Below, piece after piece: positions 1 through 64,000 of a stretch of DNA of 64,000 nt. Positions within the stretch are counted from its first letter, which is position 1. Each line of letters starts with the position of its first letter. The notes below the pieces were generated by a model, which worked only from the letters and a program-made list of their open reading frames with translations, was not told the origin of the DNA and did not search any database. Where the stretch lies: positions 1 through 64,000 of the forward strand of contig JAPDIZ010000005.1 in NCBI GenBank assembly GCA_029259355.1, written 5' to 3'. Source of the DNA: Candidatus Bathyarchaeota archaeon (GTDB taxonomy: Archaea > Thermoproteota > Bathyarchaeia > JAPDIZ01). Made by a program: the position numbers and the translations under genes.

Positions 1-150
1 CTTCTCCTTGAGGTCGTTGTACTGGCTGTAGAGTATGTCATAGCTATATTGGAGGGAGGATAGTCGCTGCTGAGTGATTACATACATATAAAGTGTTGCC
101 GCAAACAAAATAGCGAAGAAAACCGTAGCGACAACCGATGCTTTCCCCAT
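1..150 (-). CDS. Membrane-anchored protein, N-terminal part only
   Basis: An ATG at 148-150 opens a frame of 50 codons that runs off the left edge. The protein begins MGKASVVATVFF and has one hydrophobic segment at about residues 5-25, then a polar stretch rich in Gln, Leu, Ser and Tyr (residues 26-50) that looks like the start of a coiled coil. This fits a type II membrane protein with an extracytoplasmic coiled-coil domain. The family cannot be named from 50 residues. An AT-rich stretch at 170-190 could hold its promoter; it is divergent from the DedA-like gene at 247. Confidence 0.5.
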   Translation of the reverse strand, partial: MGKASVVATVFFAILFAATLYMYVITQQRLSSLQYSYDILYSQYNDLKEK

Positions 151-210
151 CCTTCACCCCTCGTCGAAAAGATTTATTTTTATCGCATAACATGGTCAGC
201 ACTCGTCCAA

Positions 211-221
211 AGCTTTATTTT
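211..221 (+). promoter_or_regulatory. TATA box before the DedA-like gene
   Basis: The sequence agctttatttt lies about 27-30 bases before the GTG at 247. That spacing puts the transcript start within a few bases of the start codon, so the mRNA is probably leaderless. No Shine-Dalgarno-like sequence precedes the GTG. Confidence 0.4.
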
Positions 222-246
222 TTTTTATCATCAGAGCTTATCCAAT

Positions 247-930
247 GTGTCTGCATCATCGAGAAGTGAAAGACTGTTAGATCTCATCGGCTTGGCTTCG
301 GCGATTACGTTAGGTGTGGGCTTTCCTTTAGTCCTATATGTAAAAACGGGAGGTTTCGGGAGTCCAGAGATCTTTGAGGAGATCGTTAGAGAGTTTGGAT
401 ACGTAGGGATTTCTGTGATTTCCTTCGTCGGGGCTTCTTCTGTGGTGATCCCCATCCCCTACACGGTCTTCATAATACTGTTCGGTGCGTTGCTCAACCC
501 CTTCTTTGCGGCTTTTTCCTCTGGACTAGGCTCGGCGCTTGGCGAGTTCGTCGGCTACGCTATGGGATACTTCGGGCGGACGACAATCCCAGAAAAATAC
601 GACGTAAGGATTAAGTCCGTTCTCAAGCTATTCGAATGCTACGGAGCTGTGCTCATATTTTTGTTCGCTCTAACCCTGTTACCCGACGATTTGCTGTTTA
701 TTCCCTTGGGACTGATGCGCTATGACTTCCTGAAAGCCTTCTTTCCCTGCTTCCTAGGAAAACTGCTGATGTCGTTGGTACTCGCATACTTCGGACATTT
801 ACTCGGAGGTTTCTTGACATCCACTTACACCGAAACAGGTTGGATAGGCATCCTCACTACAACGCTCCTGCTCGCAGCGATAGTATATGCGATGCTCGCA
901 GTAGAATGGGAAAAGTATCTGCTTCCTTAG
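247..930 (+). CDS. DedA/VTT-domain membrane protein
   Basis: 227-residue integral membrane protein with about five to six hydrophobic segments (roughly residues 11-33, 50-75, 80-105, 133-160, 163-190 and 200-220). The segment GLGSALGEFVGYAMGYFGR near residues 93-112 matches the glycine-rich core of VTT-domain (DedA/TMEM41/VMP1) proteins, which are implicated in lipid scrambling or membrane homeostasis. Start is GTG at 247; an out-of-frame ATG two bases upstream is not used. It stands alone: the gene on its left is divergent and more than 300 bases without a clear gene follow. The substrate is not predictable. Confidence 0.7.
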   Translation: MSASSRSERLLDLIGLASAITLGVGFPLVLYVKTGGFGSPEIFEEIVREFGYVGISVISFVGASSVVIPIPYTVFIILFGALLNPFFAAFSSGLGSALGEFVGYAMGYFGRTTIPEKYDVRIKSVLKLFECYGAVLIFLFALTLLPDDLLFIPLGLMRYDFLKAFFPCFLGKLLMSLVLAYFGHLLGGFLTSTYTETGWIGILTTTLLLAAIVYAMLAVEWEKYLLP

Positions 931-1292
931 AAGGAACTGTGGAGCTGTCGCATCGGATTATGATAGCCTCTAGATCTCAAAGCTGTGAACGCTAGTCCCT
1001 GCACTTCTCGACTTCCTCGGCGAATTTGGAGCTTTAATAGCTTATCCTCACTTAGCGAATCGACACTTACCCCCTCAGCTTCTCCCACCGCTGCGTTACG
1101 GACTTATCGCGTAGGCAGGTACCTGTGGAATAATTAGTGAAGGGTAATATGCGTAAAGAGGTTTATATCTGAGCGGCTCACCTCTCCGTTTTTGAGCGGG
1201 GAAAAGCTGGAGGAGGCCGTTGAGGAGGTTGGGCGGCTTGCTTGGGCCGTCCCGATCCTTCGACGTGAGGGTTTTTCGAGAGACCGGGCTCT
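931..1292. other. Stretch without an intact gene
   Basis: No convincing intact gene on either strand. The right end (about 1210-1292) seems to carry decayed coding sequence of the M48 protease remnant that follows: another frame encodes VRVFRETGLF, which would fit directly before the HAFTKPPS of the downstream frame. A TATA-like gtttatatc lies at 1161-1169. The left part (931-1150) shows nothing recognisable. Confidence 0.4.
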
Positions 1293-1640
1293 TTGTTCCA
1301 CGCCTTCACTAAACCGCCCAGTATAAGGTGTGTCGTTAACGTCAGAAAAGACCTCGTGGTAGGGCTCACAAAGGAGGAACTCATGGGCGTACTCGGACAT
1401 GAAATCATGCATAGGAAAAGTAGAGAAGACAAAATGAAGATAGCTAGGGCAAAGAAAAGAGATTACTTCGACTTCGGGCTTGGTGACATCGAATTCGACT
1501 TCGACTTCGAACCGTTCGATTTTGGATTTGGTAGTGCAAGCAGCGCCCAACGAAGGAAGGGAAGCATAGCAAAGAAGAAAAGCCAAAGAAAGGCAACGCG
1601 TAGAAGAAGAAAAAGTGCGGGAATATTCGACTTACTATGA
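1293..1640 (+). pseudogene. Truncated M48-type metalloprotease remnant with odd acidic/basic tail
   Basis: The visible frame of about 115 codons keeps the core of an M48 (HtpX/Ste24-like) zinc protease: HAFTKPPS..., a strand leading into LTKEELMGVLGHEIMH with the zinc motif HEIMH. The membrane segments expected before it are missing and appear frameshifted upstream. After HEIMH there is no third zinc ligand region. Instead there is a Phe/Asp-alternating stretch (about residues 55-80, DYFDFG...DFDFEPFDFGFG) and a Lys/Arg-rich tail. The lack of a natural start (TTG at best) and the missing domains argue for a broken gene. An expressed small protein with a new tail cannot be ruled out. An apparently intact M48-type gene lies at 14038-14724. 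Confidence 0.5.
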
Positions 1641-1679
1641 TCTACACTAGGATCCGTCGGGAAAAACCGCTATACACAC

Positions 1680-1695
1680 AATTATATATTTAAAG
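1680..1695 (+). promoter_or_regulatory. TATA box of the first radical SAM gene
   Basis: The AT-rich block aattatatatttaaag is centred about 26 bases before the ATG at 1714. No Shine-Dalgarno sequence sits in the gap, so a leaderless transcript beginning at or near the A of ATG is likely. Confidence 0.55.
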
Positions 1696-1713
1696 GGGCT
1701 CTTTCGAATCGAG

Positions 1714-2664
1714 ATGACCTTATACTTTGGGGTAGAGGTTCCCAAGAAGTGGTTGAACTCTAGGTATGTGGCGCTTTTCAACAAAGCTTCTGAAGAAATC
1801 GTATGTCCTAGTTTCTGGGAGCTAAAGTGGGCTGTGGGATGCCCGTTTGGATGTACATACTGCTATCTTCAGGGAACGCTTTTTGGAAAGAAGCAGCCGA
1901 AGTTGAAGAACCTAAGGGGTTTATCCGAGGAGCTAGATGAGTTCCTTGGTTGGTGCGATCAACACGATTTGCACGTCCTGTTAAATGCGGGAGAGCTCTG
2001 TGATAGCCTAGCTATACCGCATTGGACAGCAGATTTTCTAGAAACAGTTTCTGAGGTATTGGAGAAGCATAACGGCCATAGGGTTCTCCTAGTTTCTAAG
2101 GGGGGAGTGAAGCACATCGAGCCTTTACTAGACATAGCAGATGAGCTGAGAACGTACTTTGTCGCGAGTTTCTCCATAAATTCATCGAAAGTGGCTAGAG
2201 AATTTGAGCTGGGAACACCATCACCTAGCGATCGAATGGAAGCAGCTAGAATCTTATTTGAAGAGGGTTTTGAGGTAAGGATAAGGATAGATCCAATAAT
2301 ACCAGTTAGAGGATGGGAAGAAAGCTACTTACACTTAGTTGAAAGCCTCCTAGATAGGCTAAGCCCGACAAGAATAACGCTGGGAACGTTGAGAGGGCTT
2401 AGAAAGACCATCAAGTTTTCCAAGAAACGAGAGTGGTACCAATTTCTCAGAAATGGTGAAAAAACTGGTTGGGGATTGAAGATGCGATTTGGAGAGAGAA
2501 TGCGGATTTATAGAAAAATCATAGAAAAGCTTAGAGAGCTTGGGTTTGGTGGAGAAATCGCTTTGTGCAAAGAGACGCTGGAGATGTGGATGGCACTCAA
2601 AGACCTACTAAATTCTCCTCAACCCTCACCAGATTGGGCTATTAGATGCAACTGTACGTTCTAG
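1714..2664 (+). CDS. Radical SAM protein, SplB/Gp37-Gp68-like family
   Basis: 316 residues. The iron-sulfur cluster motif CPFGCTYC places Cys at 43, 47 and 50 (CX3CX2C), set in FWELKWAVGCPFGCTYCYL. Radical SAM enzymes use this cluster to cleave S-adenosylmethionine and start radical chemistry. The overall pattern (late RIRIDPIIPV strand, GTLRGL motif) resembles the spore photoproduct lyase-like group, which shares its cluster motif with the phage Gp37/Gp68 proteins. It is a clear paralog of the convergent gene at 2661-3758, with matching blocks over most of the length, and the two stop codons overlap by 4 bases. Unlike that paralog it has no TcmP gene directly beside it. The substrate is unknown. 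Confidence 0.75.
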   Translation: MTLYFGVEVPKKWLNSRYVALFNKASEEIVCPSFWELKWAVGCPFGCTYCYLQGTLFGKKQPKLKNLRGLSEELDEFLGWCDQHDLHVLLNAGELCDSLAIPHWTADFLETVSEVLEKHNGHRVLLVSKGGVKHIEPLLDIADELRTYFVASFSINSSKVAREFELGTPSPSDRMEAARILFEEGFEVRIRIDPIIPVRGWEESYLHLVESLLDRLSPTRITLGTLRGLRKTIKFSKKREWYQFLRNGEKTGWGLKMRFGERMRIYRKIIEKLRELGFGGEIALCKETLEMWMALKDLLNSPQPSPDWAIRCNCTF

Positions 2665-3758
2665 GCGTATAGCTCTAGTACATGATCGCCATAACATTGG
2701 CAACGCCCCGGAAAATAGTTCCATCCCAAAGCATCCCACATCTCTCTAGTCTCCTTACAGATCGTTACTCGAGAAACATCGTAACCCATTTCCCTCAGCT
2801 TGTCGCGCATAAACAGATATATCGTCTTTCTAGTTTCGAAGTTTAGCTTCAAGCCCCAGCCAGTTTTTTCACCATCCTTAAAGAAGCGCGTCCAAGAAAC
2901 AGACTCTCCCATCTTCCTAACGTAGTAAAGAGTTTTCTTTAGCCCTCGAGGAGTTCCCAGTATTATTCTCTTGGGATTGACGTTTGAAAGCAGCTTATAC
3001 AGCAGGTGCTCATAGTGAATTTCCCAGTCCTCTACGGGAAAAATAGGGTCTATCCTAATCCAAACAGGATACCCCACTTCAAAGACAAGTTTAGCAGCGG
3101 CTATTCTTTCCTCCGGCGGAGGAGCAGCCTCCCAAAGCTTAGCAACTCTATAGGCGTTGATGCTCCAAGCACATACTACGTTTCTATAGCTTTTTCTCAG
3201 GAGAAACTCCACATTTCTGGAGCCACACTTGCTCAAAAGCAAAAGCTTATGCTTGCTTTGCTCCTCAAACTTATCCGCTATTTTCTCCATAATATCAGGA
3301 TTCATCAAAGAATCAGCCAACTCCCCGCTATTAAACAGCGCAGGCCTTCCATCATTAAACTCGAGGTCATTAAAAACCTGATCAAGCGCCTTCAAAACAT
3401 GCTCAATTCTAACGTATCTAGGCCTTGTATCCCCCCTATACGTACCCTTGAGGTAACAGTAGGCACAGTTGAATGGACAGCCAAAAGCCCAACGAAGCTC
3501 CCAAAAACGACCACAAACTATGTCTGGAGGAGCTTTACTAAAAGGCCTTATTATCGATTTACAAAAAGAAGCTCCTTTGTCAATTTTTAGAGGAGAAATA
3601 TCTTCAGGGTGGATAATCTTGGCAATCTCATTCGAAGATATGAATTGCTCTATCTTCTGAGTATTTCGAGCGATCTTTTCTCGTTTTTTCTTTTTAATGG
3701 TTTTCCAAGCCTTTAAGGCAGCCTTTTTGTATTTTTCTTTTTTGTTCATATCAATCAC
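2661..3758 (-). CDS. Radical SAM protein paired with TcmP
   Basis: 365 residues from the GTG at 3758; an ATG three codons in (3749) is an equally good start. Residues 1-40 are very Lys-rich (KKEKYKK, TIKKKKREK), unlike the paralog at 1714. The radical SAM motif CPFNCAYC has Cys at about 94, 98 and 101 within FWELRWAFGCPFNCAYCYL. Blocks GRPALFNSGELADSL and VWIRIDPIFPV line up with the neighbour. It follows tcmP with no gap (tcmP stop at 3759-3761), so the two are almost certainly co-transcribed. TcmP was named for co-occurrence with proteins carrying such a three-Cys motif, so this is the expected partner. Substrate and role are unknown; the phage-type Gp37/Gp68 link suggests conflict or nucleic-acid modification. 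Confidence 0.75.
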   Translation of the reverse strand: MIDMNKKEKYKKAALKAWKTIKKKKREKIARNTQKIEQFISSNEIAKIIHPEDISPLKIDKGASFCKSIIRPFSKAPPDIVCGRFWELRWAFGCPFNCAYCYLKGTYRGDTRPRYVRIEHVLKALDQVFNDLEFNDGRPALFNSGELADSLMNPDIMEKIADKFEEQSKHKLLLLSKCGSRNVEFLLRKSYRNVVCAWSINAYRVAKLWEAAPPPEERIAAAKLVFEVGYPVWIRIDPIFPVEDWEIHYEHLLYKLLSNVNPKRIILGTPRGLKKTLYYVRKMGESVSWTRFFKDGEKTGWGLKLNFETRKTIYLFMRDKLREMGYDVSRVTICKETREMWDALGWNYFPGRCQCYGDHVLELYA

Positions 3759-4886
3759 TCATTTGGTGAACTCATTTATTTTCCTCTGCATCTCTCTTTT
3801 TCCTAAAATTGTTTTTTGTTCCCCCTTTACAATCCCCCAGATAATTTTCAGATCTCTTGCAGAATACCTTCCAATCTTATTACGTGCCCAATTTATGTAG
3901 TTATCTAGCCAGCGGCTATTAGAAGCTGTTTGTCTAGTTGCAAATAAGAGGTAATATAATACCTTACCTTGCATAGTCTCCACAGGAAATTCTAAAACTT
4001 TGTTTCTTCCAGCTTTATGGAACGCCTCTTTGTAAGCAAGCCTTGTCGCCTCTTCGATTGGAGTACCGCCTTCCCTAGCTTGCATGAAGAAATTATAGCC
4101 ATCGCCTCCTAAAAACTGCCTAACTTTTTCTTGTTTAGCTGACTCTATTCCCCTAGCTAAGGTAGGCGAGTGAAGATTCACTATTACATCGCCGCCATAG
4201 TTTAATAACTTATTCAAGTTATCCCAGTATAGTTGAAGGTCAAGATCGGCAAAGGGGTCTATAAAAAGTAGGTAATGTGCTCCACTACTCTCTAACTCTG
4301 CTTTATCGATGACTTCGTTAATCTTTTGATTTACATCCCCATATATTACGTAATACTTACTTGTTCCATCATCCAATTCATTAAGCACTTTGCGCAGAAT
4401 CTCGCACTTTTTCCGGTCATTATCTATAAAAATGAGGACATCAAAAGGCCTAACCATCCTAAAACGATTAATTCGATTAGACATAATTTTGGGCCAACAG
4501 AAGGCAATTAGTGGGGAGCCCACCACCACGTCATCCAAACTTCCACCAACAAAAGATAGACCGCAACCAGAAAAAGCATCGATATAGGCCACCCGTTTAA
4601 CCCACGAGGCTGATCTGATTATTTGGAGATACATAGGGATGTAACCAGCCAAAAGAAGAAGCTTCTTTAAAGACCATACTCTTTCTCTGACATATGTAGG
4701 ATCCTCCTTCAATAGAGATTTTAAAGGCCTTTCGATACTCGGCTTTACCATCTCAGCAAGTTTCTTTAGTTCTTTGATATTTTGAAGAAGCCAATCAAAA
4801 CTCTGTGCAGGCATTTCAATATCTTTACCAAGTTCTCTTAGATAAGTAATTTTTCCTCCGAAAGAAGCAACGAGTTTGTTGAACAA
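3759..4886 (-). CDS. tcmP: Three-Cys-motif partner protein TcmP
   Basis: 375 residues from a TTG start; a later in-frame ATG (near residue 25) is possible. The Rossmann-like core is visible: YIDAFSGCG at about 101-109, VLIFIDNDRKKCEIL near 150-165, then HYLLFIDPFADLD near 205 and GGDVIVNLHSP near 230. That arrangement is typical of the TcmP family, which resembles methyltransferases or nucleotide-binding enzymes but has no proven reaction. The C-terminal 80 residues look helical and could bind nucleic acid. It is the first gene of a two-gene operon with the three-Cys radical SAM protein. Base composition is more AT-rich than the housekeeping genes to the right, in keeping with accessory origin. 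Confidence 0.7.
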   Translation of the reverse strand: MFNKLVASFGGKITYLRELGKDIEMPAQSFDWLLQNIKELKKLAEMVKPSIERPLKSLLKEDPTYVRERVWSLKKLLLLAGYIPMYLQIIRSASWVKRVAYIDAFSGCGLSFVGGSLDDVVVGSPLIAFCWPKIMSNRINRFRMVRPFDVLIFIDNDRKKCEILRKVLNELDDGTSKYYVIYGDVNQKINEVIDKAELESSGAHYLLFIDPFADLDLQLYWDNLNKLLNYGGDVIVNLHSPTLARGIESAKQEKVRQFLGGDGYNFFMQAREGGTPIEEATRLAYKEAFHKAGRNKVLEFPVETMQGKVLYYLLFATRQTASNSRWLDNYINWARNKIGRYSARDLKIIWGIVKGEQKTILGKREMQRKINEFTK

Positions 4887-5040
4887 AAGCTTAGAGATTG
4901 TTAATTTAGCAAGGCCTAAGTCATCATTAGATGAAGAATGAAATAATTCACGTTTCTCTCTCCTCCGAAAAAGCGGATTTATCGTCTGTACAGTATTCTA
5001 ATATGACACCATCTGGTAATTTCAAGAGAGTTTAAGAGGA

Positions 5041-5826
5041 TTAGGAAAATAATCTTCCAAGAAGCGGCATTTCTTTCCAATAAATCCCATCTTTCCAAGA
5101 TATCTCGGTTAATTGAGGAGATATGGTAATGGATAACTTCCTACTTACATTAAAAGTTGCAGCATACACGGTTATCAGAAACTCGTAACGTCCACTATTA
5201 AGAGGAGATTTATCCCATGGAAATCTAAATTCCAAGGTTATCCTCTCCTGTGGTCTGACAAAGACTCTCTCCGCTCCCTTAAAATCCCCAGCTTTGTACA
5301 GATACCTTCTTTTCCCTCCCTCTAGGGCAAAAATAGGCACTACCATTTCCTTACCTCCATTAGGTGTGAGTTGTCTGAAACGAAATTCGTGAAGCGTCAC
5401 TCCAGTATAACCAACATTTGCGACATCAAAAGCGATCCTCAGCTTATATGGTCTCTCACAGCACTCAACATATCGTATTTTTCTCAGCCATCGGCTACGT
5501 TTAAAGAGAGGTTCAACAATAGGCCTAGGTTCGTTAGCAACTTTTTTAATAAACTTTGGTTCAGCAATCACATTTCCCTTGACATTTTCTGGTTCAATAT
5601 TAAAGCTTAGTATTTTCAACTCTGGCATTCTAGAGAAGTAATAATAGACTATAAGAAGGGTTAGAAGCACCTGTATACCAGCAATTAAGATGTCTTGAGA
5701 AAAACCCAGAAAAATTAAAAATGGAATAATTAGAACAATAATAATTACTAAAAAAAGAGGAATAATTAGAACAACAATTAAAAGAAAACGCAGAAAATCT
5801 ATCACACTTCCTCTTATGATCCTCAT
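5041..5826 (-). CDS. Membrane protein with extracytoplasmic beta-rich domain
   Basis: 261 residues from ATG at 5826. The N-terminus has two long hydrophobic segments (about residues 10-40 and 45-64) rich in Ile, Leu and Val, then a soluble domain of about 190 residues. That part has alternating strands (LRIAFDVANVGYTGVTLHEF, ERITLEFRFPW, YEFLITVYAATF), a pattern of an immunoglobulin-like or CARDB-like beta sandwich that would face outside the cell. I do not recognise a named family. It lies on the same strand as tcmP, which starts 154 bases downstream of this gene's stop, and outside the rtcB-repeat island. Composition is AT-rich. Confidence 0.55.
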   Translation of the reverse strand: MRIIRGSVIDFLRFLLIVVLIIPLFLVIIIVLIIPFLIFLGFSQDILIAGIQVLLTLLIVYYYFSRMPELKILSFNIEPENVKGNVIAEPKFIKKVANEPRPIVEPLFKRSRWLRKIRYVECCERPYKLRIAFDVANVGYTGVTLHEFRFRQLTPNGGKEMVVPIFALEGGKRRYLYKAGDFKGAERVFVRPQERITLEFRFPWDKSPLNSGRYEFLITVYAATFNVSRKLSITISPQLTEISWKDGIYWKEMPLLGRLFS

Positions 5827-5934
5827 TAGTAATGTCTCCTAAATCGGTGGTTTTATAGCGGAACATAAATTTGTAAGGCTATACTTTAAATGGATTATTC
5901 CCAAATTATAGGTTCTTAAAAATATGTGCAGATA

Positions 5935-6037
5935 TTAACCCTTTGTAACCGCTAACGGCAACATCATAGCGACTTTGGTGGCTATGCCCACTTGGTGCGA
6001 AACCTCAGCCACCCGATCCGGGTCTTTGTACGCATGG
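5935..6037 (-). repeat. Displaced 3' end of rtcB (distal direct repeat of the island)
   Basis: 103 bases aligned without gaps to the last 103 bases of the intact rtcB (14878-14980), same strand, with 11 mismatches (about 89 percent identity by my count). Read on the minus strand it encodes HAYKDPDRV...LPLAVTKG and the stop. Ten of the 11 changes are silent; one turns Arg into Met. So this piece once evolved under selection as part of a working rtcB. Similarity ends abruptly at 6037 and no further rtcB sequence follows. It is best read as an att-like remnant marking the far end of an inserted element. Confidence 0.8.
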
Positions 6038-6103
6038 CTTTTTCTTGCCCATAGAAAGAGGAGGAGAAGAATGATATGATCAGTATACTTCTGTTGTTGT
6101 GAT

Positions 6104-8875
6104 TTAACTTCGTCTGCTTAGGATGATTTTTGCGGTATTTTGTCCAAGCCTTGTGAGCCTTAAGTAGGTATCTCCGTTGCTTCGGTAAGTCTTGATTAAT
6201 CCGAGCGTCTGTAGTTTTTGGAGCAGCTGCTTATTGCCTACTTCTTTGACGCGTATTGAAGCGGTGCTAAATAGTTTGGTTACTACTTGAGATTCTCTAG
6301 GGCTTAGTCGGCTGACTATCTGCCACGCCTTATCTCTAGGATCGACCTCGTCTGCAATTCTCGCGAGGAGTTGAGCAGATTGCTTTCTACGCTTTTTCCT
6401 CGAAGACATCGCCTCTTCGACGAGCGGGACCTTTATTTCGAAGGGCTGTGGAGCATCTGGCGTTCTGGCTATAGCGTGTCCAACGTTGAGAGTGGATATG
6501 TAGTTAGCTAGTCTAGCACCTCTCCCCTTTGCAGGGTTTAGGCCAAGCGCCGATACCGCCATAGCTTTGTCGAGGTTTTCGAAAAGCCTGAACACCACTA
6601 GGGTGTTGCAGTTAGCCAACGCATCTTGGGTAACTGCAGAGGGTCTTTGATCTACCAGTATCAAGCCCTCGCCGTACTTGCGCAGCTCCTTGAGCATAGC
6701 TGTTGCTGGGCTGGTTACGACCTCTTCTTGGGTATCTGGAGCTCTTCTGATCCTTGGCGCAAAGCCGTGTGCTTCCTCAACTACGGTTACGTGAACATCT
6801 CGGCCGCCAACGACTCCCAGCCGACGAGCTTCGATTATGAGCACCATGGCTGTGGAGGCGAATAGCGACGCGCTCTCCAAATCTAGCTGGCTTAGGTCAA
6901 TTACCATGGGTTTGCTGAGCAGCTCTGCCACATCAAGCGTTGTGTGCTCTCTATCGAATATTCTTCCACAAACCCCTAGGCTCATCCTTTCTAAGCGAGA
7001 TAGAAGCGAATCTAGAGCTAGCCTAGTCCTTAAGCCCCCTCGCTCCCCAACCTTCTTAGCCACGTAGATCCAGTCCGAGATGGTGGGGTTTCTGCAGCTT
7101 CTGTATAGCTCGTGTAGGCTCGACCTCGCCAACCTATCGAGGTTAGGGCCCCAGCTCCCAAAAAGCGCGTGTAGAGATCTGGTGACGTAGTCTATGTGGA
7201 GATCTAGCGGGATGCCTCGAGGAGCCTCCAGCACGTTTATCGAGACATCATCCTCAACAGGATCAACTACCTCCACGGAGAGCGACTCAGCCATCGAAGC
7301 ATACTCGCCGTGTGGGTCAAACACCAAAAACGGCATCCCGTGATCCTGTAGAAGCTGCTTAAGCAGATGCTTGACGAAGTTGCTCTTTCCGCTTCCCGTG
7401 GCTCCAAAGACAGCTACGTGTAGGGGAAGAGCTTTGGTGGGTAGGTATGCCCAAACCCCTAGCGAGCGGCCGTAGCGCAAAACCTCTCCCAAAACCAGCG
7501 CATCGCTACGTGGTTGCGTGGGATAGGATAGGTCTAGCTTAGGCGTATGTGGCAAGCCAGGAGCAGGCTTAACCGGCACCTGTATCAGCGGAACCGCTTC
7601 TTCTAGGTTGATTCGCCAGCTTCTGCTGGAGAAGAGAAGCCAGCCTCTCAGCGCCTTAAGCAGCGAGAAGCCCCTAACCCTCGCTCGACTCCTATCGAGG
7701 AAGCTTGTTGACGACAAGAGAGCTTCGAAGGTCTTCACAGCTACGGAGAGGCTTTCTCTATTCGGTGCGCAAACCCCTACATACACCGATGCTCTAAACA
7801 CGTAGTCGTCTGCGGATGCTCCTCCACTCAAGCGGGAAACAGCGCTTCGGCTGGGGTGTAGAGCAAGTGCGTAGCGCGTCTGCGCAGAAAGGCCTAGCTC
7901 AGCCTCGACGACAACGTTATCTGGAATGTGATCGGTGGCTTTGCAGAGCCTGAGCGCTCCGTAGAGCTGTTGGCCATCGATTACTAGGTAGCTTACGCCT
8001 GCTCCACGTCCCCTTTTGTCGAGACAAGCTATTTTCTCGAGAGCTGTTTCGTCGGCATAGGCTATGGACGACTTGGGAAGGGAAGTTGACACAAGCTTCT
8101 CCAACACCTCAAGCCTTTCACAAGCTCTCCTGAGATCTGGTCTCAGCAGAGACCTACACCAAGTTAGGAAATACGCACCTACTTCGCAGTCGCGTAGGGC
8201 TATGTAGCCCAAGGGTATGCGGGCTTCGTAGACACTCCTAAGAAGGTGTTTTACCCCTCTTTGCAGCTCCTCAGCAGAGACGCAGCTTGAAACCACCAAC
8301 GCTCCAGCCACTACATAGCGCAGAAAACCCCTGTAAACCAAGAGAGCTCTGCCCTCGCGGCAAATCACCTTGGGCGAAGCTAGAGAGTCTAGAGCGTTGA
8401 TCAGCGGCTTGGGTAAGATGCTGAGCAAAAGCCCTGAAAACACGGATCTACAAGCTGAGGAAGCCGTCAACGCCGTGCACATTAGCCCAAGAAGAAGAGG
8501 AGCTGCTTGAGGAAGATCTGCTAGGGAGAAAAGCGCGTAGGAAAGCGCTCCCATCGCTGATGATACGGTAGCTAGAGCGAGCAGCTTAGCTACAGAGAAA
8601 AACCTGTTTCTAACGAAGCTCCTCCCCCTGCTATACGGAAGCAGAGCCGTTGGTAGAGCAAACACCCACAGCCAGAGAAGGAGTAGCGAGAAGTAGAGGG
8701 GGATGGCGAACACCCGGGAAAGAGGGTGTGGGCTTAGGGCTAAGAAAGCCCTTACCGGACCGTAAACTGCTGTTGCACCCAAGAGGGTTAGTATGAGCGC
8801 AAAGATCGACGCTGCCAGCGCACCAAACGCCTTCAATAACACGCGAAACCACCAAAGAAATGCTAAGAAACTCAT
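6104..8875 (-). CDS. Membrane-anchored HerA-like (DUF87) ATPase
   Basis: 923 residues from the ATG at 8875. A longer reading frame to 9133 exists, but its first 86 codons look non-coding. About the first 190 residues hold several hydrophobic segments; a middle domain of about 280 residues follows; then a RecA-type ATPase with Walker A GATGSGKSNF near residue 487 and Walker B VTVVEEAHGF near 695. Next come the HerA-like block RKYGEGLILVDQRPS and the arginine-containing VVFRLFEN. The last 80 residues resemble a winged helix. HerA and VirB4-type hexamers pump DNA; a membrane anchor suggests DNA transfer or export, or anti-invader defence. It is divergent from the HTH/nuclease gene at 9228. I cannot choose between conjugation-type and defence roles. 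Confidence 0.7.
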   Translation of the reverse strand: MSFLAFLWWFRVLLKAFGALAASIFALILTLLGATAVYGPVRAFLALSPHPLSRVFAIPLYFSLLLLWLWVFALPTALLPYSRGRSFVRNRFFSVAKLLALATVSSAMGALSYALFSLADLPQAAPLLLGLMCTALTASSACRSVFSGLLLSILPKPLINALDSLASPKVICREGRALLVYRGFLRYVVAGALVVSSCVSAEELQRGVKHLLRSVYEARIPLGYIALRDCEVGAYFLTWCRSLLRPDLRRACERLEVLEKLVSTSLPKSSIAYADETALEKIACLDKRGRGAGVSYLVIDGQQLYGALRLCKATDHIPDNVVVEAELGLSAQTRYALALHPSRSAVSRLSGGASADDYVFRASVYVGVCAPNRESLSVAVKTFEALLSSTSFLDRSRARVRGFSLLKALRGWLLFSSRSWRINLEEAVPLIQVPVKPAPGLPHTPKLDLSYPTQPRSDALVLGEVLRYGRSLGVWAYLPTKALPLHVAVFGATGSGKSNFVKHLLKQLLQDHGMPFLVFDPHGEYASMAESLSVEVVDPVEDDVSINVLEAPRGIPLDLHIDYVTRSLHALFGSWGPNLDRLARSSLHELYRSCRNPTISDWIYVAKKVGERGGLRTRLALDSLLSRLERMSLGVCGRIFDREHTTLDVAELLSKPMVIDLSQLDLESASLFASTAMVLIIEARRLGVVGGRDVHVTVVEEAHGFAPRIRRAPDTQEEVVTSPATAMLKELRKYGEGLILVDQRPSAVTQDALANCNTLVVFRLFENLDKAMAVSALGLNPAKGRGARLANYISTLNVGHAIARTPDAPQPFEIKVPLVEEAMSSRKKRRKQSAQLLARIADEVDPRDKAWQIVSRLSPRESQVVTKLFSTASIRVKEVGNKQLLQKLQTLGLIKTYRSNGDTYLRLTRLGQNTAKIILSRRS

Positions 8876-9227
8876 TATCGAGATCAAGCTCTCTGACGAG
8901 TATTCCCGGGATTTGTTCGAAAAAAGAGGGAAAAAGAGAGGAGGTATGCGGGGAATTCTACCGCGAATACCGTATCCGAGTAGGAAACGGAGAATTTTCC
9001 GGGTAGCGCATAAGCGGGGAGAATTTCCTGAAAAACTATTGAGTTTTTCCCACATATCTTCGAAAAAAGGCGGTAAAACCGAGAAGAAACCTCGATAAAC
9101 GTAAAGAGTTGTTAGTGAAAAATGCCCGCTCAATGAGAAGATGCCGTCAGTGCTTAGACGCAGCGCGCAGCCGGGCGGGGAGGGGAAGAACCCTCGATGA
9201 GGCTAAGTAGGTAGCGAGGAGGTCACC
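8876..9227. other. Divergent intergenic region of the island
   Basis: 352 bases between the start of the HerA-like gene (minus strand) and the start of the HTH/nuclease gene (plus strand). No gene is supported here. It contains three related motifs (listed separately) and, at its right end, a strong Shine-Dalgarno sequence gaggaggt at 9217-9224 for the ATG at 9228. It must carry the promoters of both divergent genes, although I see no textbook TATA box. Confidence 0.5.
8949..9030. promoter_or_regulatory. Three copies of a GGAGAATTTCC-like motif, possible operator
   Basis: cggggaattctaccg (8949-8963), acggagaattttccgg (8987-9002) and cggggagaatttcctg (9015-9030) share the core cGG-G-GAATT-t-CC. 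Each is partly palindromic around AATT. Repeated near-palindromes between divergent genes are typical of repressor sites, and the neighbouring protein at 9228 has two HTH domains, which makes autoregulation a natural guess. The motif is short and chance similarity is possible. Confidence 0.35.
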
Positions 9228-10607
9228 ATGCCCACAAACCCCCTCACGTGGTTGATGAGGAGACCCCAAACCCAGCGCAGAGACCTTCCTCGCTGGTTGG
9301 AAGGGGATGATCCAAAACCACCTGAGGGGGTGGTATACGTGAGAAGTGTGTCTCTGCTCTCGTACTGTAACGAACATCTGCTCGATAGGCACTTGCTCCA
9401 CTACCTAAATGATTTGCGCGAACGCTATGAGCTGGCTAAGCAGCTAACCAACGGCTTTCGAAGAATTTCTCCTTGGATTCTGCGGCAACACCCAAAGATT
9501 CTGCGAGTCCTTCGCTTGGCGCTGAGGCTAACAATCACCGAGCTCTCCGATCTATCCAAAGTCGACTTCACCAACATCGAGAAGCTGGAGAATGGCCGAT
9601 ACTCAACCGCTACACCCAAAACCGCCAACAGGATAGCTGCCGTGCTCAACCAGCTATACCGCGAAAACAACCTCTTCGGACGCGTCACCTACGAAGAAAT
9701 CGAGCAAGCAATCAAAACCGTGTTTAGGCTCGAAACAAGAGGATTTGGCAGGCTCTGCAGCCCCCTAAAGGAAATGAGCATCGAAGAGTTCCTCGACCTG
9801 TACCGATACGTCGTCGAAGAAACCAAGGGATTCACCCTGCACCCACCAATCATGCTTCTCAAGCGACCAAACGCCATAGCCGTATACAGAGTGCTGCTCG
9901 GAATCCCAAGAGACCGCTTCGCAGCACTACTAGGAATCAAGAAGGGATTTTTGGAGAAGCTGGAAAACGGAGCCATCACCATCAGATACTACAAAACCGC
10001 CAAACGCTACGCAGACAAGCTGAAGAAAATAAGCCAAGAATATAGGCTCCACGAAAACGCCAGCGAAGAGATGGTGATCAAGAACCTAAACGCTCTACGT
10101 AGAGGCTGGGCAACCCACGAAGAACTACGCAGACGAGCGAAAGTAGCTAGTGAGAGAAGAAACATCTCTCCGAACTCCATCACACCACAAGAGCAGAAGA
10201 TAATAGCGTTGCTTGAAGCACACGGAATTAAATGCTATGGGCTTACCTCTCCGGAGCCTGAGGGGCTTAGATGTCTCGTCCACGGATCTATCAACATAGG
10301 ACATCGAAAATATTGCGCCGACTTTGTGATCCCTGACGCAAAGAAGCCGAGAATCATCATGGAGGCTCGAACCTTCAGCAACCGCACAAAAGATGAGATA
10401 TTCGTGCTAGAGCTAAACGCCCTATTTCAGCTGATGCGAGAGCAATACCCCGACGCAAAGCTTGTGATGATCCTTGGAGGCAGAGACAAGCCGCTGAAAG
10501 ATCCCCCGCCCTTTGTAAGAAACGCCGACGCCGTATTTGTTGACGCAACGCTAGAAGAGCTGCCGCTGTGGATCAAGCAACAGCTTGGCGAAGCAAAGCA
10601 CCAATAA
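9228..10607 (+). CDS. Double-HTH protein with C-terminal nuclease-like domain
   Basis: 459 residues from ATG at 9228 behind a strong Shine-Dalgarno sequence. Two XRE-like helix-turn-helix units are visible: residues about 85-145 (LTITELSDLSKVDFTNIEKL) and about 208-268 (IPRDRFAALLGIKKGFLEKL), both followed by LENG, the usual end of the recognition region. The C-terminal part (about 315-459) looks like a restriction-endonuclease fold: CADFVIPDAKKPRIIMEART gives an Asp near 365 and a Glu near 379, in the spacing of a D...ExK site, but Arg replaces the usual Lys. So it is either a variant nuclease or an inactive one. It is followed after 33 bases by the 161-residue gene. Function is inferred, not known. 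Confidence 0.6.
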   Translation: MPTNPLTWLMRRPQTQRRDLPRWLEGDDPKPPEGVVYVRSVSLLSYCNEHLLDRHLLHYLNDLRERYELAKQLTNGFRRISPWILRQHPKILRVLRLALRLTITELSDLSKVDFTNIEKLENGRYSTATPKTANRIAAVLNQLYRENNLFGRVTYEEIEQAIKTVFRLETRGFGRLCSPLKEMSIEEFLDLYRYVVEETKGFTLHPPIMLLKRPNAIAVYRVLLGIPRDRFAALLGIKKGFLEKLENGAITIRYYKTAKRYADKLKKISQEYRLHENASEEMVIKNLNALRRGWATHEELRRRAKVASERRNISPNSITPQEQKIIALLEAHGIKCYGLTSPEPEGLRCLVHGSINIGHRKYCADFVIPDAKKPRIIMEARTFSNRTKDEIFVLELNALFQLMREQYPDAKLVMILGGRDKPLKDPPPFVRNADAVFVDATLEELPLWIKQQLGEAKHQ

Positions 10608-10640
10608 ACCCCACCCCTCCCTCTTTTGAGGTGATGAGAA

Positions 10641-11126
10641 ATGAGCGGCGAATCTCCTCGGTATACCATGGTACTGGAAGAAAAGGTTGCGAGAATCCTC
10701 GGATACGAGTACGAGCAATATCCCGTTATAGAGCTTTGGCCCGGAAGATCCGAGGTCATAAGCTTTGCAATACCAAGTATAGAAGAGCCTCTGGTGGTGG
10801 TCATATGCAAAGACTTTCGAGACTTCCTCGAGCTTTATGAAAAACAGAAGTTTGCGGGAAATACCATACTCACACCTTTAGAGTACTTAATTAATGCAGC
10901 AGATGCCATAGCAAAGTTTGTGAAGATGACATACCCGCAGACAAAAGCTATGCTAATAGCATCTGGCATAACTGAGAGCTACACACCAAATGAGCTAAAG
11001 AACATCCTATGGGAATGCAGCGAATACCTAGACTACATACTCTTAGAAGATCAGCTAGACAATCTAAACAAAGCCGTACAAAATCTGATCGCACGAAGAA
11101 GAAGTCGACGAAAGCGAGGAAAATAG
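10641..11126 (+). CDS. Partner of the HTH/nuclease protein, family unknown
   Basis: 161 residues from ATG at 10641 with Shine-Dalgarno gaggtgat 7 bases upstream. It is soluble, with an alpha/beta pattern: strands EVISFAIP, PLVVVICKDF, KAMLIASGI, and a very basic end (ARRRSRRKRGK) suited to nucleic-acid contact. I do not recognise the family. It sits 33 bases behind the HTH/nuclease gene and is surely co-transcribed. A damaged copy of its last 58 codons lies at 12516-12692, so the gene has been duplicated or acquired twice. Possible roles are a nuclease partner, an inhibitor, or a second DNA-binding subunit. Confidence 0.5.
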   Translation: MSGESPRYTMVLEEKVARILGYEYEQYPVIELWPGRSEVISFAIPSIEEPLVVVICKDFRDFLELYEKQKFAGNTILTPLEYLINAADAIAKFVKMTYPQTKAMLIASGITESYTPNELKNILWECSEYLDYILLEDQLDNLNKAVQNLIARRRSRRKRGK

Positions 11127-11364
11127 GACCGAAAAACTCGGAGGCTTCATCTACAAAAATACCCAGAAATCATATAATTTGGAGCTCTTCGTTCAAAAAC
11201 TCCTGATTTTGCTAAGCTTAATTTGCATGTGAATCAGGTAAGAAAAAATTATGACATCATTTTAAGATGTTGGTGAGTTAACTCTTATATACATTTTGAA
11301 CCGGATATATGTATGCATAAAACAAAGGAAATTTCCTACCTGAATAGGGCTGGGGGTCTTCGAA

Positions 11365-11736
11365 ATGGCAACAACTTGGTACACTGCTTCATCTCTGCAA
11401 GCAAGTGATTGCCAAGTAGAGGATGTTATGCTGACGGAAGAATTCAGAGGAGAAGGAGCTGTCGTTACCTCTTGGCTAACTAGCAATGATTTTCCATTAC
11501 AATCTTCTGTTCCAGATATCGATCGCAGTATAATGATACACTACTATAGAACGACAAACCCACTCCAGCAAGTAGCTCTTGTTATCGTAAGTGGAGTATT
11601 GGTAGCTTCACTTATCTATGGTGTTTTATCATTACTAAAATCAGACTATATCGGAATAACCTTAGGCTTCGGCACCTGCTTTACTTTCTTAGCTATGCTA
11701 TTGAGTATGCTTAGGGAGCAGCGTGCCTATGCCTAA
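11365..11736 (+). CDS. Small two-span membrane protein
   Basis: 123 residues from ATG at 11365; gggggt about 9 bases upstream can serve as ribosome binding site. The first 65 residues are polar and acidic. Two hydrophobic segments follow (about 68-90 and 96-115), then a short basic end. TATA-like ttatatac (11285-11292) and gatatatgt (11304-11312) lie upstream. It overlaps the next gene by 8 bases, and the third gene follows immediately, so the three form an operon. No family is recognised. Confidence 0.45.
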   Translation: MATTWYTASSLQASDCQVEDVMLTEEFRGEGAVVTSWLTSNDFPLQSSVPDIDRSIMIHYYRTTNPLQQVALVIVSGVLVASLIYGVLSLLKSDYIGITLGFGTCFTFLAMLLSMLREQRAYA

Positions 11737-11998
11737 GGGATCTGGGCTAAGAGAACTACTAGAAGTTGTAAGATATGTCTTGGAGGCGGAGAAGGACCCC
11801 CTCGGGAGGATAAATGTATTGGGTATGCTTTTAACAATTATTGTTGCTTCTCTGTTGTTAGTTATGGCAACAAAACTTCCATCGAATGTTTTGATCTATT
11901 TTGTTCAATTACTGCCTCAATTTCTCTACATTCTTTTTTGGTTTGTTATGACAGTAATTTTCAGTACTGCGGTGGTTTATTGCTGGAGGAAGAAGTAG
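11729..11998 (+). CDS. Small two-span membrane protein
   Basis: 89 residues from ATG at 11729; a GTG two codons upstream is an alternative. The stop of the preceding gene lies inside the start region (ATGCCTAAG), which indicates coupled translation. Residues about 1-28 are amphipathic and charged; hydrophobic segments are at about 30-50 and 58-83, ending in WRKK. Both termini would face the cytoplasm. Second gene of a three-gene cluster; unknown family. Confidence 0.45.
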   Translation: MPKGSGLRELLEVVRYVLEAEKDPLGRINVLGMLLTIIVASLLLVMATKLPSNVLIYFVQLLPQFLYILFWFVMTVIFSTAVVYCWRKK

Positions 11999-11999
11999 T

Positions 12000-12461
12000 A
12001 TGACCGATATAAAAAACCTGCAAAACATACTTAGATCTTATGGCGCTATTGACTTTGAAACAATACGAGAAGAGTGGGGGTTCTACAAAATTGACGATGG
12101 AACATTGTTGCGCGTTAAACTAGTACTAGTGAATGTGCTTACAAGAGACGATTTGGAGTATTCCTTTGCATGGAGTAATGTAATAGGAGTTATTGCACCT
12201 CCTGAGTTGAGGGGACCCCCCAGTAATAAGCGCTATTCCTCAGAAGAATTAATTACCTCAATAGAGGCTGAAGATTTAGAGTTTAAAGAACTTAAAAAAG
12301 GGATAAGCGAATATGTGCTGGAAAATGGTGTACGGGTATCAGTTAGACCAGTTTTAGCGATGGTTTCTCGAACAAACAAATACGATACGCGTGGAATGCC
12401 CATATATGTGACAAACGTCCAACCTATCTGGAAAATAAAGCCGATGAAAATTAAGAAGTAA
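12000..12461 (+). CDS. Soluble protein of the small membrane cluster, unknown
   Basis: 153 residues from ATG at 12000, one base behind the stop of the previous gene. The product is mixed alpha/beta (LLRVKLVLVNVL, RVSVRPVLAMVSR) without membrane segments or a recognised motif. Its tight coupling to two membrane proteins suggests a shared complex. Low GC content matches the rest of the island. Confidence 0.45.
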   Translation: MTDIKNLQNILRSYGAIDFETIREEWGFYKIDDGTLLRVKLVLVNVLTRDDLEYSFAWSNVIGVIAPPELRGPPSNKRYSSEELITSIEAEDLEFKELKKGISEYVLENGVRVSVRPVLAMVSRTNKYDTRGMPIYVTNVQPIWKIKPMKIKK

Positions 12462-12515
12462 GTTTAGAAAGAAAATTTTACTTTCCAAAGTCTCACTAAA
12501 GAATTTTAAGAAACA

Positions 12516-12692
12516 ATGCTGGTCATATCGGGCATAGACGAAAACTGCACACCAAGAGAACTACAAGAACTTCTCTGGACCACCAGTGATTACCTGGACT
12601 ACATACTCTTAGAAAATCAGCTAGACAACTTAAACGAAATCTAAAAAACTTTGATTAATCGAAGGATAAGTAGACGAAAACGGGAAAAATAA
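12516..12692 (+). pseudogene. Broken copy of the C-terminal third of the 161-residue partner gene
   Basis: 177 bases align without gaps to 10950-11126. In frame they give MLVISGIDENCTP..., with about 37 of 58 codons encoding the same residue as the intact gene, including YLDYILLE and QLDNLN. An in-frame TAA stops it after 43 codons (LNEI-stop), yet similarity continues beyond the stop to the same basic tail and stop codon. The first two thirds of the gene are missing. This is a decayed paralog and not a functional small gene, although a 43-residue peptide could still be made. Confidence 0.75.
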
Positions 12693-12728
12693 GCAATAAC
12701 TATAGTATCGATAAATTTATGCTAATGA

Positions 12729-12935
12729 TCATTCTCTTTTTATTATAGCTAGAATCATAAAAATTATCGTTACTACTATTGCTGCGATAAATAACCACAA
12801 AAACATCCTCCATTTTTCGATAAGTTCTGGTGGGTATCCAGGAATCATGGTCAGCGATTCTCCAAGAACCCAGAATAAAAGCAGACCAAGTGAAAAAACA
12901 AACAGCAACACTAACCCTGTTAAGATTGGTCTCAT
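12729..12935 (-). CDS. Small two-span membrane protein
   Basis: 68 residues from ATG at 12935: a hydrophobic segment at about 5-27, a short loop with PGYPPELIEKWR, then a second at about 43-63 ending in KRE. Both ends probably face the cytoplasm. No family is recognised. It is alone on the minus strand between the broken partner gene and the nuclease at 13087. Short length keeps confidence moderate. Confidence 0.4.
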   Translation of the reverse strand: MRPILTGLVLLFVFSLGLLLFWVLGESLTMIPGYPPELIEKWRMFLWLFIAAIVVTIIFMILAIIKRE

Positions 12936-13086
12936 TCCTTAGACCCTCTTCAGATCCCTAATGTGGCATTTAGCCTACTTTCTCTTATGAATATACTTCT
13001 TAGCATTTAGTCAATAACTTTTAAATAACTATTTTGACATAAAGCCACGTTTATTTTCGCCTGTATATTAAATTTTACTTGATCCT

Positions 13087-13578
13087 TTAAGCTACTTTCT
13101 TCAACTTTATTTCTTCTCGAAGCTCTTCATCCAACTCATTTCGATAATAATCCCTCACTTCAGTACTAAGTGAACCACTATACACAAAGAAGCCCACCGT
13201 GTTAGGTCCCCATTTCGATCTAAACTTTCGATATTTTCTCACAAATGACCTAAAGTCTCTTAGTATAACCTGAGCTTTGTTTTTACACTCTACCATCGCA
13301 TATACTGTTTCAACGAAAAGTAGCCCACCCCGATCTCTTCTTAGGATCAGATCTATTTCACCTATTCCAGCGTATGTTTTCCTCTTGTCTTCTAGTTGCC
13401 ACCCACTTCTCTTGAAATGCTTAAAGACTTTGTCTTCATAGCTATAGCCTTTGACAACACTTCTCAAACCCTCTATCCTTTTCTTAGGAGAAATAGCTTT
13501 CTTAACTCCTGTTTTCTTGACAGTTCTCTTTTTCTTTCCCGAAGTTCGGTTTCCTTTCCTAGAACCACGTTTGCTCAT
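13087..13578 (-). CDS. PD-(D/E)XK nuclease-like protein with basic N-terminal tail
   Basis: 163 residues from ATG at 13578. The first 35 residues are almost all Lys, Arg, Gly, Ser and Thr (MSKRGSRKGNR..., GKKKRTVKK), a likely disordered DNA- or RNA-binding tail. The rest resembles Mrr/RecB-type nucleases: YEDKVFKHFKRSGW, then GIGEIDLILRR and FVETVYAMVECKN, giving the Asp and Glu-x-Lys of a PD-(D/E)XK metal site. Such domains occur in restriction, repair and Holliday-junction enzymes. The first residues (SKRG) match the start of the tiny protein at 13838. It stands alone, AT-rich, within the island. Confidence 0.65.
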   Translation of the reverse strand: MSKRGSRKGNRTSGKKKRTVKKTGVKKAISPKKRIEGLRSVVKGYSYEDKVFKHFKRSGWQLEDKRKTYAGIGEIDLILRRDRGGLLFVETVYAMVECKNKAQVILRDFRSFVRKYRKFRSKWGPNTVGFFVYSGSLSTEVRDYYRNELDEELREEIKLKKVA

Positions 13579-13837
13579 AACCTCACCACGTACAAATATT
13601 TTGGGTAAAGACGCACTTGTTGCCTATTCTTTTACTTATAGTTATTTTTCATAAAAAATTTTCGAGAAACCTGATTAATGAAAAGTTCTCAAATATAAGA
13701 GAAACAACCCATCAACTTTAACACAAAGTTAGTTCTAATAGACTTGTATCACCAATCACTATTATCCACATCTTTTTTATTGAAAAATTTTAAGTAAAAT
13801 GAGACGAAATATGGAGTAAGAACTGGAGAGTAAGAAT

Positions 13838-14017
13838 GTGAGTAAGAGGGGAAAGAAGAAGGTAACCTTCTACGCAACCAAAAAGGTTCCCAAAAAAGTT
13901 AGGGTAAGCTTCACAACCTCAGACGGCAAAAAAGTATCGTTTAAAGCAACGAAGAAAGTACCCAAAAAGGTAAAAGTCAGCTTCTACGCCTCAACATCAA
14001 AAAAGAAAAAGCGATAG
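13838..14017 (+). CDS. 59-residue Lys-rich protein made of two related repeats
   Basis: GTG at 13838 opens 59 codons to TAG at 14017. A ggag ribosome binding site lies about 10 bases before it. The sequence contains two similar units: VTFYATKKVPKKVRVSF and VSFKATKKVPKKVKVSF, followed by YAS and a basic tail. The alternation of hydrophobic and Lys residues suggests paired beta hairpins. About one residue in three is Lys or Arg, so nucleic-acid binding is likely. It begins SKRG like the nuclease at 13578, which is divergent from it across 259 bases. I do not know its function. Confidence 0.55.
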   Translation: MSKRGKKKVTFYATKKVPKKVRVSFTTSDGKKVSFKATKKVPKKVKVSFYASTSKKKKR

Positions 14018-14037
14018 GGTCTTAGCCACAAAAAGCT

Positions 14038-14724
14038 TTAGGGCTTTCGCATCCATAAGTACCTCAGATCATATAGGAGCAATACAATCTGATATGGCGG
14101 ATACAACAATCTGATCAACAATTTGTGAAGTACATCACGCTCTTTTCTTTTCATCTTCCTAATCTCAGAGATCGCCTCTAAATATCTCTCCCTTCCTAAA
14201 GTCTTAATTGCAAAGAAATCAGCGAGTATCTCGCAAGGCCAAGAAACCAATACAACAGTCAATGCAAAAACAACAGCAAAGGAAGAGAAATAAAGAAAGA
14301 TGCTCATAGAAGCGTGCAAATCCGCACCCATAGCTAACAATATCACTGGAGCAAGCAATAACGTAACTACTGACCCAATAAAGAGTATTAAAAGAGGAAC
14401 AATAGCAGCGTAGAATAGTATTCTTAGGAGAAAATGAAGGTTTGTATGCCCATATTCATGCAGAAAAACATAATCAGCTACATTTTTTGAAAAATTTTTG
14501 AAGATATGATCGGACATTATAATAGCATTCCAAGGGGTTGCTTGACCATACGGGACATCGTCTCCTTGAAAGACATATACATCTTTGCAATAGTCTCCGT
14601 ATCTATACAGAATCTTACCTCTGTAAGATCCACCACGAAAGCTTACGAAAATTATTGTAAGCTTTTCTATGAATTTTTCGAGAAAACTAAACCTCCCCTT
14701 CTTTAACACCCATCCACATATCAT
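14038..14724 (-). CDS. M48-type membrane metalloprotease
   Basis: 228 residues from ATG at 14724. The zinc motif HEYGH lies near residue 89, followed by two hydrophobic segments (about 97-122 and 133-158), then EILADFFAIKTLG near 163-175, whose Glu and following Ala-Asp fit the third zinc ligand region of M48/M56 peptidases. The usual N-terminal membrane segments are absent. Composition is AT-rich. It is the last gene of the island before rtcB. A role in membrane protein turnover, or in toxin or peptide processing within the island, is possible. Compare the broken M48 remnant at 1293. Confidence 0.65.
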   Translation of the reverse strand: MICGWVLKKGRFSFLEKFIEKLTIIFVSFRGGSYRGKILYRYGDYCKDVYVFQGDDVPYGQATPWNAIIMSDHIFKNFSKNVADYVFLHEYGHTNLHFLLRILFYAAIVPLLILFIGSVVTLLLAPVILLAMGADLHASMSIFLYFSSFAVVFALTVVLVSWPCEILADFFAIKTLGRERYLEAISEIRKMKRKERDVLHKLLIRLLYPPYQIVLLLYDLRYLWMRKP

Positions 14725-14877
14725 AAGAAAAACAAAAAGTTAAGTAACGTTAATTTATTTCTCGATCTCATCACACTTCACAGTTGCTGAAACTAATTTG
14801 TAAGAATCAACATAAATCGGGTAAATCACAAGAGACTCTTCGAAAGAAAAGCGACAGCAAAAAGTTGAAGATGTATT

Positions 14878-14980
14878 TTAACCCTTTGTGACCGCTAACG
14901 GCAACATCCTAGCGACTTTAGTAGCTATGCCGACTTGATGCGAAACCTCGGCAACCCGGTCGGGGTCTTTGTACGCGTGG
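14878..14980 (-). repeat. Proximal direct repeat of the island (3' end of intact rtcB)
   Basis: Last 103 bases of rtcB, matching 5935-6037 at all but 11 positions. If the island integrated here, this copy is the end supplied by the element, and the distal copy is the original end of the gene, or the reverse for the opposite polarity. Confidence 0.7.
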
Positions 14981-16326
14981 GGGGTCTCCTCGACAATTGT
15001 CTCGCGGCTGCTCGCCTTGATGAGGATTCCCTTGGACTCGAGTTCTCTGAGGACATCGGATACTCTGTAGCGCCTCGTAGCCGCTGAGCGGCTTAGGAGC
15101 CTGCCAGCGCCGTGCGCTGTTGATCCAAACGTAATCTCCATGGCGGTGGGTGAGCCAAGCAAAACCCAGCTGGAGGTACCCATCGATCCAGGAATTATTA
15201 CTGGTTGTCCGATATTTTGGTAATCCTGCGGGACTGCCGGATGTCCCTTCGGGAACGCCCGGGTCGCGCCCTTCCTATGTACCCAGACTTTGACTTTTTT
15301 GCTGTTGATGGTGTGTTCTTCTGGTTTTGCGATGTTGTGTGCTACGTCGTATACTAGTTTGAGTCCTAGTTTTTCTGGGTCTTGTCCTAGGACTTCGGCG
15401 AATGCTTCTCTTGTCCAGTGTGTTATCATTTGTCTGTTTGCCCATGCGTAGTTGCATGCGCATGACATTGCGGCTATGTAGTCTTGTGCTTCTGGGCTTT
15501 GTGTTGGTGCGCACGCTAGTTCTCTGTCGGGTAGTTTTATGTTGTATTTGTGGACTGCTCTTTCCATTACTCTTAGGTAGTCGCTGCATACTTGGTGTCC
15601 GAGTCCTCTTGATCCTGTGTGTATCATTATGGTGATTTGTCCTTCTTCGTAGATTCCCATTTGTTTGGCTGCTTGTTTGTCGAATATTTTGTCTACTACT
15701 TGTATTTCGAGGAAGTGGTTTCCGCTTCCTAGTGTTCCTAGCTGTGGTGCGCCTCTTTCTTTTGCTCTTGGTGATACTTTGGTGGCGTCGGCGTGTGGCA
15801 TTTTTCCTTTTTCTTCGCAGTGTTCTATGTCTTGTGGCCATCCGTATCCTTGTTCGACTGCCCACTGTGCTCCGTTTTCCAGTACTTCGTCTAGCTGTCT
15901 TCTGTCTAGCCTTAGCTTTCCTCTTGAGCCTACTCCGCTTGGTACGTTTCTGAAGATGGCGGTTATGAGCTTGTTTAGTATGGGTTTTACTTCTTTTGTG
16001 GTTAGGTTTGTTGTTAGTAGCCTTACTCCGCAGTTGATGTCGTATCCTACTCCTCCTGGGGATATTACGCCTTCTTCTTGGTCTGTTGCGGCTACTCCTC
16101 CTATTGGGAATCCGTATCCTTCGTGTCCGTCTGGTAGGACTATGCTGTGTTTGTATATTCCGGGTAGGTGTGCTACGTTTGCGGCTTGTTCAAGCGTCCT
16201 ATCTTCCTTCATTTTTTGGAGGAGTACTTCGTCTGCGAATATGGTTGCGGGTACTCTCATCCCGGGTTTGTAGTTTTGGGGTATTCTCCAGACGTATTGG
16301 GATATTTTTTGAAGTGGTACGGGCAT
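14878..16326 (-). CDS. rtcB: RtcB RNA ligase (3'-phosphate tRNA-splicing ligase)
   Basis: 482 residues from ATG at 16326, chosen because aaggtg lies just upstream and the family begins at this point; a GTG three codons earlier is possible. RtcB joins 2',3'-cyclic phosphate and 5'-OH RNA ends after tRNA intron removal, using GTP and manganese. Visible motifs: LPDGHEGYGFPIGGVAA, GGVGYDINCGVRL with the metal Cys, HTGSRGLGHQVCSDY, and STAHGAGRLLSR with the His that is guanylylated. Length is normal and there is no intein. The coding strand of the first two thirds (about 15296-16326) is strikingly poor in G compared with the last 420 bases. The 3' end is the target of the island. Confidence 0.95.
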   Translation of the reverse strand: MPVPLQKISQYVWRIPQNYKPGMRVPATIFADEVLLQKMKEDRTLEQAANVAHLPGIYKHSIVLPDGHEGYGFPIGGVAATDQEEGVISPGGVGYDINCGVRLLTTNLTTKEVKPILNKLITAIFRNVPSGVGSRGKLRLDRRQLDEVLENGAQWAVEQGYGWPQDIEHCEEKGKMPHADATKVSPRAKERGAPQLGTLGSGNHFLEIQVVDKIFDKQAAKQMGIYEEGQITIMIHTGSRGLGHQVCSDYLRVMERAVHKYNIKLPDRELACAPTQSPEAQDYIAAMSCACNYAWANRQMITHWTREAFAEVLGQDPEKLGLKLVYDVAHNIAKPEEHTINSKKVKVWVHRKGATRAFPKGHPAVPQDYQNIGQPVIIPGSMGTSSWVLLGSPTAMEITFGSTAHGAGRLLSRSAATRRYRVSDVLRELESKGILIKASSRETIVEETPHAYKDPDRVAEVSHQVGIATKVARMLPLAVTKG

Positions 16327-16420
16327 GTGATTCACCTTAAGCGTGCTTTTGTGAAAAGCAGCGCTCTGTATTACTTGTTTGGGGCTTATTTTTGTGTTTC
16401 TTTTTTGCTGTGGAGGTGGT

Positions 16421-16918
16421 TTAGAATTTCTGGGGTTTTGGCTTGTATAGGTATATGGTGTGGGTTGTCCAGGTGTAGTGTGGGTTTTCTCTAAAGGTTT
16501 CTACGTAGGCGGGTTTCCACCCCGGTACCTCGAAGTCGTGGGATACGACTCTTGCTCCGGGTTTTAGCTCTTTTTCGAGTTTTGGCCTAAGCCTTTGGTT
16601 TCCGCTTGTGGTTAGGTATAGGGTTATGACGTCTGCTTGCGATACGTCGGCGTCGAACATGTTCATGTTTAGGACTTTTACGCGGTGGCCTAGGTTTAGC
16701 TGCTCTATCTTTTGCTGAGCCTGCTTGGCTAGGTCTGGCCTTATCTCTACGCCTATGGCGTTTGCCCCAAACTCGCGTGCGGCTATTATGAGGACTCTTC
16801 CGTCGCCGGATCCTAGGTCCATGAGGGTTTCTCCGGGCTTTAGCCTAGCTATTTGGAGCATTCTTCTTATTACGGCTATGGGCGAGCCTACGTAGGGGGC
16901 TATGCTTCCGTAGGTCAA
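16421..16918 (-). CDS. Archaeal protein lysine methyltransferase, aKMT type
   Basis: 165 residues from a TTG at 16918. The SAM-binding motif is DLGSGDGRVL (about 35-44), followed by IGVEIRPDLAKQA; the late part has LRPKLEKELKPGARVVSHDF and WTTHTIYLY. This compact class I methyltransferase closely follows the pattern of aKMT4 of Sulfolobus, which methylates lysines on many chromatin and DNA-replication proteins. The start resembles that family (YGSIAPYVGSP...VIRRML). It lies upstream of rtcB on the same strand with an 94-base gap. The name rests on recalled similarity, so the substrate is inferred. Confidence 0.75.
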   Translation of the reverse strand: MTYGSIAPYVGSPIAVIRRMLQIARLKPGETLMDLGSGDGRVLIIAAREFGANAIGVEIRPDLAKQAQQKIEQLNLGHRVKVLNMNMFDADVSQADVITLYLTTSGNQRLRPKLEKELKPGARVVSHDFEVPGWKPAYVETFRENPHYTWTTHTIYLYKPKPQKF

Positions 16919-16969
16919 GCTGCTTTCGCCCTGTGTTGAGATTTCTTTGTGGAAAATAAAGGTTGTCTC

Positions 16970-17539
16970 CTAGGCTATGGCCAATGCCCTAACCAAAGCC
17001 ATGAGCGAAACCACGCCTACTACGTCGGCTACGGATGTGACTATGGGGATTACGGTGTTGTCGGGATCCCATCCGTAGGCGTATGAGGCTATGGCACACA
17101 CAACCCCTGTAGCCACTATGGTTAGCGAAAGCACTCCGCCCACCAGCATGCAGAGGATGAGCACTTGGTGCGGCGGTAGGGTGGGGACTCCCGCTAGCGC
17201 GGCTGAGGCGTAGACGGCTAGGGCTACGTAGGCTGAGGAGGCTAAGGCGACTGCTAAAACCCCTAGGAGGTTTTGGGTTAGTACGGGGTTTGGCTCGAGC
17301 TTTGGCCTAACGGTTCCTAGGTGTAGGGCTGTGGATAGGCGTGAGGAGATCACTATGCCGAAGTCTCCCCCCATCTTGTTGAGGGGTGGTATGAGCATGA
17401 GGAGGAAGGGTATGGAGACCAAGGTCTTTACCCAAGACTCGAGCACAACTCCCGCTACTAGCCCTATGACTACCGAAACCGTTACCACGGGCATGCTTTC
17501 GACGAAGATCTTCTTGGCGCTGTATACGGTCAAAGCCAC
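16970..17539 (-). CDS. MgtE-like divalent cation transporter half, second copy
   Basis: 189 residues from GTG at 17539. A longer frame to 17767 only overlaps the preceding gene; the chosen start gives a protein as long as its paralog. About five hydrophobic segments. The block KMGGDFGIVISSRLSTALHLG corresponds to the MgtE/SLC41 signature around the pore (glycine and Asp followed by SSRLSTALHLG), and the end has WDPDNTVIPIVTSVADVVG, the second conserved Asp cluster. Archaeal SLC41-type transporters often come as two half-length genes; this and the 186-residue gene at 17530 overlap by 10 bases and should form a heterodimer for magnesium or a similar ion. Confidence 0.8.
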   Translation of the reverse strand: MALTVYSAKKIFVESMPVVTVSVVIGLVAGVVLESWVKTLVSIPFLLMLIPPLNKMGGDFGIVISSRLSTALHLGTVRPKLEPNPVLTQNLLGVLAVALASSAYVALAVYASAALAGVPTLPPHQVLILCMLVGGVLSLTIVATGVVCAIASYAYGWDPDNTVIPIVTSVADVVGVVSLMALVRALAIA

Positions 17540-18090
17540 CCACCGACCACCAGCACCGCTAGGAAGAGGGAGAGCATACCCACCACATCGCCCATGGTGT
17601 TTATGTAGGGGCCGAGGACGGTGTCTGGGTCTAAGCCCCTTGAGTAGACGAAGATGGCTGATGCAGTGACTAAGCCCGTCATCAACACACTCGATAATAC
17701 GCCCGCCAGAAGCGAGATAGCGACTATGGTGGGGAGGCTTGGGTTTGGAAACCCTAGGAGAAGGCACACTGCGTAGGCGGCGAAGCCTATCAAAAGGGAT
17801 TCCGCTAGGGCTAGGGCGTAGGTTCCTAAGAGGTTTTGCTTCAGCTCATCGGATAAGGTGAGCTCAGGCGCTATGATACCTTGGTGTAGCGCGGTTCCCA
17901 GGCGAGAAGCGTATGAGCCAGAGATGTCGCCCCTCATCTCCAAGAAGGCTGGTATTAGTATCAGCAGCCCCGTAATCTTCTCCAGCGAGCTAGCCATCGA
18001 AACCAAGACGAAGCCGGCTAGAAGCTCAAGGGTTATGGCGATGGCTTCTGCGGGAAAACCTTGGGCGAATATCCTCCTAGCCTCTCCCAC
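17530..18090 (-). CDS. MgtE-like divalent cation transporter half, first copy
   Basis: 186 residues from GTG at 18090. Five hydrophobic segments; MRGDISGSYASRLGTALHQG near residues 52-71 is the pore signature, and LDPDTVLGPYINTMGDVVG near 153-171 the C-terminal one. It pairs with the downstream half-gene. Divergent, 112 bases away, are two PhoU/TrkA-C proteins that probably gate or regulate the transporter, a gene arrangement seen in other archaea. It lacks the N and CBS domains of bacterial MgtE, so the divergent proteins may supply regulation. Confidence 0.8.
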   Translation of the reverse strand: MGEARRIFAQGFPAEAIAITLELLAGFVLVSMASSLEKITGLLILIPAFLEMRGDISGSYASRLGTALHQGIIAPELTLSDELKQNLLGTYALALAESLLIGFAAYAVCLLLGFPNPSLPTIVAISLLAGVLSSVLMTGLVTASAIFVYSRGLDPDTVLGPYINTMGDVVGMLSLFLAVLVVGGWL

Positions 18091-18202
18091 AGCCCCCGCC
18101 TCCTCAGGCTGGTTCTCCCCTATTTTCGGGAGGTTAAGTAGGTTGCGATAGCCAAATATACTCAGATATGCGTAGTGGTTTCTGCGGAGGCGCGGGATTC
18201 GG

Positions 18203-18784
18203 TTGGTTGCGCGCTACAGACCAACCTCTGTTAGAGAGCTTTTGAGGGAGATAAAAGACCTCAGCGAGTTTATGGTGGATCTAGCCTACTCCTCGGTGCT
18301 TTTCGACAGCGAGGAGCTGGCTAAGGAGGTCTTGGTGCTTGAGGAGAACATAGCTAAGCTTAGGCACGAGCTATGCATGCACACCATCTTAGCTGGCGAC
18401 ACCCCTGAGGACGCTGAGGCTTTGGCAGCTATCCTAGAGGTTTCGGAGGCGGCTAGCGAGATCGCTAGATCAGCTTCTGACATAGCCAAGATCGTGCTCA
18501 GAGACTTCCACCTACACCCAATAGTCATCGAAGCGCTTCAGCAAGCTGAGGAGAGGATAGTGGCTATCGAGGTTAGGGAGGGGTCGGAGATGGTGGGGAA
18601 GACGCTGGGTGACCTCGACCTCCCCACGAGGTTTGGAGCTGTGGTCTTGGCCATAAGAAGAGAGCTTAGGTGGATTCTCTGGCCAGAGGACTCTGAGGTG
18701 ATCTCCAAGGGCGATGTGCTGGTGGTTAGGGTTACGGAGACTGGCGCCGACTCGCTGAGGGAGTATGCGGGGGCTGTGGAGTGA
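18203..18784 (+). CDS. PhoU-like plus TrkA-C domain regulator 1
   Basis: 193 residues from TTG at 18203; a TATA-like caaatatact at about 18153-18162 sits 40-50 bases upstream. Residues about 10-110 are a PhoU-like helical bundle (LREIKDLSEFMVDLAYSS); residues about 120-193 are a TrkA-C/RCK-C domain (VREGSEMVGKTLGDLDL...GAVVLAIRR...GDVLVVR), which binds small ligands in potassium and magnesium transport systems. The stop overlaps the start of its paralog by 4 bases (GTGA). Likely cytoplasmic regulator of the divergent MgtE-like pair. Confidence 0.8.
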   Translation: MVARYRPTSVRELLREIKDLSEFMVDLAYSSVLFDSEELAKEVLVLEENIAKLRHELCMHTILAGDTPEDAEALAAILEVSEAASEIARSASDIAKIVLRDFHLHPIVIEALQQAEERIVAIEVREGSEMVGKTLGDLDLPTRFGAVVLAIRRELRWILWPEDSEVISKGDVLVVRVTETGADSLREYAGAVE

Positions 18785-19395
18785 GCAAGGAGGAGCAGTA
18801 CCAGAGGCCGGTTTTGGAGGAGTACATGTTCAGGGTCAGGGACTTGTTGATAAAGCTTAAGGAGACGTCTGAGCTCATGGTGGATTTAGCTTACTCAGCG
18901 CTAATGTTCAACAGCCGAGAGATAGCTGAGGAGGTTCGGTACCTCGAGAACTACGTAGACGACCTCTACACCCAGTACGAAGCGCTCGTCATATCGATGA
19001 TTAGGCACCCAGAAGACCCCGCCAAGTACATCGGTATGCTGAGGCTTGGGGAGTCAGCGGAGAGGATTGCGGACGCAAGCGCTCAAATGGCTGACTTGGT
19101 TCTCAGAGGAATCAAGCCCCACCCCGTCTACCAGCTAGTGGTTGAGGAAGCTGAGGAGACGATTACGAGGATAGAGGTCGAGAAGGGCTCTAGGCTCGAT
19201 GGAGAGACGCTGAAAGGCGTTAGGCTGCAAGACGTTACTGGCATGAGGGTCATTGCCATAAGAAGAGGCAGTAAGTGGATCTTCAACCCATCGGGTAAGA
19301 CGAGGCTGGAGGCGGGCGACATCTTGATAGCTAGGGGAGATCCGGACGGAGAGGAGAAGCTGGAGGAGCTAGCTAAAGGTCTAGGAGAAACCTAA
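18781..19395 (+). CDS. PhoU-like plus TrkA-C domain regulator 2
   Basis: 204 residues from the GTG at 18781. Same architecture as the preceding gene: PhoU-like helices to about residue 120 (LKETSELMVDLAYSALMF) and a TrkA-C domain after (VEKGSRLDGETLKGVRLQ, MRVIAIRRGSKW, GDILIARGDPDG). The two regulators probably form a heteromer that matches the two transporter halves. Its 3' end overlaps the convergent archease gene by 23 bases. Confidence 0.8.
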   Translation: MSKEEQYQRPVLEEYMFRVRDLLIKLKETSELMVDLAYSALMFNSREIAEEVRYLENYVDDLYTQYEALVISMIRHPEDPAKYIGMLRLGESAERIADASAQMADLVLRGIKPHPVYQLVVEEAEETITRIEVEKGSRLDGETLKGVRLQDVTGMRVIAIRRGSKWIFNPSGKTRLEAGDILIARGDPDGEEKLEELAKGLGET

Positions 19396-19813
19396 GCACG
19401 TACCTGTTGCCTTCTCTCAAGATCTCCATCATGTGGTACGTAACCGCTTTAACGCCGACCTTTGGGCGGTGTTTTTCAGGGACAAACTCCTCTCCCCAGC
19501 CAACGCCCCTAATCCTGTAGACGCCGTTGGATTTCGAGATCTCCTCAACCCTAAACCTCGAGTATACGCGGTTCTTTACCTCGAAGTTGACAAGCCAAGC
19601 CTCTAGCCAGCAGTAGAGAAGAGCTTGCTCATCCTCCGCCTCCTCCACCACCTCGTCAGGATCTTTGGGCTCTACTGAGGAGGTGTCCACCATTACCTCG
19701 AAGAGCGCGAGAGCAGCGTTTTCGAAAGCTTCTTCCAGCGTCTCGCCATACGCCTCCACGTAGGCGTCGGACATGTGCTCCAAAAACCTAAACCGCTTCT
19801 CCACACCAAACAC
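19373..19813 (-). CDS. Archease, activator of RtcB
   Basis: 146 residues from GTG at 19813. The start FRFLEHMSDAYVEAYGETLE and FENAALALFEVMVDTSSVEP follow the archease pattern, with the metal-binding His/Asp near residue 13-16 and a terminal LDL supplying the last Asp. Archease speeds RtcB guanylylation and allows multiple turnover. In many archaea it is next to rtcB; here it is 3 kb away on the same strand, beyond the transporter cluster. The presence of both fits the heavy load of tRNA introns in this window. Confidence 0.9.
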   Translation of the reverse strand: MFGVEKRFRFLEHMSDAYVEAYGETLEEAFENAALALFEVMVDTSSVEPKDPDEVVEEAEDEQALLYCWLEAWLVNFEVKNRVYSRFRVEEISKSNGVYRIRGVGWGEEFVPEKHRPKVGVKAVTYHMMEILREGNRYVLRFLLDL

Positions 19814-19863
19814 CCAGCTACTTCCCCGAATCCCTTTTTAATCAACGTTTCCAAGTTTAGGTC

Positions 19864-19968
19864 GCCGGGGTGGCCGAGCGGACTAAGCAAGCAGCGTCCA
19901 AAGGCGCGGGCCTTGAGAGCCCGTGGCGCATCCGCGCCTCGAGGGTTCGAATCCCTCCCCCGGCGCCA
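19864..19968 (+). tRNA. tRNA-Ser (UGA) with one intron
   Basis: Acceptor GCCGGGG pairs with CCCCGGC; anticodon loop CUUGAGA gives UGA; the long variable arm (UGGCGCAUCCGCGCC) is typical of Ser; the T arm is GAGGG-UUCGAAU-CCCUC. An insertion of 16 bases, about 19888-19903, sits at the 3' side of the D arm; removing it restores GGACUAA-GGC-G-CGGGC. Exon GGAC can pair with GUCC in the intron to form the splicing helix. CCA is encoded at 19966-19968. The exact intron edges can shift by a base. Confidence 0.88.
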
Positions 19969-19970
19969 AG

Positions 19971-20555
19971 CTATTCTTGGCTCAGCTCCCTCCGCAGCTG
20001 CAGGTAAAACGCCTCGAGGACCTCGTGACGTTCCTGAGCGAGGGATTTTCCAAGCTCTGTCTGCATAAGGTCTTTGAGCTTGAGGAGCTTTTCCTCTAGG
20101 TGCTTTTGAACGGCTTCCAACCCCATCCCCCTTTCAGCAGCGTATACGCAGGCGCGAAATATGCCTATGGCGCCCATTGCGTCGAGCTTGTCTGCGTCCG
20201 ACAAGATCTTTGCCTCAAGGGTTTGAGGAGCTACTCCGCTCGAGAAGCTGTGAGCTTCTATAGCGTGAGCTACGCGTTCTATCTTGTCCTTGGGATAACT
20301 CAGCTCCTCAAGTATCCTCTTAGCCTCTTTCGCGCTATCCCTTGCGTGGTCTGGACTTGCAGGTCTTGCTATGTCGTGTAGTATAGCGGCTATGCCCAGC
20401 TCCTCTAGATTTGCGCCCAGCTTCTCTCCCATCCACATGCAGAGTTCGTATACTCGCGCTACGTGGTCTATGGAGTGAGCTCCTCCCCGAGGTAGGGTGC
20501 GGGAGACAAGCTCAAAAAGCTTGGCGTGTAGGGGGTTTCTCGGGTATATCTGCAT
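19971..20555 (-). CDS. HD-domain phosphohydrolase
   Basis: 194 residues from ATG at 20555. Metal site: RGGAHSIDHVARV (first His), AAILHDIARP (the HD pair near residue 60), a His in IEAHSFSS and the Asp in ILSDADKLDAMGAIG. This is the standard HD-hydrolase arrangement of YfbR/YedJ-like nucleotide or cyclic-nucleotide phosphohydrolases. The C-terminal 50 residues are helical and charged. It ends three bases behind the tRNA-Ser gene on the opposite strand. The substrate is unknown. Confidence 0.75.
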   Translation of the reverse strand: MQIYPRNPLHAKLFELVSRTLPRGGAHSIDHVARVYELCMWMGEKLGANLEELGIAAILHDIARPASPDHARDSAKEAKRILEELSYPKDKIERVAHAIEAHSFSSGVAPQTLEAKILSDADKLDAMGAIGIFRACVYAAERGMGLEAVQKHLEEKLLKLKDLMQTELGKSLAQERHEVLEAFYLQLRRELSQE

Positions 20556-20568
20556 AAAAAAGCCTGCT

Positions 20569-20877
20569 TTAGATGAGCTCTATCTCGATGTAGACGTCTT
20601 CTGGCACCCTAATCCTCATTATCCTCTTCATGGTTCTCTCAGATGCGTCGATGTCGATGAGCCTCTTGTGTATCCTCATCTCCCACCTGTCCCAGGTGTT
20701 GGAGCCTTGGCCGCAAGGGGTTCTGCGCACAGGAACCACAAGCCTTCGAGTTGGGAGGGGTATGGGGCCAGATACCTTAACCCCTGTTTTCTCAGCTATC
20801 TTCTTAAGCTCTGCGCATATTTCGTCGAGCTTGTGGGGGTCGGTGCTGGTCAGCCGAATCCTTGCTTTCTGAACCAT
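20569..20877 (-). CDS. rps10: 30S ribosomal protein S10 (uS10)
   Basis: 102 residues from ATG at 20877. [31 protein letters not shown] and the [20 protein letters not shown] block are characteristic of archaeal uS10. Last gene of the str cluster, 25 bases downstream of the elongation factor gene, the usual archaeal order. Confidence 0.95.
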
Positions 20878-20902
20878 TGCTCACCGCCGCTTGCAAGAAG
20901 TT

Positions 20903-22192
20903 CTAAGCAGCTTGTGTGATCTCTCTGACTACGCCAGCCGCTATGGTTGTGCCCATGTCTCTTATGGCGAATCTGCCGAGCTGAGGTATCTGGGAGTATA
21001 CCTCGAGCACAACGGGCTTTAGGGGCTGGAACTTGACTATGGCGCTGTCCCCAGTTTTGAGGAACGAAGGCTTTTCCTCGATGACTTGACCAGTTCTTGG
21101 GTCTATCTTTTGGAGCAGCTCAACGAAGCGGCAAGCCACTTGAGCTGTGTGCGCGTGCATCACCGGCGTATAGCCAGCTGCGATAGCCGTTGGGTGGTAT
21201 ATCACTATGATCTGCCCAACGAACTCGCGCACGACGGTCGGTGGCTTGTCGGGGTGCCCAGCGACATCTCCTCTCCTGATGTCGGTCTTGGAGACTCCTC
21301 TCACGTTGAAGCCGATGTTGTCTCCGGGCTCAGCCTTGGGTATTCTCTGGTGGTGCATCTCGATGGACTTAACTTCTCCCTTCACGTTGGGCGGCATGAA
21401 CACGACTGTGTCGCCTGCGTTGAGGACTCCCGTCTCAACTCTCCCAACGGGTACTGTGCCCACGCCAGTGATGGAGTAGACGTCTTGCACCGGTATTCTG
21501 AGGGGCTTGTCCAAAGGCTTTGGCGGCACCTCAAACTCGTCCAAGGCCTCAATAAGCGTTGGGCCATCGTACCAAGGCATCTTGTCGCTCTTCTCCCTTA
21601 GGTTGTCCCCTGTCCACCCCGAGACGGGGACAAACCTAATTTTGGAGACATCGTAGCCAACTAGCCTGAGCAGGCGCTCAACTTCTTTGCGAACCTCCTC
21701 GTAGCGCTCCTTGCTCCAGTCCACAGCGTCCATCTTGTTGATGGCTACAACCAGCTGGTTGACTCCCAGCGTCCTCGCCAAGAAAGCGTGCTCCCTCGTC
21801 TGCCCACCTGGGCCCACGCCTGCTTCGAACTCACCTTTGCGAGCCGAAACCACCAGTATCGCAGCATCGGCTTGGCTAGCGCCTGTGATCATGTTTTTGA
21901 CGAAGTCTCGGTGCCCAGGCGCGTCGATTATCGTGAAGTAGTACTTGGGGGTTTCGAACTTCCAGAAGGATAGGTCAATAGTAAGACCTCTCTCCCGCTC
22001 CTCCTTTAACTTGTCAAGCACCCAAGCAAACTTGAAGGTAGTGTCTTTGATCTCAGCAGCTAGCTTTTCGTACTCCGCTATCGTCCTCTCGTCTATGTGC
22101 CCCGTTAGGTACAGTAAGTGGCCCATGGTGGTGGACTTTCCGTGATCTACATGCCCTATAACCACTAAGTTTAAGTGCGGTTTCTCGCTCAA
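20903..22192 (-). CDS. tuf: Translation elongation factor 1-alpha (aEF1A)
   Basis: 429 residues from TTG at 22192, placed there because GGAGGG lies 8-9 bases upstream and the family starts with [20 protein letters not shown]. The longer frame to 22252 adds an unlikely leader. G motifs: [25 protein letters not shown]. Domains 2 and 3 follow ([32 protein letters not shown]). It delivers aminoacyl-tRNA to the ribosome. Between rps7 and rps10 in the str cluster. Confidence 0.95.
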
Positions 22193-22276
22193 GCGCAAGC
22201 TCCCTCCAAATGGCTTCTTCTGCTCTGAGGCGTAGGGTTTCCTTAAACACACTTGATTTTAAGCTTTTCTTCTCGC

Positions 22277-22843
22277 TTACCTAGATGCCAGAGCTATTCT
22301 CTCCATCTCATCCTTCTTTTGAATAGCATAGCTTCTGCTGTCGCCATTTGCTGCAAGAATTATCTCGTCGGCTAAGCATTCGTCGATGGTTTTTGGGTTT
22401 CCAAAGCTAGCCTTCCTAGCCCCCTCAGCTAGGAACCGCAGCGCCAAATCAACTCTCCGCTGAGGAGCGATGTCTACGGCGACGTGATAGACTATTCCTC
22501 CATAGCTTATTCGGGTGGTGTCTTCGCATGGAGCTGCGTTTTCGATGGCTCTGACCAAAACCTCTATAGGATTTCGACCCGTTCTAAGGTGGATGATCTC
22601 GAAAGCATTCTGCACTATCTTGATGGCCTTCGCCTTCTTCCCCCCGTTTCTACCGGGGCGCATAAGCTGGTTTACAAACCTCTCAACAATGTTTACCTCA
22701 GACTTCCCAAACCTTCTGTGCTCATGCCTCCCCCCGCTATGGGGGTAGAAAACGGGTTTAAGCGATATGTACCTCTTGAGGCCGGGGTCTTTAACCTCTA
22801 CTTCGTCAAAGCTCCACTTACCGAATAGCTTTATCTCAGGCAT
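22277..22843 (-). CDS. rps7: 30S ribosomal protein S7 (uS7)
   Basis: 188 residues from ATG at 22843 (GGTG just upstream; a GTG two codons earlier is less likely). [20 protein letters not shown] is the archaeal extension, [18 protein letters not shown] and [17 protein letters not shown] are uS7 signatures, and the end [20 protein letters not shown] is typical. Organises the 3' domain of 16S rRNA. Between rps12 and tuf. Confidence 0.95.
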
Positions 22844-22856
22844 CTTCACCGCACCA

Positions 22857-23300
22857 TCACCTCATTGGCTTCTCCTTCTTCCCCTCAAGTAGCGCCTTCA
22901 GCGAGACGCCGTTTACCATCACCACCCTCCACCTAACCCCAGGGAGGTCTCCGTAAGACCGCCCTCTAGGACCACCTATTCCCTCGACGATCACCTCATC
23001 GTGTTCATCGACGAAGTTTAGCGCGCCATCGCCTGGTAGGAAAGCCGTTATCTGCCTGCCGTTTTTGATGAGCTGTATCCTGACGCACTTCCTTATGGCC
23101 GAGTTAGGCTGCCTAGCCTCTATCCCCACTCGCTCTAAGACTATGCCGCGAGCTTGTGGGGCTCCCTCCAAAGGGTCGGCTTTCTCGTCTAGTCTGAGCA
23201 TTCTCCTCTTATAGTCCCTAGAGCTCCAGCGAAAGCGCTTACGCTTTCTGATCAGCGAGCGAGCAGCGAACTCCCCCCTTGGAGACTTGGACCCCGGCAT
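22857..23300 (-). CDS. rps12: 30S ribosomal protein S12 (uS12)
   Basis: 147 residues from ATG at 23300 (gattggtg upstream). [16 protein letters not shown] and [17 protein letters not shown] are diagnostic; the PNSAIRK loop is the decoding-centre element. The end KKEKPMR fits archaeal uS12. Located between nusA and rps7. Confidence 0.95.
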
Positions 23301-23368
23301 CACCAATCACTTTATCGAGTTGGCAGAATTGTCAGCGAGTAGAGAGGTATTTATGGATTGTGTCGAGG

Positions 23369-23806
23369 CTAGGAGATTACTACGTTGTCTATTTGGAAGT
23401 AGCGCTTTGCGAGGTGCCTAGCCCTTTCGGCTGTTCTCCCACCCCTACCTATCGCCACACCCTTGTCCCTAGGTTCTACGACGACGAATGCTATTCGCCG
23501 CCCATCGGATCGGTCGGCGATCCTAACCTCCCTAACCCTAGCGGGGGCTAGGGTGTTCTTCACGAAGTCTATGGGGTTGTCGGCGTACTCTACGACCTCT
23601 ACGTCCCTTCCCGTCATCTTCTTGAGCAGCTTTACGTTGGAGCCTCTCCTACCCACAGCTTTCTTGAGATCCCCCTCCTTCACCACGAAGATGAGCCTGT
23701 TGTTCTTGGTGTCGATGACGCAGTCCTTGGCTGTAGCCCCCGTTATGCTTTCGAAGAGCGCGATCTGCCTCATCTCCTCGTTGGTTAGCTTAATCTTGTT
23801 CGCCAT
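23369..23806 (-). CDS. nusA: NusA-like transcription factor (two KH domains)
   Basis: 145 residues from ATG at 23806. Archaeal NusA consists only of two KH domains; visible are FVVKEGDLKKAVGRRGSNVK (KH1, GRRG loop) and GVAIGRGGRTAERARHLA (KH2, GRGG loop). It binds RNA during transcription. Its start overlaps the rpl30e stop by 17 bases, and rps12 follows, the conserved archaeal order. Confidence 0.93.
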   Translation of the reverse strand: MANKIKLTNEEMRQIALFESITGATAKDCVIDTKNNRLIFVVKEGDLKKAVGRRGSNVKLLKKMTGRDVEVVEYADNPIDFVKNTLAPARVREVRIADRSDGRRIAFVVVEPRDKGVAIGRGGRTAERARHLAKRYFQIDNVVIS

Positions 23807-24110
23807 GATATCCCTCCACCAGCTTAAGCACGTCGGAATCGCCTGGCTCCCTAATTGCCATAGCCGCTATCCTGTAGGGCTTTTCGCAAGCTTCTCCAAG
23901 CGCGTAGCTAGTCCCTGGGTACACAAAGATCGGGGTGCCCGAGAGCTTTGCGTAGTGCTCTATGTCACTCCTTATGTCTGGTGGGCAGTTGGAGGCGATA
24001 ACCACCATTTTAGCTCTTCCAGTCCTTACCGCGTCTAGCGTCTCCTTTGACCCAATCACCACTTTACCTGACTTCACCGCTAGCAATAGCGCTCGGTTGA
24101 CATCTACCAT
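23790..24110 (-). CDS. rpl30e: 50S ribosomal protein L30e
   Basis: 106 residues from ATG at 24110. KSGKVVIGSKETLDAVRTGR, MVVIASNCPPDIRSDIEHYA and TSYALGEACEKPYRIAAMAI are L30e signatures (L7Ae-like fold). It lies directly between rpoA and nusA, as in most archaea. Confidence 0.95.
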   Translation of the reverse strand: MVDVNRALLLAVKSGKVVIGSKETLDAVRTGRAKMVVIASNCPPDIRSDIEHYAKLSGTPIFVYPGTSYALGEACEKPYRIAAMAIREPGDSDVLKLVEGYHGEQD

Positions 24111-24207
24111 GCCTTCGCCATCACCAACGCGTCGCTGCCGCCTTTGCGCCAGAAGCGCTCACAGAGGCAAGTTCGACGTGCATCCAACCCAGATTTAAAT
24201 CTTTCCA

Positions 24208-27200
24208 CTACCCCTCCTTGCGCGTAGGCGGAGACATGAATATCTCGACGACCCCAGTTCCCACAGGAACTTGCTGTCCAACTATGACACTTTCAGTTAT
24301 GCCCTTAAGCGGATCGATTTCTCCGCGAGCAGCAGCCTCCAGCAGCGTAGGTACCGTTATCTCGAAGGCAGCTCTGGCCAAGATGCTAGGCTTTTCGCCG
24401 CTTACGCCGTGGCGCCCGATCTGTCTAACCTCCCCCGTAGCGGTCATCACGTCGGCAACCAGCATTATGTGCCTTACGTCTACGTCGAGCCCCTGCTCCT
24501 GCAGAACGTACATAGCTTCCTCGATTATGGTCTGCCTAGCTGCTTCGATTCCGAGGGTTTCCGCGATCTCGTGGATGTTGTTGGTCTTTGTCCTAGATGG
24601 GTCTATGCCACGAACTTTGAGCACCCTAGACATGTTGGAGCCTTCTGCGTAGATCACCCACTCACCTCCCTCTTTCTCCAGCGTAACCCTCTTGACGCCT
24701 GGGATGCCCTTGAGCGGCGTGGAGGCGACCCTCTCGGGTATCTTCTGGACATCGGTTAGCTCGATCTCCACGGGGTAGATCAGCACCCTATCGTCCTCAG
24801 CCTCAACCTCGCAACCCGGTATGTGGATAGCGTTTTTAACCTGCTCGACAGAGACCTCTCTATCGCGCATCATGTTGGGGTCTAGCTCCACCACAACCGC
24901 GAGGTGCTCAGCGCTAATCGATATCTTCCGAGCAACGTCCCTAATGGTAGTGTAGAGGATTTCTCGAGAAACCTCCCTAGCCTTCTCCAAGCCGTATCGG
25001 TGCTCTTCGTCTAGGTATATCTTCATTAGCGGCGTAGAGGGGGTTCTCCTCGCATCCACTATCTCTATCAGCCTAGGCAGGCCTAGGGTAACGTCTCTCT
25101 CTTTAACCCCTGCGTAGTGGAAGGTTCTGAGGGTCATCTGGGTTCCAGGCTCGCCTATGGACTGAGCAGCTACTATGCCCACAGCCTCTCCAGGCTCAAC
25201 CAGCGCCCGCTTGTACTGGAGAACTACGTTGAAAACGACCTCCTCCACAGCATCCTCATCCAAGTCGCTCGCTAGCAGGTGCTCTCTAAGCTCTTCGAAG
25301 AGCTTTGGCGTGATCTGGTCGCGCACCTCCTCGAGCTTCTTCTCGACGAACTTTGTCGAAGCCTTTTTCTTCATCTCGCGCTTAAGCTTAACCTCTTGTA
25401 TGACCCTAGCCACGTTGACAGCTTTGCCGTGGTCGCTCTTAGCCGGGTCAACCCCATCCTCTCCGTACCTAAACTGAACGATGTAACCCTGTGGGTCACG
25501 AACCGTTCCATCGTACTCCACTCGCAGGTGCTCAAGCGCGTTAATTAGCCTCCTCTGCATGTAGCCGCTCTGCTGCGTACGCACAGCGGTGTCGACGAGA
25601 CCCTCTCTACCTCCCATGGCGTGGAAGAAGAACTCGATAGGGTCGAGACCATCCCTGTAGCAGGAGTACACGAAGCCCCTAGCCTTTGGCGACGGATCGT
25701 CTACCTTAAAGTGGGGCAGAGCTCTCCCCCTATAGCCTCGCATAACCCTCTTGCCCCTAACCGACTGCTGCCCTACGCAAGCCGTCATCTGCCCAATGTT
25801 GAGGCTTGAGCCCCTCGCCCCACTCCTCGTCATCACTATTCCGCTATTATCCATGCCAAAGAACTCATCAGCTATGGCTGCTGCTCGATCCCTAGCTTTA
25901 GCCAAGACATCCATAACCTGTATCTCAAAGGACTCTTCAGCCGTCCTCCCCGCAAACATCTTAAGGGTACCGCTTCTGTACATCTCGATGAGCTTGTTGA
26001 CCTCTTTCTCAGCCTCAGCCACTATCTCCCTGATCTTCTTCCTAACCTCCTCAGGCATGTCCAGCTCGTCGACGGAGTAGGTAAACCCCCTCATGGTGAG
26101 GAAGGCGTTTATCATACGGCAGATGGATATGAGAAACCTCCTCGCGTAGTCCGTTCCGTACTCCTTCACTATCCTGTGGTAAAGGCTCTCAGATCTCTCG
26201 GCTCCAATAGAGTTCTTGTCGATGACGCCAGAGATCAGCTGCCCATTCTTCACAACCACGTAAGCGTCATAGGGGCAGTTCTCGCCAAGGCACTGCTCAC
26301 AGTTTCTGCAGATGCTCGCTTTTCCGAAGTAGGTGAAGTCCTTTGGGAGGAACAAGCTGAATATCTGCTTGCCCGACCACATAGGCTTAGGGTCTGTGGT
26401 TGCTGGAGGCGGTATGGGGCCTTCGTAGCCGGCTGCCGCCAGCAGGTTAAAGACCTCTTTTGCGTCCAGCATTGTGGACTTCTCGGTTAGGAGGTAGGCT
26501 CCCGTGATGAAGTCTCTGATAGCGCCTATGATAGGCCCGCCATACCTAGGCGACAGGATCTGGTCCTGAACTTGCATAAGTAGGAGCGCTTCCGTCTGAG
26601 CCTCCTCGCTCTGCGGTATGTGAAGGTTCATCTCGTCTCCATCAAAGTCAGCGTTGTAGGGTGGGCACACGCAGAGGTGTAGCCTAAACGTCTTGTAGGG
26701 AAGCACCTTGACGCGATGAGCCATGATGGACATGCGGTGTAGAGAAGGCTGTCGGTTGAAGAGAGCTATGTCCCCATCCTGCAGGTGTCGCTCAACGACG
26801 TAGCCGGGCTCCAAAGCCTCAGCGATCTTCTCGCGGTCTGCAGCGAACTCGAGCCTTATCCTCCTGCCATCCGGCCTTATGACGTATACCGCGCCTGGGT
26901 ACTTGTCGGGGCCGTTGGTGACGAGCTTGCGAAGCCTCTCGATGTTCCAAGCCGTCACCTTCTCAGGCACTGTTAGGCGCATAGCCACCTCTACGGGTAT
27001 CCCAACCTCGTTTAGGTCTAGGTTGGGGTCAGGGGAGATCACCGTTCTAGCTGAGAAGTCTACGCGTTTACCAGAGAGGTTTGCCCTAAACCTACCCTCC
27101 TTGCCCTTCAGCCTCTGAGAGAGGGTTTTGAGAGCGCGGCCAGACCTGTGCCTCGCTGGAGGTATGCCGGGGGCTTCATTGTCGAAGTAGGTGGTTACGT

Positions 27201-28017
27201 GATATTGCAGCAGCTCGGCTAAGTCGTCGATTATGATGCTTGGCGCGCCAGCCTCTATGTTCTCCCTAAGCCTCTGGTTGATCCTGATGATATCGACTAG
27301 CTTGTGGGTTAGGTCGTCCTCAGACCTAATGCCTGACTCTAGGGTGATGGAGGGGCGTACGTAAACAGGTGGTACGGGGATTACGCTCAGAACCATCCAC
27401 TCAGGTCTTGCGTACTCTGGGTCGTAGCCCAGCAGCCTGTAGTCTTCGTCGGTTATCCTCTCCAAACGCTCTCTGACCATGCTGGGCGTAAGCCTCTGCC
27501 CATCCTCTCTGAAGATGGTGGGCTTCTCAAACTCGATGGTCTTCTGCTGAGCTCCGCAGTGGGGGCATATGCTAGCCTTCTTCGCCTCCCTCTTAACTAC
27601 GTCGTAGAACGATTCGGGAATTGTTCCCAAGAGCTCCTTCAGCTGAGCCATCTTCTCCTTGATGGCTTGGATCCTGTGATCGGGGATCAGTATCCTTCCG
27701 CAGTTTCGGCAAGCGACCGTGAGAAGCTCGTGTATGGTCTTTGCGAAGCCTACGTGTATGACGGGGACAGCTAGCTCTATGTGGCCGAAGTGGCCTGGGC
27801 AGCGAGCAGCGGTGTTTCCGCAGGTCTTGCACCTCTGCCTAGGCTCTAGGGTGCCGAGCCTACCGTCCATGAGCCCCGAGGGGATGGGCGCTCCGTCCTC
27901 GTCGTATGTGTCAGCTGTTTGCACTTCCACTACCGAGTACTTCCTTATCTCGCTAGGAGACCAGATGCCGAACTTTATCCCACTAATTACCTTGCTGATA
28001 CCTTCCTCAACAGACAT
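24208..28017 (-). CDS. rpoA: RNA polymerase largest subunit, unsplit A'+A''
   Basis: 1269 residues from ATG at 28017 (a GTG two codons upstream overlaps the rpoB stop). One frame covers both halves that most archaea encode separately as rpoA1 and rpoA2. Visible: the zinc clamp CKTCGNTAARCPGHFGHIEL near 60, SGKRVDFSARTVISPDPNL, the catalytic NADFDGDEMNLHIPQ near 450 with three Asp, GMDNSGIVMTRSGARGS, and the trigger-loop region GEPGTQMTLRTFHYAG near 925. The usual A'/A'' break would fall near residues 870-910 (QITPKLFEELREHLLASD); there is no stop, frameshift or intein there. Part of rpoH-rpoB-rpoA. Confidence 0.97.
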   Translation of the reverse strand: MSVEEGISKVISGIKFGIWSPSEIRKYSVVEVQTADTYDEDGAPIPSGLMDGRLGTLEPRQRCKTCGNTAARCPGHFGHIELAVPVIHVGFAKTIHELLTVACRNCGRILIPDHRIQAIKEKMAQLKELLGTIPESFYDVVKREAKKASICPHCGAQQKTIEFEKPTIFREDGQRLTPSMVRERLERITDEDYRLLGYDPEYARPEWMVLSVIPVPPVYVRPSITLESGIRSEDDLTHKLVDIIRINQRLRENIEAGAPSIIIDDLAELLQYHVTTYFDNEAPGIPPARHRSGRALKTLSQRLKGKEGRFRANLSGKRVDFSARTVISPDPNLDLNEVGIPVEVAMRLTVPEKVTAWNIERLRKLVTNGPDKYPGAVYVIRPDGRRIRLEFAADREKIAEALEPGYVVERHLQDGDIALFNRQPSLHRMSIMAHRVKVLPYKTFRLHLCVCPPYNADFDGDEMNLHIPQSEEAQTEALLLMQVQDQILSPRYGGPIIGAIRDFITGAYLLTEKSTMLDAKEVFNLLAAAGYEGPIPPPATTDPKPMWSGKQIFSLFLPKDFTYFGKASICRNCEQCLGENCPYDAYVVVKNGQLISGVIDKNSIGAERSESLYHRIVKEYGTDYARRFLISICRMINAFLTMRGFTYSVDELDMPEEVRKKIREIVAEAEKEVNKLIEMYRSGTLKMFAGRTAEESFEIQVMDVLAKARDRAAAIADEFFGMDNSGIVMTRSGARGSSLNIGQMTACVGQQSVRGKRVMRGYRGRALPHFKVDDPSPKARGFVYSCYRDGLDPIEFFFHAMGGREGLVDTAVRTQQSGYMQRRLINALEHLRVEYDGTVRDPQGYIVQFRYGEDGVDPAKSDHGKAVNVARVIQEVKLKREMKKKASTKFVEKKLEEVRDQITPKLFEELREHLLASDLDEDAVEEVVFNVVLQYKRALVEPGEAVGIVAAQSIGEPGTQMTLRTFHYAGVKERDVTLGLPRLIEIVDARRTPSTPLMKIYLDEEHRYGLEKAREVSREILYTTIRDVARKISISAEHLAVVVELDPNMMRDREVSVEQVKNAIHIPGCEVEAEDDRVLIYPVEIELTDVQKIPERVASTPLKGIPGVKRVTLEKEGGEWVIYAEGSNMSRVLKVRGIDPSRTKTNNIHEIAETLGIEAARQTIIEEAMYVLQEQGLDVDVRHIMLVADVMTATGEVRQIGRHGVSGEKPSILARAAFEITVPTLLEAAARGEIDPLKGITESVIVGQQVPVGTGVVEIFMSPPTRKEG

Positions 28018-28019
28018 AG

Positions 28020-31000
28020 TCACGCCCTCTCCTTGAGTATGAGCCTAGGAGCTATACACAAGCTAGACAGCTCCTGCAAGAGGAGCTTGAACGCGTACGA
28101 AACCACTACGGGAGAGATAACCGCCTTGTCTCCGCATATCCTGCACACGTAGCGCCTCTGCTTCATGTCGTAGTAGGCGATGAAGCCGCAGCGCTCGCAT
28201 ACCTCTATAACCGTCTTGTCGGATTCCTCCAACAGCCTGTCTCTGAGCAGCATGGAGGCGCCGTGCCCTATCAAGCAGTCTCTCTCCATCTCGCCAAACC
28301 TAAGCCCTCCTCCTCGCGCTCTCCCCTCGGTAGGCTGCCTAGTGAGCATCTGAACCTGCCCGCGTGCGCGTGCATGCATCTTGTCAGCGACCATATGGTG
28401 GAGCTTCTGGTAGTAGACTATTCCGATGAATATGTCTGCCTCGAATTTTTCGCCAGTTATTCCGTCGTACATGACCTCCCTTCCGCTGTATTGGAAGCCA
28501 CACTCGAGCAGCTTCCTCCTGATGGAGTCTTGACCCTCGTTGTTGAAGGGGGTGCCGTCGATGAATTCTCCCTTAAGAGCAGCAGCTTTCCCAGCTATGG
28601 ACTCGATGAAGTGCCCAATGGTCATCCTCGATGGGATGGCGTGGGGATTGATGATGATATCTGGGACTATGCCGTCTTCAGTGAAGGGCATGTCCTCCTG
28701 CGGAACAATTAGGCCAATAACGCCCTTCTGACCATGTCTGGAGGCGAACTTGTCGCCTAGCTCAGGTATCCTCTGATCCCTAACCCTAACCTTTACGAGC
28801 TTCGTTCCTTGGTTAGTCTCGGTTATCAAGACCGCGTCTACAACGCCAGACTCAGAGGGCCTCATGCTAACTGAGGTGTCTCTCCTCGCAGGCCCCCTAG
28901 CCTCAAACTCCCTAAACTCCTCCAAGAACCTAGGCGGGCTGGTCCTACCAACCAGCACGTCTCCGCCCTCTACTACCGCCTCCACTCCTACGATGCCATC
29001 TTGCTCGAGGAGGCGGTAGTAGTGCTCGCCTCGGAAGCCCCTCATGCCCGGCTCAGGTATCTCAAACCTGTCCTTCACCCCTCCTGGATGCTGCCTACAT
29101 TCTGCTTCGTAGACTCGGTAGAAGGTAGATCGCCCAAGACCCCTCTCGATAGAGGCTTTATTAAATATCAGCGCATCCTCCATGTTGTAGCCAGCGTACG
29201 ACAGCACAGCCACCACGCAGTTTTGGCCAGAGGGGCGCTTGTCGTAACCCATGACCTCCATCGGCTTCGTCTTCACCAAGGGCTTCTGGGGGTAGTGGAG
29301 GATGTGCGAGCGCGTGTCCACCCTCATGGAGTGGTTTATTAGGTAGATGCCTAGAGCCTGCTTAGCCATCGCAGCCTCGTATGAGTTTCTCGGCGACTGG
29401 TTGTGCTCAGCGTATGGAATGAGCGAAGCGCATATGCCCAAGATGGTGTAGGGCGTTATCTCTAGGTGAGTGTGCTCAGGCGATAGCTCGTGGAGCGTCA
29501 GCGCAATATAGGCGTTCTCCTCCTCCTCAGCGTCCAAGTACTCTATTACGCCCATCTTGACGAGGTCTTCCCAGCTGAGCTCCCCGCGCTTAACCTTCTC
29601 AACGTGCTCCTTGGTGAGCAGAGGCCTTCCGTTTTCGACGACGATTAGCGGGCGCCTCACGCGGCCTGAGTCGCAGTTGACGTAAACCTCTCCCCTAAGC
29701 TTCTGGGTTTCGGGGAGGTAGGACACATTTATCTCTGAGCTAAGCTCACCCCTCCGCCTCATAGTCCTCAATCGGTTGACAAGCCTCTCAGGCTCCATCA
29801 CGTAGCCTATGGGGCTGCCATTTACGAAGACCTTCGCGCCCTCTTGCCTAACGGATTCGTCAGCTGTTAGTAGAGAAACTACGCCCATGTCGTAGAGCAA
29901 CCGCTTAACCTGTTCTTGGTCTACGCTTACGGATATGGTAGCCATTAGAGCTAGGTTCTTGACGAGCCCACAGTTGGATCCCTCTGGGGTTTCGTTCGGG
30001 CACACCCGCCCCCAGTGGGTTGGGTGGAGGTCTCTTGCCTCGAAGTTGGGCTGGCTTCTGCTGAGGGGAGACTGAAGCCTTCTGAGGTGGCTCAGCGTAG
30101 ACACGAAGTTTGTTCGGTCGAGGAGCTGTGTGATGCCAACCTTGCCCCTCCCCCAGTTGCCTGTCGCCAGCGCGTGCTGAAGCCTCTCAGTGATTATGCT
30201 GGAGCGAACGGCTGTGGAGATATCAGCTATTTCGTGTCGCCTGATGCCCATGCGCTCAAGCTGATACTTCATGTCCTTGACGAGATTCCTAAACGCTATT
30301 CGGAAGAGGTCGGCGAGGAGGGGGCCAGCTAGCCTAAGCCTCTTGTTAGCGTAGTGATCTTTGTCGTCTGGAGACCTGTACCCCAGCTTTAGCTCGATGA
30401 CTCTGCAAGCCATTTCAGCGATGAAGAACCCCTTCTCCCGCCTGCTCTTGAGGCTTCTTCCCAAGTGGGGTAGGAGGTTTCTATCGAGTATGCTCTCCGC
30501 CTTCTTGTAGCGGAACTCCTCGATCTGGCCATGAGCGACTCTGTTGCCTATGTACATAATGGCGTCTCTCTGAGTGGTTACGCCAGCAACCTTTTCAAAC
30601 GAGGGCTCGAGCTGGTCTTGGATCTCCTTGTCGAGGGATACCGCTTCCGCTATCTCCTTATCCTTCTCAAAGCCGAGAGCTCGCATAACCACTACGAAGG
30701 GTATCTCAGTGGGCACGCCTGGGATGGAGAGGTACAGAGCTCCGTCGGACTTCATCCTAAGCTCTATCCTTGCCCTAAAGCCCACCGTCGAGGAGAAGAC
30801 CTTGGCCACGTAGACTGGGGTGCTCCCGCTCTCATCCACATCAACCAAGATCCTATTTGGAGCAAGATCCTCAAGTCCAACTATTACACGCTCAGAGCCG
30901 TTGACGATGAAGTAACCGCCAGGGTCCTCGGGGTCTTCCCCCACCTCCGCAAGCTTCTCGGGAGGAAGCCTCGATAGCTTGCACACCTCTGACTTGAGCA

Positions 31001-31406
31001 TAACAGGTATGTCGCCTATCATGACCTCGGTGGAGTCTACCTCCCTACCGTCTCTAACCACCTTCACCTCGACGTATACCGGGGCTGCGTAGGTCAAGTT
31101 TCTCAGCCTAGCCTCCATTGGAAAGATCTCGTGTTCCCAGCCAGCGAGCTCGTAAACTCTTGGACGGCCAACCCTAACCTTTCCGAAGCGCAGCCTGTAG
31201 GGGTATTCGGGTATCTCTATGGGGACTTCCCCCACTTCTGAGACTATTTGCTGAATGCCTTGGTTGATGAACTCGTTGTATGAGTCAAGGTGCTGTCTAA
31301 CCAATCCCTTTTCCCTGAAGAAAGCTTTCATTAAAACCCAGAAGTCTTCGCTAGAGAAATTTGCACCAGCGAGCGGCTCGGAAGTAGGAAGCGTAGACTT
31401 TGACAT
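28020..31406 (-). CDS. rpoB: RNA polymerase second largest subunit B, unsplit
   Basis: 1128 residues from ATG at 31406, preceded by gaggtgag; a GTG three codons upstream is less likely. A single gene, not split into B' and B''. Visible: GGYFIVNGSERVIVGLE, RDLHPTHWGRVCPNETPEGSN (split here: HWGRVCPNETPEG), KFASRHGQKGVIGLI with the active-site Lys/His region, GGLRFGEMERDCLIGHG, and the C-terminal zinc site CERCGF...CRICG. Stop overlaps the upstream region of rpoA. Confidence 0.97.
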   Translation of the reverse strand: MSKSTLPTSEPLAGANFSSEDFWVLMKAFFREKGLVRQHLDSYNEFINQGIQQIVSEVGEVPIEIPEYPYRLRFGKVRVGRPRVYELAGWEHEIFPMEARLRNLTYAAPVYVEVKVVRDGREVDSTEVMIGDIPVMLKSEVCKLSRLPPEKLAEVGEDPEDPGGYFIVNGSERVIVGLEDLAPNRILVDVDESGSTPVYVAKVFSSTVGFRARIELRMKSDGALYLSIPGVPTEIPFVVVMRALGFEKDKEIAEAVSLDKEIQDQLEPSFEKVAGVTTQRDAIMYIGNRVAHGQIEEFRYKKAESILDRNLLPHLGRSLKSRREKGFFIAEMACRVIELKLGYRSPDDKDHYANKRLRLAGPLLADLFRIAFRNLVKDMKYQLERMGIRRHEIADISTAVRSSIITERLQHALATGNWGRGKVGITQLLDRTNFVSTLSHLRRLQSPLSRSQPNFEARDLHPTHWGRVCPNETPEGSNCGLVKNLALMATISVSVDQEQVKRLLYDMGVVSLLTADESVRQEGAKVFVNGSPIGYVMEPERLVNRLRTMRRRGELSSEINVSYLPETQKLRGEVYVNCDSGRVRRPLIVVENGRPLLTKEHVEKVKRGELSWEDLVKMGVIEYLDAEEEENAYIALTLHELSPEHTHLEITPYTILGICASLIPYAEHNQSPRNSYEAAMAKQALGIYLINHSMRVDTRSHILHYPQKPLVKTKPMEVMGYDKRPSGQNCVVAVLSYAGYNMEDALIFNKASIERGLGRSTFYRVYEAECRQHPGGVKDRFEIPEPGMRGFRGEHYYRLLEQDGIVGVEAVVEGGDVLVGRTSPPRFLEEFREFEARGPARRDTSVSMRPSESGVVDAVLITETNQGTKLVKVRVRDQRIPELGDKFASRHGQKGVIGLIVPQEDMPFTEDGIVPDIIINPHAIPSRMTIGHFIESIAGKAAALKGEFIDGTPFNNEGQDSIRRKLLECGFQYSGREVMYDGITGEKFEADIFIGIVYYQKLHHMVADKMHARARGQVQMLTRQPTEGRARGGGLRFGEMERDCLIGHGASMLLRDRLLEESDKTVIEVCERCGFIAYYDMKQRRYVCRICGDKAVISPVVVSYAFKLLLQELSSLCIAPRLILKERA

Positions 31407-31433
31407 CAACCTCACCTCGATTTTCTTGAGAAG

Positions 31434-31682
31434 TTAGCCCTCCACAACATATCTATACGCAATAGCTATGCCTGCGGTGGGGCTTTTTCTAACAATCTTC
31501 ACCACATCCCCTGGTTTAGCGCCGATAGCTCTCACCGCAGGATCTGACTCCTTGATGTATGGAAGCTGATAGGGCTTTATCCTGTACGTTTTCAAAACTT
31601 CCTCAGCCTCTTCCCGGCTTAGCAAGATATGCTGAGGCACTAGCTCGTGGTCAAATATGCTGAACTTTACTGCCTTTGGCAC
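31434..31682 (-). CDS. rpoH: RNA polymerase subunit H (Rpb5-like)
   Basis: 82 residues from GTG at 31682, with gaggaaggg directly upstream; a frame to 31703 adds seven unlikely codons. [18 protein letters not shown] and [20 protein letters not shown] are diagnostic of archaeal RpoH. First gene of the rpo/str cluster; a TATA-like taaattatta on the minus strand at about 31767-31777 may drive it. Confidence 0.93.
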
Positions 31683-31934
31683 CCCTTCCTCACACCATCC
31701 CACAAAGGAGTAAACTACCCCAGCGCCTCATTCCTACAGAAGTCGGCATCCGCAAAGTGCTAGGCTACGTAATAATTTACCTTCTAATAAACCTTTACTT
31801 CATAGATCTTCCAAGCAGCCACCGCAATGCATCTGAGAAGCTCAAAGCGTAAGGACGCGCAAGCTTCCAATAACTGAGCTCTGGAGCAAGAAGCTCGCTC
31901 TTGCTTAAGCTGAGGGAAGTTTCAGCGGAGAGGA

Positions 31935-32012
31935 TGGCGCCCTGGGCGGGATTTGAACCCGCGTCCGGCGGGCGACAGCCGCCGATGCTGGACCGGGCTA
32001 CACCACCAGGGC
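31935..32012 (-). tRNA. tRNA-Asp (GUC), no intron
   Basis: Acceptor GCCCUGG pairs with CCAGGGC; anticodon stem GGCGG/CCGCC with loop CUGUCGC gives GUC; T arm GCGGG-UUCAAAU-CCCGC; discriminator G. The gene encodes CCA (31935-31937). It is the only one of seven tRNA genes in the window without an insertion. Confidence 0.92.
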
Positions 32013-32124
32013 ACGTGATTTGAGTCATCGACAAAGCATCTATTAAGCTTTAGCCCGAGGAGAAACTGCTTTGGGCGTAATTCGAGGTAAACAACGGCGG
32101 TTTGTGTAAAACGCGGTAGCGGCT

Positions 32125-32223
32125 ATGGCCACACAGATCAACTTCCTTGCTTTGACAGGAGTCGCCTATGTCATAGTTATGGCAACAGTCCTTGCCATTA
32201 GGTTGCTTCAGCGATCGCCGTAA
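32125..32223 (+). CDS. Possible 32-residue single-span membrane peptide
   Basis: ATG at 32125 opens 32 codons to TAA: MATQINFLALTG then a hydrophobic run to residue about 24, ending RLLQRSP. It has the look of a tiny single-pass membrane protein, but there is no clear ribosome binding site or promoter and chance cannot be excluded. The rest of 32013-32363, between two tRNA genes, shows nothing else. Confidence 0.25.
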   Translation: MATQINFLALTGVAYVIVMATVLAIRLLQRSP

Positions 32224-32363
32224 AGGGAAAGAACTCGTTTGTGGAGTAATGCTCCCCTTTCCTCTCAAAGCTAGCTCTATTACCCTATGAAACTCCTTTT
32301 CTCGGCAGTTGAGAAGTAAGTATAGTGACGCGTAGACTGCTGCAAAATCCTTTCCCCTTTCCT

Positions 32364-32455
32364 TGGCGGGCCCGGAGGGATTTGAACCCTCGACCTCTGG
32401 CTTTCTCCAACACCTTCCGAAGGCCAGCGTCCTAGTCCAGCTGGACCACGGGCCC
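32364..32455 (-). tRNA. tRNA-Arg (UCG) with canonical intron
   Basis: Acceptor GGGCCCG/CGGGCCC; D arm GUCC/GGAC; anticodon stem CUGGC/GCCAG. The loop starts CUUCGG, giving anticodon UCG, and is interrupted after position 37 by a 14-base intron (32403-32416), the canonical archaeal place. T arm GAGGG-UUCAAAU-CCCUC. CCA encoded at 32364-32366. Confidence 0.9.
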
Positions 32456-32475
32456 AGAAGAGGAGGGATTGGGGC

Positions 32476-32646
32476 TGGTCCCGCGGGCCGGATTTGAACC
32501 GGCGACACTCCGGTTTCTGTCGGCCTGGTAGGCTGCGAACACCGCCCAATTGGGCGGAGTCTACAGCCGGAAGCTTTCTGCGGGCTAACCGCCCTCTACC
32601 AGGCTCCCCACACCCCCGCGTGGGGCGTGTTCTGAGCTACCGCGGG
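32476..32646 (-). tRNA. tRNA-Tyr (GUA) with three introns
   Basis: 171 bases including an encoded CCA. A perfect 74-base tRNA appears when three insertions are removed: 28 bases in the D loop (32604-32631), 20 bases near position 25/26 (32574-32593) and 46 bases after position 37 (32515-32560). Their sum, 94, exactly explains the excess length. The mature form has acceptor CCCGCGG/CCGCGGG with C1-G72 and discriminator A (archaeal Tyr identity), D stem GCUC/GAGC, anticodon stem UCCGG/CCGGA with loop CUGUAGA, and T arm GCCGG/CCGGC. Introns 1 and 3 contain strong internal hairpins. Confidence 0.88.
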
Positions 32647-32699
32647 AGCAAGATACATTGGTTTTTGGCTGCTGATTTAAACCTTGTTGCCCTCGAAGC

Positions 32700-32710
32700 T
32701 AAGTTTATAA
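32700..32710 (+). promoter_or_regulatory. TATA box for tRNA-Lys
   Basis: taagtttataa precedes the tRNA-Lys gene by about 40 bases, leaving a short 5' leader for RNase P to remove. A matching element on the other strand (ggtttaaatc, about 32676-32690) probably serves the divergent tRNA-Tyr gene. Confidence 0.4.
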
Positions 32711-32749
32711 CGAGTAGGAGGGATTTGGTGTTTGGCGGGCTTGGCGACG

Positions 32750-32874
<125 letters not shown>

Positions 32875-32882
32875 CACACTCC

Positions 32883-34181
32883 TTAACTAGCGAGAAACTC
32901 CTTAAGCTTCTCGATCGGAACCTCCCTCTGCTCCTCTCTCACCAAGTCTCTGACTACGACGTTTCCAGAGGCGTACTCCCTTTTCCCCAAGATAACCGCG
33001 TACTTATACCCCTGCTTCGAGGCATGTGAGAGAGTGCGTGAAAGTCCTCTCCCCATAACTTCTACCTCAGCAGGTATCCCTGCTTCGTGGAGGATTTTGG
33101 CTACCCTAAGCGCAGCACCCCTCAGCTCGCTCTCCAAGGGGATCACGATGGCGTACTTCGTTGGCGGAGGCTCTTGGTACAAGCCAAGCATCTCCATCGC
33201 AAGCGCTATCCTATCTATTCCGGGTGCACACCCAACGGCTGGCGTTGGCGGCCCACCGAAAAGCTCGATGAGGTTGTCATACCTCCCACCGCCGTTCAGC
33301 GCGATGTCTAGCTGAGGCACAAACACCTCGAAGATCATGCCTGTGTAGTATTCGAGGCCCCTCGCAAAGCCTAGCGAAACCGACAGCTTCTTGGAGTCTA
33401 CGCCGGCTTCGAGCGTCAGCGAGAGAATCTCCTCCAGGTTTTCTAGAGGACGATCTGCCTCGGAGTACGATGAGAAGAGCTTTCTGCCAGCCTCCACAGC
33501 CTCCCTAGGCGAAAGCCAGCCAAGCTCAAAAACTTCTCTCACCAGCTTGACGCAATCGTTGGAGGCCCTGCGGGATTCGAGAAACCCTATCGCCTCCTCA
33601 TACTTGGCTTTATCCACCAAGCCCATTAGGTGGTTTTGCTCCTCCTCACTAAGCCCCTCAGCACCCAAAACTCCTCTAAGTAAGCCTACATGCCCAACTT
33701 TGATGACGTATTCGCTGAAGCCTAAGCGGTCCATTAGCTCAGAAGACAAAAGCAGTATCTCTGCATCAGCCTCTGGCTGGCTAGAGCCTATGAGCTCAAA
33801 CCCCGCTTGCCAAAACTCTCTGTAGCGGCCTCGCTGAGGCTCGTCGTAGCGGAAGCAGTTGGCTATGTACCCCAGCCTAAGAGGCTTGGGCGCTGTGCGA
33901 AGCTTCGTAGCTACTACCCTTGCCACAGAAGCGGTCATCTCCGGTCTAAGCACAACCATCCTACCCTTTAGGTCCTTGAACACGTACATCCGCTGCCTAA
34001 TCTCCTCACCAGACTTTGCAGCAAAGAGCTCATATGGCTCAACGGTTGGCGTTTCGATCTCTTCGTAGCCGTATAGCCTAAACAGCTCGCGAACAACAGA
34101 CTCTATGGCTCTCCTCTTCGCCAAGTCCTTTGGCAAGAAGTCCCTCATGCCGCGCAGAGGCTGAAGAGCTATGGCGCGCAC
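32883..34181 (-). CDS. hisS: Histidyl-tRNA synthetase
   Basis: 432 residues from GTG at 34181. Class II motifs: PLRGMRDFLPKDLAKR at the start, motif 2 RLGYIANCFRYDEPQRGRYREFWQ near 105-125 and LGFARGLEYYTGMIFEVF plus GGGRYDNLIELFGG, the histidine A motifs. The C-terminal 90 residues form the anticodon-binding domain (EVEVMGRGLSRTLSHASKQG, YAVILGKRE). It overlaps the end of the ubiA-type gene by 13 bases; last of the endA-ubiA-hisS operon. Confidence 0.95.
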   Translation of the reverse strand: MRAIALQPLRGMRDFLPKDLAKRRAIESVVRELFRLYGYEEIETPTVEPYELFAAKSGEEIRQRMYVFKDLKGRMVVLRPEMTASVARVVATKLRTAPKPLRLGYIANCFRYDEPQRGRYREFWQAGFELIGSSQPEADAEILLLSSELMDRLGFSEYVIKVGHVGLLRGVLGAEGLSEEEQNHLMGLVDKAKYEEAIGFLESRRASNDCVKLVREVFELGWLSPREAVEAGRKLFSSYSEADRPLENLEEILSLTLEAGVDSKKLSVSLGFARGLEYYTGMIFEVFVPQLDIALNGGGRYDNLIELFGGPPTPAVGCAPGIDRIALAMEMLGLYQEPPPTKYAIVIPLESELRGAALRVAKILHEAGIPAEVEVMGRGLSRTLSHASKQGYKYAVILGKREYASGNVVVRDLVREEQREVPIEKLKEFLAS

Positions 34182-35029
34182 CCCCCTAGGACGAAGGCAA
34201 CCATGCCTATCCCCATAGCGGCTAAAATCAGTTTCTTAACCTTAAGCGAAACCTCCTTGGTAGGGGCTCTGAGCAGCGCCACACAGCTCGCGACTACGAG
34301 AGCATCCGCTAACCCCATCACCACGGCGTAGGCGGGAGGAGTCCAACCGAGAGCAGCTGGGGCAGCGCTCAAGGCCACAGCGGTAAGGCAGCACGCTGCG
34401 GAGAGCGTAGCAGCGCTTTTCTCCCCCCAAGCGATGGCTACTGTTCTAACTCCTCTTACCACATCGCCCTCGACATCAGCTATTCCCTTAGCCACTTCTC
34501 TCCCCAAGTTTACGAAGAAGGCGATTAGAGCAAAAACTAGCAGTAGCGGGCTAACGCCAGAGGTTGCTAACCCACCATAGACAAAAGAAGCAGCTACGCA
34601 GAGGCTTACAACAGCGTTTCCCAGCAAGCCAGCCTTCTTCAGGTAAGCGCTGTAGCTCACCGAAGCAGACCACACCAGCGACGCAAAAACCCCGCAAGCT
34701 AAGCTGGTTAGAAAAGCTAGAAAAACCCCAAGCGCGGAGAGAGCGAAAGCGTAGGCCCACGCCTCTCGAGCAGATATAAGCCCTCTGGGTATGGGCCTCC
34801 AAGGAGCGTTGACCGCGTCCACTTCTCGATCCAACACATCGTTGACCACCATCGAAGCCGCTGAAATAGAGGATGCGGTAGCGATGGCCATCAATAGGTT
34901 GTCCAGCTGGCTAAGCTCAAATCCCACTGCGAGAGCGCCTACAAAAACCGCGACCCCAGTCATGGCGCTGTTTATAGGTCGAATGATGTAGACGTAGCCC
35001 CAGAGCTTCTCTCCAGCCGACAACGCCAA
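34169..35029 (-). CDS. UbiA-family prenyltransferase, probable DGGGP synthase
   Basis: 286 residues, about eight hydrophobic segments. The first Asp-rich motif is NDVLDREVDAVNAPWRP near 65-80 (NDxxD pattern), the second KGIADVEGDVVRG near 185-195. These are the UbiA magnesium-diphosphate sites. In archaea this subgroup is usually digeranylgeranylglyceryl phosphate synthase, adding the second isoprenoid chain to make ether lipids. Acts in the membrane. Four bases separate it from the endA-like gene upstream. Confidence 0.85.
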   Translation of the reverse strand: MALSAGEKLWGYVYIIRPINSAMTGVAVFVGALAVGFELSQLDNLLMAIATASSISAASMVVNDVLDREVDAVNAPWRPIPRGLISAREAWAYAFALSALGVFLAFLTSLACGVFASLVWSASVSYSAYLKKAGLLGNAVVSLCVAASFVYGGLATSGVSPLLLVFALIAFFVNLGREVAKGIADVEGDVVRGVRTVAIAWGEKSAATLSAACCLTAVALSAAPAALGWTPPAYAVVMGLADALVVASCVALLRAPTKEVSLKVKKLILAAMGIGMVAFVLGGCAP

Positions 35030-35033
35030 ACAC

Positions 35034-35585
35034 CTACACCGTCAACTCAGAAGCGGTGTAGTAAACGACCTCGCTCCTCCTATCAACTACGGCGAACACG
35101 AGTTCTCTCTTTAAGCTCTGAATTCTCTTGAGCAGCTCCCAGACTCTCTGAACGGGTATTGGGCTTCCCTCACAAATCCCCACAACAATGTACTTAGCAG
35201 GGGCTTTCCCATACTCCCCCCGCTCGTAAACTCTGAAGTCGAGCCCAAACCCAAAGCCATTTCTAACCACATACCCCCTCTTCCTGAGGTCGCGGTAGAT
35301 GAGATATCCTATCCACAGATCGGGGTTGTGCTCCCCCAATAAGCTGAGAAGCTCGAAGAAGCTCAGCGCCTCCCCTCCCTCTGAGCGGACAACCCTTATT
35401 CTGCCATCCTCGAGTAGGTATAGGGCTTCGTATGGAGACAGCTCGTAAGCTCCATCCTCACGCTTAACCCCATAACCCCTCTGCTCGAAATAGCTGGCAA
35501 GCTCCTCATCTGGAAATGCGACGACTTTTCCACTCTCCAGTCTAGCGGTGCTTGGGCGCTTCGCGGTCTCTCCCTCTCTAGACAT
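35034..35585 (-). CDS. endA: tRNA-splicing endonuclease family subunit, probable structural type
   Basis: 183 residues from ATG at 35585; a frame to 35699 overlaps the divergent gene and is unlikely. The C-terminal half has the EndA pattern: YLIYRDLRKRGYVVRNGFGF, then DFRVYERG with the catalytic-type Tyr, and ELVFAVVDRRSEVVYY. The expected catalytic His before the next strand is absent (GKAPAKYIVV, where HxKYLV is normal), and the Lys before LVFAVVD is Arg-Glu. Loss of two of three catalytic residues is what the structural subunit of the two-gene (alpha-beta)2 enzymes shows. A catalytic partner should be encoded elsewhere. Leads the operon with ubiA and hisS. Confidence 0.82.
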   Translation of the reverse strand: MSREGETAKRPSTARLESGKVVAFPDEELASYFEQRGYGVKREDGAYELSPYEALYLLEDGRIRVVRSEGGEALSFFELLSLLGEHNPDLWIGYLIYRDLRKRGYVVRNGFGFGLDFRVYERGEYGKAPAKYIVVGICEGSPIPVQRVWELLKRIQSLKRELVFAVVDRRSEVVYYTASELTV

Positions 35586-35637
35586 GGTTGTGGAAGAGTT
35601 ATTATGGGGGATTGCTTTAAACTGTGCGGGCTTAGCC

Positions 35638-36135
35638 ATGGAGAAGCTCTTCGAAGAGCTTTGCAATTGGCTGAGGGGATTTGAGAAGCTAGTGATCATG
35701 GGTATTGGAAACCCGCTTAGAGGCGACGACTTCGTTGGGGTTGAGGTGGCTAAGAGGCTGAAGAAGCTGATGAGTAGAGAATGCGTAGTTGTTTACGAGT
35801 GCGAAACCGTCCCCGAAAACTTTCTGGGAAAAGTCGAGGAGGCCAAACCTAGCCACGTGCTCTTGATAGATGCAGCTGCCATCGGCTTGGAAGCTGGTGG
35901 GATGAAGCTAGCAGACCCCAAGAAGGTGCTGGGCCACACCATCTCCACCCATGCAATACCCCTGAGGGTTTTGGCAGAGTACATAGAGGAGACTACGCGA
36001 GCTAGGGTGATGCTGCTGGCTATCCAACCTCTGATTCTGGGGTTTGGAGAAGGTCTATCGCCAGTTGTTGAGGAAGCTGCTGAGAAAGCCGCGCAGGCGT
36101 TGGTAAAAGCTATCGAAGAATGCTGGGGGAAGTGA
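35638..36135 (+). CDS. Hydrogenase maturation protease, HycI/HyaD family
   Basis: 165 residues from ATG at 35638, chosen over a frame that begins inside the divergent endA region. LVIMGIGNPLRGDDFVGVEVA holds the first Asp; LLIDAAAIG and HTISTHAIPLRVLAEYI hold the later acidic and His ligands that sense nickel in this family. The enzyme trims the C-terminus of the large NiFe-hydrogenase subunit after metal insertion, so the organism should have a NiFe hydrogenase. gttattat at 35600-35607 is a plausible TATA element. The 3' end overlaps the mtnA start by 4 bases. Confidence 0.85.
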   Translation: MEKLFEELCNWLRGFEKLVIMGIGNPLRGDDFVGVEVAKRLKKLMSRECVVVYECETVPENFLGKVEEAKPSHVLLIDAAAIGLEAGGMKLADPKKVLGHTISTHAIPLRVLAEYIEETTRARVMLLAIQPLILGFGEGLSPVVEEAAEKAAQALVKAIEECWGK

Positions 36136-37169
36136 GCGAGTTGAGGAGTATAGAGTGGAAGGATGGTGTGGTTGAGATAATCGATCAGACGCAGCTCCCC
36201 CACAAGCTCGTCTACAGGATGCTCAAGACGTGCGAAGACGTTGTTGAAGCGATAAATTCGATGAGGGTGAGAGGCGCTCCCCTCATAGGAGTTTCAGCCG
36301 CGTTTGCTCTGGCGCTAACAGCATACCACTCCAAAGCGAGGAGCAGAGACGAGCTCCTCGCAGAGCTCCTCAGAGATGCTGAAGCTTTGAAGAGCACCAG
36401 AGCGACGGGCGCAAACCTCCACAACTGCATCGAGCGGGTTCTGAAGGCTGCGTTGTCGCAAGAGACGGTGGAAGCGGTTAAGGAAGCCGTTGTCCGAGAA
36501 GCCTTAGCTATCGCAGAGGAAGATGTCAGAGTTAATCAGGAGATTGGGAGAGTTGGAGCAAAGCTCCTTCGTGACGGAGATGCCGTGCTCACGCACTGCA
36601 ACCCAGGCTCGTTTGGGACGGTGGAGTATGGCACTGCTCTGAACATAATCAAGACTGCCTTCAAGGAGGGTAAGCGGATAAAGGTGTTCGCTACCGAGAC
36701 TAGGCCAAAGCTTCAGGGAGCGAGGCTAACGACCTTTGAGCTTATGCAAGAGGGCATTCCGGTTACGCTGATTACCGACAACATGGTGGCGTACGTCATG
36801 GAGAGAGGCCTAGTTAACGCGGTGGTTGTTGGAGCAGACAGAGTCTTCAAGACGGGGTATGTCATCAACAAGATAGGCACCTTGGGCATAGCCATAGCTG
36901 CGAAGTTCTACGACATACCCTTCTATGTAGCAGCTCCTTCCTCTACCTTCGACCTCGAGTCTCGCCCCGAGGAAGTGGAGATAGAGATGCGCGACCCAAA
37001 CGAAGTCCTCTACGTAGGTAGCGAGAGAATCGCCCCCGAAGGCGTCGAGGCGCTTAACCCCGCTTTCGACCTAACTCCCCCAGAGCTGGTTACAGCTATT
37101 GTGTGTGAAAAAGGAGTGATCCTACCTCCTTTTGATGAGAATATCAAGAAGGTGCTGAGCACTAAGTAG
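36132..37169 (+). CDS. mtnA: Methylthioribose-1-phosphate isomerase family (MtnA)
   Basis: 345 residues from GTG at 36132, which overlaps the previous stop (GTGA); an ATG at 36120 is an alternative. RGAPLIGVSAAFALAL, TRATGANLHNCIERV, THCNPGSFGTVEYGTAL with the catalytic Cys, TRPKLQGARLTTFEL and VVVGADRVFKTGYVINKIGT with the catalytic Asp are the MtnA signatures. It isomerises 5-methylthioribose-1-phosphate to the ribulose form in methionine salvage; some archaeal members act on other sugar phosphates. Its 3' end overlaps the convergent gfcR-like gene by 8 bases. Confidence 0.88.
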   Translation: MSELRSIEWKDGVVEIIDQTQLPHKLVYRMLKTCEDVVEAINSMRVRGAPLIGVSAAFALALTAYHSKARSRDELLAELLRDAEALKSTRATGANLHNCIERVLKAALSQETVEAVKEAVVREALAIAEEDVRVNQEIGRVGAKLLRDGDAVLTHCNPGSFGTVEYGTALNIIKTAFKEGKRIKVFATETRPKLQGARLTTFELMQEGIPVTLITDNMVAYVMERGLVNAVVVGADRVFKTGYVINKIGTLGIAIAAKFYDIPFYVAAPSSTFDLESRPEEVEIEMRDPNEVLYVGSERIAPEGVEALNPAFDLTPPELVTAIVCEKGVILPPFDENIKKVLSTK

Positions 37170-37899
37170 TTGACTTTATGTGGAGTATTATCTCTAGCGG
37201 GCAGTCAGGGGAGAGTTCCAGCTTATCCTTCCACTCGTCACCGATACTTATGAGGGCATAGATGCCAGCGGTCTCAGCTTTCGACTTGTGGATGAGGTTG
37301 ATAAGAGCACGCTGCGTTTCCCCCGATCTAATGATGTCATCAACTATCAAAACGCTGTCCCCCCGCTTTATAGACCCCCTTGGAATAAATAGGGTCATCA
37401 TCATCGCAGAATTGCTGGGGATGAACGTTTCCTCTATAAACTCCTTTATCCCCACTTCTTTGCTCTTTTTCGCAACAACCAAGTCTACGCCAAGCGCGGT
37501 TGCTACAGCAGTAGCTAGTGGAATTCCGTCCACAGCCGCGGTGAGCACCTTAGTTACTCTTCTCCCCGCAAAGACGGATATGGCGTGTTGAGCTGCTTGC
37601 TGCAGAATAGAGGAGTCCCAGATGATGGGCGTGTTATCGAAGTAACCGTGCTCATCGAACTTTATCCTGTTCCTAATCTCGGACTCCAAGCTGACAAGCT
37701 TTGAGAGAGAGTTCCATATGCTCTTAGCCCTCTTAGCCGTGGGGAGGACGTGGCCCTTTACGTATCTGCTTAGGACGGTGACTGGGAGCCCCGTCCTGTA
37801 AGAGAGCTCCCGATAGGTGTAGTGCTTCTTAGCAGTTCTGAGCAGCTCAATCGTCATCAGCCTAAACTTAAGGTCGTGCAGGTGCGTGGAAGAGCTCAA
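37162..37899 (-). CDS. GfcR-type HTH plus phosphoribosyltransferase-domain regulator
   Basis: 245 residues from TTG at 37899, picked because a TATA element (cggataaaat, minus strand, 37951-37960) would place the transcript start near 37929; an ATG at 37935 would lie upstream of it. Residues about 15-50 form an HTH (YTYRELSYRTGLPVTVLSRY); the rest is a type I phosphoribosyltransferase fold with the PRPP loop VLIVDDIIRSGETQRAL near 190. Proteins of this build regulate sugar or purine metabolism in archaea. The binding target is unknown. Confidence 0.78.
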   Translation of the reverse strand: MSSSTHLHDLKFRLMTIELLRTAKKHYTYRELSYRTGLPVTVLSRYVKGHVLPTAKRAKSIWNSLSKLVSLESEIRNRIKFDEHGYFDNTPIIWDSSILQQAAQHAISVFAGRRVTKVLTAAVDGIPLATAVATALGVDLVVAKKSKEVGIKEFIEETFIPSNSAMMMTLFIPRGSIKRGDSVLIVDDIIRSGETQRALINLIHKSKAETAGIYALISIGDEWKDKLELSPDCPLEIILHIKSTT

Positions 37900-38012
37900 G
37901 GTCCCACCGCATACACTCGTAGGTGAGCAAACCATCCAAGTAGGATGGGGATTTTATCCGTTTACCAGTATATCTCGCGAGCAAAAGTATTTTAGTGTTT
38001 ATGGGTGGGTGG

Positions 38013-38122
38013 TGGCGGGCCTGGTGGGATTTGAACCCACGACCAACAGCTCACTCCCGCCGAGGATAGGAGGATCGACCCGCCACCGGTCTGCCGCGCT
38101 ATCCCGGCTGCGCTACAGGCCC
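38013..38122 (-). tRNA. tRNA-Arg (CCU) with two introns
   Basis: Acceptor GGGCCUG/CAGGCCC, discriminator G, encoded CCA at 38013-38015. Removing 17 bases at 30/31 (38074-38090) and 15 bases at 37/38 (38052-38066) gives a 75-base tRNA with D stem GCGC/GCGC, anticodon stem GCAGC/GCUGU, loop CUCCUAA (anticodon CCU) and T arm GUGGG/CCCAC. Intron 1 has a GACC/GGUC helix spanning the splice site. Without these removals no standard anticodon arm can be drawn. Confidence 0.85.
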
Positions 38123-38207
38123 AGTATTTCACTGAATAGAGAAACGGGATTTAAACCTTTAACCACATGCTAAGGTTTATCTCGATTGATGAGGATGGGT
38201 TAGTGGG

Positions 38208-38316
38208 GCGGGGGTTCCCGAGCCAGGCCAATGTCTGGGCCGAGACGGCTAGAGGGGCAGGACTTAAGATCCTGTGGCATAGGCCTTCGCGGGTTCAAAT
38301 CCCGCCCCCCGCACCA
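38208..38316 (+). tRNA. tRNA-Leu (UAA) with one intron
   Basis: Acceptor GCGGGGG/CCCCCGC, D arm CCC/GGG with the long Leu loop, anticodon stem CAGGA/UCCUG with loop CUUAAGA (UAA), long variable arm UGGCAUAGGCCUUC, T arm GCGGG/CCCGC. A 21-base intron lies at the D loop/D stem border (about 38232-38252). CCA is encoded at 38314-38316. Confidence 0.88.
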
Positions 38317-38318
38317 CC

Positions 38319-38741
38319 TCACAAGCCCTTTTCGCGTAGATAGCTCTCCAGCTCCACAGTGGACTTGAGCAGTACGTCGCTGTGCACAACTATCCATGGG
38401 CTTGGGTCTGGAAGCTCGCAAACAACTACGGTCTTCTTCCCCCTTAGCTTAGCGTAGAAGAGCTCCATACAAGCTCCCGCCGAGAGCGTGGGTAAGTACG
38501 CAATGAGCGCATCGCATCTCTCGATATCCTCGAGATCTCTTCGAACGAATTCTTCGGGCTTAGCCCTCCTCCACCAGCTTCTATCCTTCGAGCTCCTCTG
38601 GTATATCTCCCTCTCCCGCTCCCAGGGGTCCACAGGCTCGTAGCCGAACTTGCGCAGAAGCTGCGCAATCACTCTTCGGTAGTCTTGTTTATCCTCGAAT
38701 CCGTGGATGGGCCCAGCAACAAACACTTTCAACACAATCAC
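38319..38741 (-). CDS. Nucleoside 2-deoxyribosyltransferase-like protein
   Basis: 140 residues from GTG at 38741. VFVAGPIHGFEDKQDYRRVI at the start, EFVRRDLEDIERCDALIAYL in the middle and SAGACMELFYAKLRGKKTVV near 88-107 with the catalytic-type Glu after Cys-Met match the RCL/nucleoside deoxyribosyltransferase fold, which cleaves N-glycosidic bonds of nucleosides or nucleotides. The substrate is not predictable. Adjacent to the end of tRNA-Leu on the other strand. Confidence 0.7.
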   Translation of the reverse strand: MIVLKVFVAGPIHGFEDKQDYRRVIAQLLRKFGYEPVDPWEREREIYQRSSKDRSWWRRAKPEEFVRRDLEDIERCDALIAYLPTLSAGACMELFYAKLRGKKTVVVCELPDPSPWIVVHSDVLLKSTVELESYLREKGL

Positions 38742-38818
38742 CGATAATCCAACGGAGCTAAGCGTTTTTAAGATGCGCCGAGATGATTAGCGAGGAAGCG
38801 GTAGGGAGAAAAAGCACG

Positions 38819-39553
38819 ATGGAGACGTGGATCGTCTACTTCAGCGAGAAGCCTAAGCAAGATTACCCAACTGCGGTAGCCTCATCTCCAGGACTAAGGT
38901 CTGTCGGAAAGCTTGCGCTAGACCACCTCATACAGGTTCTTAAGCCCAAGCTCTACGCAAAGCTCTACTCAACACATCTTCCCGCGATTCACGGAACTAT
39001 CCCCTCATACGCCGCTTCACCCCCTCACAGGGGAGAAGGGGGTGTGCTGGTAGAGGGCGTAGCGCGTTTGCCAGCCGTAGAATTCTACTTGTATGACAAG
39101 AGGGGAATGGTACTCGTCAGAGGTTATCAGCCCAACTTCCACGGCCAATACGAGGTAGCTGAAGCTACGCTGAGCGAGCTCAAGAAGCTTGGCGTAAAAA
39201 CGGTCTACGTCCTAGCTGGCCACGGAAGAGGGGGGAAGGGGGTTGATGGAGCATCCACCAACAGAGACCTCCTCAAGTGGCTGGAGGAGCTGGGTGCTCC
39301 GCTGGGGTACTTCGGACCTTTCCTCGGTTTCTCCGGACTCGTGTTCGGCTTGGCTCAAAGGCATGGTATTGATTCGATAGCACTTTTTGGGAGAACCACG
39401 CCCGACCAAGACGACCCCGAGTACCCCGACGCAAGCGCAGCTCGCTCAGTACTCGAAGTGCTTAGGAGAGCGCTTAGTTTGGAGATACCTCTTGAGGGCT
39501 TAGAGGCACCCACACGAGTAGAAGCGCCTCCCCCAAAGCGCCTCTACGCATAG
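38819..39553 (+). CDS. PAC2-family protein, first copy
   Basis: 244 residues from ATG at 38819. A longer frame starts at 38783, but a TATA-like gtttttaaga at 38763-38772 would put the transcript start after that ATG, and the paralog aligns to the later one. PASSPGLRSVGKLALDHLIQ-type beginning, TVYVLAGHGRGGKGVDGAST and LGYFGPFLGFSGLVFGLAQR are PAC2 (proteasome assembly chaperone 2) blocks. In eukaryotes this fold assembles the proteasome; the archaeal role is unsettled. Followed after 13 bases by a second copy. Confidence 0.75.
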   Translation: METWIVYFSEKPKQDYPTAVASSPGLRSVGKLALDHLIQVLKPKLYAKLYSTHLPAIHGTIPSYAASPPHRGEGGVLVEGVARLPAVEFYLYDKRGMVLVRGYQPNFHGQYEVAEATLSELKKLGVKTVYVLAGHGRGGKGVDGASTNRDLLKWLEELGAPLGYFGPFLGFSGLVFGLAQRHGIDSIALFGRTTPDQDDPEYPDASAARSVLEVLRRALSLEIPLEGLEAPTRVEAPPPKRLYA

Positions 39554-39566
39554 GGGGTTCCTTGGT

Positions 39567-40340
39567 TTGGTGAAGGTTGAAGTGGTCTACCACGAGAAGC
39601 CTGTGCTGAATAACCCCATACTGGTAGGGGGGCTTCCCGGAGCTGGGTACGTGGGCAAGCTCGCCGTAGACCACCTCATCAAGGAGCTTAGAGCAAAGCG
39701 GTTTGCTGAGATATTCTCCCACGCCTTTCCTCCACAAGTCGTTTTAAATGAAGACGGAACCGTTGAGCTGATGAAGAACGAGCTCTACTACTGGAAGAAC
39801 CCTAGCAACTCGTGGGACCTCGTCCTCTTAGCGGGAAACGCCCAAGCAGTGTCGCCTGAGGGGCAGTACGCGGTCTCGGAGAGGATACTGGACATAGCTG
39901 AGGAGCTGGGGGTTAAGTCTGTGTACATGATGGCCGCTTACATAACTGGTAAGTACGTTCGCGAACCCGCTGTCTACGGCGCCACTACAACGCCTGATCT
40001 GCTCGAGATGCTCAAAGGGTATGGAGTCTTGCCCATGACAGGAGGCAGCATCACGGGTACCAACGGACTGCTCTTCGCCCTAGCGAAGCAGAGGGACATG
40101 GGAGGCGTCTGCCTCTTGGGAGAAACCTCAGGCTACATAGTAGATGCCAAGGCTGCGCAAGCTGTGTTGGAGATGCTCACCAAGATACTGGGCATCCAAG
40201 TCGACATGACGGAGCTGGAGAAGAGGGCGAGGGAGACCGAGGCGTTCATAAAGCGCATGGAGGAGATGGAGCGAAGAGCTATGGAGCAGGTAGTTCGAAG
40301 ACCTCCATCGGCTGAGCGCGAGCTTAGGTACATTAGCTGA
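39567..40340 (+). CDS. PAC2-family protein, second copy
   Basis: 257 residues from TTG at 39567. ILVGGLPGAGYVGKLAVDHL, SVYMMAAYITGKYVREPAVY and LPMTGGSITGTNGLLFALAK mark the PAC2 fold. The last 50 residues are charged and helical (LEKRARETEAFIKRMEEMER), typical of archaeal PAC2 proteins that trimerise. Forms an operon with the preceding PAC2 gene and the 68-residue gene behind it. A third copy lies at 44660. Confidence 0.85.
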   Translation: MVKVEVVYHEKPVLNNPILVGGLPGAGYVGKLAVDHLIKELRAKRFAEIFSHAFPPQVVLNEDGTVELMKNELYYWKNPSNSWDLVLLAGNAQAVSPEGQYAVSERILDIAEELGVKSVYMMAAYITGKYVREPAVYGATTTPDLLEMLKGYGVLPMTGGSITGTNGLLFALAKQRDMGGVCLLGETSGYIVDAKAAQAVLEMLTKILGIQVDMTELEKRARETEAFIKRMEEMERRAMEQVVRRPPSAERELRYIS

Positions 40341-40349
40341 GGCGGTTCT

Positions 40350-40556
40350 TTGGAGGAGCAGAAGCTAAAGAAGCTTCTCGAAGAGCTTACCAACTTGGCT
40401 ACTGGAGAGAGAATCGATGTAGAGGGAGTCACCATACAGCGAGAGCCTTGGTGCTACAAGGTCGTAGGTGAGAAGGGTATGAGGCGGATTGGGCTGAAGC
40501 TAACCACTAGAAGCCTAGCGCTGGCACTGAGGTTTGTGAAAGAGGGGCGCCTATAG
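40350..40556 (+). CDS. Small protein of the PAC2 operon, unknown
   Basis: 68 residues from a TTG at 40350, nine bases behind the PAC2 stop. The sequence has a helix (EEQKLKKLLEELTNLATGER), a short beta part with VTIQREPWCYKVVGEKG and a second helix (TRSLALALRFVKEGRL). No family is recognised. Its 3' end overlaps the convergent phosphodiesterase gene by 6 bases. Codon use matches neighbours, so it is probably real. Confidence 0.55.
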   Translation: MEEQKLKKLLEELTNLATGERIDVEGVTIQREPWCYKVVGEKGMRRIGLKLTTRSLALALRFVKEGRL

Positions 40557-41045
40557 ATCCACTAGAGTGACTCGCCGCGCCTCAGTGTCTAGGAGAGCCA
40601 TCGTAGCTCTTCCAGAAAGGTATCCGCAGACCTCTCCCGGGTTTACCACAACAGTTTTCCCAACTCTTCGCTCCTCAGCTCTGTGCGTGTGCCCGTAGAC
40701 CACGTAGTCGTATCGTCCAGAGGCTATGGCTAAGTCGACCAAAGCCTCTACGTGGCCATGAGTAAGCGCTATCTTCACACCGCCTACCTCAAGCTCTGCG
40801 AAGAGCCCAGCAACTCTTCCGCCGTGTTCGCTCAACCTCTTAGTGATGAAGCCTCTATCTCCCTCGTTGTTACCCCAGACGCAGACAAACTCGTAATTCC
40901 CTCGGCACAGGTGGGGGATTGTGAAGGGGCTCACCAAGTCTCCTGCGTGGAGCACGTAGGAAGCCCCCTCCCTAACCGCTACGTCTACTGCCTTCTTTAT
41001 CATCGAGAGGTTGTCGTGGGTATCCGACATCAAAGCTACTATCAA
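40551..41045 (-). CDS. MJ0936/YfcE-type metallophosphodiesterase
   Basis: 164 residues from ATG at 41045. All metal motifs of the calcineurin-like fold are present: LMSDTHDNL, LHAGDLVSP, VWGNNEGDRG, LTHGHVEAL and VYGHTHRAEER. Members cleave phosphodiester bonds such as bis-p-nitrophenyl phosphate or cyclic nucleotides; the cellular substrate is unknown. Divergent from the methyltransferase gene at 41123. Confidence 0.88.
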   Translation of the reverse strand: MIVALMSDTHDNLSMIKKAVDVAVREGASYVLHAGDLVSPFTIPHLCRGNYEFVCVWGNNEGDRGFITKRLSEHGGRVAGLFAELEVGGVKIALTHGHVEALVDLAIASGRYDYVVYGHTHRAEERRVGKTVVVNPGEVCGYLSGRATMALLDTEARRVTLVDL

Positions 41046-41122
41046 GCCACCAGCCTCCCAAGGTGGTTCCGCAGCAATAGAGAGTTATTAGGGGGATTAA
41101 GCTTTCCACAGTACGTAGTGAG

Positions 41123-42292
41123 ATGTTGGAGGCCTTAGCTGAGCGCTACTCCGTGACGCAAGATGTTGTGAAAGCTCTTCTCCGCGTCTATGGTAGCTTC
41201 GACGAAGTGGAGGCTGTGCTGGACAGCGTTGGGAAAGCGCCTAGCAGGTACTACCTAAGGGTTAACACGCTGAAAACCAGCCCCAACGAGGTGGTGGAGT
41301 CGCTTAGGGAGAAGGGAGTAGATGTTTATAGAGATGAGCGCCTCTCAGAAGCTCTCTGGACAAGAATACTAGGCCCAAACGAGCTTCCAGAGCTTGACAA
41401 GAGGATTGTCGTAGACAAGTTCTGCGCAGAAGCTGTTGCTCAAGGCGCAAGCGTCTATGCACCCGGAATAAAGATGTGTAGAGGGTTGAGAAGAGGAGAC
41501 ACAATCTTGGTAGTAGATCCCAAGGGAAGGGCGGTTGCTGTCGGAGTGGCGGCTATGGGTGAGAGGGAGGTGCTTGAGAGAAGGAGGGGCTTAGCCATTA
41601 AGACCATCCTCTCCCTCTACTCCATACCCAGCGTTATGGAGCTGGAGGAATACAAGCTTGGGTTAGTATATCCTCAAACCCTACCCGCGATGGTGGTTTC
41701 TCACGTCCTAGACCCTCAGCCGGGGGAAACCATCCTAGATATGTGCGCTTCGCCTGGGGGAAAGACTGGGCACATAGCCATGCTTATGCAAAACAAGGGA
41801 GTTATACTGGCTGTTGATAGGAGGCGTGGAAAGATCGAGAAGTTCGTGGAGAACATGCGAAGGCTAGGGGTATCCATAGCTAGGCCCATCGTCGCAGACT
41901 CTAGGTACCTAGACCTAGAGTTTCCCAATCTCTCAGCCGACAGGGTGTTAGTCGATCCTCCTTGCTCAGCCATCGGGACTAGGCCTAAGCTCTTCGACGA
42001 AACCACCTACCGAAGAATAAGCGCGCTCTCTAACTACCAGAAGCAGTTCCTCAAGGTCGCATCAAAGGTTGTGAGAAGAGGGGGTATCGTGGTATACTCT
42101 ACGTGCACGCTGACAATCGAGGAAAACGAGGAGGTAGTTAGGTATGCGGTGGAGGAGTGCGGCTTGGAGCTAGACGAGCAGCCGCTTTTCATAGGGTCAC
42201 GCGGGCTCGCAGGATTTGACGAGTGTCAGAGGTTCCACCCACACGTCCACGACACCCCTGGCTTCTTCATAGTTCGGTTTCGAAAACCCTAG
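41123..42292 (+). CDS. NOL1/NOP2/Sun-family RNA m5C methyltransferase with PUA domain
   Basis: 389 residues from ATG at 41123. A PUA domain occupies about residues 95-170 (VVDKFCAEAVAQGASVYAPG, RRGDTILVVDPKGRAVAVGV). The SAM-binding site is DMCASPGGKTGHIAML near 205-220, with motif IV DPPCSAIGTRPKL (Cys) near 275 and motif VI STCTLTIEENEE (catalytic Cys) near 325. This layout, PUA inside the N-terminal part, is that of NSUN6-like tRNA methyltransferases. The 3' end overlaps nob1 by 4 bases. Confidence 0.85.
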   Translation: MLEALAERYSVTQDVVKALLRVYGSFDEVEAVLDSVGKAPSRYYLRVNTLKTSPNEVVESLREKGVDVYRDERLSEALWTRILGPNELPELDKRIVVDKFCAEAVAQGASVYAPGIKMCRGLRRGDTILVVDPKGRAVAVGVAAMGEREVLERRRGLAIKTILSLYSIPSVMELEEYKLGLVYPQTLPAMVVSHVLDPQPGETILDMCASPGGKTGHIAMLMQNKGVILAVDRRRGKIEKFVENMRRLGVSIARPIVADSRYLDLEFPNLSADRVLVDPPCSAIGTRPKLFDETTYRRISALSNYQKQFLKVASKVVRRGGIVVYSTCTLTIEENEEVVRYAVEECGLELDEQPLFIGSRGLAGFDECQRFHPHVHDTPGFFIVRFRKP

Positions 42293-42786
42293 GCCCTACG
42301 CCTCCTCCTCAAGACCGTTCCGCAAATTGGGCACCTCCTCCCTCGATAGCTGGGTGGAAGAGCTTTCTCACACCCTGGGCAGAAGAGCTCCCAAGAGAAC
42401 CGCCTAGATATGCCCAGAGTCATCAAGCTCGCCGCCCTCAGCCCAAGAGAAGCTGCGACGTTCTGTATTGCGAAGTCGTCGGTGACGACCACAACCTCGC
42501 AACCGTTTCTCAGCTGGTGAGCAAGTGCCAGCACCTCTAGGTCTGTAGGTGAAAGCACGGAGAGGTCTCCCGTTTTCGCAGATTCGCTCTCAACAGCACG
42601 CAAGCTCTCAGCCGAGGGCTTCGCAACAACTGCTTTTCCAAGCTCCACAGCTAGGGAAAGCCTCGTGCGGCAATCACCACTTAATGCAACCTCAGCCAGA
42701 ACCGAGGGCGTGGTGTAGACCTCGTACTCCTCCCCAAGCGCGAGGGGGTCGAGCCCAGCTATAAGCGCTGACGAATCTAAGACCAA
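42289..42786 (-). CDS. nob1: Nob1-type endoribonuclease (PIN domain plus zinc ribbon)
   Basis: 165 residues. PIN domain with acidic residues in MVLDSSALIAG, in SPTDLEVLALAHQL and in VVVVTDDFAIQN; the C-terminus has a zinc ribbon CPGCEKALPP...RCPICGTVL followed by a poly-Arg tail. Nob1 makes the final cut of the 3' end of small-subunit rRNA. The order aif5A-nadK-nob1 on one strand with only 7 bases to nadK indicates an operon. Confidence 0.88.
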   Translation of the reverse strand: MVLDSSALIAGLDPLALGEEYEVYTTPSVLAEVALSGDCRTRLSLAVELGKAVVAKPSAESLRAVESESAKTGDLSVLSPTDLEVLALAHQLRNGCEVVVVTDDFAIQNVAASLGLRAASLMTLGISRRFSWELFCPGCEKALPPSYRGRRCPICGTVLRRRRRA

Positions 42787-42793
42787 GCACCTC

Positions 42794-43633
42794 TTACGGG
42801 CGATAGACTCTCCCCCTAAGCCTTTTGATAAACGAAGACTCCCCCAGCCTTATGAAGACGGCGTGATTTTCAGACTTTCTAGCCACAACCTCTCCCCCAT
42901 CCCCCAAATCGAAGACTTTGGAACCATCCACTACAACAACTACGGGGGAGACTTTCGCCTTAACGAGCTTGATTCTGATCACCGAGTCGTCTGGTATCAC
43001 CACGGGGGGTATCGGGTAAAAAGGGGACATGGGAGTCACGACAAATGCGCTTACGCTAGAGTCGATGGCTGGACCACCCATCGAGAGGGAGTAAGCTGTC
43101 GAGCCCACAGGCGTTGATACGATAACCCCGTCGCCTCTTATGGTGAAGAGCTCGAGGTCGTTGCAAAACACCCTTAGAGTGAGCAGCTTCGAAGGCTGCG
43201 CATTGGCGACGACCACCTCGTTTAACGCGTCAGGCAGTCTCTTGCCATCAACCTCTGAAGCTATCTTGGTGCAGCACTCTAGAGCGCACTTTCCAGACAA
43301 AACCAGGTCGATGGCGTCGAAGACTTCTCGCGGGCTTACCTCAGTTAGCAAACCCCTCGTCCCCATGTTGACTCCCAAGATAGGAGTCTCGGGCTTTTTC
43401 AACACCATGCAAAGCTTTAGGATGAGGCCGTCTCCGCCTATGGCTACGATGAAGTCTGCCTCCATCTCTTGAACGTGGCTTTCAACAAGCTTTGTCGACT
43501 CTAAGCCCTTCGCGATCAGCGGGGGTGAGACGACCCCAACCCCTCTCTCCAACAAGTGCTTGATTACTCTTCTAGCTAGCCTAACTGCAGGTGGTCGATC
43601 TTCCCTAGCAACAACCCCCACCTGCTCGACCAA
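42794..43633 (-). CDS. nadK: NAD kinase
   Basis: 279 residues. ADFIVAIGGDGLILKLCMVL is the GGDG motif, ILGVNMGTRGLLTEVSP and STPVGSTAYSLSMGGPAID complete the diagnostic set. It phosphorylates NAD to NADP in the cytoplasm. Between aif5A and nob1. Length is normal for archaeal enzymes. Confidence 0.93.
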   Translation of the reverse strand: MVEQVGVVAREDRPPAVRLARRVIKHLLERGVGVVSPPLIAKGLESTKLVESHVQEMEADFIVAIGGDGLILKLCMVLKKPETPILGVNMGTRGLLTEVSPREVFDAIDLVLSGKCALECCTKIASEVDGKRLPDALNEVVVANAQPSKLLTLRVFCNDLELFTIRGDGVIVSTPVGSTAYSLSMGGPAIDSSVSAFVVTPMSPFYPIPPVVIPDDSVIRIKLVKAKVSPVVVVVDGSKVFDLGDGGEVVARKSENHAVFIRLGESSFIKRLRGRVYRP

Positions 43634-43668
43634 TTAGTTCACCAGCTTTCTGCGCAAAAAAGCAAACC

Positions 43669-44079
43669 TCAGCTCTTTGTCCTCACGATCATGGTCTTTC
43701 CCAACACCTTCCAGTACTCCACATTCACTCCTGGAGACAGCTTGGACTTCAGCTCCTCCTCTTTTGGCAACAGCGTCTCGAACACCTCGTAAGTCTCTAA
43801 GTCCATCAGCTGAACCGTTCCCTCAGCTTCGTTCACCGAAACCACCTGCCCACTCCTCTTGTCGATTATGGGCACCTCAACTTTCGCATCTACAGGGCTG
43901 ACGATGCTCCTCTTCGCTCCATCGAACAACCCGATGGCGACTATCCTCGCCTTCGCGCTTCCATGCTTCCCAGGCTTGCTACGCTCGTACTCCACAATTC
44001 GGCAAGGCTCGCCATCTATGACTATCCAAGAACCCTCCTTAAGCTCGCCAACCGAAGCAGGTCTGCTCACGCCAAACAC
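43669..44079 (-). CDS. Translation factor aIF5A
   Basis: 136 residues from GTG at 44079; a second GTG three codons in is possible. [20 protein letters not shown] precedes [18 protein letters not shown], whose Lys in the GKHG loop is the site of hypusine or deoxyhypusine. The C-terminal OB domain ([20 protein letters not shown]) is complete. It relieves ribosome stalling. Heads the minus-strand operon with nadK and nob1. Confidence 0.93.
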
Positions 44080-44217
44080 CCCCTAGCGGTTCTATGCAAG
44101 CCGATAGACGTTTCTCTCGCAAAAACCTTAGTAGGGTTTTGCTAATAGTGTTTTGTTGGCCGATGATTGCAGGAAGAGCCGTCTGAGAGATGAAGAGCCC
44201 TATGAGTGATGAGGCCT

Positions 44218-44658
44218 CTATAGGCGCGGAAACCTCCTAGGTATCCGAACCCTAAGCACACCTGCTTTGAAATCCATCGCAGTTATCCTAGGCTCCAAGC
44301 AAACAGGAGTTCTTATCTGCGTGTGGAAGCGGCTAAACTCGCCGCTGAAGTGCCTTACGCCAAAATCATCGAACCTAACCCTACGCCTCATCTCCGCCTT
44401 AATCTCTACCAAGTTGTCGCCTACAATGTTGACCTCTATGGTGTCTGGCTTGGCGAAAGGGAGATCTGCGGTGATTATCACGTCCGAGGGTGTTACCTCC
44501 ACGTTCGACAAGGGCTCTATGCTCGAGGAAGAAGCGTCCCAGCTTGGTCTCTCCAGAAAGCTCCTGCTCATAACTTGATCAACATACTCCTCGAAGGCCT
44601 CGATGTACTCGCGAACTATGTCGAAGAGGCTTCTCCTCCTTTCCTCCACACCCACCAC
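44218..44658 (-). CDS. Hsp20/alpha-crystallin small heat-shock protein
   Basis: 146 residues. After an N-terminal helical arm (residues 1-50) comes the alpha-crystallin domain: VEVTPSDVIITADLPFAKPD, VEIKAEMRRRVRF and a final GVLRVRIPRRFPRL with the I-x-I/V-like end. It prevents aggregation of unfolded proteins. Its start directly follows the stop of the third PAC2 gene, so the two are co-transcribed. Confidence 0.82.
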   Translation of the reverse strand: MVGVEERRRSLFDIVREYIEAFEEYVDQVMSRSFLERPSWDASSSSIEPLSNVEVTPSDVIITADLPFAKPDTIEVNIVGDNLVEIKAEMRRRVRFDDFGVRHFSGEFSRFHTQIRTPVCLEPRITAMDFKAGVLRVRIPRRFPRL

Positions 44659-44659
44659 C

Positions 44660-45406
44660 TCACACGTACATCGGTGGAGTAGCGAACTCGTGGCCCTTCT
44701 CCATCCGCTTCAGCTCCTCCTGCGTCCTCCTCATGATGTCTCTCGCTCTGAGGCGAATCTCCTCTCCGCGAGCTATAAGCTCTTCCACGTTGATGTCGAG
44801 GTCTAGCAGCTTTTTCAGCTCCAAAACCGCCATAGCTGCAGCTTCTGGGTCGGGGTAGTTGAAGAACGATTGGGCGAGGAGGGTTACGGCGGGAACGCCT
44901 ATCTCAGCGCACTTCCTCATGATCATCGCGTACGGCCCCACGATGTACCCCTCGGAAAGCACCTGAATCCCCTTGTCCACGAGCTTCTTCAGCGTCTCCT
45001 CGTCAGACGCGATAGCTCCAACCTTGGGCTTTTCTATGTCTTGCCTATTAGGCTCAGCCATCCCGCCTATGGAGACAACGAGCTTGACCTTGTTCTCAGT
45101 AACCCAATCCGCGATGGATTCGGCTAGCGGATAAACCGCCGACGCCGGAATCACCACCTCAGATATCAGGCCCAAGAGCGATCCGTGACAGTATATGCGC
45201 ATAGGGGCGTGAGGAATCCCCTTGTGGAGAACGGCTATCGGTGGAAATAGATCAGAGTCTATCTGAGCAACCTCCTCCATCTTCAAGCTCGCGATTATGT
45301 GGGAGAGCGCGATGACGCCCACCAAGCCCACATCTGGCAAGCCGTTTATCATGACAGCTTCCTGCGGTATGTCCCTAAGCTTCGTTATTCGTATCTTAGG
45401 CTCCAA
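44660..45406 (-). CDS. PAC2-family protein, third copy
   Basis: 248 residues. AVMINGLPDVGLVGVIALSH, VKLVVSIGGMAEPNRQDIEK and PYAMIMRKCAEIGVPAVTLL follow the PAC2 pattern, ending with a charged helix (ARDIMRRTQEELKRMEKGHE). It differs clearly from the two tandem copies at 38.8-40.3 kb. Pairing with a small heat-shock protein fits a protein-quality role. Confidence 0.83.
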   Translation of the reverse strand: MEPKIRITKLRDIPQEAVMINGLPDVGLVGVIALSHIIASLKMEEVAQIDSDLFPPIAVLHKGIPHAPMRIYCHGSLLGLISEVVIPASAVYPLAESIADWVTENKVKLVVSIGGMAEPNRQDIEKPKVGAIASDEETLKKLVDKGIQVLSEGYIVGPYAMIMRKCAEIGVPAVTLLAQSFFNYPDPEAAAMAVLELKKLLDLDINVEELIARGEEIRLRARDIMRRTQEELKRMEKGHEFATPPMYV

Positions 45407-45444
45407 AACAACACCCTAGAATATGTGCTCGTGGCTTACGAAAA

Positions 45445-45453
45445 AGTTTATCG
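45445..45453 (+). promoter_or_regulatory. TATA box of srp54
   Basis: agtttatcg is centred 26 bases before the A of ATG at 45475, which predicts a leaderless transcript that starts at the first ATG and favours this start over the ATG four codons downstream. Confidence 0.45.
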
Positions 45454-45474
45454 CATAAGGCCCCAACCATAGGC

Positions 45475-46830
45475 ATGTGTTTATCCATGTCGCTGGAGAA
45501 GCTGGGAAAATCTCTGCACGAAGCCCTTAGAAAGGTTTTGAGAGCGCCAGCAGTAGACGAGAAGCTGGTTAAAGAGCTAGTCAGGGATTTTCAGCGCGCC
45601 CTTTTACAGGCAGATGTAAACGTTCAGCTCGTCCTAGACCTTTCGAAGAGGATTGAGCAGAGAGCGCTCAAAGACGAAATCCCCCCAGGAGCTTCTAGGA
45701 GAGACTACGTCGTCAAGGTGGTCTACGAGGAATTGGCTAGGCTTTTGGGCGATAAGCCTAGGTCGATGGAACTAGAGAAGGGGGGAGGAATCCGCAAAGT
45801 ACTGCTGGTGGGGATACAGGGGTCTGGGAAGACGACGAGTGCTATAAAGCTTGCGAGGTTTTACGCGAAGCGAGGCTTTAGGGTAGGCGTGGTTTGCGCC
45901 GATACGTATAGGCCGGGAGCTCTCGAACAGCTCAAGCAGCTAGGGGAGAAGGGGGGCATTCCTGTTTACGGGGAGGAAAGGGCTGAAGACTCCATCAAGG
46001 TAGCGCTGAACGGCGTTAGGTACTTTGATCAGCAGGGGTTTGACCTAGCCATAGTAGATACTGCTGGGAGGCATAAAGACGAGGCTTCGCTGCTTAAGGA
46101 GATGGAGGAGCTTGCAAACGCCCTCAACCCCGACCACGTGGTGCTGGTCATCGACGCGACAATTGGTCAGCAAGCTCTGAGCCAAGCCGAAGCCTTCCAC
46201 AAAGCAGCGCCTATAGGAGGCATAGTGCTGTCAAAGCTAGACGGCTCAGCAAAGGGCGGAGGAGCTATCTCGGCGGTTGCTGCTACGGGAGCGCCGATAT
46301 ACTTCGTTGGAACGGGAGAGGGCATAGACAATTTAGAGCCCTTCGACCCCCAGAGATTCGTGGGGAGGCTTCTCGGGCTGGGAGATCTTCAAGGCCTTCT
46401 AGAGCGGTTTAGGGAGTTGGAACAGACTGTTTCCCGAGAAAAAGCCAAAGCAATCGTTTCTGGCAGGTTTACGCTAGAGGATATGCTTGATCAACTGGGG
46501 GCTGTGAGGAAGCTGGGCCCGATATCGAGCCTATTGAACAAGCTCCCCATGCTTGGCTACAGCATACCCAAGGAGGCTATGGAGGAGGCTGAGCACAAGA
46601 TAGATAGGTGGAAGGCCATCATTCTCTCCATGACACCTGAGGAGAGGGAAAACCCCAAGATACTCAACCCCTCCCGCATGAGGAGAATCGCCCGAGGCTC
46701 TGGAACCAGCGAAAGAGAGGTTAAAGAGCTTATCGAGCAGTACAACATGGCTAAGAAGATGATGCGCCAACTCGCTAAGAAAAGAGGAGCCTTTAGGAGG
46801 GGGCTTCCACTAGGCTTCCCAGCCGCATAG
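45475..46830 (+). CDS. srp54: Signal recognition particle GTPase SRP54
   Basis: 451 residues from ATG at 45475 (or 45487). N domain helices, then the G domain with LVGIQGSGKTTSAIKLARFY near 105-120, DTYRPGALEQLKQL, VDTAGRHKDEASLL and LSKLDGSAKGGG; the methionine-rich M domain fills the last 150 residues (LNKLPMLGYSIPKEAMEEAE, SGTSEREVKELIEQYNMAKK). It binds signal peptides with 7S RNA and targets ribosomes to the membrane. Leads a long plus-strand gene run with trmY and pus10. Confidence 0.95.
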   Translation: MCLSMSLEKLGKSLHEALRKVLRAPAVDEKLVKELVRDFQRALLQADVNVQLVLDLSKRIEQRALKDEIPPGASRRDYVVKVVYEELARLLGDKPRSMELEKGGGIRKVLLVGIQGSGKTTSAIKLARFYAKRGFRVGVVCADTYRPGALEQLKQLGEKGGIPVYGEERAEDSIKVALNGVRYFDQQGFDLAIVDTAGRHKDEASLLKEMEELANALNPDHVVLVIDATIGQQALSQAEAFHKAAPIGGIVLSKLDGSAKGGGAISAVAATGAPIYFVGTGEGIDNLEPFDPQRFVGRLLGLGDLQGLLERFRELEQTVSREKAKAIVSGRFTLEDMLDQLGAVRKLGPISSLLNKLPMLGYSIPKEAMEEAEHKIDRWKAIILSMTPEERENPKILNPSRMRRIARGSGTSEREVKELIEQYNMAKKMMRQLAKKRGAFRRGLPLGFPAA

Positions 46831-46840
46831 CGTGGTCTAG

Positions 46841-47347
46841 ATGGTTTTGAGAAGAGCTTTCTTGGTACACGCCGAAGGAGCGTGCATCAACGAGTCAAGA
46901 GACGCCAACCTATTGGCTAGGTGCGCAGCAGCTGCCCTAGGCTTATCACACGGCATACGCAGAGACGTCCTCTTCGGAGTGTCGTTTGGAGAGCGAGTCC
47001 TCTGGATGAGGGGAGATAGGATTAGGCAGTGGAGGCCAGACGTAGGCTCAGCCACCGGAATCATAAGAAAAGCTCTCGCAGGAGGGAAGCACCCCGGCGT
47101 TTGGCTTGGCGAGCTGGAAGAAGCTGAGGTCCTCATACCCAATGCTGAGAAGAGGGTTTTCGTCTTCGAAAACCAGCGTGAGCTACTCGCGCTCAGAGCC
47201 CCCATCATCGCACACACCGCGCTGCATGGGGGTGGGCTCGCTGTCGAGAACGCTCTGCCCGCCGCATTCCCACGCACCACCTTCCCAGACCAAGCCATTG
47301 CAGTAGCTAACATACTTTTGGATAGGGAGCGGAGTTGGAGGTCCTAG
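46841..47347 (+). CDS. trmY: tRNA pseudouridine-54 N1-methyltransferase TrmY-like
   Basis: 168 residues from ATG at 46841. SRDANLLARCAAAALGLSHG, IRRDVLFGVSF and GSATGIIRKALAGGKHPGVW follow the TrmY/SPOUT pattern (a recalled family pattern), and the end HTALHGGGLAVENALPAAFP contains the knot region. TrmY converts pseudouridine 54 of tRNA to 1-methylpseudouridine. The next gene, overlapping by 13 bases, is pus10, whose product makes that pseudouridine, so the assignment is well supported by context. Confidence 0.8.
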   Translation: MVLRRAFLVHAEGACINESRDANLLARCAAAALGLSHGIRRDVLFGVSFGERVLWMRGDRIRQWRPDVGSATGIIRKALAGGKHPGVWLGELEEAEVLIPNAEKRVFVFENQRELLALRAPIIAHTALHGGGLAVENALPAAFPRTTFPDQAIAVANILLDRERSWRS

Positions 47348-48666
47348 AGAAGGCCAAGTCTATGCTGATGGACAAACCCCTCTGCGACCATTGCTTAGGC
47401 AGGCAGTTCGCTCTTCTGCTACACGGCTTAAGCAACGAGGAGAGAGGGAGGTGCATTAAGCTAGCTCTAGCGCTAGATGCGCATCAAAGGCTACAGAAGG
47501 GGGATCCGGAAGCAGCTAACCTGCTTAGAGCGCTGGCCACCAACGGCTTCTTAGAAGCTGCGAAGAGCGTGCTTAGAGAAAGAGGTGAGGGGGTGGAGGG
47601 TTCTGGTCAGTGCTACCTCTGCGAAGGCATTTTCGAGCAGCTAGATGAGCTAGCTGAGCAAGCGGTGGAGAAGCTATCAGGCTACGAGTTCGAGGCGTTC
47701 CTAGTCGGCATAAAGCTCCCTCCACACGTAGTCGAGAGAGAAGACGAGTTTAGGTCGAAGCACGGGGTTGAGTGGGGAGAGGGGCTGAGGAATCAGCTCA
47801 GCAGAGAAATCGGCAAGAGAATATCCTCTCTTGTCAAGAAGAGGGTTGATCACAAAAAGCCGGATATCGTGGTCCTCATAAACCCCTACGAAAAAGAGGT
47901 TTCGCTCCAAGTAAACCCCATATTCATAGCTGGCAGATACCGCAAGCTTGTTCGAGGCATCCCACAAGCAAAATGGATTTGCACCAAGTGTCGTGGAAGA
48001 GGTTGTGAGAGGTGTGGTTGGAAGGGAAAGCTCTACGACGAATCGATTGAGGAGTTGGTGGGAACCCCCATCCTCAAGAAAGCGATGGGGGTCTCCATAA
48101 AGTTTCACGCAGCTGGGAGGGAGGATATAGACGCTCGCATGTTGGGAAGCGGAAGGCCATTCGTAGTAGAGGTGAGGGAGCCTAGGGTAAGGTCCCTAAA
48201 CCTCAGGGAGCTGGAGGAGGAGATAAACAGAGAAGCTCAAGGAAAAGTAGAGGTTGTTGGATTGAGGTTTTCCTCTAGGGCTGAGGTTAAAAAGCTGAAA
48301 GCGATGGGAGACGCCCCAAAGACCTACCGAGCTTTGGTGAGGTTTGGGAGAGATGTCAGCGAAGAAGAGCTGAGGAGAGTAGAAGAAGCTCTTTCGGGAG
48401 CTAAGGTCAAGCAGCAGACGCCGACGAGGGTTTTACACAGAAGAGCTGACTTGGTGCGCGAGAAAAGCATATATGAGGTTCAGATAAAGAAGGTGTCCTC
48501 AAACACAGCCGAGCTAATCGTGCGCTGTCAAGGGGGGCTGTACGTAAAGGAGCTCGTTGACGGAGACGAGGGGAGGACTAAGCCAAGCGTGTCCGAGATG
48601 CTGGGCACTACAGCATCGTGCTTAGAGCTAGACGTGCTCGAGGTAGGTGGTGAAGGTGGGGGGTAA
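47335..48666 (+). CDS. pus10: tRNA pseudouridine(54/55) synthase Pus10
   Basis: 443 residues from TTG at 47335. N-terminal zinc-binding part with CDHCLGRQFALLLHGLSNEE and CYLCEG; a second Cys cluster ICTKCRGRGCERCGW near 215-229; the catalytic region AAGREDIDARMLGSGRPFVV near 260-280 carries the Asp; the C-terminus ends TNTAEL/VRCQGGLYVKELVDGD-type. Pus10 modifies positions 54 and 55 in the T loop in archaea. Overlaps rpl21e by 20 bases. Confidence 0.92.
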   Translation: MEVLEKAKSMLMDKPLCDHCLGRQFALLLHGLSNEERGRCIKLALALDAHQRLQKGDPEAANLLRALATNGFLEAAKSVLRERGEGVEGSGQCYLCEGIFEQLDELAEQAVEKLSGYEFEAFLVGIKLPPHVVEREDEFRSKHGVEWGEGLRNQLSREIGKRISSLVKKRVDHKKPDIVVLINPYEKEVSLQVNPIFIAGRYRKLVRGIPQAKWICTKCRGRGCERCGWKGKLYDESIEELVGTPILKKAMGVSIKFHAAGREDIDARMLGSGRPFVVEVREPRVRSLNLRELEEEINREAQGKVEVVGLRFSSRAEVKKLKAMGDAPKTYRALVRFGRDVSEEELRRVEEALSGAKVKQQTPTRVLHRRADLVREKSIYEVQIKKVSSNTAELIVRCQGGLYVKELVDGDEGRTKPSVSEMLGTTASCLELDVLEVGGEGGG

Positions 48667-48955
48667 GCACTCTAAAGGCTATAGGTCGCGTACGCGTTCG
48701 CTTCTGAGGAAAAGGCCCAGGGATCGAGGGAAACAACCCCTTGGTCGCCTCCTAATAAAATACAGCGAGGGGCAGCGAGTGGTCATCAAGATAGACCCTA
48801 GCGTGCACAAGGGAATGCCTCACAAGCGATTCCATGGAAAAGTTGGGGTTGTTGTTGAGGAGAGGGGTAGAGCGTACGTAATTGCCGTTAGAGAAGGTGG
48901 CAAGGTAAAGAAGGTGATCGCTAGGTCTGAGCACATAATGCCCTTGGCTGCGTGA
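48647..48955 (+). CDS. rpl21e: 50S ribosomal protein L21e
   Basis: 102 residues from GTG at 48647, inside the end of pus10. GKHSKGYRSRTRSLLRKRPR, VVIKIDPSVHKGMPHKRFHG and GKVGVVVEERGRAYVIAV are L21e signatures. Followed by rpoF after 11 bases, an order common in archaea. Confidence 0.94.
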   Translation: MVKVGGKHSKGYRSRTRSLLRKRPRDRGKQPLGRLLIKYSEGQRVVIKIDPSVHKGMPHKRFHGKVGVVVEERGRAYVIAVREGGKVKKVIARSEHIMPLAA

Positions 48956-48966
48956 AGTGAGGGGAG

Positions 48967-49305
48967 TTGTCGAGCAAAGTTAGGAGAGAAGAGGACATAA
49001 CCACCGCGGAAGCAAAGGAGATTTTGCTAAAGCTTTCCGAAAAGTACGAGTTTGACCAGTTTCAGCGAAGAGTCCTCGACTACGCAGTAAAGTTCTCCAA
49101 GCTCCCCAGGGAAAAAGCCCGTGAGCTCGTGGACAAGCTCGTAGACGAGTTTGAGGTTGACCGAAAAGAGGCTATACAGATAGTCAACTGCATGCCCGAG
49201 TCGATTGAGGAGCTTCGAACGTTCTTTGCAGGAGGGAGGAGGAGAATCGTACCAACGGAGCTGTTGGAGAATATCCTGAGAGTTCTCGACGAGTACAGAG
49301 AGTAG
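48967..49305 (+). CDS. rpoF: RNA polymerase subunit F (Rpb4-like)
   Basis: 112 residues from TTG at 48967. REEDITTAEAKEILLKLSEK and QRRVLDYAVKFSKLPREKAR plus IQIVNCMPESIEELRTFF match RpoF, which with RpoE forms the stalk of RNA polymerase. Between rpl21e and the DUF655 gene. The 190 bases that follow hold no clear gene. Confidence 0.9.
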   Translation: MSSKVRREEDITTAEAKEILLKLSEKYEFDQFQRRVLDYAVKFSKLPREKARELVDKLVDEFEVDRKEAIQIVNCMPESIEELRTFFAGGRRRIVPTELLENILRVLDEYRE

Positions 49306-49497
49306 AGCTCAGCTGCGTAGACGATAATAAGGGATAAATTAGCGATTAGCGAATTCTATCTACGGAACAACCCTCTCGCCCAAATACCGTTTAGCTTAGT
49401 GAGAGAAGAGAGATGCGGGTTAGGTCCCTGAAGCTGGGTGCGAGTTCTCTCTTGCGTGGCTAGCCCCAGCCATAGATATTTTGTGAGATGGTTCGAG

Positions 49498-50064
49498 ATG
49501 AGGCCTCATCAGAAAAAGTATGAAGAATACGCGTACGTCTTGGATTACCTCCCCCACGGTAGCGTGCTCCCAAGGCGGCCCGGCTTCAAGTCTGGGCCTA
49601 TCGTCCAGCTCGTAGGAGAAACGTACTTCACACTACTCGAGGCTAGGGCAAAGGAGGGGGCATCCCTTTCTCCGCAGGAGCGAGTGTACGTTGGAAAAGA
49701 CCATCGCGACAAGATAGCCAACATAACGGGTAGGCTGAGGTACGAGGACCTAACCGCTGCCGCTAAAAGCGAGCTGAGAGCTGTCGTGGAGAAGATCGTT
49801 CGGGAAAACGAGGAGAGGTTTGTGAGGTTCTTTAACGAGGCTGAGCTACTCACGCCCAGGCTACACGCTCTCGAGCTCATACCAGGTATTGGTAGGAAGT
49901 TCATGGGCATAATCATCGAGGAGAGGGAGAAGAAGCCCTTTACGAGCTTCGAAGACCTACAGAATAGGACGAAGATACCCGACCCCGTCAAGCTGCTTGT
50001 TAAGCGCATAATAGATGAGCTGAGCAGCGACGAAAAGTACCACCTCTTCACAAGGCCGAAGTGA
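49498..50064 (+). CDS. DUF655-family protein
   Basis: 188 residues from ATG at 49498; a frame to 49438 exists but the family starts at RPHQKKYEEYAYVLDYLPHG. An N-terminal OB-like region (PIVQLVGETYFTLLEARAKE) is followed by a helix-hairpin-helix pair: LHALELIPGIGRKFMGIIIE and FEDLQNRTKIPDPVKLLVKR. This suggests nucleic-acid binding. It is almost always between rpoF and ksgA in archaea, so a role in rRNA or transcription is likely. No enzymatic motif is seen. Confidence 0.85.
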   Translation: MRPHQKKYEEYAYVLDYLPHGSVLPRRPGFKSGPIVQLVGETYFTLLEARAKEGASLSPQERVYVGKDHRDKIANITGRLRYEDLTAAAKSELRAVVEKIVRENEERFVRFFNEAELLTPRLHALELIPGIGRKFMGIIIEEREKKPFTSFEDLQNRTKIPDPVKLLVKRIIDELSSDEKYHLFTRPK

Positions 50065-50065
50065 G

Positions 50066-50902
50066 ATGAATAGAATTCTCTCGCTTACGAAGAGGTATTG
50101 CAAAGAGCTTGGGGTTAGACCGAGCAAGAGGCTTGGACAGACCTTTTTGGTGGACGAAGCTCTGCTCAGGAGAATAGTCGACTACGCAGAAATAGGCCCA
50201 GGAGACGATGTGCTGGAGGTAGGCCCTGGTTTCGGATTCTTAACTCAGCTAATCGCCGAAAGAGCTAGGAAGGTTATCTGCGTGGAAAAGGATAGGCGAA
50301 TGGCTGAGTTTTTGAGGAAGAGGGTTGAGCCGCTAGGCAACGTGGTCGTTGTAGAGGGAGATTTTCTTCGCATCGACTCGCCAAGGGTTAATAAGGCGGT
50401 CTCCAACCCTCCGTACTCGATCGCTAGCCCACTGCTCTTTAAGATACTCGATATGGAGGTAGAGCTGGCTGTGCTAACTTTACAGAAAGAGTTTGCTCAG
50501 CGAATGACCGCACAGCCCGGAACAAGGGGGTATGGAAGGCTCACAGTCTCGGTTTCGCTAAGAGCTAACGTGGAGCGTTTGGAGTACGTTCCATCCTCCA
50601 AGTTCTTCCCAAAGCCGAAGGTAGACTCGGTTGTCGTCAGGATAATCCCCAAGCAACACCCACCAGAGGCATCTCATCCAAGGTTTGGCCAAATAGTCGC
50701 TGCGCTCTTTTCACAGCGGAGGAGGAGCTTGAGGAAAGCTCTCCGCCACCTCCTAGACATCAGCGGATCGACTGGCGAAGTGGTCCTCAACCGGATGCCC
50801 AGAAGCCTCCTCGAGAAGAGGGTGTATCAGCTTGAGCCGATCGAATTTCTCGAGATATACCGAATCCTCTACGAGGAGGGCGTTTTTGGCGACAAGATTT
50901 GA
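50066..50902 (+). CDS. ksgA: 16S rRNA dimethyladenosine transferase (KsgA/Dim1)
   Basis: 278 residues. PSKRLGQTFLVDEALLRRIV, LEVGPGFGFLTQLIAERAR and the catalytic KAVSNPPYSIASPLLFKIL, followed by FFPKPKVDSVVVRIIPK and FSQRRRSLRKALRHLL. It dimethylates two adjacent adenosines near the 3' end of small-subunit rRNA, a late assembly step. One base behind DUF655 and overlapping the next methyltransferase gene. Confidence 0.95.
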   Translation: MNRILSLTKRYCKELGVRPSKRLGQTFLVDEALLRRIVDYAEIGPGDDVLEVGPGFGFLTQLIAERARKVICVEKDRRMAEFLRKRVEPLGNVVVVEGDFLRIDSPRVNKAVSNPPYSIASPLLFKILDMEVELAVLTLQKEFAQRMTAQPGTRGYGRLTVSVSLRANVERLEYVPSSKFFPKPKVDSVVVRIIPKQHPPEASHPRFGQIVAALFSQRRRSLRKALRHLLDISGSTGEVVLNRMPRSLLEKRVYQLEPIEFLEIYRILYEEGVFGDKI

Positions 50903-51521
50903 TAATCTGAGCAAGCGAACCGCTTACTTTTGGGGGTATAAGCTGAGCATTCCTCCAGATGTCTATGAGCCAGCGGAGGATACGGAGGTTCTCGCACGCA
51001 CGCTGTCAAGCTTGGCCAATAGGCTGCGGGGCATCGTGCTCGACATGGGCTGCGGAAGCGGAGCGCTCACTATACTGCTAGCTCAGCGAGCTGAGAAGGT
51101 AGTGGCGGTGGATATCAATCCACGTGCATCTGCAGCAACCGTAGAGAACTGCAGGAGGTATGGGGTAGAGGATAGGGTGGGGGTGGTCTGCGGAGACCTC
51201 CTCACTGCCTTCGCTAAGAAAGAAGTTTTCGACGCCGCAGTATTCAATCCCCCATACCTCCCAGTAGTCGATGAGGAGGTGGATAGACGCGCCTACGCCT
51301 GGTGGAGCGGAGGGCGCTGCGGAGTAGAAGTCGCCACGAGGTTTGTGAAGAGCGTTTGGCCTCTACTAAAGCCAGGGGGAGTAGTGGTTCTCGTCGCGTC
51401 TTCTCTGTCAGACGTAGCCGGTCTCGTCGAAGAGATGGTCTCTACGGGCTACTTCGTAAAAGAGGTCTGCAGAGAAAAGCTATTTTTCGAAGAGCTCGTT
51501 GTTCTCCTTGGAGAAAAGTAG
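50886..51521 (+). CDS. HemK/Mtq2-like class I methyltransferase
   Basis: 211 residues from a TTG at 50886 that lies within the end of ksgA; a frame to 50832 is unlikely. PPDVYEPAEDTEVLARTLSS, LDMGCGSGALTILLAQRAEK and the NPPY motif FNPPYLPVVDEEVDRRAYAW (glutamine-methyltransferase type) are present. Family members methylate the Gln of the GGQ motif of release factor. Matches the archaeal Mtq2 size. Confidence 0.85.
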   Translation: MATRFDNLSKRTAYFWGYKLSIPPDVYEPAEDTEVLARTLSSLANRLRGIVLDMGCGSGALTILLAQRAEKVVAVDINPRASAATVENCRRYGVEDRVGVVCGDLLTAFAKKEVFDAAVFNPPYLPVVDEEVDRRAYAWWSGGRCGVEVATRFVKSVWPLLKPGGVVVLVASSLSDVAGLVEEMVSTGYFVKEVCREKLFFEELVVLLGEK

Positions 51522-51527
51522 CTGAGC

Positions 51528-52709
51528 GTGCTTAGCTTGCCGACAAACCTCCCCCCACACGTAAAAGCACTTGAGAAGAAGGTTCTCGCTGCTCGCACAA
51601 CCGCTGAAAAGATCAAGGCGCTTGAGGAGTACTTGGCGGCTATACCAGACCATAAGGGTACGGCGAAGCTTAGAGCCAACGTGAAGAAGAGGATAGCCAA
51701 GCTTAGGCTAGAGCTTGAGGAGGAGAGGAGGAAGAGAGCAGCGGTTAGCGTTCTGTCGGGCAAGTTTGCCGTAAAGAAGGAGGGGGCTGCTCAGGTCGTT
51801 CTACTAGGCCTAGCAAACTCTGGTAAGAGCTCGGTTCTGGCAACGCTAACGAACGCAAAACCCCTGATAAGCGAGAGGCCGTTCACCACAACCGAACCAG
51901 TGCCCGGTATGATGAGCTACGAAGATGTGCAGATACAGCTGGTCGAGGCTCCGCCCATTTTCGAGGGCGCAAGCGAGGGGGAGGGCTGGGGGCCTAAGTC
52001 GCTGAGCTTGAGCAGAAACGCCGACGCCATAGCTCTCGTCGTCGACCTATCGCAAGACCCCGTTGAGCAGTTCGGGGTTTTGAAGAAGGAGTTGGAGAAC
52101 TCAAGGATGGTTTTGGAGCCTCCGAGCTGCAGGATAGAGTTTGAGAAGAGGGGTGAGGGAGGCATAAGCCTTATAGCCCTTGGAGAGCTCGAAGACGACC
52201 CAGAGCTCATCAAGGAGTTTTTGAGAGAAGTAGGTGTGCGAAACGCAGTCATCAGAATCTGGGGAAAAGCCTCGCTTCACGACGTGCTCAGAGCCGTAGC
52301 TGGGGGATATGTCCACAAGCCCGCAGTCGTCGTAGCCAACAAAGTAGATGTCCCGGGGAGTAGGGAAAAGCTTCGACTGCTTCTCGATGCGGTAGAGGGA
52401 AAGGTAACCGTTGTACCCTTCTCAGCTAAGACTGGAGAAGGTGTTGAAAAGCTTAAGAAGGCGATCTTCAGCTCCTTGGACATAGTACGCGTCTACACCA
52501 AGCCCCCCAAAGGACCTAGGGCTGAGAAGCCGATAGTTGTGAAGAAGGGAACTACCGTGATAGGGGTTGCGAAGATGGTTCACAGCGACTTGTACGAAAG
52601 GTTTAGCTATGCACGCATATGGGGGGCTTCAGCGAAGTTTCCTGGGGAAAAAGTTGGGGCAAACCACGTTTTGATGGATGGAGATGTTGTTGAGATCCAC
52701 GCTAAGTAG
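51528..52709 (+). CDS. TGS-domain GTPase of the DRG/OBG group
   Basis: 393 residues. An N-terminal helical part (LEKKVLAARTTAEKIKALEE) precedes the G domain: VVLLGLANSGKSSVLATLTN, PFTTTEPVPGMMSYEDV, VVDLSQDP and VVANKVDVPGSREKL. The C-terminal TGS domain (VRVYTKPPKGPRAEKPIVVK, LMDGDVVEIHAK) completes it. DRG-like GTPases associate with ribosomes. The Walker-type P-loop has Asn-Ser-Gly-Lys-Ser, all intact. Confidence 0.85.
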   Translation: MLSLPTNLPPHVKALEKKVLAARTTAEKIKALEEYLAAIPDHKGTAKLRANVKKRIAKLRLELEEERRKRAAVSVLSGKFAVKKEGAAQVVLLGLANSGKSSVLATLTNAKPLISERPFTTTEPVPGMMSYEDVQIQLVEAPPIFEGASEGEGWGPKSLSLSRNADAIALVVDLSQDPVEQFGVLKKELENSRMVLEPPSCRIEFEKRGEGGISLIALGELEDDPELIKEFLREVGVRNAVIRIWGKASLHDVLRAVAGGYVHKPAVVVANKVDVPGSREKLRLLLDAVEGKVTVVPFSAKTGEGVEKLKKAIFSSLDIVRVYTKPPKGPRAEKPIVVKKGTTVIGVAKMVHSDLYERFSYARIWGASAKFPGEKVGANHVLMDGDVVEIHAK

Positions 52710-53421
52710 CCGCGTAAGAGTTGTTTTGGTGGAGCCGGAGATTGGGGGAAACGTAGGCTTTGTCGCGCGCGTCATGAAGAACTTTGGGCTTCAGCAGCTA
52801 TGCCTCGTAAACCCGGTCGAGGGCTATGAGGAGGAAGCCAAGAGGTTTGCGTCTCGAGCAAAGGACATCATTGAGAAAGCGGTTGTGGTGAAGGAGCTTA
52901 AAGAAGCCATAGATGGAGTTGACATTGTAGTGGGGACGACAGCCATCGCTGCCAAGAGGACGGCAAATATCTTGAGAACACCCACACCACCCGAGGAGCT
53001 GGCTAAGTCTGTGTATTTATCGCGCGGAAGCGTTGCGCTGTTGTTCGGCAGAGAGAGCACTGGGCTAAGAAATGAGGAGCTTGCACTCTGCGACTTTGTG
53101 GCAACCATACCGGCTAGCAATTTATACCCCACTCTTAACGTCAGCCACGCAGCCGCCATAATCTTCTACGAGCTTTTCAAGCACCAACGCCCTATGGGTC
53201 AAGGAAGAGCAGCTGATCCGCGTGTGAGAGAGCTAGTAGTGGAGAGGTTTGTCGATTTGATGAAAGAGGCGGGCTACCAGCAGCACAGAATAAACTCGGC
53301 TTCTAGAGCGCTTAGAAACATCTTGGGAAGAGCGTTCGTGACTAAGAGAGAGGCTACGCTTATCCTCGGCGCTTTCTCCAAAGCGCTCGCAGCGCTTAAG
53401 AGAAGGTCAGAGCTTGGGTAA
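52678..53421 (+). CDS. trmJ: SPOUT tRNA methyltransferase TrmJ-like
   Basis: 247 residues from ATG at 52678 (or 52684), overlapping the GTPase end by 32 bases. VVLVEPEIGGNVGFVARVMK, VALLFGRESTGLRNEELALC and IPASNLYPTLNVSHAAAIIF are the three SPOUT motifs of the TrmH/TrmJ group, which 2'-O-methylate position 32 of tRNA. The C-terminal 90 residues are the TrmJ extension (LVVERFVDLMKEAGYQQ). The 3' end overlaps dcd by 15 bases. Confidence 0.88.
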   Translation: MEMLLRSTLSSRVRVVLVEPEIGGNVGFVARVMKNFGLQQLCLVNPVEGYEEEAKRFASRAKDIIEKAVVVKELKEAIDGVDIVVGTTAIAAKRTANILRTPTPPEELAKSVYLSRGSVALLFGRESTGLRNEELALCDFVATIPASNLYPTLNVSHAAAIIFYELFKHQRPMGQGRAADPRVRELVVERFVDLMKEAGYQQHRINSASRALRNILGRAFVTKREATLILGAFSKALAALKRRSELG

Positions 53422-53925
53422 AGCCAAGCCCCTTAGGTCCTTGTACCTTCCGCTATACTCTCTCTCAGCCTTAAAGGAGAGCTTAGCCATAACCATGTGG
53501 AAGAAGCGCTCCCCAACCCTCACCTCGACAGGGAAGGGCCCACTCCTCACCTGTATGGTGAGGTTTCCCCTAAACCCCGCGTCTACCACCGTCATAGGCA
53601 TGGTGAAGCCAAGCCTCGCATACGTGCTCCTTAAGCCAAGCAGCCCGATGAGGTCGTTGGGCATCTCGAGGTATTCGAGCGTGGTGAAGAGATAGTGGGT
53701 GTTTGGCAAAACCCGTATCACGTCCTCAGAGACTTGCTTCTCGAAGTACCTTTCCTCGTCGTACGCTCTCGCTGACAGCGGCTGGTTAGTAGAGAGGAGG
53801 ACGGCGTATTCTCTTCCAAGCCTAAGGTCTAAGCCGTTGCTTCCCACAATCTCCTCGTTAAAGGGCTGTATTCTAAGAACCCCCTTCTTTACCAAGGACT
53901 TTATCCCAGCGTCTGAAAGAAACAA
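53407..53925 (-). CDS. dcd: dCTP deaminase
   Basis: 172 residues. NGLDLRLGREYAVLL near 30, GLLGLRSTYARLGFTMPMTV with the catalytic Arg/Ser/Ala region and DAGFRGNLTIQVRSGPFPVE with Glu, then GERFFHMVMAKL. It converts dCTP to dUTP, or directly to dUMP in bifunctional relatives, for dTTP synthesis. Convergent with trmJ. Confidence 0.93.
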   Translation of the reverse strand: MFLSDAGIKSLVKKGVLRIQPFNEEIVGSNGLDLRLGREYAVLLSTNQPLSARAYDEERYFEKQVSEDVIRVLPNTHYLFTTLEYLEMPNDLIGLLGLRSTYARLGFTMPMTVVDAGFRGNLTIQVRSGPFPVEVRVGERFFHMVMAKLSFKAEREYSGRYKDLRGLALPKL

Positions 53926-54014
53926 GATGAAGAACCTCCATTGGCTGCGTAATCCATAAGCTTATTAAGTTTTTCAGAGCTTAGCCGCTTGGGCGCCTGC
54001 CTAAGGGAGGAACC

Positions 54015-54524
54015 GTGAGAGCGAGGAACTACAGACCAGTTAAGGGCATGACCTACTCTAGGAAAGAGTATATACACGGAGCTCCCATGCCCAAGATAAC
54101 CAAGTTCACCATGGGCAACCCTAGGGGAGAGTTTAGCCACAGAGTCTCGCTGACCGCGCAGTCAGACGCGCAAGTGAGGCACAACGCTCTCGAAGCTGCT
54201 AGGGTGGCTGTGAACAAGTACCTATCCACCAACCTCAAGTCCACAGACTACCACTTCAAGATACTGGTTTACCCACATCACGTGCTCAGAGAGAACAAGA
54301 TGATGGCTTTTGCTGGCGCTGACAGGCTTCAGGAGGGTATGAGAAGGGCCTTTGGCAAGCCAGTAGGCGTAGCAGCTCGGGTACGCTCTGGCCAAGCAGT
54401 TATGCTTGTGGAGGTAGACGAAAGTGCTCTCGAAGTAGCGAAGGAAGCTCTTAGAAGAGGCGCAGCTAAGCTACCCATCCCCTGCCGCATAGTGATTGAG
54501 GCAAGAGCAGCGCAAGCAGCTTGA
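54015..54524 (+). CDS. rpl10e: 50S ribosomal protein L10e (uL16)
   Basis: 169 residues from GTG at 54015. [36 protein letters not shown] and [20 protein letters not shown] are L10e signatures. It helps tRNA accommodation at the large subunit. Followed at once by dph2. Confidence 0.95.
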
Positions 54525-54531
54525 GCACGCC

Positions 54532-55590
54532 ATGGACGTATTCTACCTAAGAGTGGTTAGGAAAAGGCTTCTCTATAGCGATATCGTGAGAGTAGTTGAC
54601 GAGATCGTTGGGCGAGGCTCTAAGAGGGTTCTGGTACAAGCTCCGGATGGGCTTAAGTGGGTAATTCCTTACATCGTAGAGAAGCTTAAGAAGAGCGTGA
54701 ACGTAGTCGTTTCCAGCGACCCTTGCTATGGCGCGTGCTTCGTAGCATACGATGAGGCACGCCTCTACGAAGCCGACTTGATTCTCCACATAGGCCACAG
54801 CCCGCTGAGAGACGTGGACTACGGAGATTCTGTGGTTTTCGTAGAGGTTCTGGAAGATCCCAGCCTAGCCAAGCACTTCGATGAAGTCGGCAAGGTCTTG
54901 AGAGCCTTTAACCGAGTCGGGGTGGTGACCAACGTCCACCACGTACACCTCTTAGAGGAGCTCTCGAAGCTGCTGAGGAGGAGTGGAAAGGAGCCCATAG
55001 TTGGTGGTGACGGAGTTAGGGCGTGGCACAGAGGCCAAGTCATCGGATGCGACTATTCTTCGGCTAAGGAGGTAGAAGCTGATGTGGAGGCCTTTCTCTT
55101 CGTTGGAGGAGGTACCTTCCACCCCCTTGGCCTCTCGCTAGCCATCACAAAACCCGTGTTTGCTCTTGACCCATACTCCGGAAGAGCCTATGGTCTGGAG
55201 CCGCTTAAGAAGAAAGTGTTGATGCAGCGCTTCCAGCAGATAGAAAGGGCTAAGCGCTGCAGAAGGTTTGGGGTTTTGGCTGGAGCGAGGATCGGGCAGC
55301 ACAGGCCAGCGCTCATCCAGCGAGTATGCGACTACTTAGAGAAGCATGCAAAGTCCTTTGAGGTTTTGGTGGTAGATCAGGTAGTGCCAGAGAGACTTTA
55401 CCCCTTCAAAGCAGAAGCTTTCGTCGACACGGCTTGCCCTAGAGTAGCTGTTGACGACGCCGCCATCTTCAAGAAGCCCATGCTCTTGCCAAAGGAGCTT
55501 TTAGTCGCGATGGGGGATAAGAGCTGGGAAGACCTAGTCGAAGAGGGTCTCCTGTCCCAAACCTTTGGCTACGACCTACATATCCTATAG
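54532..55590 (+). CDS. dph2: Diphthamide synthesis protein Dph2
   Basis: 352 residues from ATG at 54532; upstream codons to 54496 overlap rpl10e. VLVQAPDGLKWVIPYIVEKL, SSDPCYGACFVAYDEARLYE (first cluster Cys) and VIGCDYSSAKEVEADVEAFL, plus VDTACPRVAVDDAAIF (third cluster Cys), give the unusual radical-type iron-sulfur site. Dph2 starts diphthamide formation on a His of elongation factor 2. Overlaps the convergent METTL5-like gene by 22 bases. Confidence 0.93.
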   Translation: MDVFYLRVVRKRLLYSDIVRVVDEIVGRGSKRVLVQAPDGLKWVIPYIVEKLKKSVNVVVSSDPCYGACFVAYDEARLYEADLILHIGHSPLRDVDYGDSVVFVEVLEDPSLAKHFDEVGKVLRAFNRVGVVTNVHHVHLLEELSKLLRRSGKEPIVGGDGVRAWHRGQVIGCDYSSAKEVEADVEAFLFVGGGTFHPLGLSLAITKPVFALDPYSGRAYGLEPLKKKVLMQRFQQIERAKRCRRFGVLAGARIGQHRPALIQRVCDYLEKHAKSFEVLVVDQVVPERLYPFKAEAFVDTACPRVAVDDAAIFKKPMLLPKELLVAMGDKSWEDLVEEGLLSQTFGYDLHIL

Positions 55591-56189
55591 AGGTCTGCTC
55601 TTACAACATACTTCGCTTTCTCGTGAAACTCGTAGACGTGGGGCAGCACCACGTCTATTGGGTATACTTTATCCACGCGAGCCCCCATCTGCTCCACCTT
55701 CTTAGATAGAAACTCCCTGCTGCGGAGGCTCTGCTTGTGAAGCGAGTATACCACGTCGGCGATCTCCACCGCCTTTTGCAGAAACCTCACGTCCAAGCCT
55801 CTGTGCCAAGTTCCGAACGGGGGGTTCATCACCACCACGTTAAAGCCCTTGGTCAGTGCCTCTATGTCGCCGATCACGAGCTCAACGCTGCAGCCAGCTA
55901 TAGCGCAGTTCTCCCTCACAACCTCTATGCAGTCCCTGTCGATGTCTATCCCCACAACCTCTTTCGCCCCAAGCAAGCAAGCCCCTATCGCCAAGATCCC
56001 AGAGCCACAGCCAATGTCCGCCACACGCTTGCCGAATATGTCTCCGTGGACGAACTCTGCGTAGTAGAGTATGCGAGCAGCGCTTTTAGCGTCTAGGGTG
56101 TATTGCTCAAACTCTAGCTTGTACGCGCGAGGACGCTTTAGCTTGGAGAGAGCAAGTTCTAGACGCCTTAACCTCATCAACTGGTTCAA
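55569..56189 (-). CDS. METTL5-like N6-adenine RNA methyltransferase
   Basis: 206 residues from ATG at 56189 (or the Met four codons in). LEFEQYTLDAKSAARILYYA, VADIGCGSGILAIGACLLGA, VVGIDIDRDCIEVVRENC and the NPPF motif NVVVMNPPFGTWHRGLDVRF are characteristic. Eukaryotic METTL5 methylates one adenosine of 18S rRNA; the archaeal enzymes are thought to act on small-subunit rRNA. Confidence 0.85.
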   Translation of the reverse strand: MNQLMRLRRLELALSKLKRPRAYKLEFEQYTLDAKSAARILYYAEFVHGDIFGKRVADIGCGSGILAIGACLLGAKEVVGIDIDRDCIEVVRENCAIAGCSVELVIGDIEALTKGFNVVVMNPPFGTWHRGLDVRFLQKAVEIADVVYSLHKQSLRSREFLSKKVEQMGARVDKVYPIDVVLPHVYEFHEKAKYVVRADLYRICRS

Positions 56190-56267
56190 CGAGCAGCTAA
56201 AGCTAATAAAGAATGAGCTGCATGGCTAAGAGAGAAAAGCACTCGCCTATTAGTTGGAGAGAGCAGC

Positions 56268-56843
56268 ATGGCCTCGAAGCCCAGGGAGAGAGCTAAGCTG
56301 GTTGTGCCTGGAGACGAGCTTGGTGTCATCGAGGAGTTTTTCCCAGGGGAAAACGTCTACGAGAAGGAGGGGGTTTTGTACGCGCAGTGCGTCGGCTATG
56401 CCTCCCCAAACCTGCGGAGCAAAACCGTTTCGGTTAAGCCAGCGCTGGGCACTCCCAAGTACCCCCGTGAGGGGGATATAGTCTATGGCCAAGTTATGGA
56501 CATAACCGATAAGGTAGCTACGATAAGGATATTCGGGCTTGGCAAGAAGATACTTTCAGGGATCTTCACCGGAACCCTTCACGTTTCTGAGGTCAGCAAG
56601 AACTACACCGAGAGTGTCCTCGACGCTTTCCGCCCCGGAGACATAGTAAGGGCTAGGGTCATCAACGTGAAAAACAGGGTTTGTCAGCTGTCGACTGTTG
56701 GCAAGGAGCTGGGAGCGGTGTACGCCCTTTGCACTAAGTGCGGTGGTGAGCTGGTGCTAAAGGGGAGAAACTTAGTCTGCAAGGTGTGCAAAAATGTTGA
56801 GCGGAGAAAGTTCGCGGAGGACTATGGCGGGGCGAGGATTTAG
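56268..56843 (+). CDS. csl4: Exosome subunit Csl4
   Basis: 191 residues from ATG at 56268 with ggagagag upstream. N-terminal domain (LVVPGDELGVIEEFFPGENV), a central S1 domain (GDIVYGQVMDITDKVATIRI, FTGTLHVSEVSKNY) and a C-terminal zinc ribbon CTKCGGEL...CKVCKNVERR. It forms part of the RNA-binding cap of the archaeal exosome. First gene of csl4-rpoL-RNase III-like-DUF99-tfs. Confidence 0.93.
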   Translation: MASKPRERAKLVVPGDELGVIEEFFPGENVYEKEGVLYAQCVGYASPNLRSKTVSVKPALGTPKYPREGDIVYGQVMDITDKVATIRIFGLGKKILSGIFTGTLHVSEVSKNYTESVLDAFRPGDIVRARVINVKNRVCQLSTVGKELGAVYALCTKCGGELVLKGRNLVCKVCKNVERRKFAEDYGGARI

Positions 56844-56848
56844 GGGGG

Positions 56849-57139
56849 TTGTGGGTGGAGCTTAAGCTTCTGAAGCACACCGACAACACATTAGTTTTTG
56901 AGATACGCGGAGAGGGGCACACTTTCTGCCAGCTCCTGCAGGGAGCGCTGCTTAAGAACCCAGCGGTGGAGATGGCTGGTTACGACATCCCCCATCCCCA
57001 GGTTGCTCACCCCGTCTTCACGCTCAGAGTTAGGGAAGGCAGGCCTGAGGAAGCGCTGAAGGCAGCTGTTGAAGAGCTGAGGAAGCAGCTTGAGGAGTTT
57101 AGGGTTAAGTTTGCTGAGAGTTGGGGAAGAAGCTGTTGA
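56849..57139 (+). CDS. rpoL: RNA polymerase subunit L (Rpb11-like)
   Basis: 96 residues from TTG at 56849. FEIRGEGHTFCQLLQGALLK and VEMAGYDIPHPQVAHPVFTL are the RpoL signature; with RpoD it forms the assembly platform. Five bases behind csl4 and overlapping the next gene by 19 bases. Confidence 0.92.
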   Translation: MWVELKLLKHTDNTLVFEIRGEGHTFCQLLQGALLKNPAVEMAGYDIPHPQVAHPVFTLRVREGRPEEALKAAVEELRKQLEEFRVKFAESWGRSC

Positions 57140-57540
57140 ACAACCTGCTACAGGAGATTAGGGGTGCTCTAGGGGCGGAGAAGCCTCTCTCGGAAGTATT
57201 GTTTGACCGTGAGCTGTCATCTCTCGGAGATTCTCTGCTCAATTTTGCGTACTCATTAGCCACCACCCTTTCTCGAGGAAGACCTTCTGGAATGAGGATG
57301 CCGAACTCCGTGCTGGTTGAGGTGGCTGAGGTTAGTGGGCTAAGGAGGCTTCTGCCCAAGAGGGTGACGAGGAAGCAGAGAGCAGATGCGGTTGAGTCCC
57401 TCTTGGCCTATGCTTGGATAAGGGGGTTGGTGAGGATGGAGCAACTAGTGAACGAGCTAAAGACTTGCGTGGAGAAGCCTAGCGAGGCGCTTACCCCCAT
57501 GGTCAGAGGGATCCTAGAGGAGTTGGTGGATGAGAATTAG
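57121..57540 (+). CDS. Archaeal RNase III-like family protein
   Basis: 139 residues from TTG at 57121, within the end of rpoL. LSSLGDSLLNFAYSLATTLS resembles the first helix of RNase III domains (L-GD-L-N motif), followed by VLVEVAEVSGLRRLLPKRVT and ADAVESLLAYAWIRGLVRME, which holds the second acidic pair (AD...E). Archaeal relatives carry this as a stand-alone domain without a dsRNA-binding domain. Activity is unproven. Overlaps DUF99 by 11 bases. Confidence 0.65.
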   Translation: MGKKLLNNLLQEIRGALGAEKPLSEVLFDRELSSLGDSLLNFAYSLATTLSRGRPSGMRMPNSVLVEVAEVSGLRRLLPKRVTRKQRADAVESLLAYAWIRGLVRMEQLVNELKTCVEKPSEALTPMVRGILEELVDEN

Positions 57541-57991
57541 GTCGGTGAAGCCTGAGCTGAGGGTGCTTGGGTTGAGCTGCTGCAGCTTAGCCAACGGCTC
57601 ATTTGCTTGCTTGGGTGTGATCATAAGACCTCCTCACTGGGTAGAGGGTGTCATAGGAGGGGTTTATCAAGGAGAGAAATGCCTCCAAAACCTCTCAGCC
57701 GATCTCAGAAACTCCTCGAAGTTCGATCAAGTGAGGGTTGTGATAGCTGATGAAGGGCTGTGCGGATCTGAGACACTACCCAACACGCTTTCGCAAATGC
57801 TTGGGAAGCCAATAATCACCCTACGTAGAAACGGCTCGTGGAAGGCTTCTGGCTTGGAGAATCGGTTGGTAGGGGAAGTTTTCGCACTCTTGGGGAACAA
57901 CCCTCCAGAGCCTATCCGAGTCTCGAGAGCTCTCTGCAGAGCGGTTGCGTACCTAGTTTCGAATAAAAGATTTAAGGCTCGGCAAAGCTAA
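57530..57991 (+). CDS. DUF99 family, endonuclease dU-like
   Basis: 153 residues from ATG at 57530. VKPELRVLGLSCCSLAN at the start, VIIRPPHWVEGVIGGVYQGE and VVIADEGLCGSETLPNTLSQ fit DUF99, a group related to endonuclease V and described as endonuclease dU. Relatives have a first Asp after VLGI; here the matching place reads LGLSCCSL without Asp, so activity is doubtful. Lies between the RNase III-like gene and tfs. Confidence 0.7.
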   Translation: MRIRSVKPELRVLGLSCCSLANGSFACLGVIIRPPHWVEGVIGGVYQGEKCLQNLSADLRNSSKFDQVRVVIADEGLCGSETLPNTLSQMLGKPIITLRRNGSWKASGLENRLVGEVFALLGNNPPEPIRVSRALCRAVAYLVSNKRFKARQS

Positions 57992-58025
57992 TGTGTGCGA
58001 ACCCGCAGCGGGGACGTGGAAAAGC

Positions 58026-58376
58026 ATGGAATTCTGCCCTAAGTGTGGGTCGAGGCTTGTACCCCTCGCGAAGAAGCTAGAGGATGGAAGGAGGGTAGCT
58101 ATCCTTCAGTGCCGCTCATGCGGCTTCCAAAAAGAGATAAGCTCCGGGGAGCTGGCCGCCCCCATAAAGATCGAGCACAAGCCTCGTGAGCAGATAGCTG
58201 TGGTCACCGAAGAGGATGCCAAGTTCAGAACCCTACCCACAGCTAGGGCAGAGTGCCCTAAGTGCGGAAACCTAGAGGCATACGTTTGGCTTGTACAGAC
58301 TAGGGGAGCTGACGAATCCTCCACTCAGTTCTTCCGATGCACCAAGTGCGGCTACACCTGGCGGGAGTACAGCTGA
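58026..58376 (+). CDS. tfs: Transcription factor S (TFS)
   Basis: 116 residues from ATG at 58026. N-terminal zinc ribbon CPKCGSRLVP...CRSCGF and C-terminal one CPKCGNLEAYVWL...ADESSTQFFRCTKCGYTWR; the Asp-Glu of GADESSTQ is the tip that enters the polymerase active site and stimulates RNA cleavage. An upstream frame to 57993 adds eleven unlikely codons. Confidence 0.95.
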   Translation: MEFCPKCGSRLVPLAKKLEDGRRVAILQCRSCGFQKEISSGELAAPIKIEHKPREQIAVVTEEDAKFRTLPTARAECPKCGNLEAYVWLVQTRGADESSTQFFRCTKCGYTWREYS

Positions 58377-58431
58377 AAGTAGGCTTTTATTAGGCGCTTG
58401 GCTCTGTGTATGTCTTAGTGGGTGGTCAGCC

Positions 58432-59184
58432 GTGTTTAGGGCGAAAATCGCCGACGCGAAGTACTGGCGTGGGCTGATGAACGCTATCTCCACGCTCGTA
58501 GATGAGGCAACTTTCAACATAACCGAAGACAAGTTTAGCCTCAGAGCGATGGACTCCTCTCACATAGCGATGGTTGATTTTGAGATGCCCAGCGCAGCCT
58601 TCGAAGAGTTCGTCTGCGACACACCTGTTAAGATGACGGTGAACGTAAACGAAATGCTCAAGCTTATGCGCAATGTCAAGAGCGATGAAGTGTTGGAGAT
58701 GGAGCTTCGAGAAGACGTGGGCAAGCTTGTGCTCAGGCTAAGGGGGCGGTACGTGAGGAACTTCAGCCTAGCCCTCCTCGACACAGCGGGTGAGGAGCCC
58801 CCCACGCCTAAGATATCCTTCAAAGCTCACGTCCAGATGGCTACCGATGCGCTTAAGCAAGCCATAACAGACGCTGCTAGGGTAGCTGAGAACGTCAGGT
58901 TCGAGGCTACTAAGGATCAATTCGTGGTTAAGGCGTCTGGAGACATAGGAAGCGTCGAGGCCGTTTTCTCCGCAGACAGCGACGCGATAAGGGAGATAAG
59001 CGTTGAGGAAGATTCGAAAGCCACGTTCAACCTAGACTACCTAGAGGAGATGGTCAAAGCCGCTACCGGAATATCCGACGAAGCGATAGTAGAGTTCTCA
59101 ACCAACATGCCCCTTCGACTAGACTTCCCGCTGACTACCGGAGCTCTGAGGTTTTACCTCGCTCCTCGCATAGAGTCTGAGTAG
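58432..59184 (+). CDS. pcn: DNA sliding clamp PCNA
   Basis: 250 residues from GTG at 58432, chosen because the family starts FRAKIADAKYWRGLMNAIST and ggtggtc lies just upstream; a frame to 58291 overlaps tfs. FSLRAMDSSHIAMVDFEMPS and VDFLT-like strands follow; the C-terminus (GALRFYLAPRIESE) is complete. A TATA-like gcttttatta lies at 58383-58392. First gene of pcn-priL-priS-gins51. Confidence 0.93.
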   Translation: MFRAKIADAKYWRGLMNAISTLVDEATFNITEDKFSLRAMDSSHIAMVDFEMPSAAFEEFVCDTPVKMTVNVNEMLKLMRNVKSDEVLEMELREDVGKLVLRLRGRYVRNFSLALLDTAGEEPPTPKISFKAHVQMATDALKQAITDAARVAENVRFEATKDQFVVKASGDIGSVEAVFSADSDAIREISVEEDSKATFNLDYLEEMVKAATGISDEAIVEFSTNMPLRLDFPLTTGALRFYLAPRIESE

Positions 59185-59187
59185 GTC

Positions 59188-60204
59188 ATGACGAGCTGGT
59201 CGAAGAGAGACTTCGCCAAATACCCCTTCTCTCCACAAGCAGCAGAGTTCGTAGACAGCCTCGGAGTAACCATAGACCAGCTCACCTCTCCTGAGATGGC
59301 TAGAGTCCTTGAGAGAGCTATTAATAGAGCTAAGGAGGGCGTGAAGTACGCGGTAATAGAGCCTAAGTGGGACGATGACCTCGTAGAGCTGTTGTCGTTT
59401 CCCACAGCTGTTGCGCTCGTATCCTCCTTACAGGATAGGTATGCTGAGCGGAGGTACGCCCTCGCAGAGGCTAGGAGAGCGCACCTGCTCCTACAAGAGG
59501 AGGACATTGAGAAGCTAATCAAGCTCGCCGAGCAAGCCTTTGGGTGGAAGATCCGCGCAGTAGATGACGAAGGATTTCGCCTCGCCGTAGGACTGCTGCA
59601 CTACCTGCGCAACGCCTCCTCCTTCCACGACCCTCACTGGAAGCTCGTTAACAGAGAGGTAAAGCTTGGAGAGGTTTTCGTCACCAAAGCTGAGGCGGCT
59701 AGGCTGCTGCAAGAGGAGGTTCAGAGGAAGCTGCTCGAGCGCTTCAAACCCGTGCAACTTCCCGAGAGCCTTCAGCCATACGTTGAAAAGCTTAGAGGCG
59801 AAGTGGGGGGGATGTACACGGAGTTTTCGGAGCACATAGAGCTCGAGAAGCTGAACTACGACGCACTTCCTCCCTGTATAAAGAACATAATTAGGAAAAT
59901 CTCGGAGACGGGACACGCCTCTCATCTTGAGCGGTTCACCCTAGCGTCTTTTTTGGTAGCTGCTAACGCATCGGTGGATGAGATAATCTCCATCTTCAGG
60001 GGGCTATCCGACTTTGATGAGGGTAAAACCAGGTATCAGGTGGAGCACATAGCTGGTATGAGGGGCTCGAGGACGAAGTACTCCCCCCCGAGCTGTGACA
60101 CCCTAAAAACGCACGGCCTCTGCGTTGGGTGGGACACGAGGTGTGGAGGGGTTAGGCACCCGCTAGCCTATTATATGAAGGCGTCGAAGAAAGGCGCGAA
60201 ATGA
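59188..60204 (+). CDS. priL: DNA primase large subunit PriL
   Basis: 338 residues from ATG at 59188. N-terminal helical domain (FAKYPFSPQAAEFVDSLGVT); the C-terminal iron-sulfur domain has Cys in LPPCIKNIIRKISETGHASH, in CDTLKTHGLCVGWDTRC and in the last block, the four ligands of the 4Fe-4S cluster. Three bases behind pcn and overlapping priS by 4 bases. Confidence 0.92.
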   Translation: MTSWSKRDFAKYPFSPQAAEFVDSLGVTIDQLTSPEMARVLERAINRAKEGVKYAVIEPKWDDDLVELLSFPTAVALVSSLQDRYAERRYALAEARRAHLLLQEEDIEKLIKLAEQAFGWKIRAVDDEGFRLAVGLLHYLRNASSFHDPHWKLVNREVKLGEVFVTKAEAARLLQEEVQRKLLERFKPVQLPESLQPYVEKLRGEVGGMYTEFSEHIELEKLNYDALPPCIKNIIRKISETGHASHLERFTLASFLVAANASVDEIISIFRGLSDFDEGKTRYQVEHIAGMRGSRTKYSPPSCDTLKTHGLCVGWDTRCGGVRHPLAYYMKASKKGAK

Positions 60205-61373
60205 GCGAAGCTAGGTTTCTCAAGAACGCCTTCGCCAGCTACTATGCTAGAGGCTTCGACTTAGCTAGGGAGCCCAAGCACATCGATAGGAGAGAGTTTG
60301 GCTTCACGACCTTTGGGGAGAAGCTGGTTATAAGGCATAGAAGGTTCTCCAAGTGGTCGGAGCTCCGCGATTTCGTCAACTCGCTAGCACCAGCTGACAT
60401 CATGTGCTCTACAGCTATCTACGAGAGGCCGGACGAGCCCATGGAGAGGAAGGGCTGGCTAGGCGCTGAGCTCGTATTCGATATAGACGCGGATCACGTG
60501 GGCACGGACTGCTTGAGCCAGCACACCTCTTGGTTCTGCCCCTCGTGTGGGGAGAGCGGATGGGGGTTGGGGATAGCGAAGTGCCCAGCTTGTGGAGGGA
60601 AAGTTGAGGAGATAAAGTGGTTTTGCGAAAACTGCCTCGAAGCGGCTAAGCAGGAGACCATAAAGTTGCTAGACTTCCTAGAAAACGACTTTGGCTTCTC
60701 CGAGAGCGAGATCCTGCTCTGCTTCTCCGGGCACAGGGGCTTTCACGTCCACGTGCTTAGCGATGAGGTGATGAGCCTTGACCAGCAGTCGAGGAAGGAG
60801 ATAGTGGACTACCTACTTGGCGTCGGGCTAGACTTCAAAGCGCTTGGTTTTGCTCCTAGGGGGAAGCCTCCGATGCTCACCAGCGGAGGCTGGAGGGGGA
60901 GGGTGGCTAGGCGAATCTACGACCTCCTCTTCGAGAAAGCGAGAGAAGACGAGCGCATCTCCCCCATTTTGGAGAAGTGGTCGGATGAGATGCCGGTATC
61001 AGCTGTTCTTGAGGTTTTGGGGAGAGAGTATTGGAAGCTCTTGGAGCGGGCGAAGGAAGAGGTAGCCACTCACGTAGACAGCGTGGTGACGACGGATCTG
61101 CATAGGATAATGCGCCTCCCTGGAACCCTACATGGCAAAACAGGACTTTTAGCAAAAGTGATATCCCCGAGCGAGATAGACTCCTTCGACCCCTTCGTAG
61201 AGGCGGTGGTTCTACCCAAGAGCGTGGTGTCGGTGTCCGTGAAAGCCCCCATCCCGGAGATAAGGCTGTGGAATGAAGCCTATGGACCCTTTGAGAGAGG
61301 TCAGAGGGTGGATGCGCCGAAAGCGCTGGGAGTCTTGCTGATAGCAAAAGGTGCGGCTAAGCTGGTGGAGTAG
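60201..61373 (+). CDS. priS: DNA primase catalytic subunit PriS
   Basis: 390 residues from ATG at 60201 (ATGA overlap with priL). The catalytic acidic pair is in ELVFDIDADHVG near 92-103; zinc motif CPSCGES...CPACGG follows; FSGHRGFHVHVLSDEVMSLD carries the nucleotide-binding His and LHRIMRLPGTLHGKTGL the late motif. It makes RNA/DNA primers with PriL. Confidence 0.94.
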   Translation: MSEARFLKNAFASYYARGFDLAREPKHIDRREFGFTTFGEKLVIRHRRFSKWSELRDFVNSLAPADIMCSTAIYERPDEPMERKGWLGAELVFDIDADHVGTDCLSQHTSWFCPSCGESGWGLGIAKCPACGGKVEEIKWFCENCLEAAKQETIKLLDFLENDFGFSESEILLCFSGHRGFHVHVLSDEVMSLDQQSRKEIVDYLLGVGLDFKALGFAPRGKPPMLTSGGWRGRVARRIYDLLFEKAREDERISPILEKWSDEMPVSAVLEVLGREYWKLLERAKEEVATHVDSVVTTDLHRIMRLPGTLHGKTGLLAKVISPSEIDSFDPFVEAVVLPKSVVSVSVKAPIPEIRLWNEAYGPFERGQRVDAPKALGVLLIAKGAAKLVE

Positions 61374-61905
61374 GTTGTTGGATGAGGTCATAGAGCTGCT
61401 TGAGGAGGAGCTTTCCAGAGAAGCTCTTTGCGAAGTTCCTGAAGACCTGCTGGTTAGGGTAAGGGAATACGTGGAGAGGCTGAGGGAGCTGGCTCACCAA
61501 AACCTTGTTCAGGAGAAGCTGGCGGAGAGGGAGGAGGAGCTTCTGAGGCAAGCTCTCGCTGCGCTCATCGAGGCTCGGGTACGCAAGCTCCTGAAAGTCG
61601 CCAGCAGCGATGGAGGCGCTCTGCAACACCTCTTGGCCTATGAGTATCAGCTGATGGGGGAGCTTTTCAGTGCTGCTGCGCCACGTAAGCAGCTACAGCT
61701 TGAGGAGGTCAAGGGGGTTGGGGGGAGGGTGGTGATCAGGTTCATCTCAGAGGTTCCAGCTATCGTTGGCACCGACTTAAGGGCTTATGGGCCATTCAAG
61801 CAGGAGGATGTCGCTTCAATCCCCTTGGAGAATGCGCAGGTTCTCATCGAGAGGGGGGTAGCCATCCCCGTCTCGGTAGCGAGTTCCAGAAGAAGGAATA
61901 AATAG
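61351..61905 (+). CDS. GINS complex subunit Gins51/Gins15
   Basis: 184 residues from GTG at 61351, overlapping the priS end; a TTG a few codons on is possible. Long helices (A domain) fill residues 1-110; the B domain (VVIRFISEVPAIVGTDLRAY, LENAQVLIERGVAIPV) sits at the C-terminus, the order of the Gins51 type. The GINS complex links MCM helicase to the replisome. Position next to priS supports the call. Confidence 0.85.
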   Translation: MRLSWWSRLLDEVIELLEEELSREALCEVPEDLLVRVREYVERLRELAHQNLVQEKLAEREEELLRQALAALIEARVRKLLKVASSDGGALQHLLAYEYQLMGELFSAAAPRKQLQLEEVKGVGGRVVIRFISEVPAIVGTDLRAYGPFKQEDVASIPLENAQVLIERGVAIPVSVASSRRRNK

Positions 61906-61945
61906 TTGGAGAATTTGGTATCCCCGAAGGGGTCTGCAGGAAGAG

Positions 61946-62224
61946 ATGAAGGTTCCGAAGGAAATAAACACCTACTGCCCTAGATGCAGAGCCTACACTC
62001 TTCACACAGTCTCCATTTACAAGAAGGGCAAGGATAGGGTGCTTGCTGAAGGCGCTAGGAGGTACCAGATGAAGCAGAAGGGGTATGGTGGGCAGAAGAA
62101 GCCTATACAGAGGAGGACAGCTAAGGTCACCAAGAAGCAGACTCTCAAGCTTAGGTGTAAGGAGTGCGGCTACATAATACACAGAGAGGGTATTAGGCTT
62201 AGGAAGCTTGAGGTGGTCTCGTAG
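61946..62224 (+). CDS. rpl44e: 50S ribosomal protein L44e
   Basis: 92 residues. MKVPKEINTYCPRCRAYTLH, RRYQMKQKGYGGQKKPIQRR and CKECGYIIHREGIRLRKLEV are diagnostic, with four zinc Cys. Contacts the E-site tRNA. Operon rpl44e-rps27e-aif2a-nop10. Confidence 0.95.
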   Translation: MKVPKEINTYCPRCRAYTLHTVSIYKKGKDRVLAEGARRYQMKQKGYGGQKKPIQRRTAKVTKKQTLKLRCKECGYIIHREGIRLRKLEVVS

Positions 62225-62236
62225 AGGGGAGTTGCC

Positions 62237-62434
62237 TTGTCTTCTTGGGAGGAACTCATACCTAGACCTAGAAGCCACTTCATACGGGTTAGGTGCCCCG
62301 ACTGCGGAAACGAGCAGATAACCTTCGATAGAGCGACTACAGAGGTCTCGTGCAGCGTATGTGGAGCGAAGCTGGTGGAGCCTAGGGGAGGAAAGGCGAA
62401 GATACTGGGTGAGATAGTAGCTGTCTTGGATTAG
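62237..62434 (+). CDS. rps27e: 30S ribosomal protein S27e
   Basis: 65 residues from TTG at 62237. VRCPDCGNEQITFDRATTEV and CSVCGAKLVEPRGGKAKILG hold the four zinc Cys. Twelve bases behind rpl44e, ten before aif2a. Confidence 0.94.
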   Translation: MSSWEELIPRPRSHFIRVRCPDCGNEQITFDRATTEVSCSVCGAKLVEPRGGKAKILGEIVAVLD

Positions 62435-62444
62435 GGGGCTTCGC

Positions 62445-63233
62445 ATGTCCAAGAAGCCTGAGTACCCAGAGATTGGCGACCTCGTAGTTGGAACCGTTTC
62501 GAGGATCATGCCTTATGGAGCCTACGTTACGTTAGACGAGTTTGGCGAGAAGGAAGGGCTACTTCACATATCCGAAATCTCCTCCACGTGGGTTAAGAAC
62601 ATCAGAGACCACGTGAGAGAGGGGCAAAAGGTAGTCCTGAAGGTTTTGAGGGTTGACCCGGATAAGGGCCACATAGACCTCTCCCTTAGGAGGGTTTCTG
62701 GTCGCGAGCGAAAGGAGAAGATGCTAGCTTACAAGCGCGAGAAAAAAGCCATCTCCATCATAAAAATGGCTGGGGAAAGACTGGGCGAAGACCCCGAGTC
62801 CTTCTTCGAGAAAGTTGCTCCAGTTATTGAGGAGGAGTATGGCGAGCTACACCCAGCCTTGGAAGAGGTTGTTGAGAAGGGAAGTAAGGTTTTGGTGAAG
62901 CTTGGGCTCTCCGAGGAGTGGGCAGAGACCATCTACCAGCTTTCTAAGGAGAAGATAAAGCCCCCTAGAGTGAGGATAAGGGGGTTCTTCGAACTCGTTT
63001 GCTACAGACCAGACGGGGTAAGGGCTGTGAAAAACGCGCTTATGGCTGCGCAGAGCGTAAAGAAGCCAAGGGACTGTGAGATTAAGATATACGTGCTCGG
63101 AATACCCCGCTACAGAATCGAGGTCTACGCAAAGAACTACAAAGATGCTGAAAAAGTGCTCAAAGCAGCGGTTGATGAGGCTTTGAAGACCATCGAAAGC
63201 GCTGGAGGAAGGGGGAGCTTTACTAGGGAGTAG
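62445..63233 (+). CDS. Translation initiation factor aIF2 alpha
   Basis: 262 residues from ATG at 62445. S1 domain (GDLVVGTVSRIMPYGAYVTL, KEGLLHISEISSTWVKNI), helical middle domain and C-terminal alpha/beta domain (YRIEVYAKNYKDAEKVLKAA). With beta and gamma it brings initiator tRNA to the small subunit. Nop10 follows after 6 bases. Confidence 0.94.
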   Translation: MSKKPEYPEIGDLVVGTVSRIMPYGAYVTLDEFGEKEGLLHISEISSTWVKNIRDHVREGQKVVLKVLRVDPDKGHIDLSLRRVSGRERKEKMLAYKREKKAISIIKMAGERLGEDPESFFEKVAPVIEEEYGELHPALEEVVEKGSKVLVKLGLSEEWAETIYQLSKEKIKPPRVRIRGFFELVCYRPDGVRAVKNALMAAQSVKKPRDCEIKIYVLGIPRYRIEVYAKNYKDAEKVLKAAVDEALKTIESAGGRGSFTRE

Positions 63234-63239
63234 AGCTCC

Positions 63240-63404
63240 ATGCGGTGGAAGCTGAGACGCTGCGTCGAGTGCGGTGAGTACACCCTAAGAGACAAGTGCC
63301 CGCTTTGTGGAGGAGAGGTTAGAGCCCCCCACCCAGCGAAGTTTTCCCTCGACGATAAGTACCTCTTCTATAGGGTGAGAGCGATCAGGCAGTCTCGCCA
63401 CTGA
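63240..63404 (+). CDS. nop10: Nop10, H/ACA ribonucleoprotein subunit
   Basis: 54 residues, too short for routine gene calling. MRWKLRRCVECGEYTLRDKC then PLCGGEVRAPHPAKFSLDDK gives the two zinc Cys pairs and the helix of Nop10 (FSLDDKYLFYR). Part of guide-directed RNA pseudouridylation with Cbf5, Gar1 and L7Ae. Third-gene position behind aif2a is the conserved archaeal place. Overlaps the convergent aglB by 20 bases. Confidence 0.93.
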   Translation: MRWKLRRCVECGEYTLRDKCPLCGGEVRAPHPAKFSLDDKYLFYRVRAIRQSRH

Positions 63405-64000
63405 CGACGCGGTAGATGAAGACGTGGCCACTTTTGGAGCAGTACACCAGCTTGAAGATCTTCAGGGATGGAGGCTCTTCCACTCCGATAACATAGCGGT
63501 AGAGGGGTGGGGAGTGCTGGTACAGGCCGAAGAGGATTAGCTTCATTAACACAGTGTCTTCTCTTGGAAGCCAAAGCCTCATGAGCCTAGGGTTTTGTGA
63601 GATCATACCGACTATCTCAGCGTCTGAGTACCCAGCTATCCTCGCCATCGAGATCCACTTGGCCTCGTCCCCCAGCATGTAAGGTGGGGCTACGCCCATC
63701 CAGAGCTCAGGCGTCCCATACACCACTACGTGCGTGATGCCATACTTCTGTAACAAGCCGTTTGAGGCGAGCTCTTCCTCGGTTGAGAGGTATATCTTGG
63801 CGACGTCCCTTATCCGATCGCTCTGGAGGGTAGCGTTATCCACCACGGTCTTTCGATGAGCAATGGCTGCTACCCAGTAGCCAGAGTCCCACCAAGTAAG
63901 CACCACCGCATCCTCGCTTAGGTTCTCCCTCATCCAGTTCAGTGCGTCTGGCCAATCGCTCTCGGCATACCACCGCCCACCGATCTGCACGGGAACACCT
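63385..64000 (-). CDS. aglB: AglB/STT3 oligosaccharyltransferase, C-terminal part
   Basis: About 205 codons, open at the right edge of the window. VVLTWWDSGYWVAAIAHRKT contains the WWDxGYW motif of the catalytic STT3 fold, which recognises the Asn-x-Ser/Thr sequon; VVDNATLQSDRIRDVAKIYL follows. The membrane part with the lipid-linked sugar site lies outside the window. It transfers glycans to secreted and surface proteins at the outer face of the membrane. Confidence 0.88.
   Translation of the reverse strand, partial: GVPVQIGGRWYAESDWPDALNWMRENLSEDAVVLTWWDSGYWVAAIAHRKTVVDNATLQSDRIRDVAKIYLSTEEELASNGLLQKYGITHVVVYGTPELWMGVAPPYMLGDEAKWISMARIAGYSDAEIVGMISQNPRLMRLWLPREDTVLMKLILFGLYQHSPPLYRYVIGVEEPPSLKIFKLVYCSKSGHVFIYRVVSGETA

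Follow-up and report, generated by a model that had tools for sequence, protein, structure and literature searches.

The three-Cys-motif partner protein TcmP (TIGR04474) and its three-Cys radical SAM partners are widespread, yet among 5.4 million open papers just three name TcmP, none of them giving it a function, and no experiment on any family member was found in the literature. The closest described systems are PDC-M30 and PDC-M41 of PADLOC, in which TcmP is paired with a DUF5131 protein. The PADLOC PDC candidates came from "guilt-by-embedding" (PMC10855318), and PDC-M30 and PDC-M41 are candidate defense systems by genomic embedding only. In a set of 100 Pseudomonas aeruginosa strains, 32 were predicted to carry PDC-M30 and 68.8% of those carriers were resistant, which is a correlation (PMC10855318). 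In Sinorhizobium meliloti, a set of putative transcription units rising in concert includes both the TcmP gene SMa2243 and the phage-defense gene hna (SMa2245) (PMC12445080).

Here, we examine a three-gene TcmP cassette from a member of the Bathyarchaeia. The window analyzed, 64 kb in length, is the first part of a 100-kb contig from a genome of 1.74 Mb. Relatives of the cassette are found in viruses and next to anti-virus genes, and it is therefore probably a variant, with two radical SAM enzymes, of a system suspected of conferring immunity through nucleic-acid modification.

Results

Organization of the cassette

The cassette spans positions 1714–4886 of the window and, from the reading of its open reading frames, encodes three proteins. 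SPLA (1714–2664, plus strand, 316 aa) and SPLB (2661–3758, minus strand, 365 aa, starting at a GTG or an inner ATG) are spore photoproduct lyase (SPL)-like radical SAM proteins, and tcmP (3759–4886, minus strand, 375 aa, start codon unsure) encodes the TcmP protein. The original prediction described the two radical SAM genes as paralogs meeting tail to tail with a 4-base overlap, the second abutting tcmP, and this arrangement holds in full. SPLA and SPLB share 43% identity across 282 aa (E 7e-75), and their genes converge on the palindrome CTAG (2661–2664), which is common to both stop codons. On the minus strand, the first base of SPLB directly follows the last base of tcmP, and these two genes presumably form a single transcript. 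That SPLB, rather than SPLA, is transcribed with tcmP would fit just as well with SPLB being the TcmP partner. A TATA-box-like sequence, TTATATATTTAAA (1682–1694, plus strand), lies 20–32 bases 5′ of the SPLA ATG and suggests that SPLA has its own promoter.

The G+C content of the cassette is 0.418, against 0.538 (SD 0.013) in same-size windows at 14–64 kb, a difference suggesting that the cassette was acquired from another source. Within 14 kb of the cassette, the contig beginning at base 1, the window holds no proven defense gene, integrase, or provirus, no tRNA, and no attachment-site-like pair among the repeats. There was no reverse transcriptase among the genes annotated near the cassette, and the gene at 5041–5826 had neither a family match by profile search nor a relative in the other loci compared.

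SPLA and SPLB are divergent relatives of spore photoproduct lyase

Both radical SAM proteins matched the spore photoproduct lyase family PF20903 (gathering threshold 27), SPLA at 71 bits and SPLB at 46.4 bits. SPLA also passed the gathering threshold of PF04055 (30.3 bits), with SPLB falling below it, and both were far under the cut-off of 400 for the TIGR04070 equivalog (75 and 52 bits, respectively). The AlphaFold model of SPLB (pLDDT 91.3) had spore photoproduct lyase as its best fold match (4fhc, E 3.3e-15). The original prediction had put forward DUF5131 as a family to check; neither protein matched the PF07505 profile, and this identity was rejected. The PDC B component models likewise gave no match to SPLA or SPLB. 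The radical SAM mobile pair (TIGR04470/TIGR04471, cut-offs 410/355) was also discarded, SPLB reaching 18 bits against TIGR04470 and SPLA giving no match. SPLA weakly matched the DUF1848 component of the PADLOC system RTasDUF1848 (E 4.9e-6).

Radical SAM superfamily membership is indicated by the fold and by a CX3CX2C motif, found at C43, C47, and C50 of SPLA (1840–1863, plus strand) and at C94, C98, and C101 of SPLB (3456–3479, minus strand). Seven cysteines were invariant across an alignment of 61 relatives, namely C82, C94, C98, C101, C334, C353, and C355 in SPLB numbering, and SPLA retains all invariant residues. The last two form a C-terminal CxC (SPLB, 2694–2702, minus strand; SPLA C312 and C314, 2647–2655, plus strand), which is present in 74 of 76 proteins of the TcmP-linked SPL clades vs 0 of 20 other archaeal SPL-like proteins. 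The four extra cysteines, C82, C334, C353, and C355, suggest a second iron-sulfur site, which may bind a cluster. At the position of Cys140, the hydrogen donor of the lyase (4fhc), these proteins have an invariant glutamate (Glu146 in SPLB). We therefore do not expect them to carry out the spore-lyase reaction, and a spore photoproduct lyase function was rejected for both SPLA and SPLB.

SPLB differs further in its N-terminal tail (3564–3758, minus strand), a predicted long helix with 18 Lys/Arg in 65 residues. Within it, the motif AAxKAWxTI (3696–3722, minus strand) has A13, A14, K16, A17, W18, T20, and I21 identical in all 10 B-clade sequences aligned. The Lys-rich tail was thus correctly predicted, though it was not merely gained by one paralog, as had been proposed, being a conserved mark of a clade.

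TcmP has an RlmJ-like fold and an atypical motif IV

The prediction that the third gene encodes TcmP was confirmed by a score of 105.1 bits against TIGR04474 across residues 71–328, the curated cut-off being 53. The PADLOC models PDC-M41A (E 9.8e-17) and PDC-M30A (E 8.2e-12) also matched. This TcmP is fairly divergent, with about 20–30% identity to the other TcmPs aligned and an extra N-terminal helix of ~65 residues ahead of the family domain. Its model (pLDDT 88.8) had the 23S rRNA methyltransferase RlmJ as top PDB fold match, weak overall with a TM-score of 0.37, followed by other SAM methyltransferases. By sequence, the TcmP profile again picked RlmJ in the PDB (E 7.7e-4), aligning YiDlfAGsG with YLDTHAGAG and GSPlia with GSPLIA, such that the blocks YxDxxAGxG and GSPLIA are common to both. 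In the window TcmP, these correspond to YIDAFSGCG, a methyltransferase motif I-like loop (4560–4586, minus strand), and a GSP (4512–4520, minus strand). TcmP therefore has the class I methyltransferase fold, motif I, and GSPLIA block of RlmJ-type enzymes, and may use SAM. It does not have the (N/D)PP(Y/F) catalytic motif: motif IV reads DPF in the window protein, where the DP of IDPF (4254–4259, minus strand) has an aspartate invariant in the alignments, and the family consensus is DPxG. As this is DPxG rather than the DPPY of amino methyltransferases, methyltransferase activity is not assured.

Tail-bearing radical SAM genes accompany a second radical SAM gene and TcmP

To place the cassette among its relatives, we scanned GTDB contigs and IMG/VR, which yielded 96 loci. 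In the tree, SPLB belongs to a clade with full support, all members of which carry the AAxKAWxTI tail motif. All nine TcmP loci found with this clade contain one, and only one, additional three-Cys radical SAM gene from outside the B clade, and eight of these loci are independent because L166 and L182 are near-identical. Among the other TcmP loci, 0 of 48 hold two radical SAM genes and 47 of 48 hold one (Fisher 1.1e-10, with loci that are not fully independent). The second enzyme is of four kinds: SPL-A in the window; SPL-C in L086, L087, L090, L166–168, and L182; another SPL type in L055; and DUF5131 in L088 and L089. A further tail-clade locus, L130, is cut by a contig end. A held-out search of the class, the phylum, and viral contigs returned only known members of the tail clade, and the rule consequently rests on the eight independent loci. 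Across tail-clade loci, mean pairwise identity was 55% for the tail enzyme and 29% for TcmP. Elsewhere in the collection, TcmP is fused to a radical SAM protein in single open reading frames, as SPL-TcmP in L103, L114, L115, and L123 and as DUF5131-TcmP in L074; these five loci are strong evidence that the two proteins act together.

Since the tail clade always occurs with a second radical SAM gene and TcmP, we read the three genes as one set. As every tail-clade TcmP locus has this second, non-B enzyme, and as L057 and L097, the relatives of SPLA, have TcmP alone, SPLA is most likely the core partner of TcmP and SPLB an accessory third component. The original prediction instead took SPLA for a paralog without a TcmP partner, whether by loss or from the start, and that story is probably wrong. 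A fuller version of it would place two independent TcmP systems side by side, with SPLB and TcmP as the working pair and SPLA as a remnant whose own TcmP was lost. In keeping with this version, the nearest relatives of SPLA in the tree, with which it forms a clade separate from that of SPLB (L057 and L097, the latter with a broken gene), each adjoin a TcmP; a tandem of two pairs, each a radical SAM gene with a TcmP, is present in L090, and TcmP and SPLB are a co-directional pair in the window. However, eight of the nine tail-clade loci repeat the composition of two radical SAM genes and one TcmP, across four kinds of second enzyme, and chance decay would also leave the tail-clade enzyme alone with TcmP, an arrangement that we did not find. 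SPLA, moreover, keeps every invariant residue and its own TATA-like box. We therefore regard SPLA as a remnant as an unlikely account.

The cassette is sporadic and carried by viruses

TcmP was found in 18 of 300 phylum genomes (about 6%) and 8 of 201 class genomes, and the tail-clade radical SAM in 4 of 257 class genomes; the genes are thus not part of a conserved housekeeping operon, the finding that the original prediction had named as decisive against it. The window TcmP itself had no match in viral contigs, phages, or plasmids, and the relatives there were reached via the radical SAM alignment and a distant TcmP. Tailed-virus contigs of Bathyarchaeia carry the cassette, the three-gene set being present in three contigs of IMG/VR and in one class member (L166–168 and L182). 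In L166, it is closely followed by genes encoding a phage cement protein and an HK97-type capsid protein. A DNA methyltransferase gene lies in the same viral locus as the cassette. An outlying SPL-like clade without TcmP also has viral copies (L169 and L170), near a HerA-like/terminase-like ATPase gene.

A related pair is found in temperate Gordonia phages, where DUF5131 and TcmP genes sit between the immunity repressor and the integrase and are also convergent, overlapping by 4 or 11 bases. In a comparison of six of these phages, the radical SAM proteins are 92–97% identical, and the TcmPs 23–51% identical with the exception of two close pairs (97% and 88%). Easley and Bosnia have repressors that are 88% identical and TcmPs of 23% identity; ThankyouJordi and Easley have TcmPs that are 97% identical and largely different repressors. 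TcmP and the repressor are thus exchanged independently of each other. A steady radical SAM protein with an exchanged TcmP is the pattern expected of a specificity subunit under conflict, and TcmP may be such a subunit. Together with the viral loci, these data bear out the original description of a three-Cys radical SAM/TcmP system of unassigned function with a mobile appearance.

Viral carriage is also what would be expected if the cassette shielded a viral or mobile-element genome, modifying the carrier's own DNA against host nucleases, the window copy then being the remnant of an element. The capsid genes and DNA methyltransferase gene at the Bathyarchaeia tailed-virus loci fit this explanation, as do the TcmP-less viral copies near the ATPase gene. 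Against it, the Gordonia pair is placed with the repressor, where prophage-active genes lie, rather than with late DNA replication, and some hosts carry the pair beside restriction-modification genes and not virion genes. Protection of the carrier's own DNA is accordingly a doubtful reading of the cassette as a whole.

A housekeeping-like role in DNA repair, for instance of ultraviolet photoproducts, or in tRNA/rRNA modification appears improbable, and less credible than either of the explanations above. Its appeal lies in the folds, as the closest solved structure to the radical SAM enzymes is spore photoproduct lyase and that to TcmP is an rRNA methyltransferase. The glutamate in place of the hydrogen-donor cysteine, the sporadic and partly viral distribution, and the exchange of TcmP between close phages all speak against such a role, and we know of no archaea that form spores.

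Defense genes neighbor related loci

The original prediction had called for a survey of homolog neighbors for defense genes; type I or IIG restriction-modification genes adjoin L100, L137, and L163. Neighbors of other TcmPs match PDC B components and DUF5131, with TcmP being homologous to that of the PDC-M30 and PDC-M41 candidates. At 1e-8, PADLOC families near TcmP loci numbered 195 vs 25 in the control, though the control is taxonomically different and models of related methyltransferases inflate the count, and we take these numbers as a suggestive pointer to a defense context.

Discussion

Overall, we consider that the cassette is one three-component TcmP/three-Cys radical SAM system that modifies nucleic acid and acts in virus-cell conflict, a reading to which we give a probability of roughly 0.5. 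Homology to a DNA-acting lyase, the fold of an RNA methyltransferase, and the basic tail point to nucleic acid as the substrate, and the location and exchange patterns of the genes suggest an antiviral direction. In the mechanism that we propose, SPLA would be the core radical SAM enzyme working with TcmP. SPLB, the basic-tailed radical SAM enzyme whose gene comes directly behind tcmP in the presumed transcript, would have an accessory role. Each of the two would cleave SAM to a 5′-deoxyadenosyl radical and act on nucleic acid in the manner of spore photoproduct lyase. The SPLB tail would grip the nucleic acid, and this enzyme would either carry out a second step of radical chemistry or help in loading. 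TcmP, with its RlmJ-like methyltransferase fold, would be the fast-changing part that selects or completes the target. The modification would serve host defense or, in a virus or provirus, the exclusion of rivals or protection of the carrier's own DNA. More tentatively, this may be a three-component antiviral system found in archaea and in the viruses of archaea. A pair of radical SAM enzymes would, together with a methyltransferase-fold subunit that is hypervariable, place a modification or lesion on nucleic acid, and the tail-bearing enzyme would be a module able to combine with each of the four TcmP/radical SAM core types.

This offers a frame for the wider family in which TcmP is the methyltransferase-fold subunit that is exchanged, the steady core comes from one of several radical SAM families, and the tail-bearing radical SAM is an add-on. 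The natural TcmP allele sets of the Gordonia phages make function directly testable.

Comparison with known systems

The cassette resembles PDC-M30 and PDC-M41 in its homologous TcmP, the adjoining three-Cys radical SAM gene, and its sporadic spread. Those candidates have one radical SAM protein of the DUF5131 type, whereas the window encodes two, neither of them DUF5131 and one of them basic-tailed. Within TIGR04474, the window TcmP is a full member by score and lies beside three-Cys radical SAM genes (SPLB, then SPLA), while differing in its divergence and additional N-terminal helix. With spore photoproduct lyase (PF20903; TIGR04070, 4fhc), the cassette enzymes share the radical SAM fold and CX3CX2C motif. 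Unlike the lyase, however, they lack Cys140, have the added invariant C82, C334, C353, and C355, and are found with a partner protein in non-sporulating hosts and viruses. RlmJ, the 23S rRNA A2030 N6-methyltransferase (4blw, 6qe5), is like TcmP in its fold and in YxDxxAGxG and GSPLIA, but its motif IV is DPPY where TcmP has DPxG, overall identity is very low, and TcmP has a radical SAM partner. Finally, RTasDUF1848 shows that DUF1848, an SPL-like radical SAM protein to which SPLA is a weak match, has already been linked to a reverse-transcriptase defense system, though one involving another family and another partner.

The cassette and a gene encoding a HerA-like ATPase of 1009 aa (window 6104-9133; PF01935; phrog_7035, E 1.6e-23) are near neighbours, and the next gene encodes an HTH protein (9228-10607) whose C-terminal half has no assignment. 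In this part of the window, a pair of direct repeats, each of 181 bases and 71% identical, was found at 10945-11125 and 12511-12691.

The arrangement of spore photoproduct lyase-like (SPL) radical SAM genes and tcmP varied among the comparison loci. The closest relative of SPLA adjoins a TcmP split over two reading frames (L097, 8813-9920), which may be a broken gene or a misassembly. Two thorarchaeal isolates encode an SPL, a cytidylate-kinase-like gene, and a divergent TcmP-like protein of 535-545 aa consecutively (L101, 3533-6955; L133, 7252-10612). Planctomycetota and relatives (L142-L160) carry a ~364-aa radical SAM family akin to these SPLs; TcmP was not detected in its neighbourhood, and its role is probably separate.

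Two TcmPs were present at other loci. At L090 (6048-10046), the same region as contig G380:C67 of a same-class genome, SPL-C, TcmP, tail-SPL, and TcmP lie in tandem, giving two radical SAMs and two TcmPs, the latter from different clades. At L063 (9521-12672), differing TcmPs of 316 and 450 aa flank a single 263-aa SPL-like radical SAM on both sides, the inverse of the window's ratio of two radical SAMs to one TcmP.

Follow-up and report, generated by a model that had tools for sequence, protein, structure and literature searches.

The stretch of DNA that was analysed (the window, 64,000 nucleotides) carries a tRNA-Tyr gene with three introns on the minus strand. The 171-nt precursor consists of a 74-nt mature tRNA, an encoded CCA, and 94 nt of introns. 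The segment of intron 3 that is complementary to the D-loop is called the clamp here. The features of the gene are listed below.

32476..32646, minus strand: precursor tRNA-Tyr(GUA), with encoded CCA and three introns
32632..32646, minus strand: exon 1, positions 1–15, CCCGCGGTAGCTCAG; unbroken in relatives
32604..32631, minus strand: intron 1, 28 nt, in the D-loop, with an 8-bp hairpin and a relaxed BHB; read from the sequence and missing in relatives
32596..32604, minus strand: D-loop sequence that pairs with the clamp, GCCTGGTAG; the initial G falls at the junction with intron 1
32594..32603, minus strand: exon 2, CCTGGTAGAG, covering the 3′ D-stem and most of the D-loop
32574..32593, minus strand: intron 2, 20 nt, at the D-stem border (24/25); read from the sequence, with same-site introns in two other genes (L283 and L285)
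32561..32573, minus strand: exon 3, CTTCCGGCTGTAG, with the anticodon GTA and U35 at 32563
32515..32560, minus strand: intron 3, 46 nt, at the canonical 37/38 site, with a canonical BHB (CTGT:ACAG)
32542..32557, minus strand: hairpin of intron 3, CCGCCC-AATT-GGGCGG
32532..32535, minus strand: CAGC of intron 3, complement of the GCUG (31–34) directly 5′ of U35
32523..32531, minus strand: clamp segment of intron 3, CTACCAGGC, a perfect D-loop complement
32518..32520, minus strand: ACA, 15 nt past the start of CAGC, here also within the BHB partner ACAG
32476..32514, minus strand: exon 4, positions 38–73, plus CCA

The joined exons gave CCCGCGGTAGCTCAGCCTGGTAGAGCTTCCGGCTGTAGACCGGAGTGTCGCCGGTTCAAATCCGGCCCGCGGGA followed by CCA, for which ARAGORN returned a clean tRNA-Tyr(gta) call. 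The unspliced gene was missed by ARAGORN, and Rfam found nothing in it except a weak tRNA match (19.1 bits, below the cut-off of 29). None of the other genomes among the 256 of its class belongs to the family of the window genome. In three relatives (G008, G045, and G040) the spliced tRNA is contiguous over its first 41 nt and 100% identical there, and a fourth (G035) has an unbroken 5′ half that is 100% identical over 31 nt. With the spliced 5′ half uninterrupted in these relatives, introns 1 and 2 must be genuine insertions rather than an error in reading the gene, and their joints are right as sums; the cut point of intron 1 can slide along a repeated AG, and the ends of introns 1 and 2 can shift by 1–2 nt. 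We infer that all three introns are spliced out. The preliminary description had given the lengths of the three introns as 28, 20, and 46 nt, adding up to 94 nt, and had placed one in the D-loop and one at the D-stem border. Both points were borne out by the relatives, whose unbroken exon is interrupted here by introns 1 and 2, and the intron set also by the ARAGORN call.

Intron 3 has a BHB of the standard form, with a 4-bp helix (CUGU:ACAG) and two 3-nt bulges (AG^A and AA^A). A relaxed BHB (CUC:GGG, AG^AA and AG^C, outer UAG:CUG) could be drawn manually for intron 1; for intron 2, manual inspection yielded no convincing one. L283 and L285 (genomes G434 and G429 of a distant family) also have an intron at the D-stem border where intron 2 lies; the one in L285 has a GGUA:UGCC central helix, which window intron 2 lacks. 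Introns 1 and 2 are sporadic, being absent from most relatives, and look like ordinary noncanonical introns. They would suit an account of the gene in which every intron is a neutral BHB insertion and intron 3 is complementary to the D-loop through chance or shared ancestry.

The same earlier reading had singled out the introns for being longer than the tRNA itself. The lengths are right (94 and 74 nt), and they are not unusual. Among 132 related tRNA-Tyr genes, the summed intron length ranged from 42 to 142 nt with a median of 77 nt, exceeded 74 nt in 71, and was at least 94 nt in 36. Many related genes have an intron at 30/31 besides the one at 37/38, and some have introns in the T-arm or the variable region. 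Three introns with a total of 94 nt are thus ordinary for a Bathyarchaeia tRNA-Tyr. Pre-tRNAs with two or three introns are known mostly from Pyrobaculum and Thermofilum (PMC3218864), and the present gene resembles them in combining canonical and noncanonical BHB sites. It differs from them in its host clade, Bathyarchaeia, and in the pairing of an intron with the D-loop, of which no description was found in the open-access literature searched, with subscription papers lying mostly outside that search.

The (alpha-beta)2 splicing endonuclease of crenarchaea accepts noncanonical introns. Two endonuclease subunit genes were found in the genome, the structural one about 2.4 kb from the tRNA-Tyr gene.

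35034..35699, minus strand: tRNA-splicing endonuclease subunit gene, structural type, with the catalytic His and Lys replaced
G000:C2:234461-234700, elsewhere in the genome: catalytic splicing-endonuclease subunit gene

Two different subunits would fit an enzyme of the (alpha-beta)2 type, as judged from their sequences.

Several other genes were observed around the tRNA-Tyr gene, one neighbour being an RNA polymerase B subunit gene, whose closest relatives come almost entirely from Candidatus Bathyarchaeota. At 32364-32455 on the minus strand, ARAGORN calls a tRNA-Pro(cgg) with an odd loop; removal of a canonical BHB intron (CTTC:GGAG, GG^A, AA^A) converts it to tRNA-Arg(tcg). A tRNA missed by the tools lies at 32750-32872 on the plus strand, transcribed away from the tRNA-Tyr gene. 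It is best read as tRNA-Lys(ttt), and this candidate has two introns, one in the anticodon arm and the other close to the acceptor/D border. At about 38210-38315 on the plus strand, a T-arm match accompanies a leucine-like sequence with the anticodon TAA and a probable D-region intron, a candidate missed by ARAGORN and Rfam.

Within intron 3, CTACCAGGC forms a perfect 9-bp complement to GCCTGGTAG in the D-loop of the same tRNA. We compared this arrangement in 85 distinct Bathyarchaeia tRNA-Tyr genes that had been picked by exon sequence only. The intron carrying the clamp was retained in all 85. The best 9-nt intron complement to the D-loop paired at 9 of 9 positions in 74 genes, at 8 in 7, and at 7 in 4, where the automatic register is wrong for two genes (L233, which truly pairs at 8, and L024, which is close to its neighbour L027). 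The order of the parts across genes is G37, hairpin, linker, CAGC (or UAGC or CAGU), the 9-nt clamp, mostly two free nucleotides, and ACA.

Two positions of the clamp vary. In a set of 134 genes, which was partly selected by motif and whose unbiased core consists of the 85 genes and the exon-only genes from a search of 60 genomes, position 17 pairs as C:G in 78 genes, U:A in 54, and U:G in 2, and position 20 as U:A in 95, U:G in 14, A:U in 12, and C:G in 13; neither position has a single mismatch. After collapse by genus and D-loop type, 57 rows remained, restricted to genes with at least 8 of 9 pairs so that the three weakest genes were left out, and 114 of 114 pairs were kept at the two positions. 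When introns were shuffled within families, 104 pairs were kept on average and 111 at most, and none of 5000 shuffles reached 114; the elements had been located by complementarity, which favours pairing in the observed data. Five families (f6, f10, f19, f22, and f27) each hold more than one D-loop type with the intron changed to match, indicating several independent compensatory changes. Since the pairing covaries and the mature tRNA no longer contains the intron, the pairing must matter earlier, at a stage up to and including splicing, or else in the intron once it is excised. Intron 3 is therefore very likely a conserved functional RNA element that works before its removal, as far as comparison of sequences can tell. 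Neutral insertion is excluded for intron 3 by the matched changes that five families show at two positions, with every genus-level pair intact; as an account of the whole gene we regard it as highly improbable.

To map the element beyond the class, we scanned 398 Thermoproteota genomes with a motif pattern. The element was found outside Bathyarchaeia in families resembling Nitrosopumilaceae and Nitrososphaeraceae and in further families, and nearly all matches lay within genuine tRNA-Tyr genes. Two matches lacking GCTGTAG (G435 and G470) look like chance. The exon-only search of 60 genomes again recovered the clamp, in 18 genes of Nitrososphaeria-like lineages (L294, L295, and L300-L315), and the tRNA-Tyr of Nitrosocaldus (L386) also bears it. 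Thermoproteia-like tRNA-Tyr genes in that search showed no clamp, and in them either the D-loop is shorter (AGCGGY) or the intron is short. None was seen in the readable Asgard and euryarchaeal tRNA-Tyr genes, and the motif pattern had no match in named Asgard or euryarchaeal genomes.

Some observations concern tRNA-Tyr introns outside the clamp-bearing clade. The idea of a CAGCC guide in all archaeal tRNA-Tyr introns, which arose from inspection of Asgard and Methanomethylicia genes by eye, was dropped, as shuffles of single genes gave no clear excess. In L320, L343, L344, and L348-L350, crenarchaeal-looking introns open with (U/A)CAGCC; pairing of this start with GGCUG could leave U35 in a loop of four bases. 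The introns of L345, L346, and L381 contain a strict K-turn (GA...GATGA between paired stems), a possible L7Ae site; these are 3 of 55 introns, with 1.3 expected from shuffles. L357, L358, and L380 are among other introns that look K-turn-like by eye.

The effect of the clamp on folding was modelled from the D-arm to the anticodon arm with intron 3 only, exon parts other than the D-loop being set to a common sequence. In 106 of 125 genes the nested minimum free energy fold contained seven or more clamp pairs, both at 37 °C and at 70 °C; with the element shuffled, the clamp appeared in this fold in 3 of 125 genes (37 °C only). In the nested fold the clamp takes the place of the normal D and anticodon stems, and forcing these stems cost a median of 4.4 kcal/mol at 37 °C, in models that are blind to a pseudoknot combining the normal anticodon stem with the D-loop clamp. 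The suggestion that intron hairpins keep the pre-tRNA from misfolding is thus unsupported for intron 3, in which conservation extends beyond the hairpin to the clamp that replaces the normal stems in these models. A defined order of intron removal is plausible, because the clamp must open before the normal D-arm can form.

These folds raise the possibility that the clamp is a folding or timing device with no part in modification, which would delay tertiary folding, premature end processing, or aminoacylation and set the order of intron removal. Replacement of both stems at this energetic cost and the incompatibility of the clamp with the mature D-arm would follow directly, and the choice of the D-loop as target would be accounted for with no guide role. 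Such a device leaves unexplained why the clamp is seen only in tRNA-Tyr, in a search that covered tRNA-Tyr genes, and lineages with a shorter D-loop manage without it.

Other parts of the element bear on this question. The CAGC-to-ACA distance in 129 genes is 15 nt in 112, 14 nt in 10, 13 nt in 5, 12 nt in 1, and 16 nt in 1. The archaeal H/ACA rule places ACA 14–16 nt downstream of the guide nucleotide beside the target (PMC7991803), and the 15 nt of those 112 genes falls within this range. Four genes (L232, L311, L313, and L315) have no CAGC-like sequence at the expected site. In more than half of the genes ACAG doubles as the 3′ strand of the BHB helix, so that conservation of ACA is not independent there. 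In 58 genes, a few of them borderline (e.g. GCACACAG), at least 5 nt separate ACA from the intron end and ACA is still kept; the 3′ partner of the BHB in these genes is probably a separate, later NCAG-like sequence. Apparent exceptions without ACA proved to be wrong automatic registers or L324, a gene without the element. The sequences CAG and ACAG owe their conservation in part to the invariant anticodon and the BHB; the independent evidence is limited to the D-loop clamp and the detached ACA. A folding or timing device explains neither the ACA kept where the BHB partner lies elsewhere nor the fixed 15-nt spacing. We consider this pure folding role possible, and almost as likely as the reading that we prefer, in which the fold presents U35 for modification.

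The intron was also examined for the marks of known guide RNAs. Pairing with the U35 target is one-sided, with GCUG:CAGC on the 5′ side and the hairpin following directly after G37, and the two-sided guide–target pairing of H/ACA RNAs was not found. A strict K-turn pattern was absent from all 134 clamp-clade introns, and K-loops were looked for by eye; an ordinary K-turn H/ACA RNA was therefore rejected. A box C/D guide, which would be marked by a C box RUGAUGA and a D box CUGA, was likewise rejected, as the C box RTGATGA was found in none of 138 tRNA-Tyr introns.

The eukaryotic Psi35 enzyme of tRNA-Tyr is the protein Pus7. The TruD/aPus7 of the window genome has an intact GLKDxxAxTxQ motif and is apparently intact itself, and since this motif is intact, a stand-alone enzyme could make Psi35. 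For the same reason, we rejected a missing TruD as the reason for the element. TruD was detected in 359 of 398 Thermoproteota genomes. Among the genomes with no TruD match, the tRNA-Tyr gene was read in six (G003, G017, G039, G260, G269, and G270), a small sample of incomplete genomes, and the element is present in all six. Several genomes near or above 90% completeness also had no TruD/aPus7 match, in families f19, f32, f38, and part of f39, where the absences apparently represent lineage-wide losses.

An intact TruD would make a guide unnecessary, which again suits a pure folding role. It also allows a third possibility by analogy with eukaryotes, that the clamp turns the precursor into a substrate of stand-alone TruD/aPus7 and that no H/ACA proteins take part. 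The wide occurrence of TruD and its intact catalytic motif in the window genome are consistent with this, and intron-dependent Psi35 formation in tRNA-Tyr is established in eukaryotes (PMC11408192). A review has archaeal Pus7 generally forming Psi35 unaided and mentions no intron requirement (PMC6313347), and the element also occurs in genomes where TruD was not found. We thus consider dependence on TruD alone unlikely.

Comparison across genomes established the element, its covariation and conservation, and its competition with the normal fold in nested energy models; a role of intron 3 in modification is our best guess. The reading that we prefer, with a probability of about 0.42, is that intron 3 holds the precursor in a non-tRNA fold that presents U35 for conversion to Psi35 before splicing, likely by a cis H/ACA-type reaction involving Cbf5. 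In the unspliced precursor, intron 3 would pair with nine bases of the D-loop (15–22) and with the four to five that directly precede U35. U35-A36-G37 would then lie in an internal loop beneath the hairpin of the intron, and an ACA would usually follow 15 nt downstream. U35 would become pseudouridine before splicing, most likely through an H/ACA-type (Cbf5) reaction in cis; the normal anticodon stem and BHB would then form in place of this fold, and the introns would be cut out by the (alpha-beta)2 splicing endonuclease. Presentation of U35 is favoured because the placement of CAGC 5′ of U35 and the ACA at 15 nt match the H/ACA layout, for which there is a precedent in Sulfolobales.

A stronger form of this proposal makes the canonical tRNA-Tyr intron itself, in Bathyarchaeia and Nitrososphaeria, a cis H/ACA-like guide for U35, with the D-loop as one strand of the lower stem. 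The element in the six genomes where TruD was not found fits both this form and the preferred reading. Against both stand the intact TruD, the missing K-turn, a feature that archaeal H/ACA RNAs carry, and the missing 5′ guide, since the hairpin follows directly on the 3′ side of the target. We regard this form as doubtful. If it is true, the guide would exist only in the unspliced precursor.

The element has partial counterparts in known systems. In Sulfolobales, Psi35 of pre-tRNA-Tyr is made with an H/ACA guide that is a separate RNA (PMC4652768). The likeness lies in the same uridine, in pre-tRNA-Tyr as the target, and in the 14–16 nt to ACA (PMC4652768, PMC7991803); unlike that guide, the present element is intronic, has no K-turn, and would borrow the exon D-loop as its other strand. 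The intron of Haloferax pre-tRNA-Trp is likewise an archaeal intron that acts on its own anticodon region, and is a box C/D guide for Cm34 and Um39 (PMC11408192, PMC6313347). In contrast, the tRNA-Tyr intron has no C box and has pairing with the exon D-loop and an ACA instead. The possible intron dependence of Psi35 is shared with eukaryotic tRNA-Tyr, whose intron is required for this modification; the available part of that source describes no conserved D-loop pairing there (PMC11408192).

Archaeal tRNA introns are usually treated as dispensable insertions. A covarying exon–intron helix in every sampled Bathyarchaeia tRNA-Tyr, and in Nitrososphaeria-like lineages, points to selection for a function of the precursor. 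The clamp opens a direct test of why archaeal tRNA-Tyr keeps its intron, and of whether Psi35 may depend on the intron as it does in eukaryotes.
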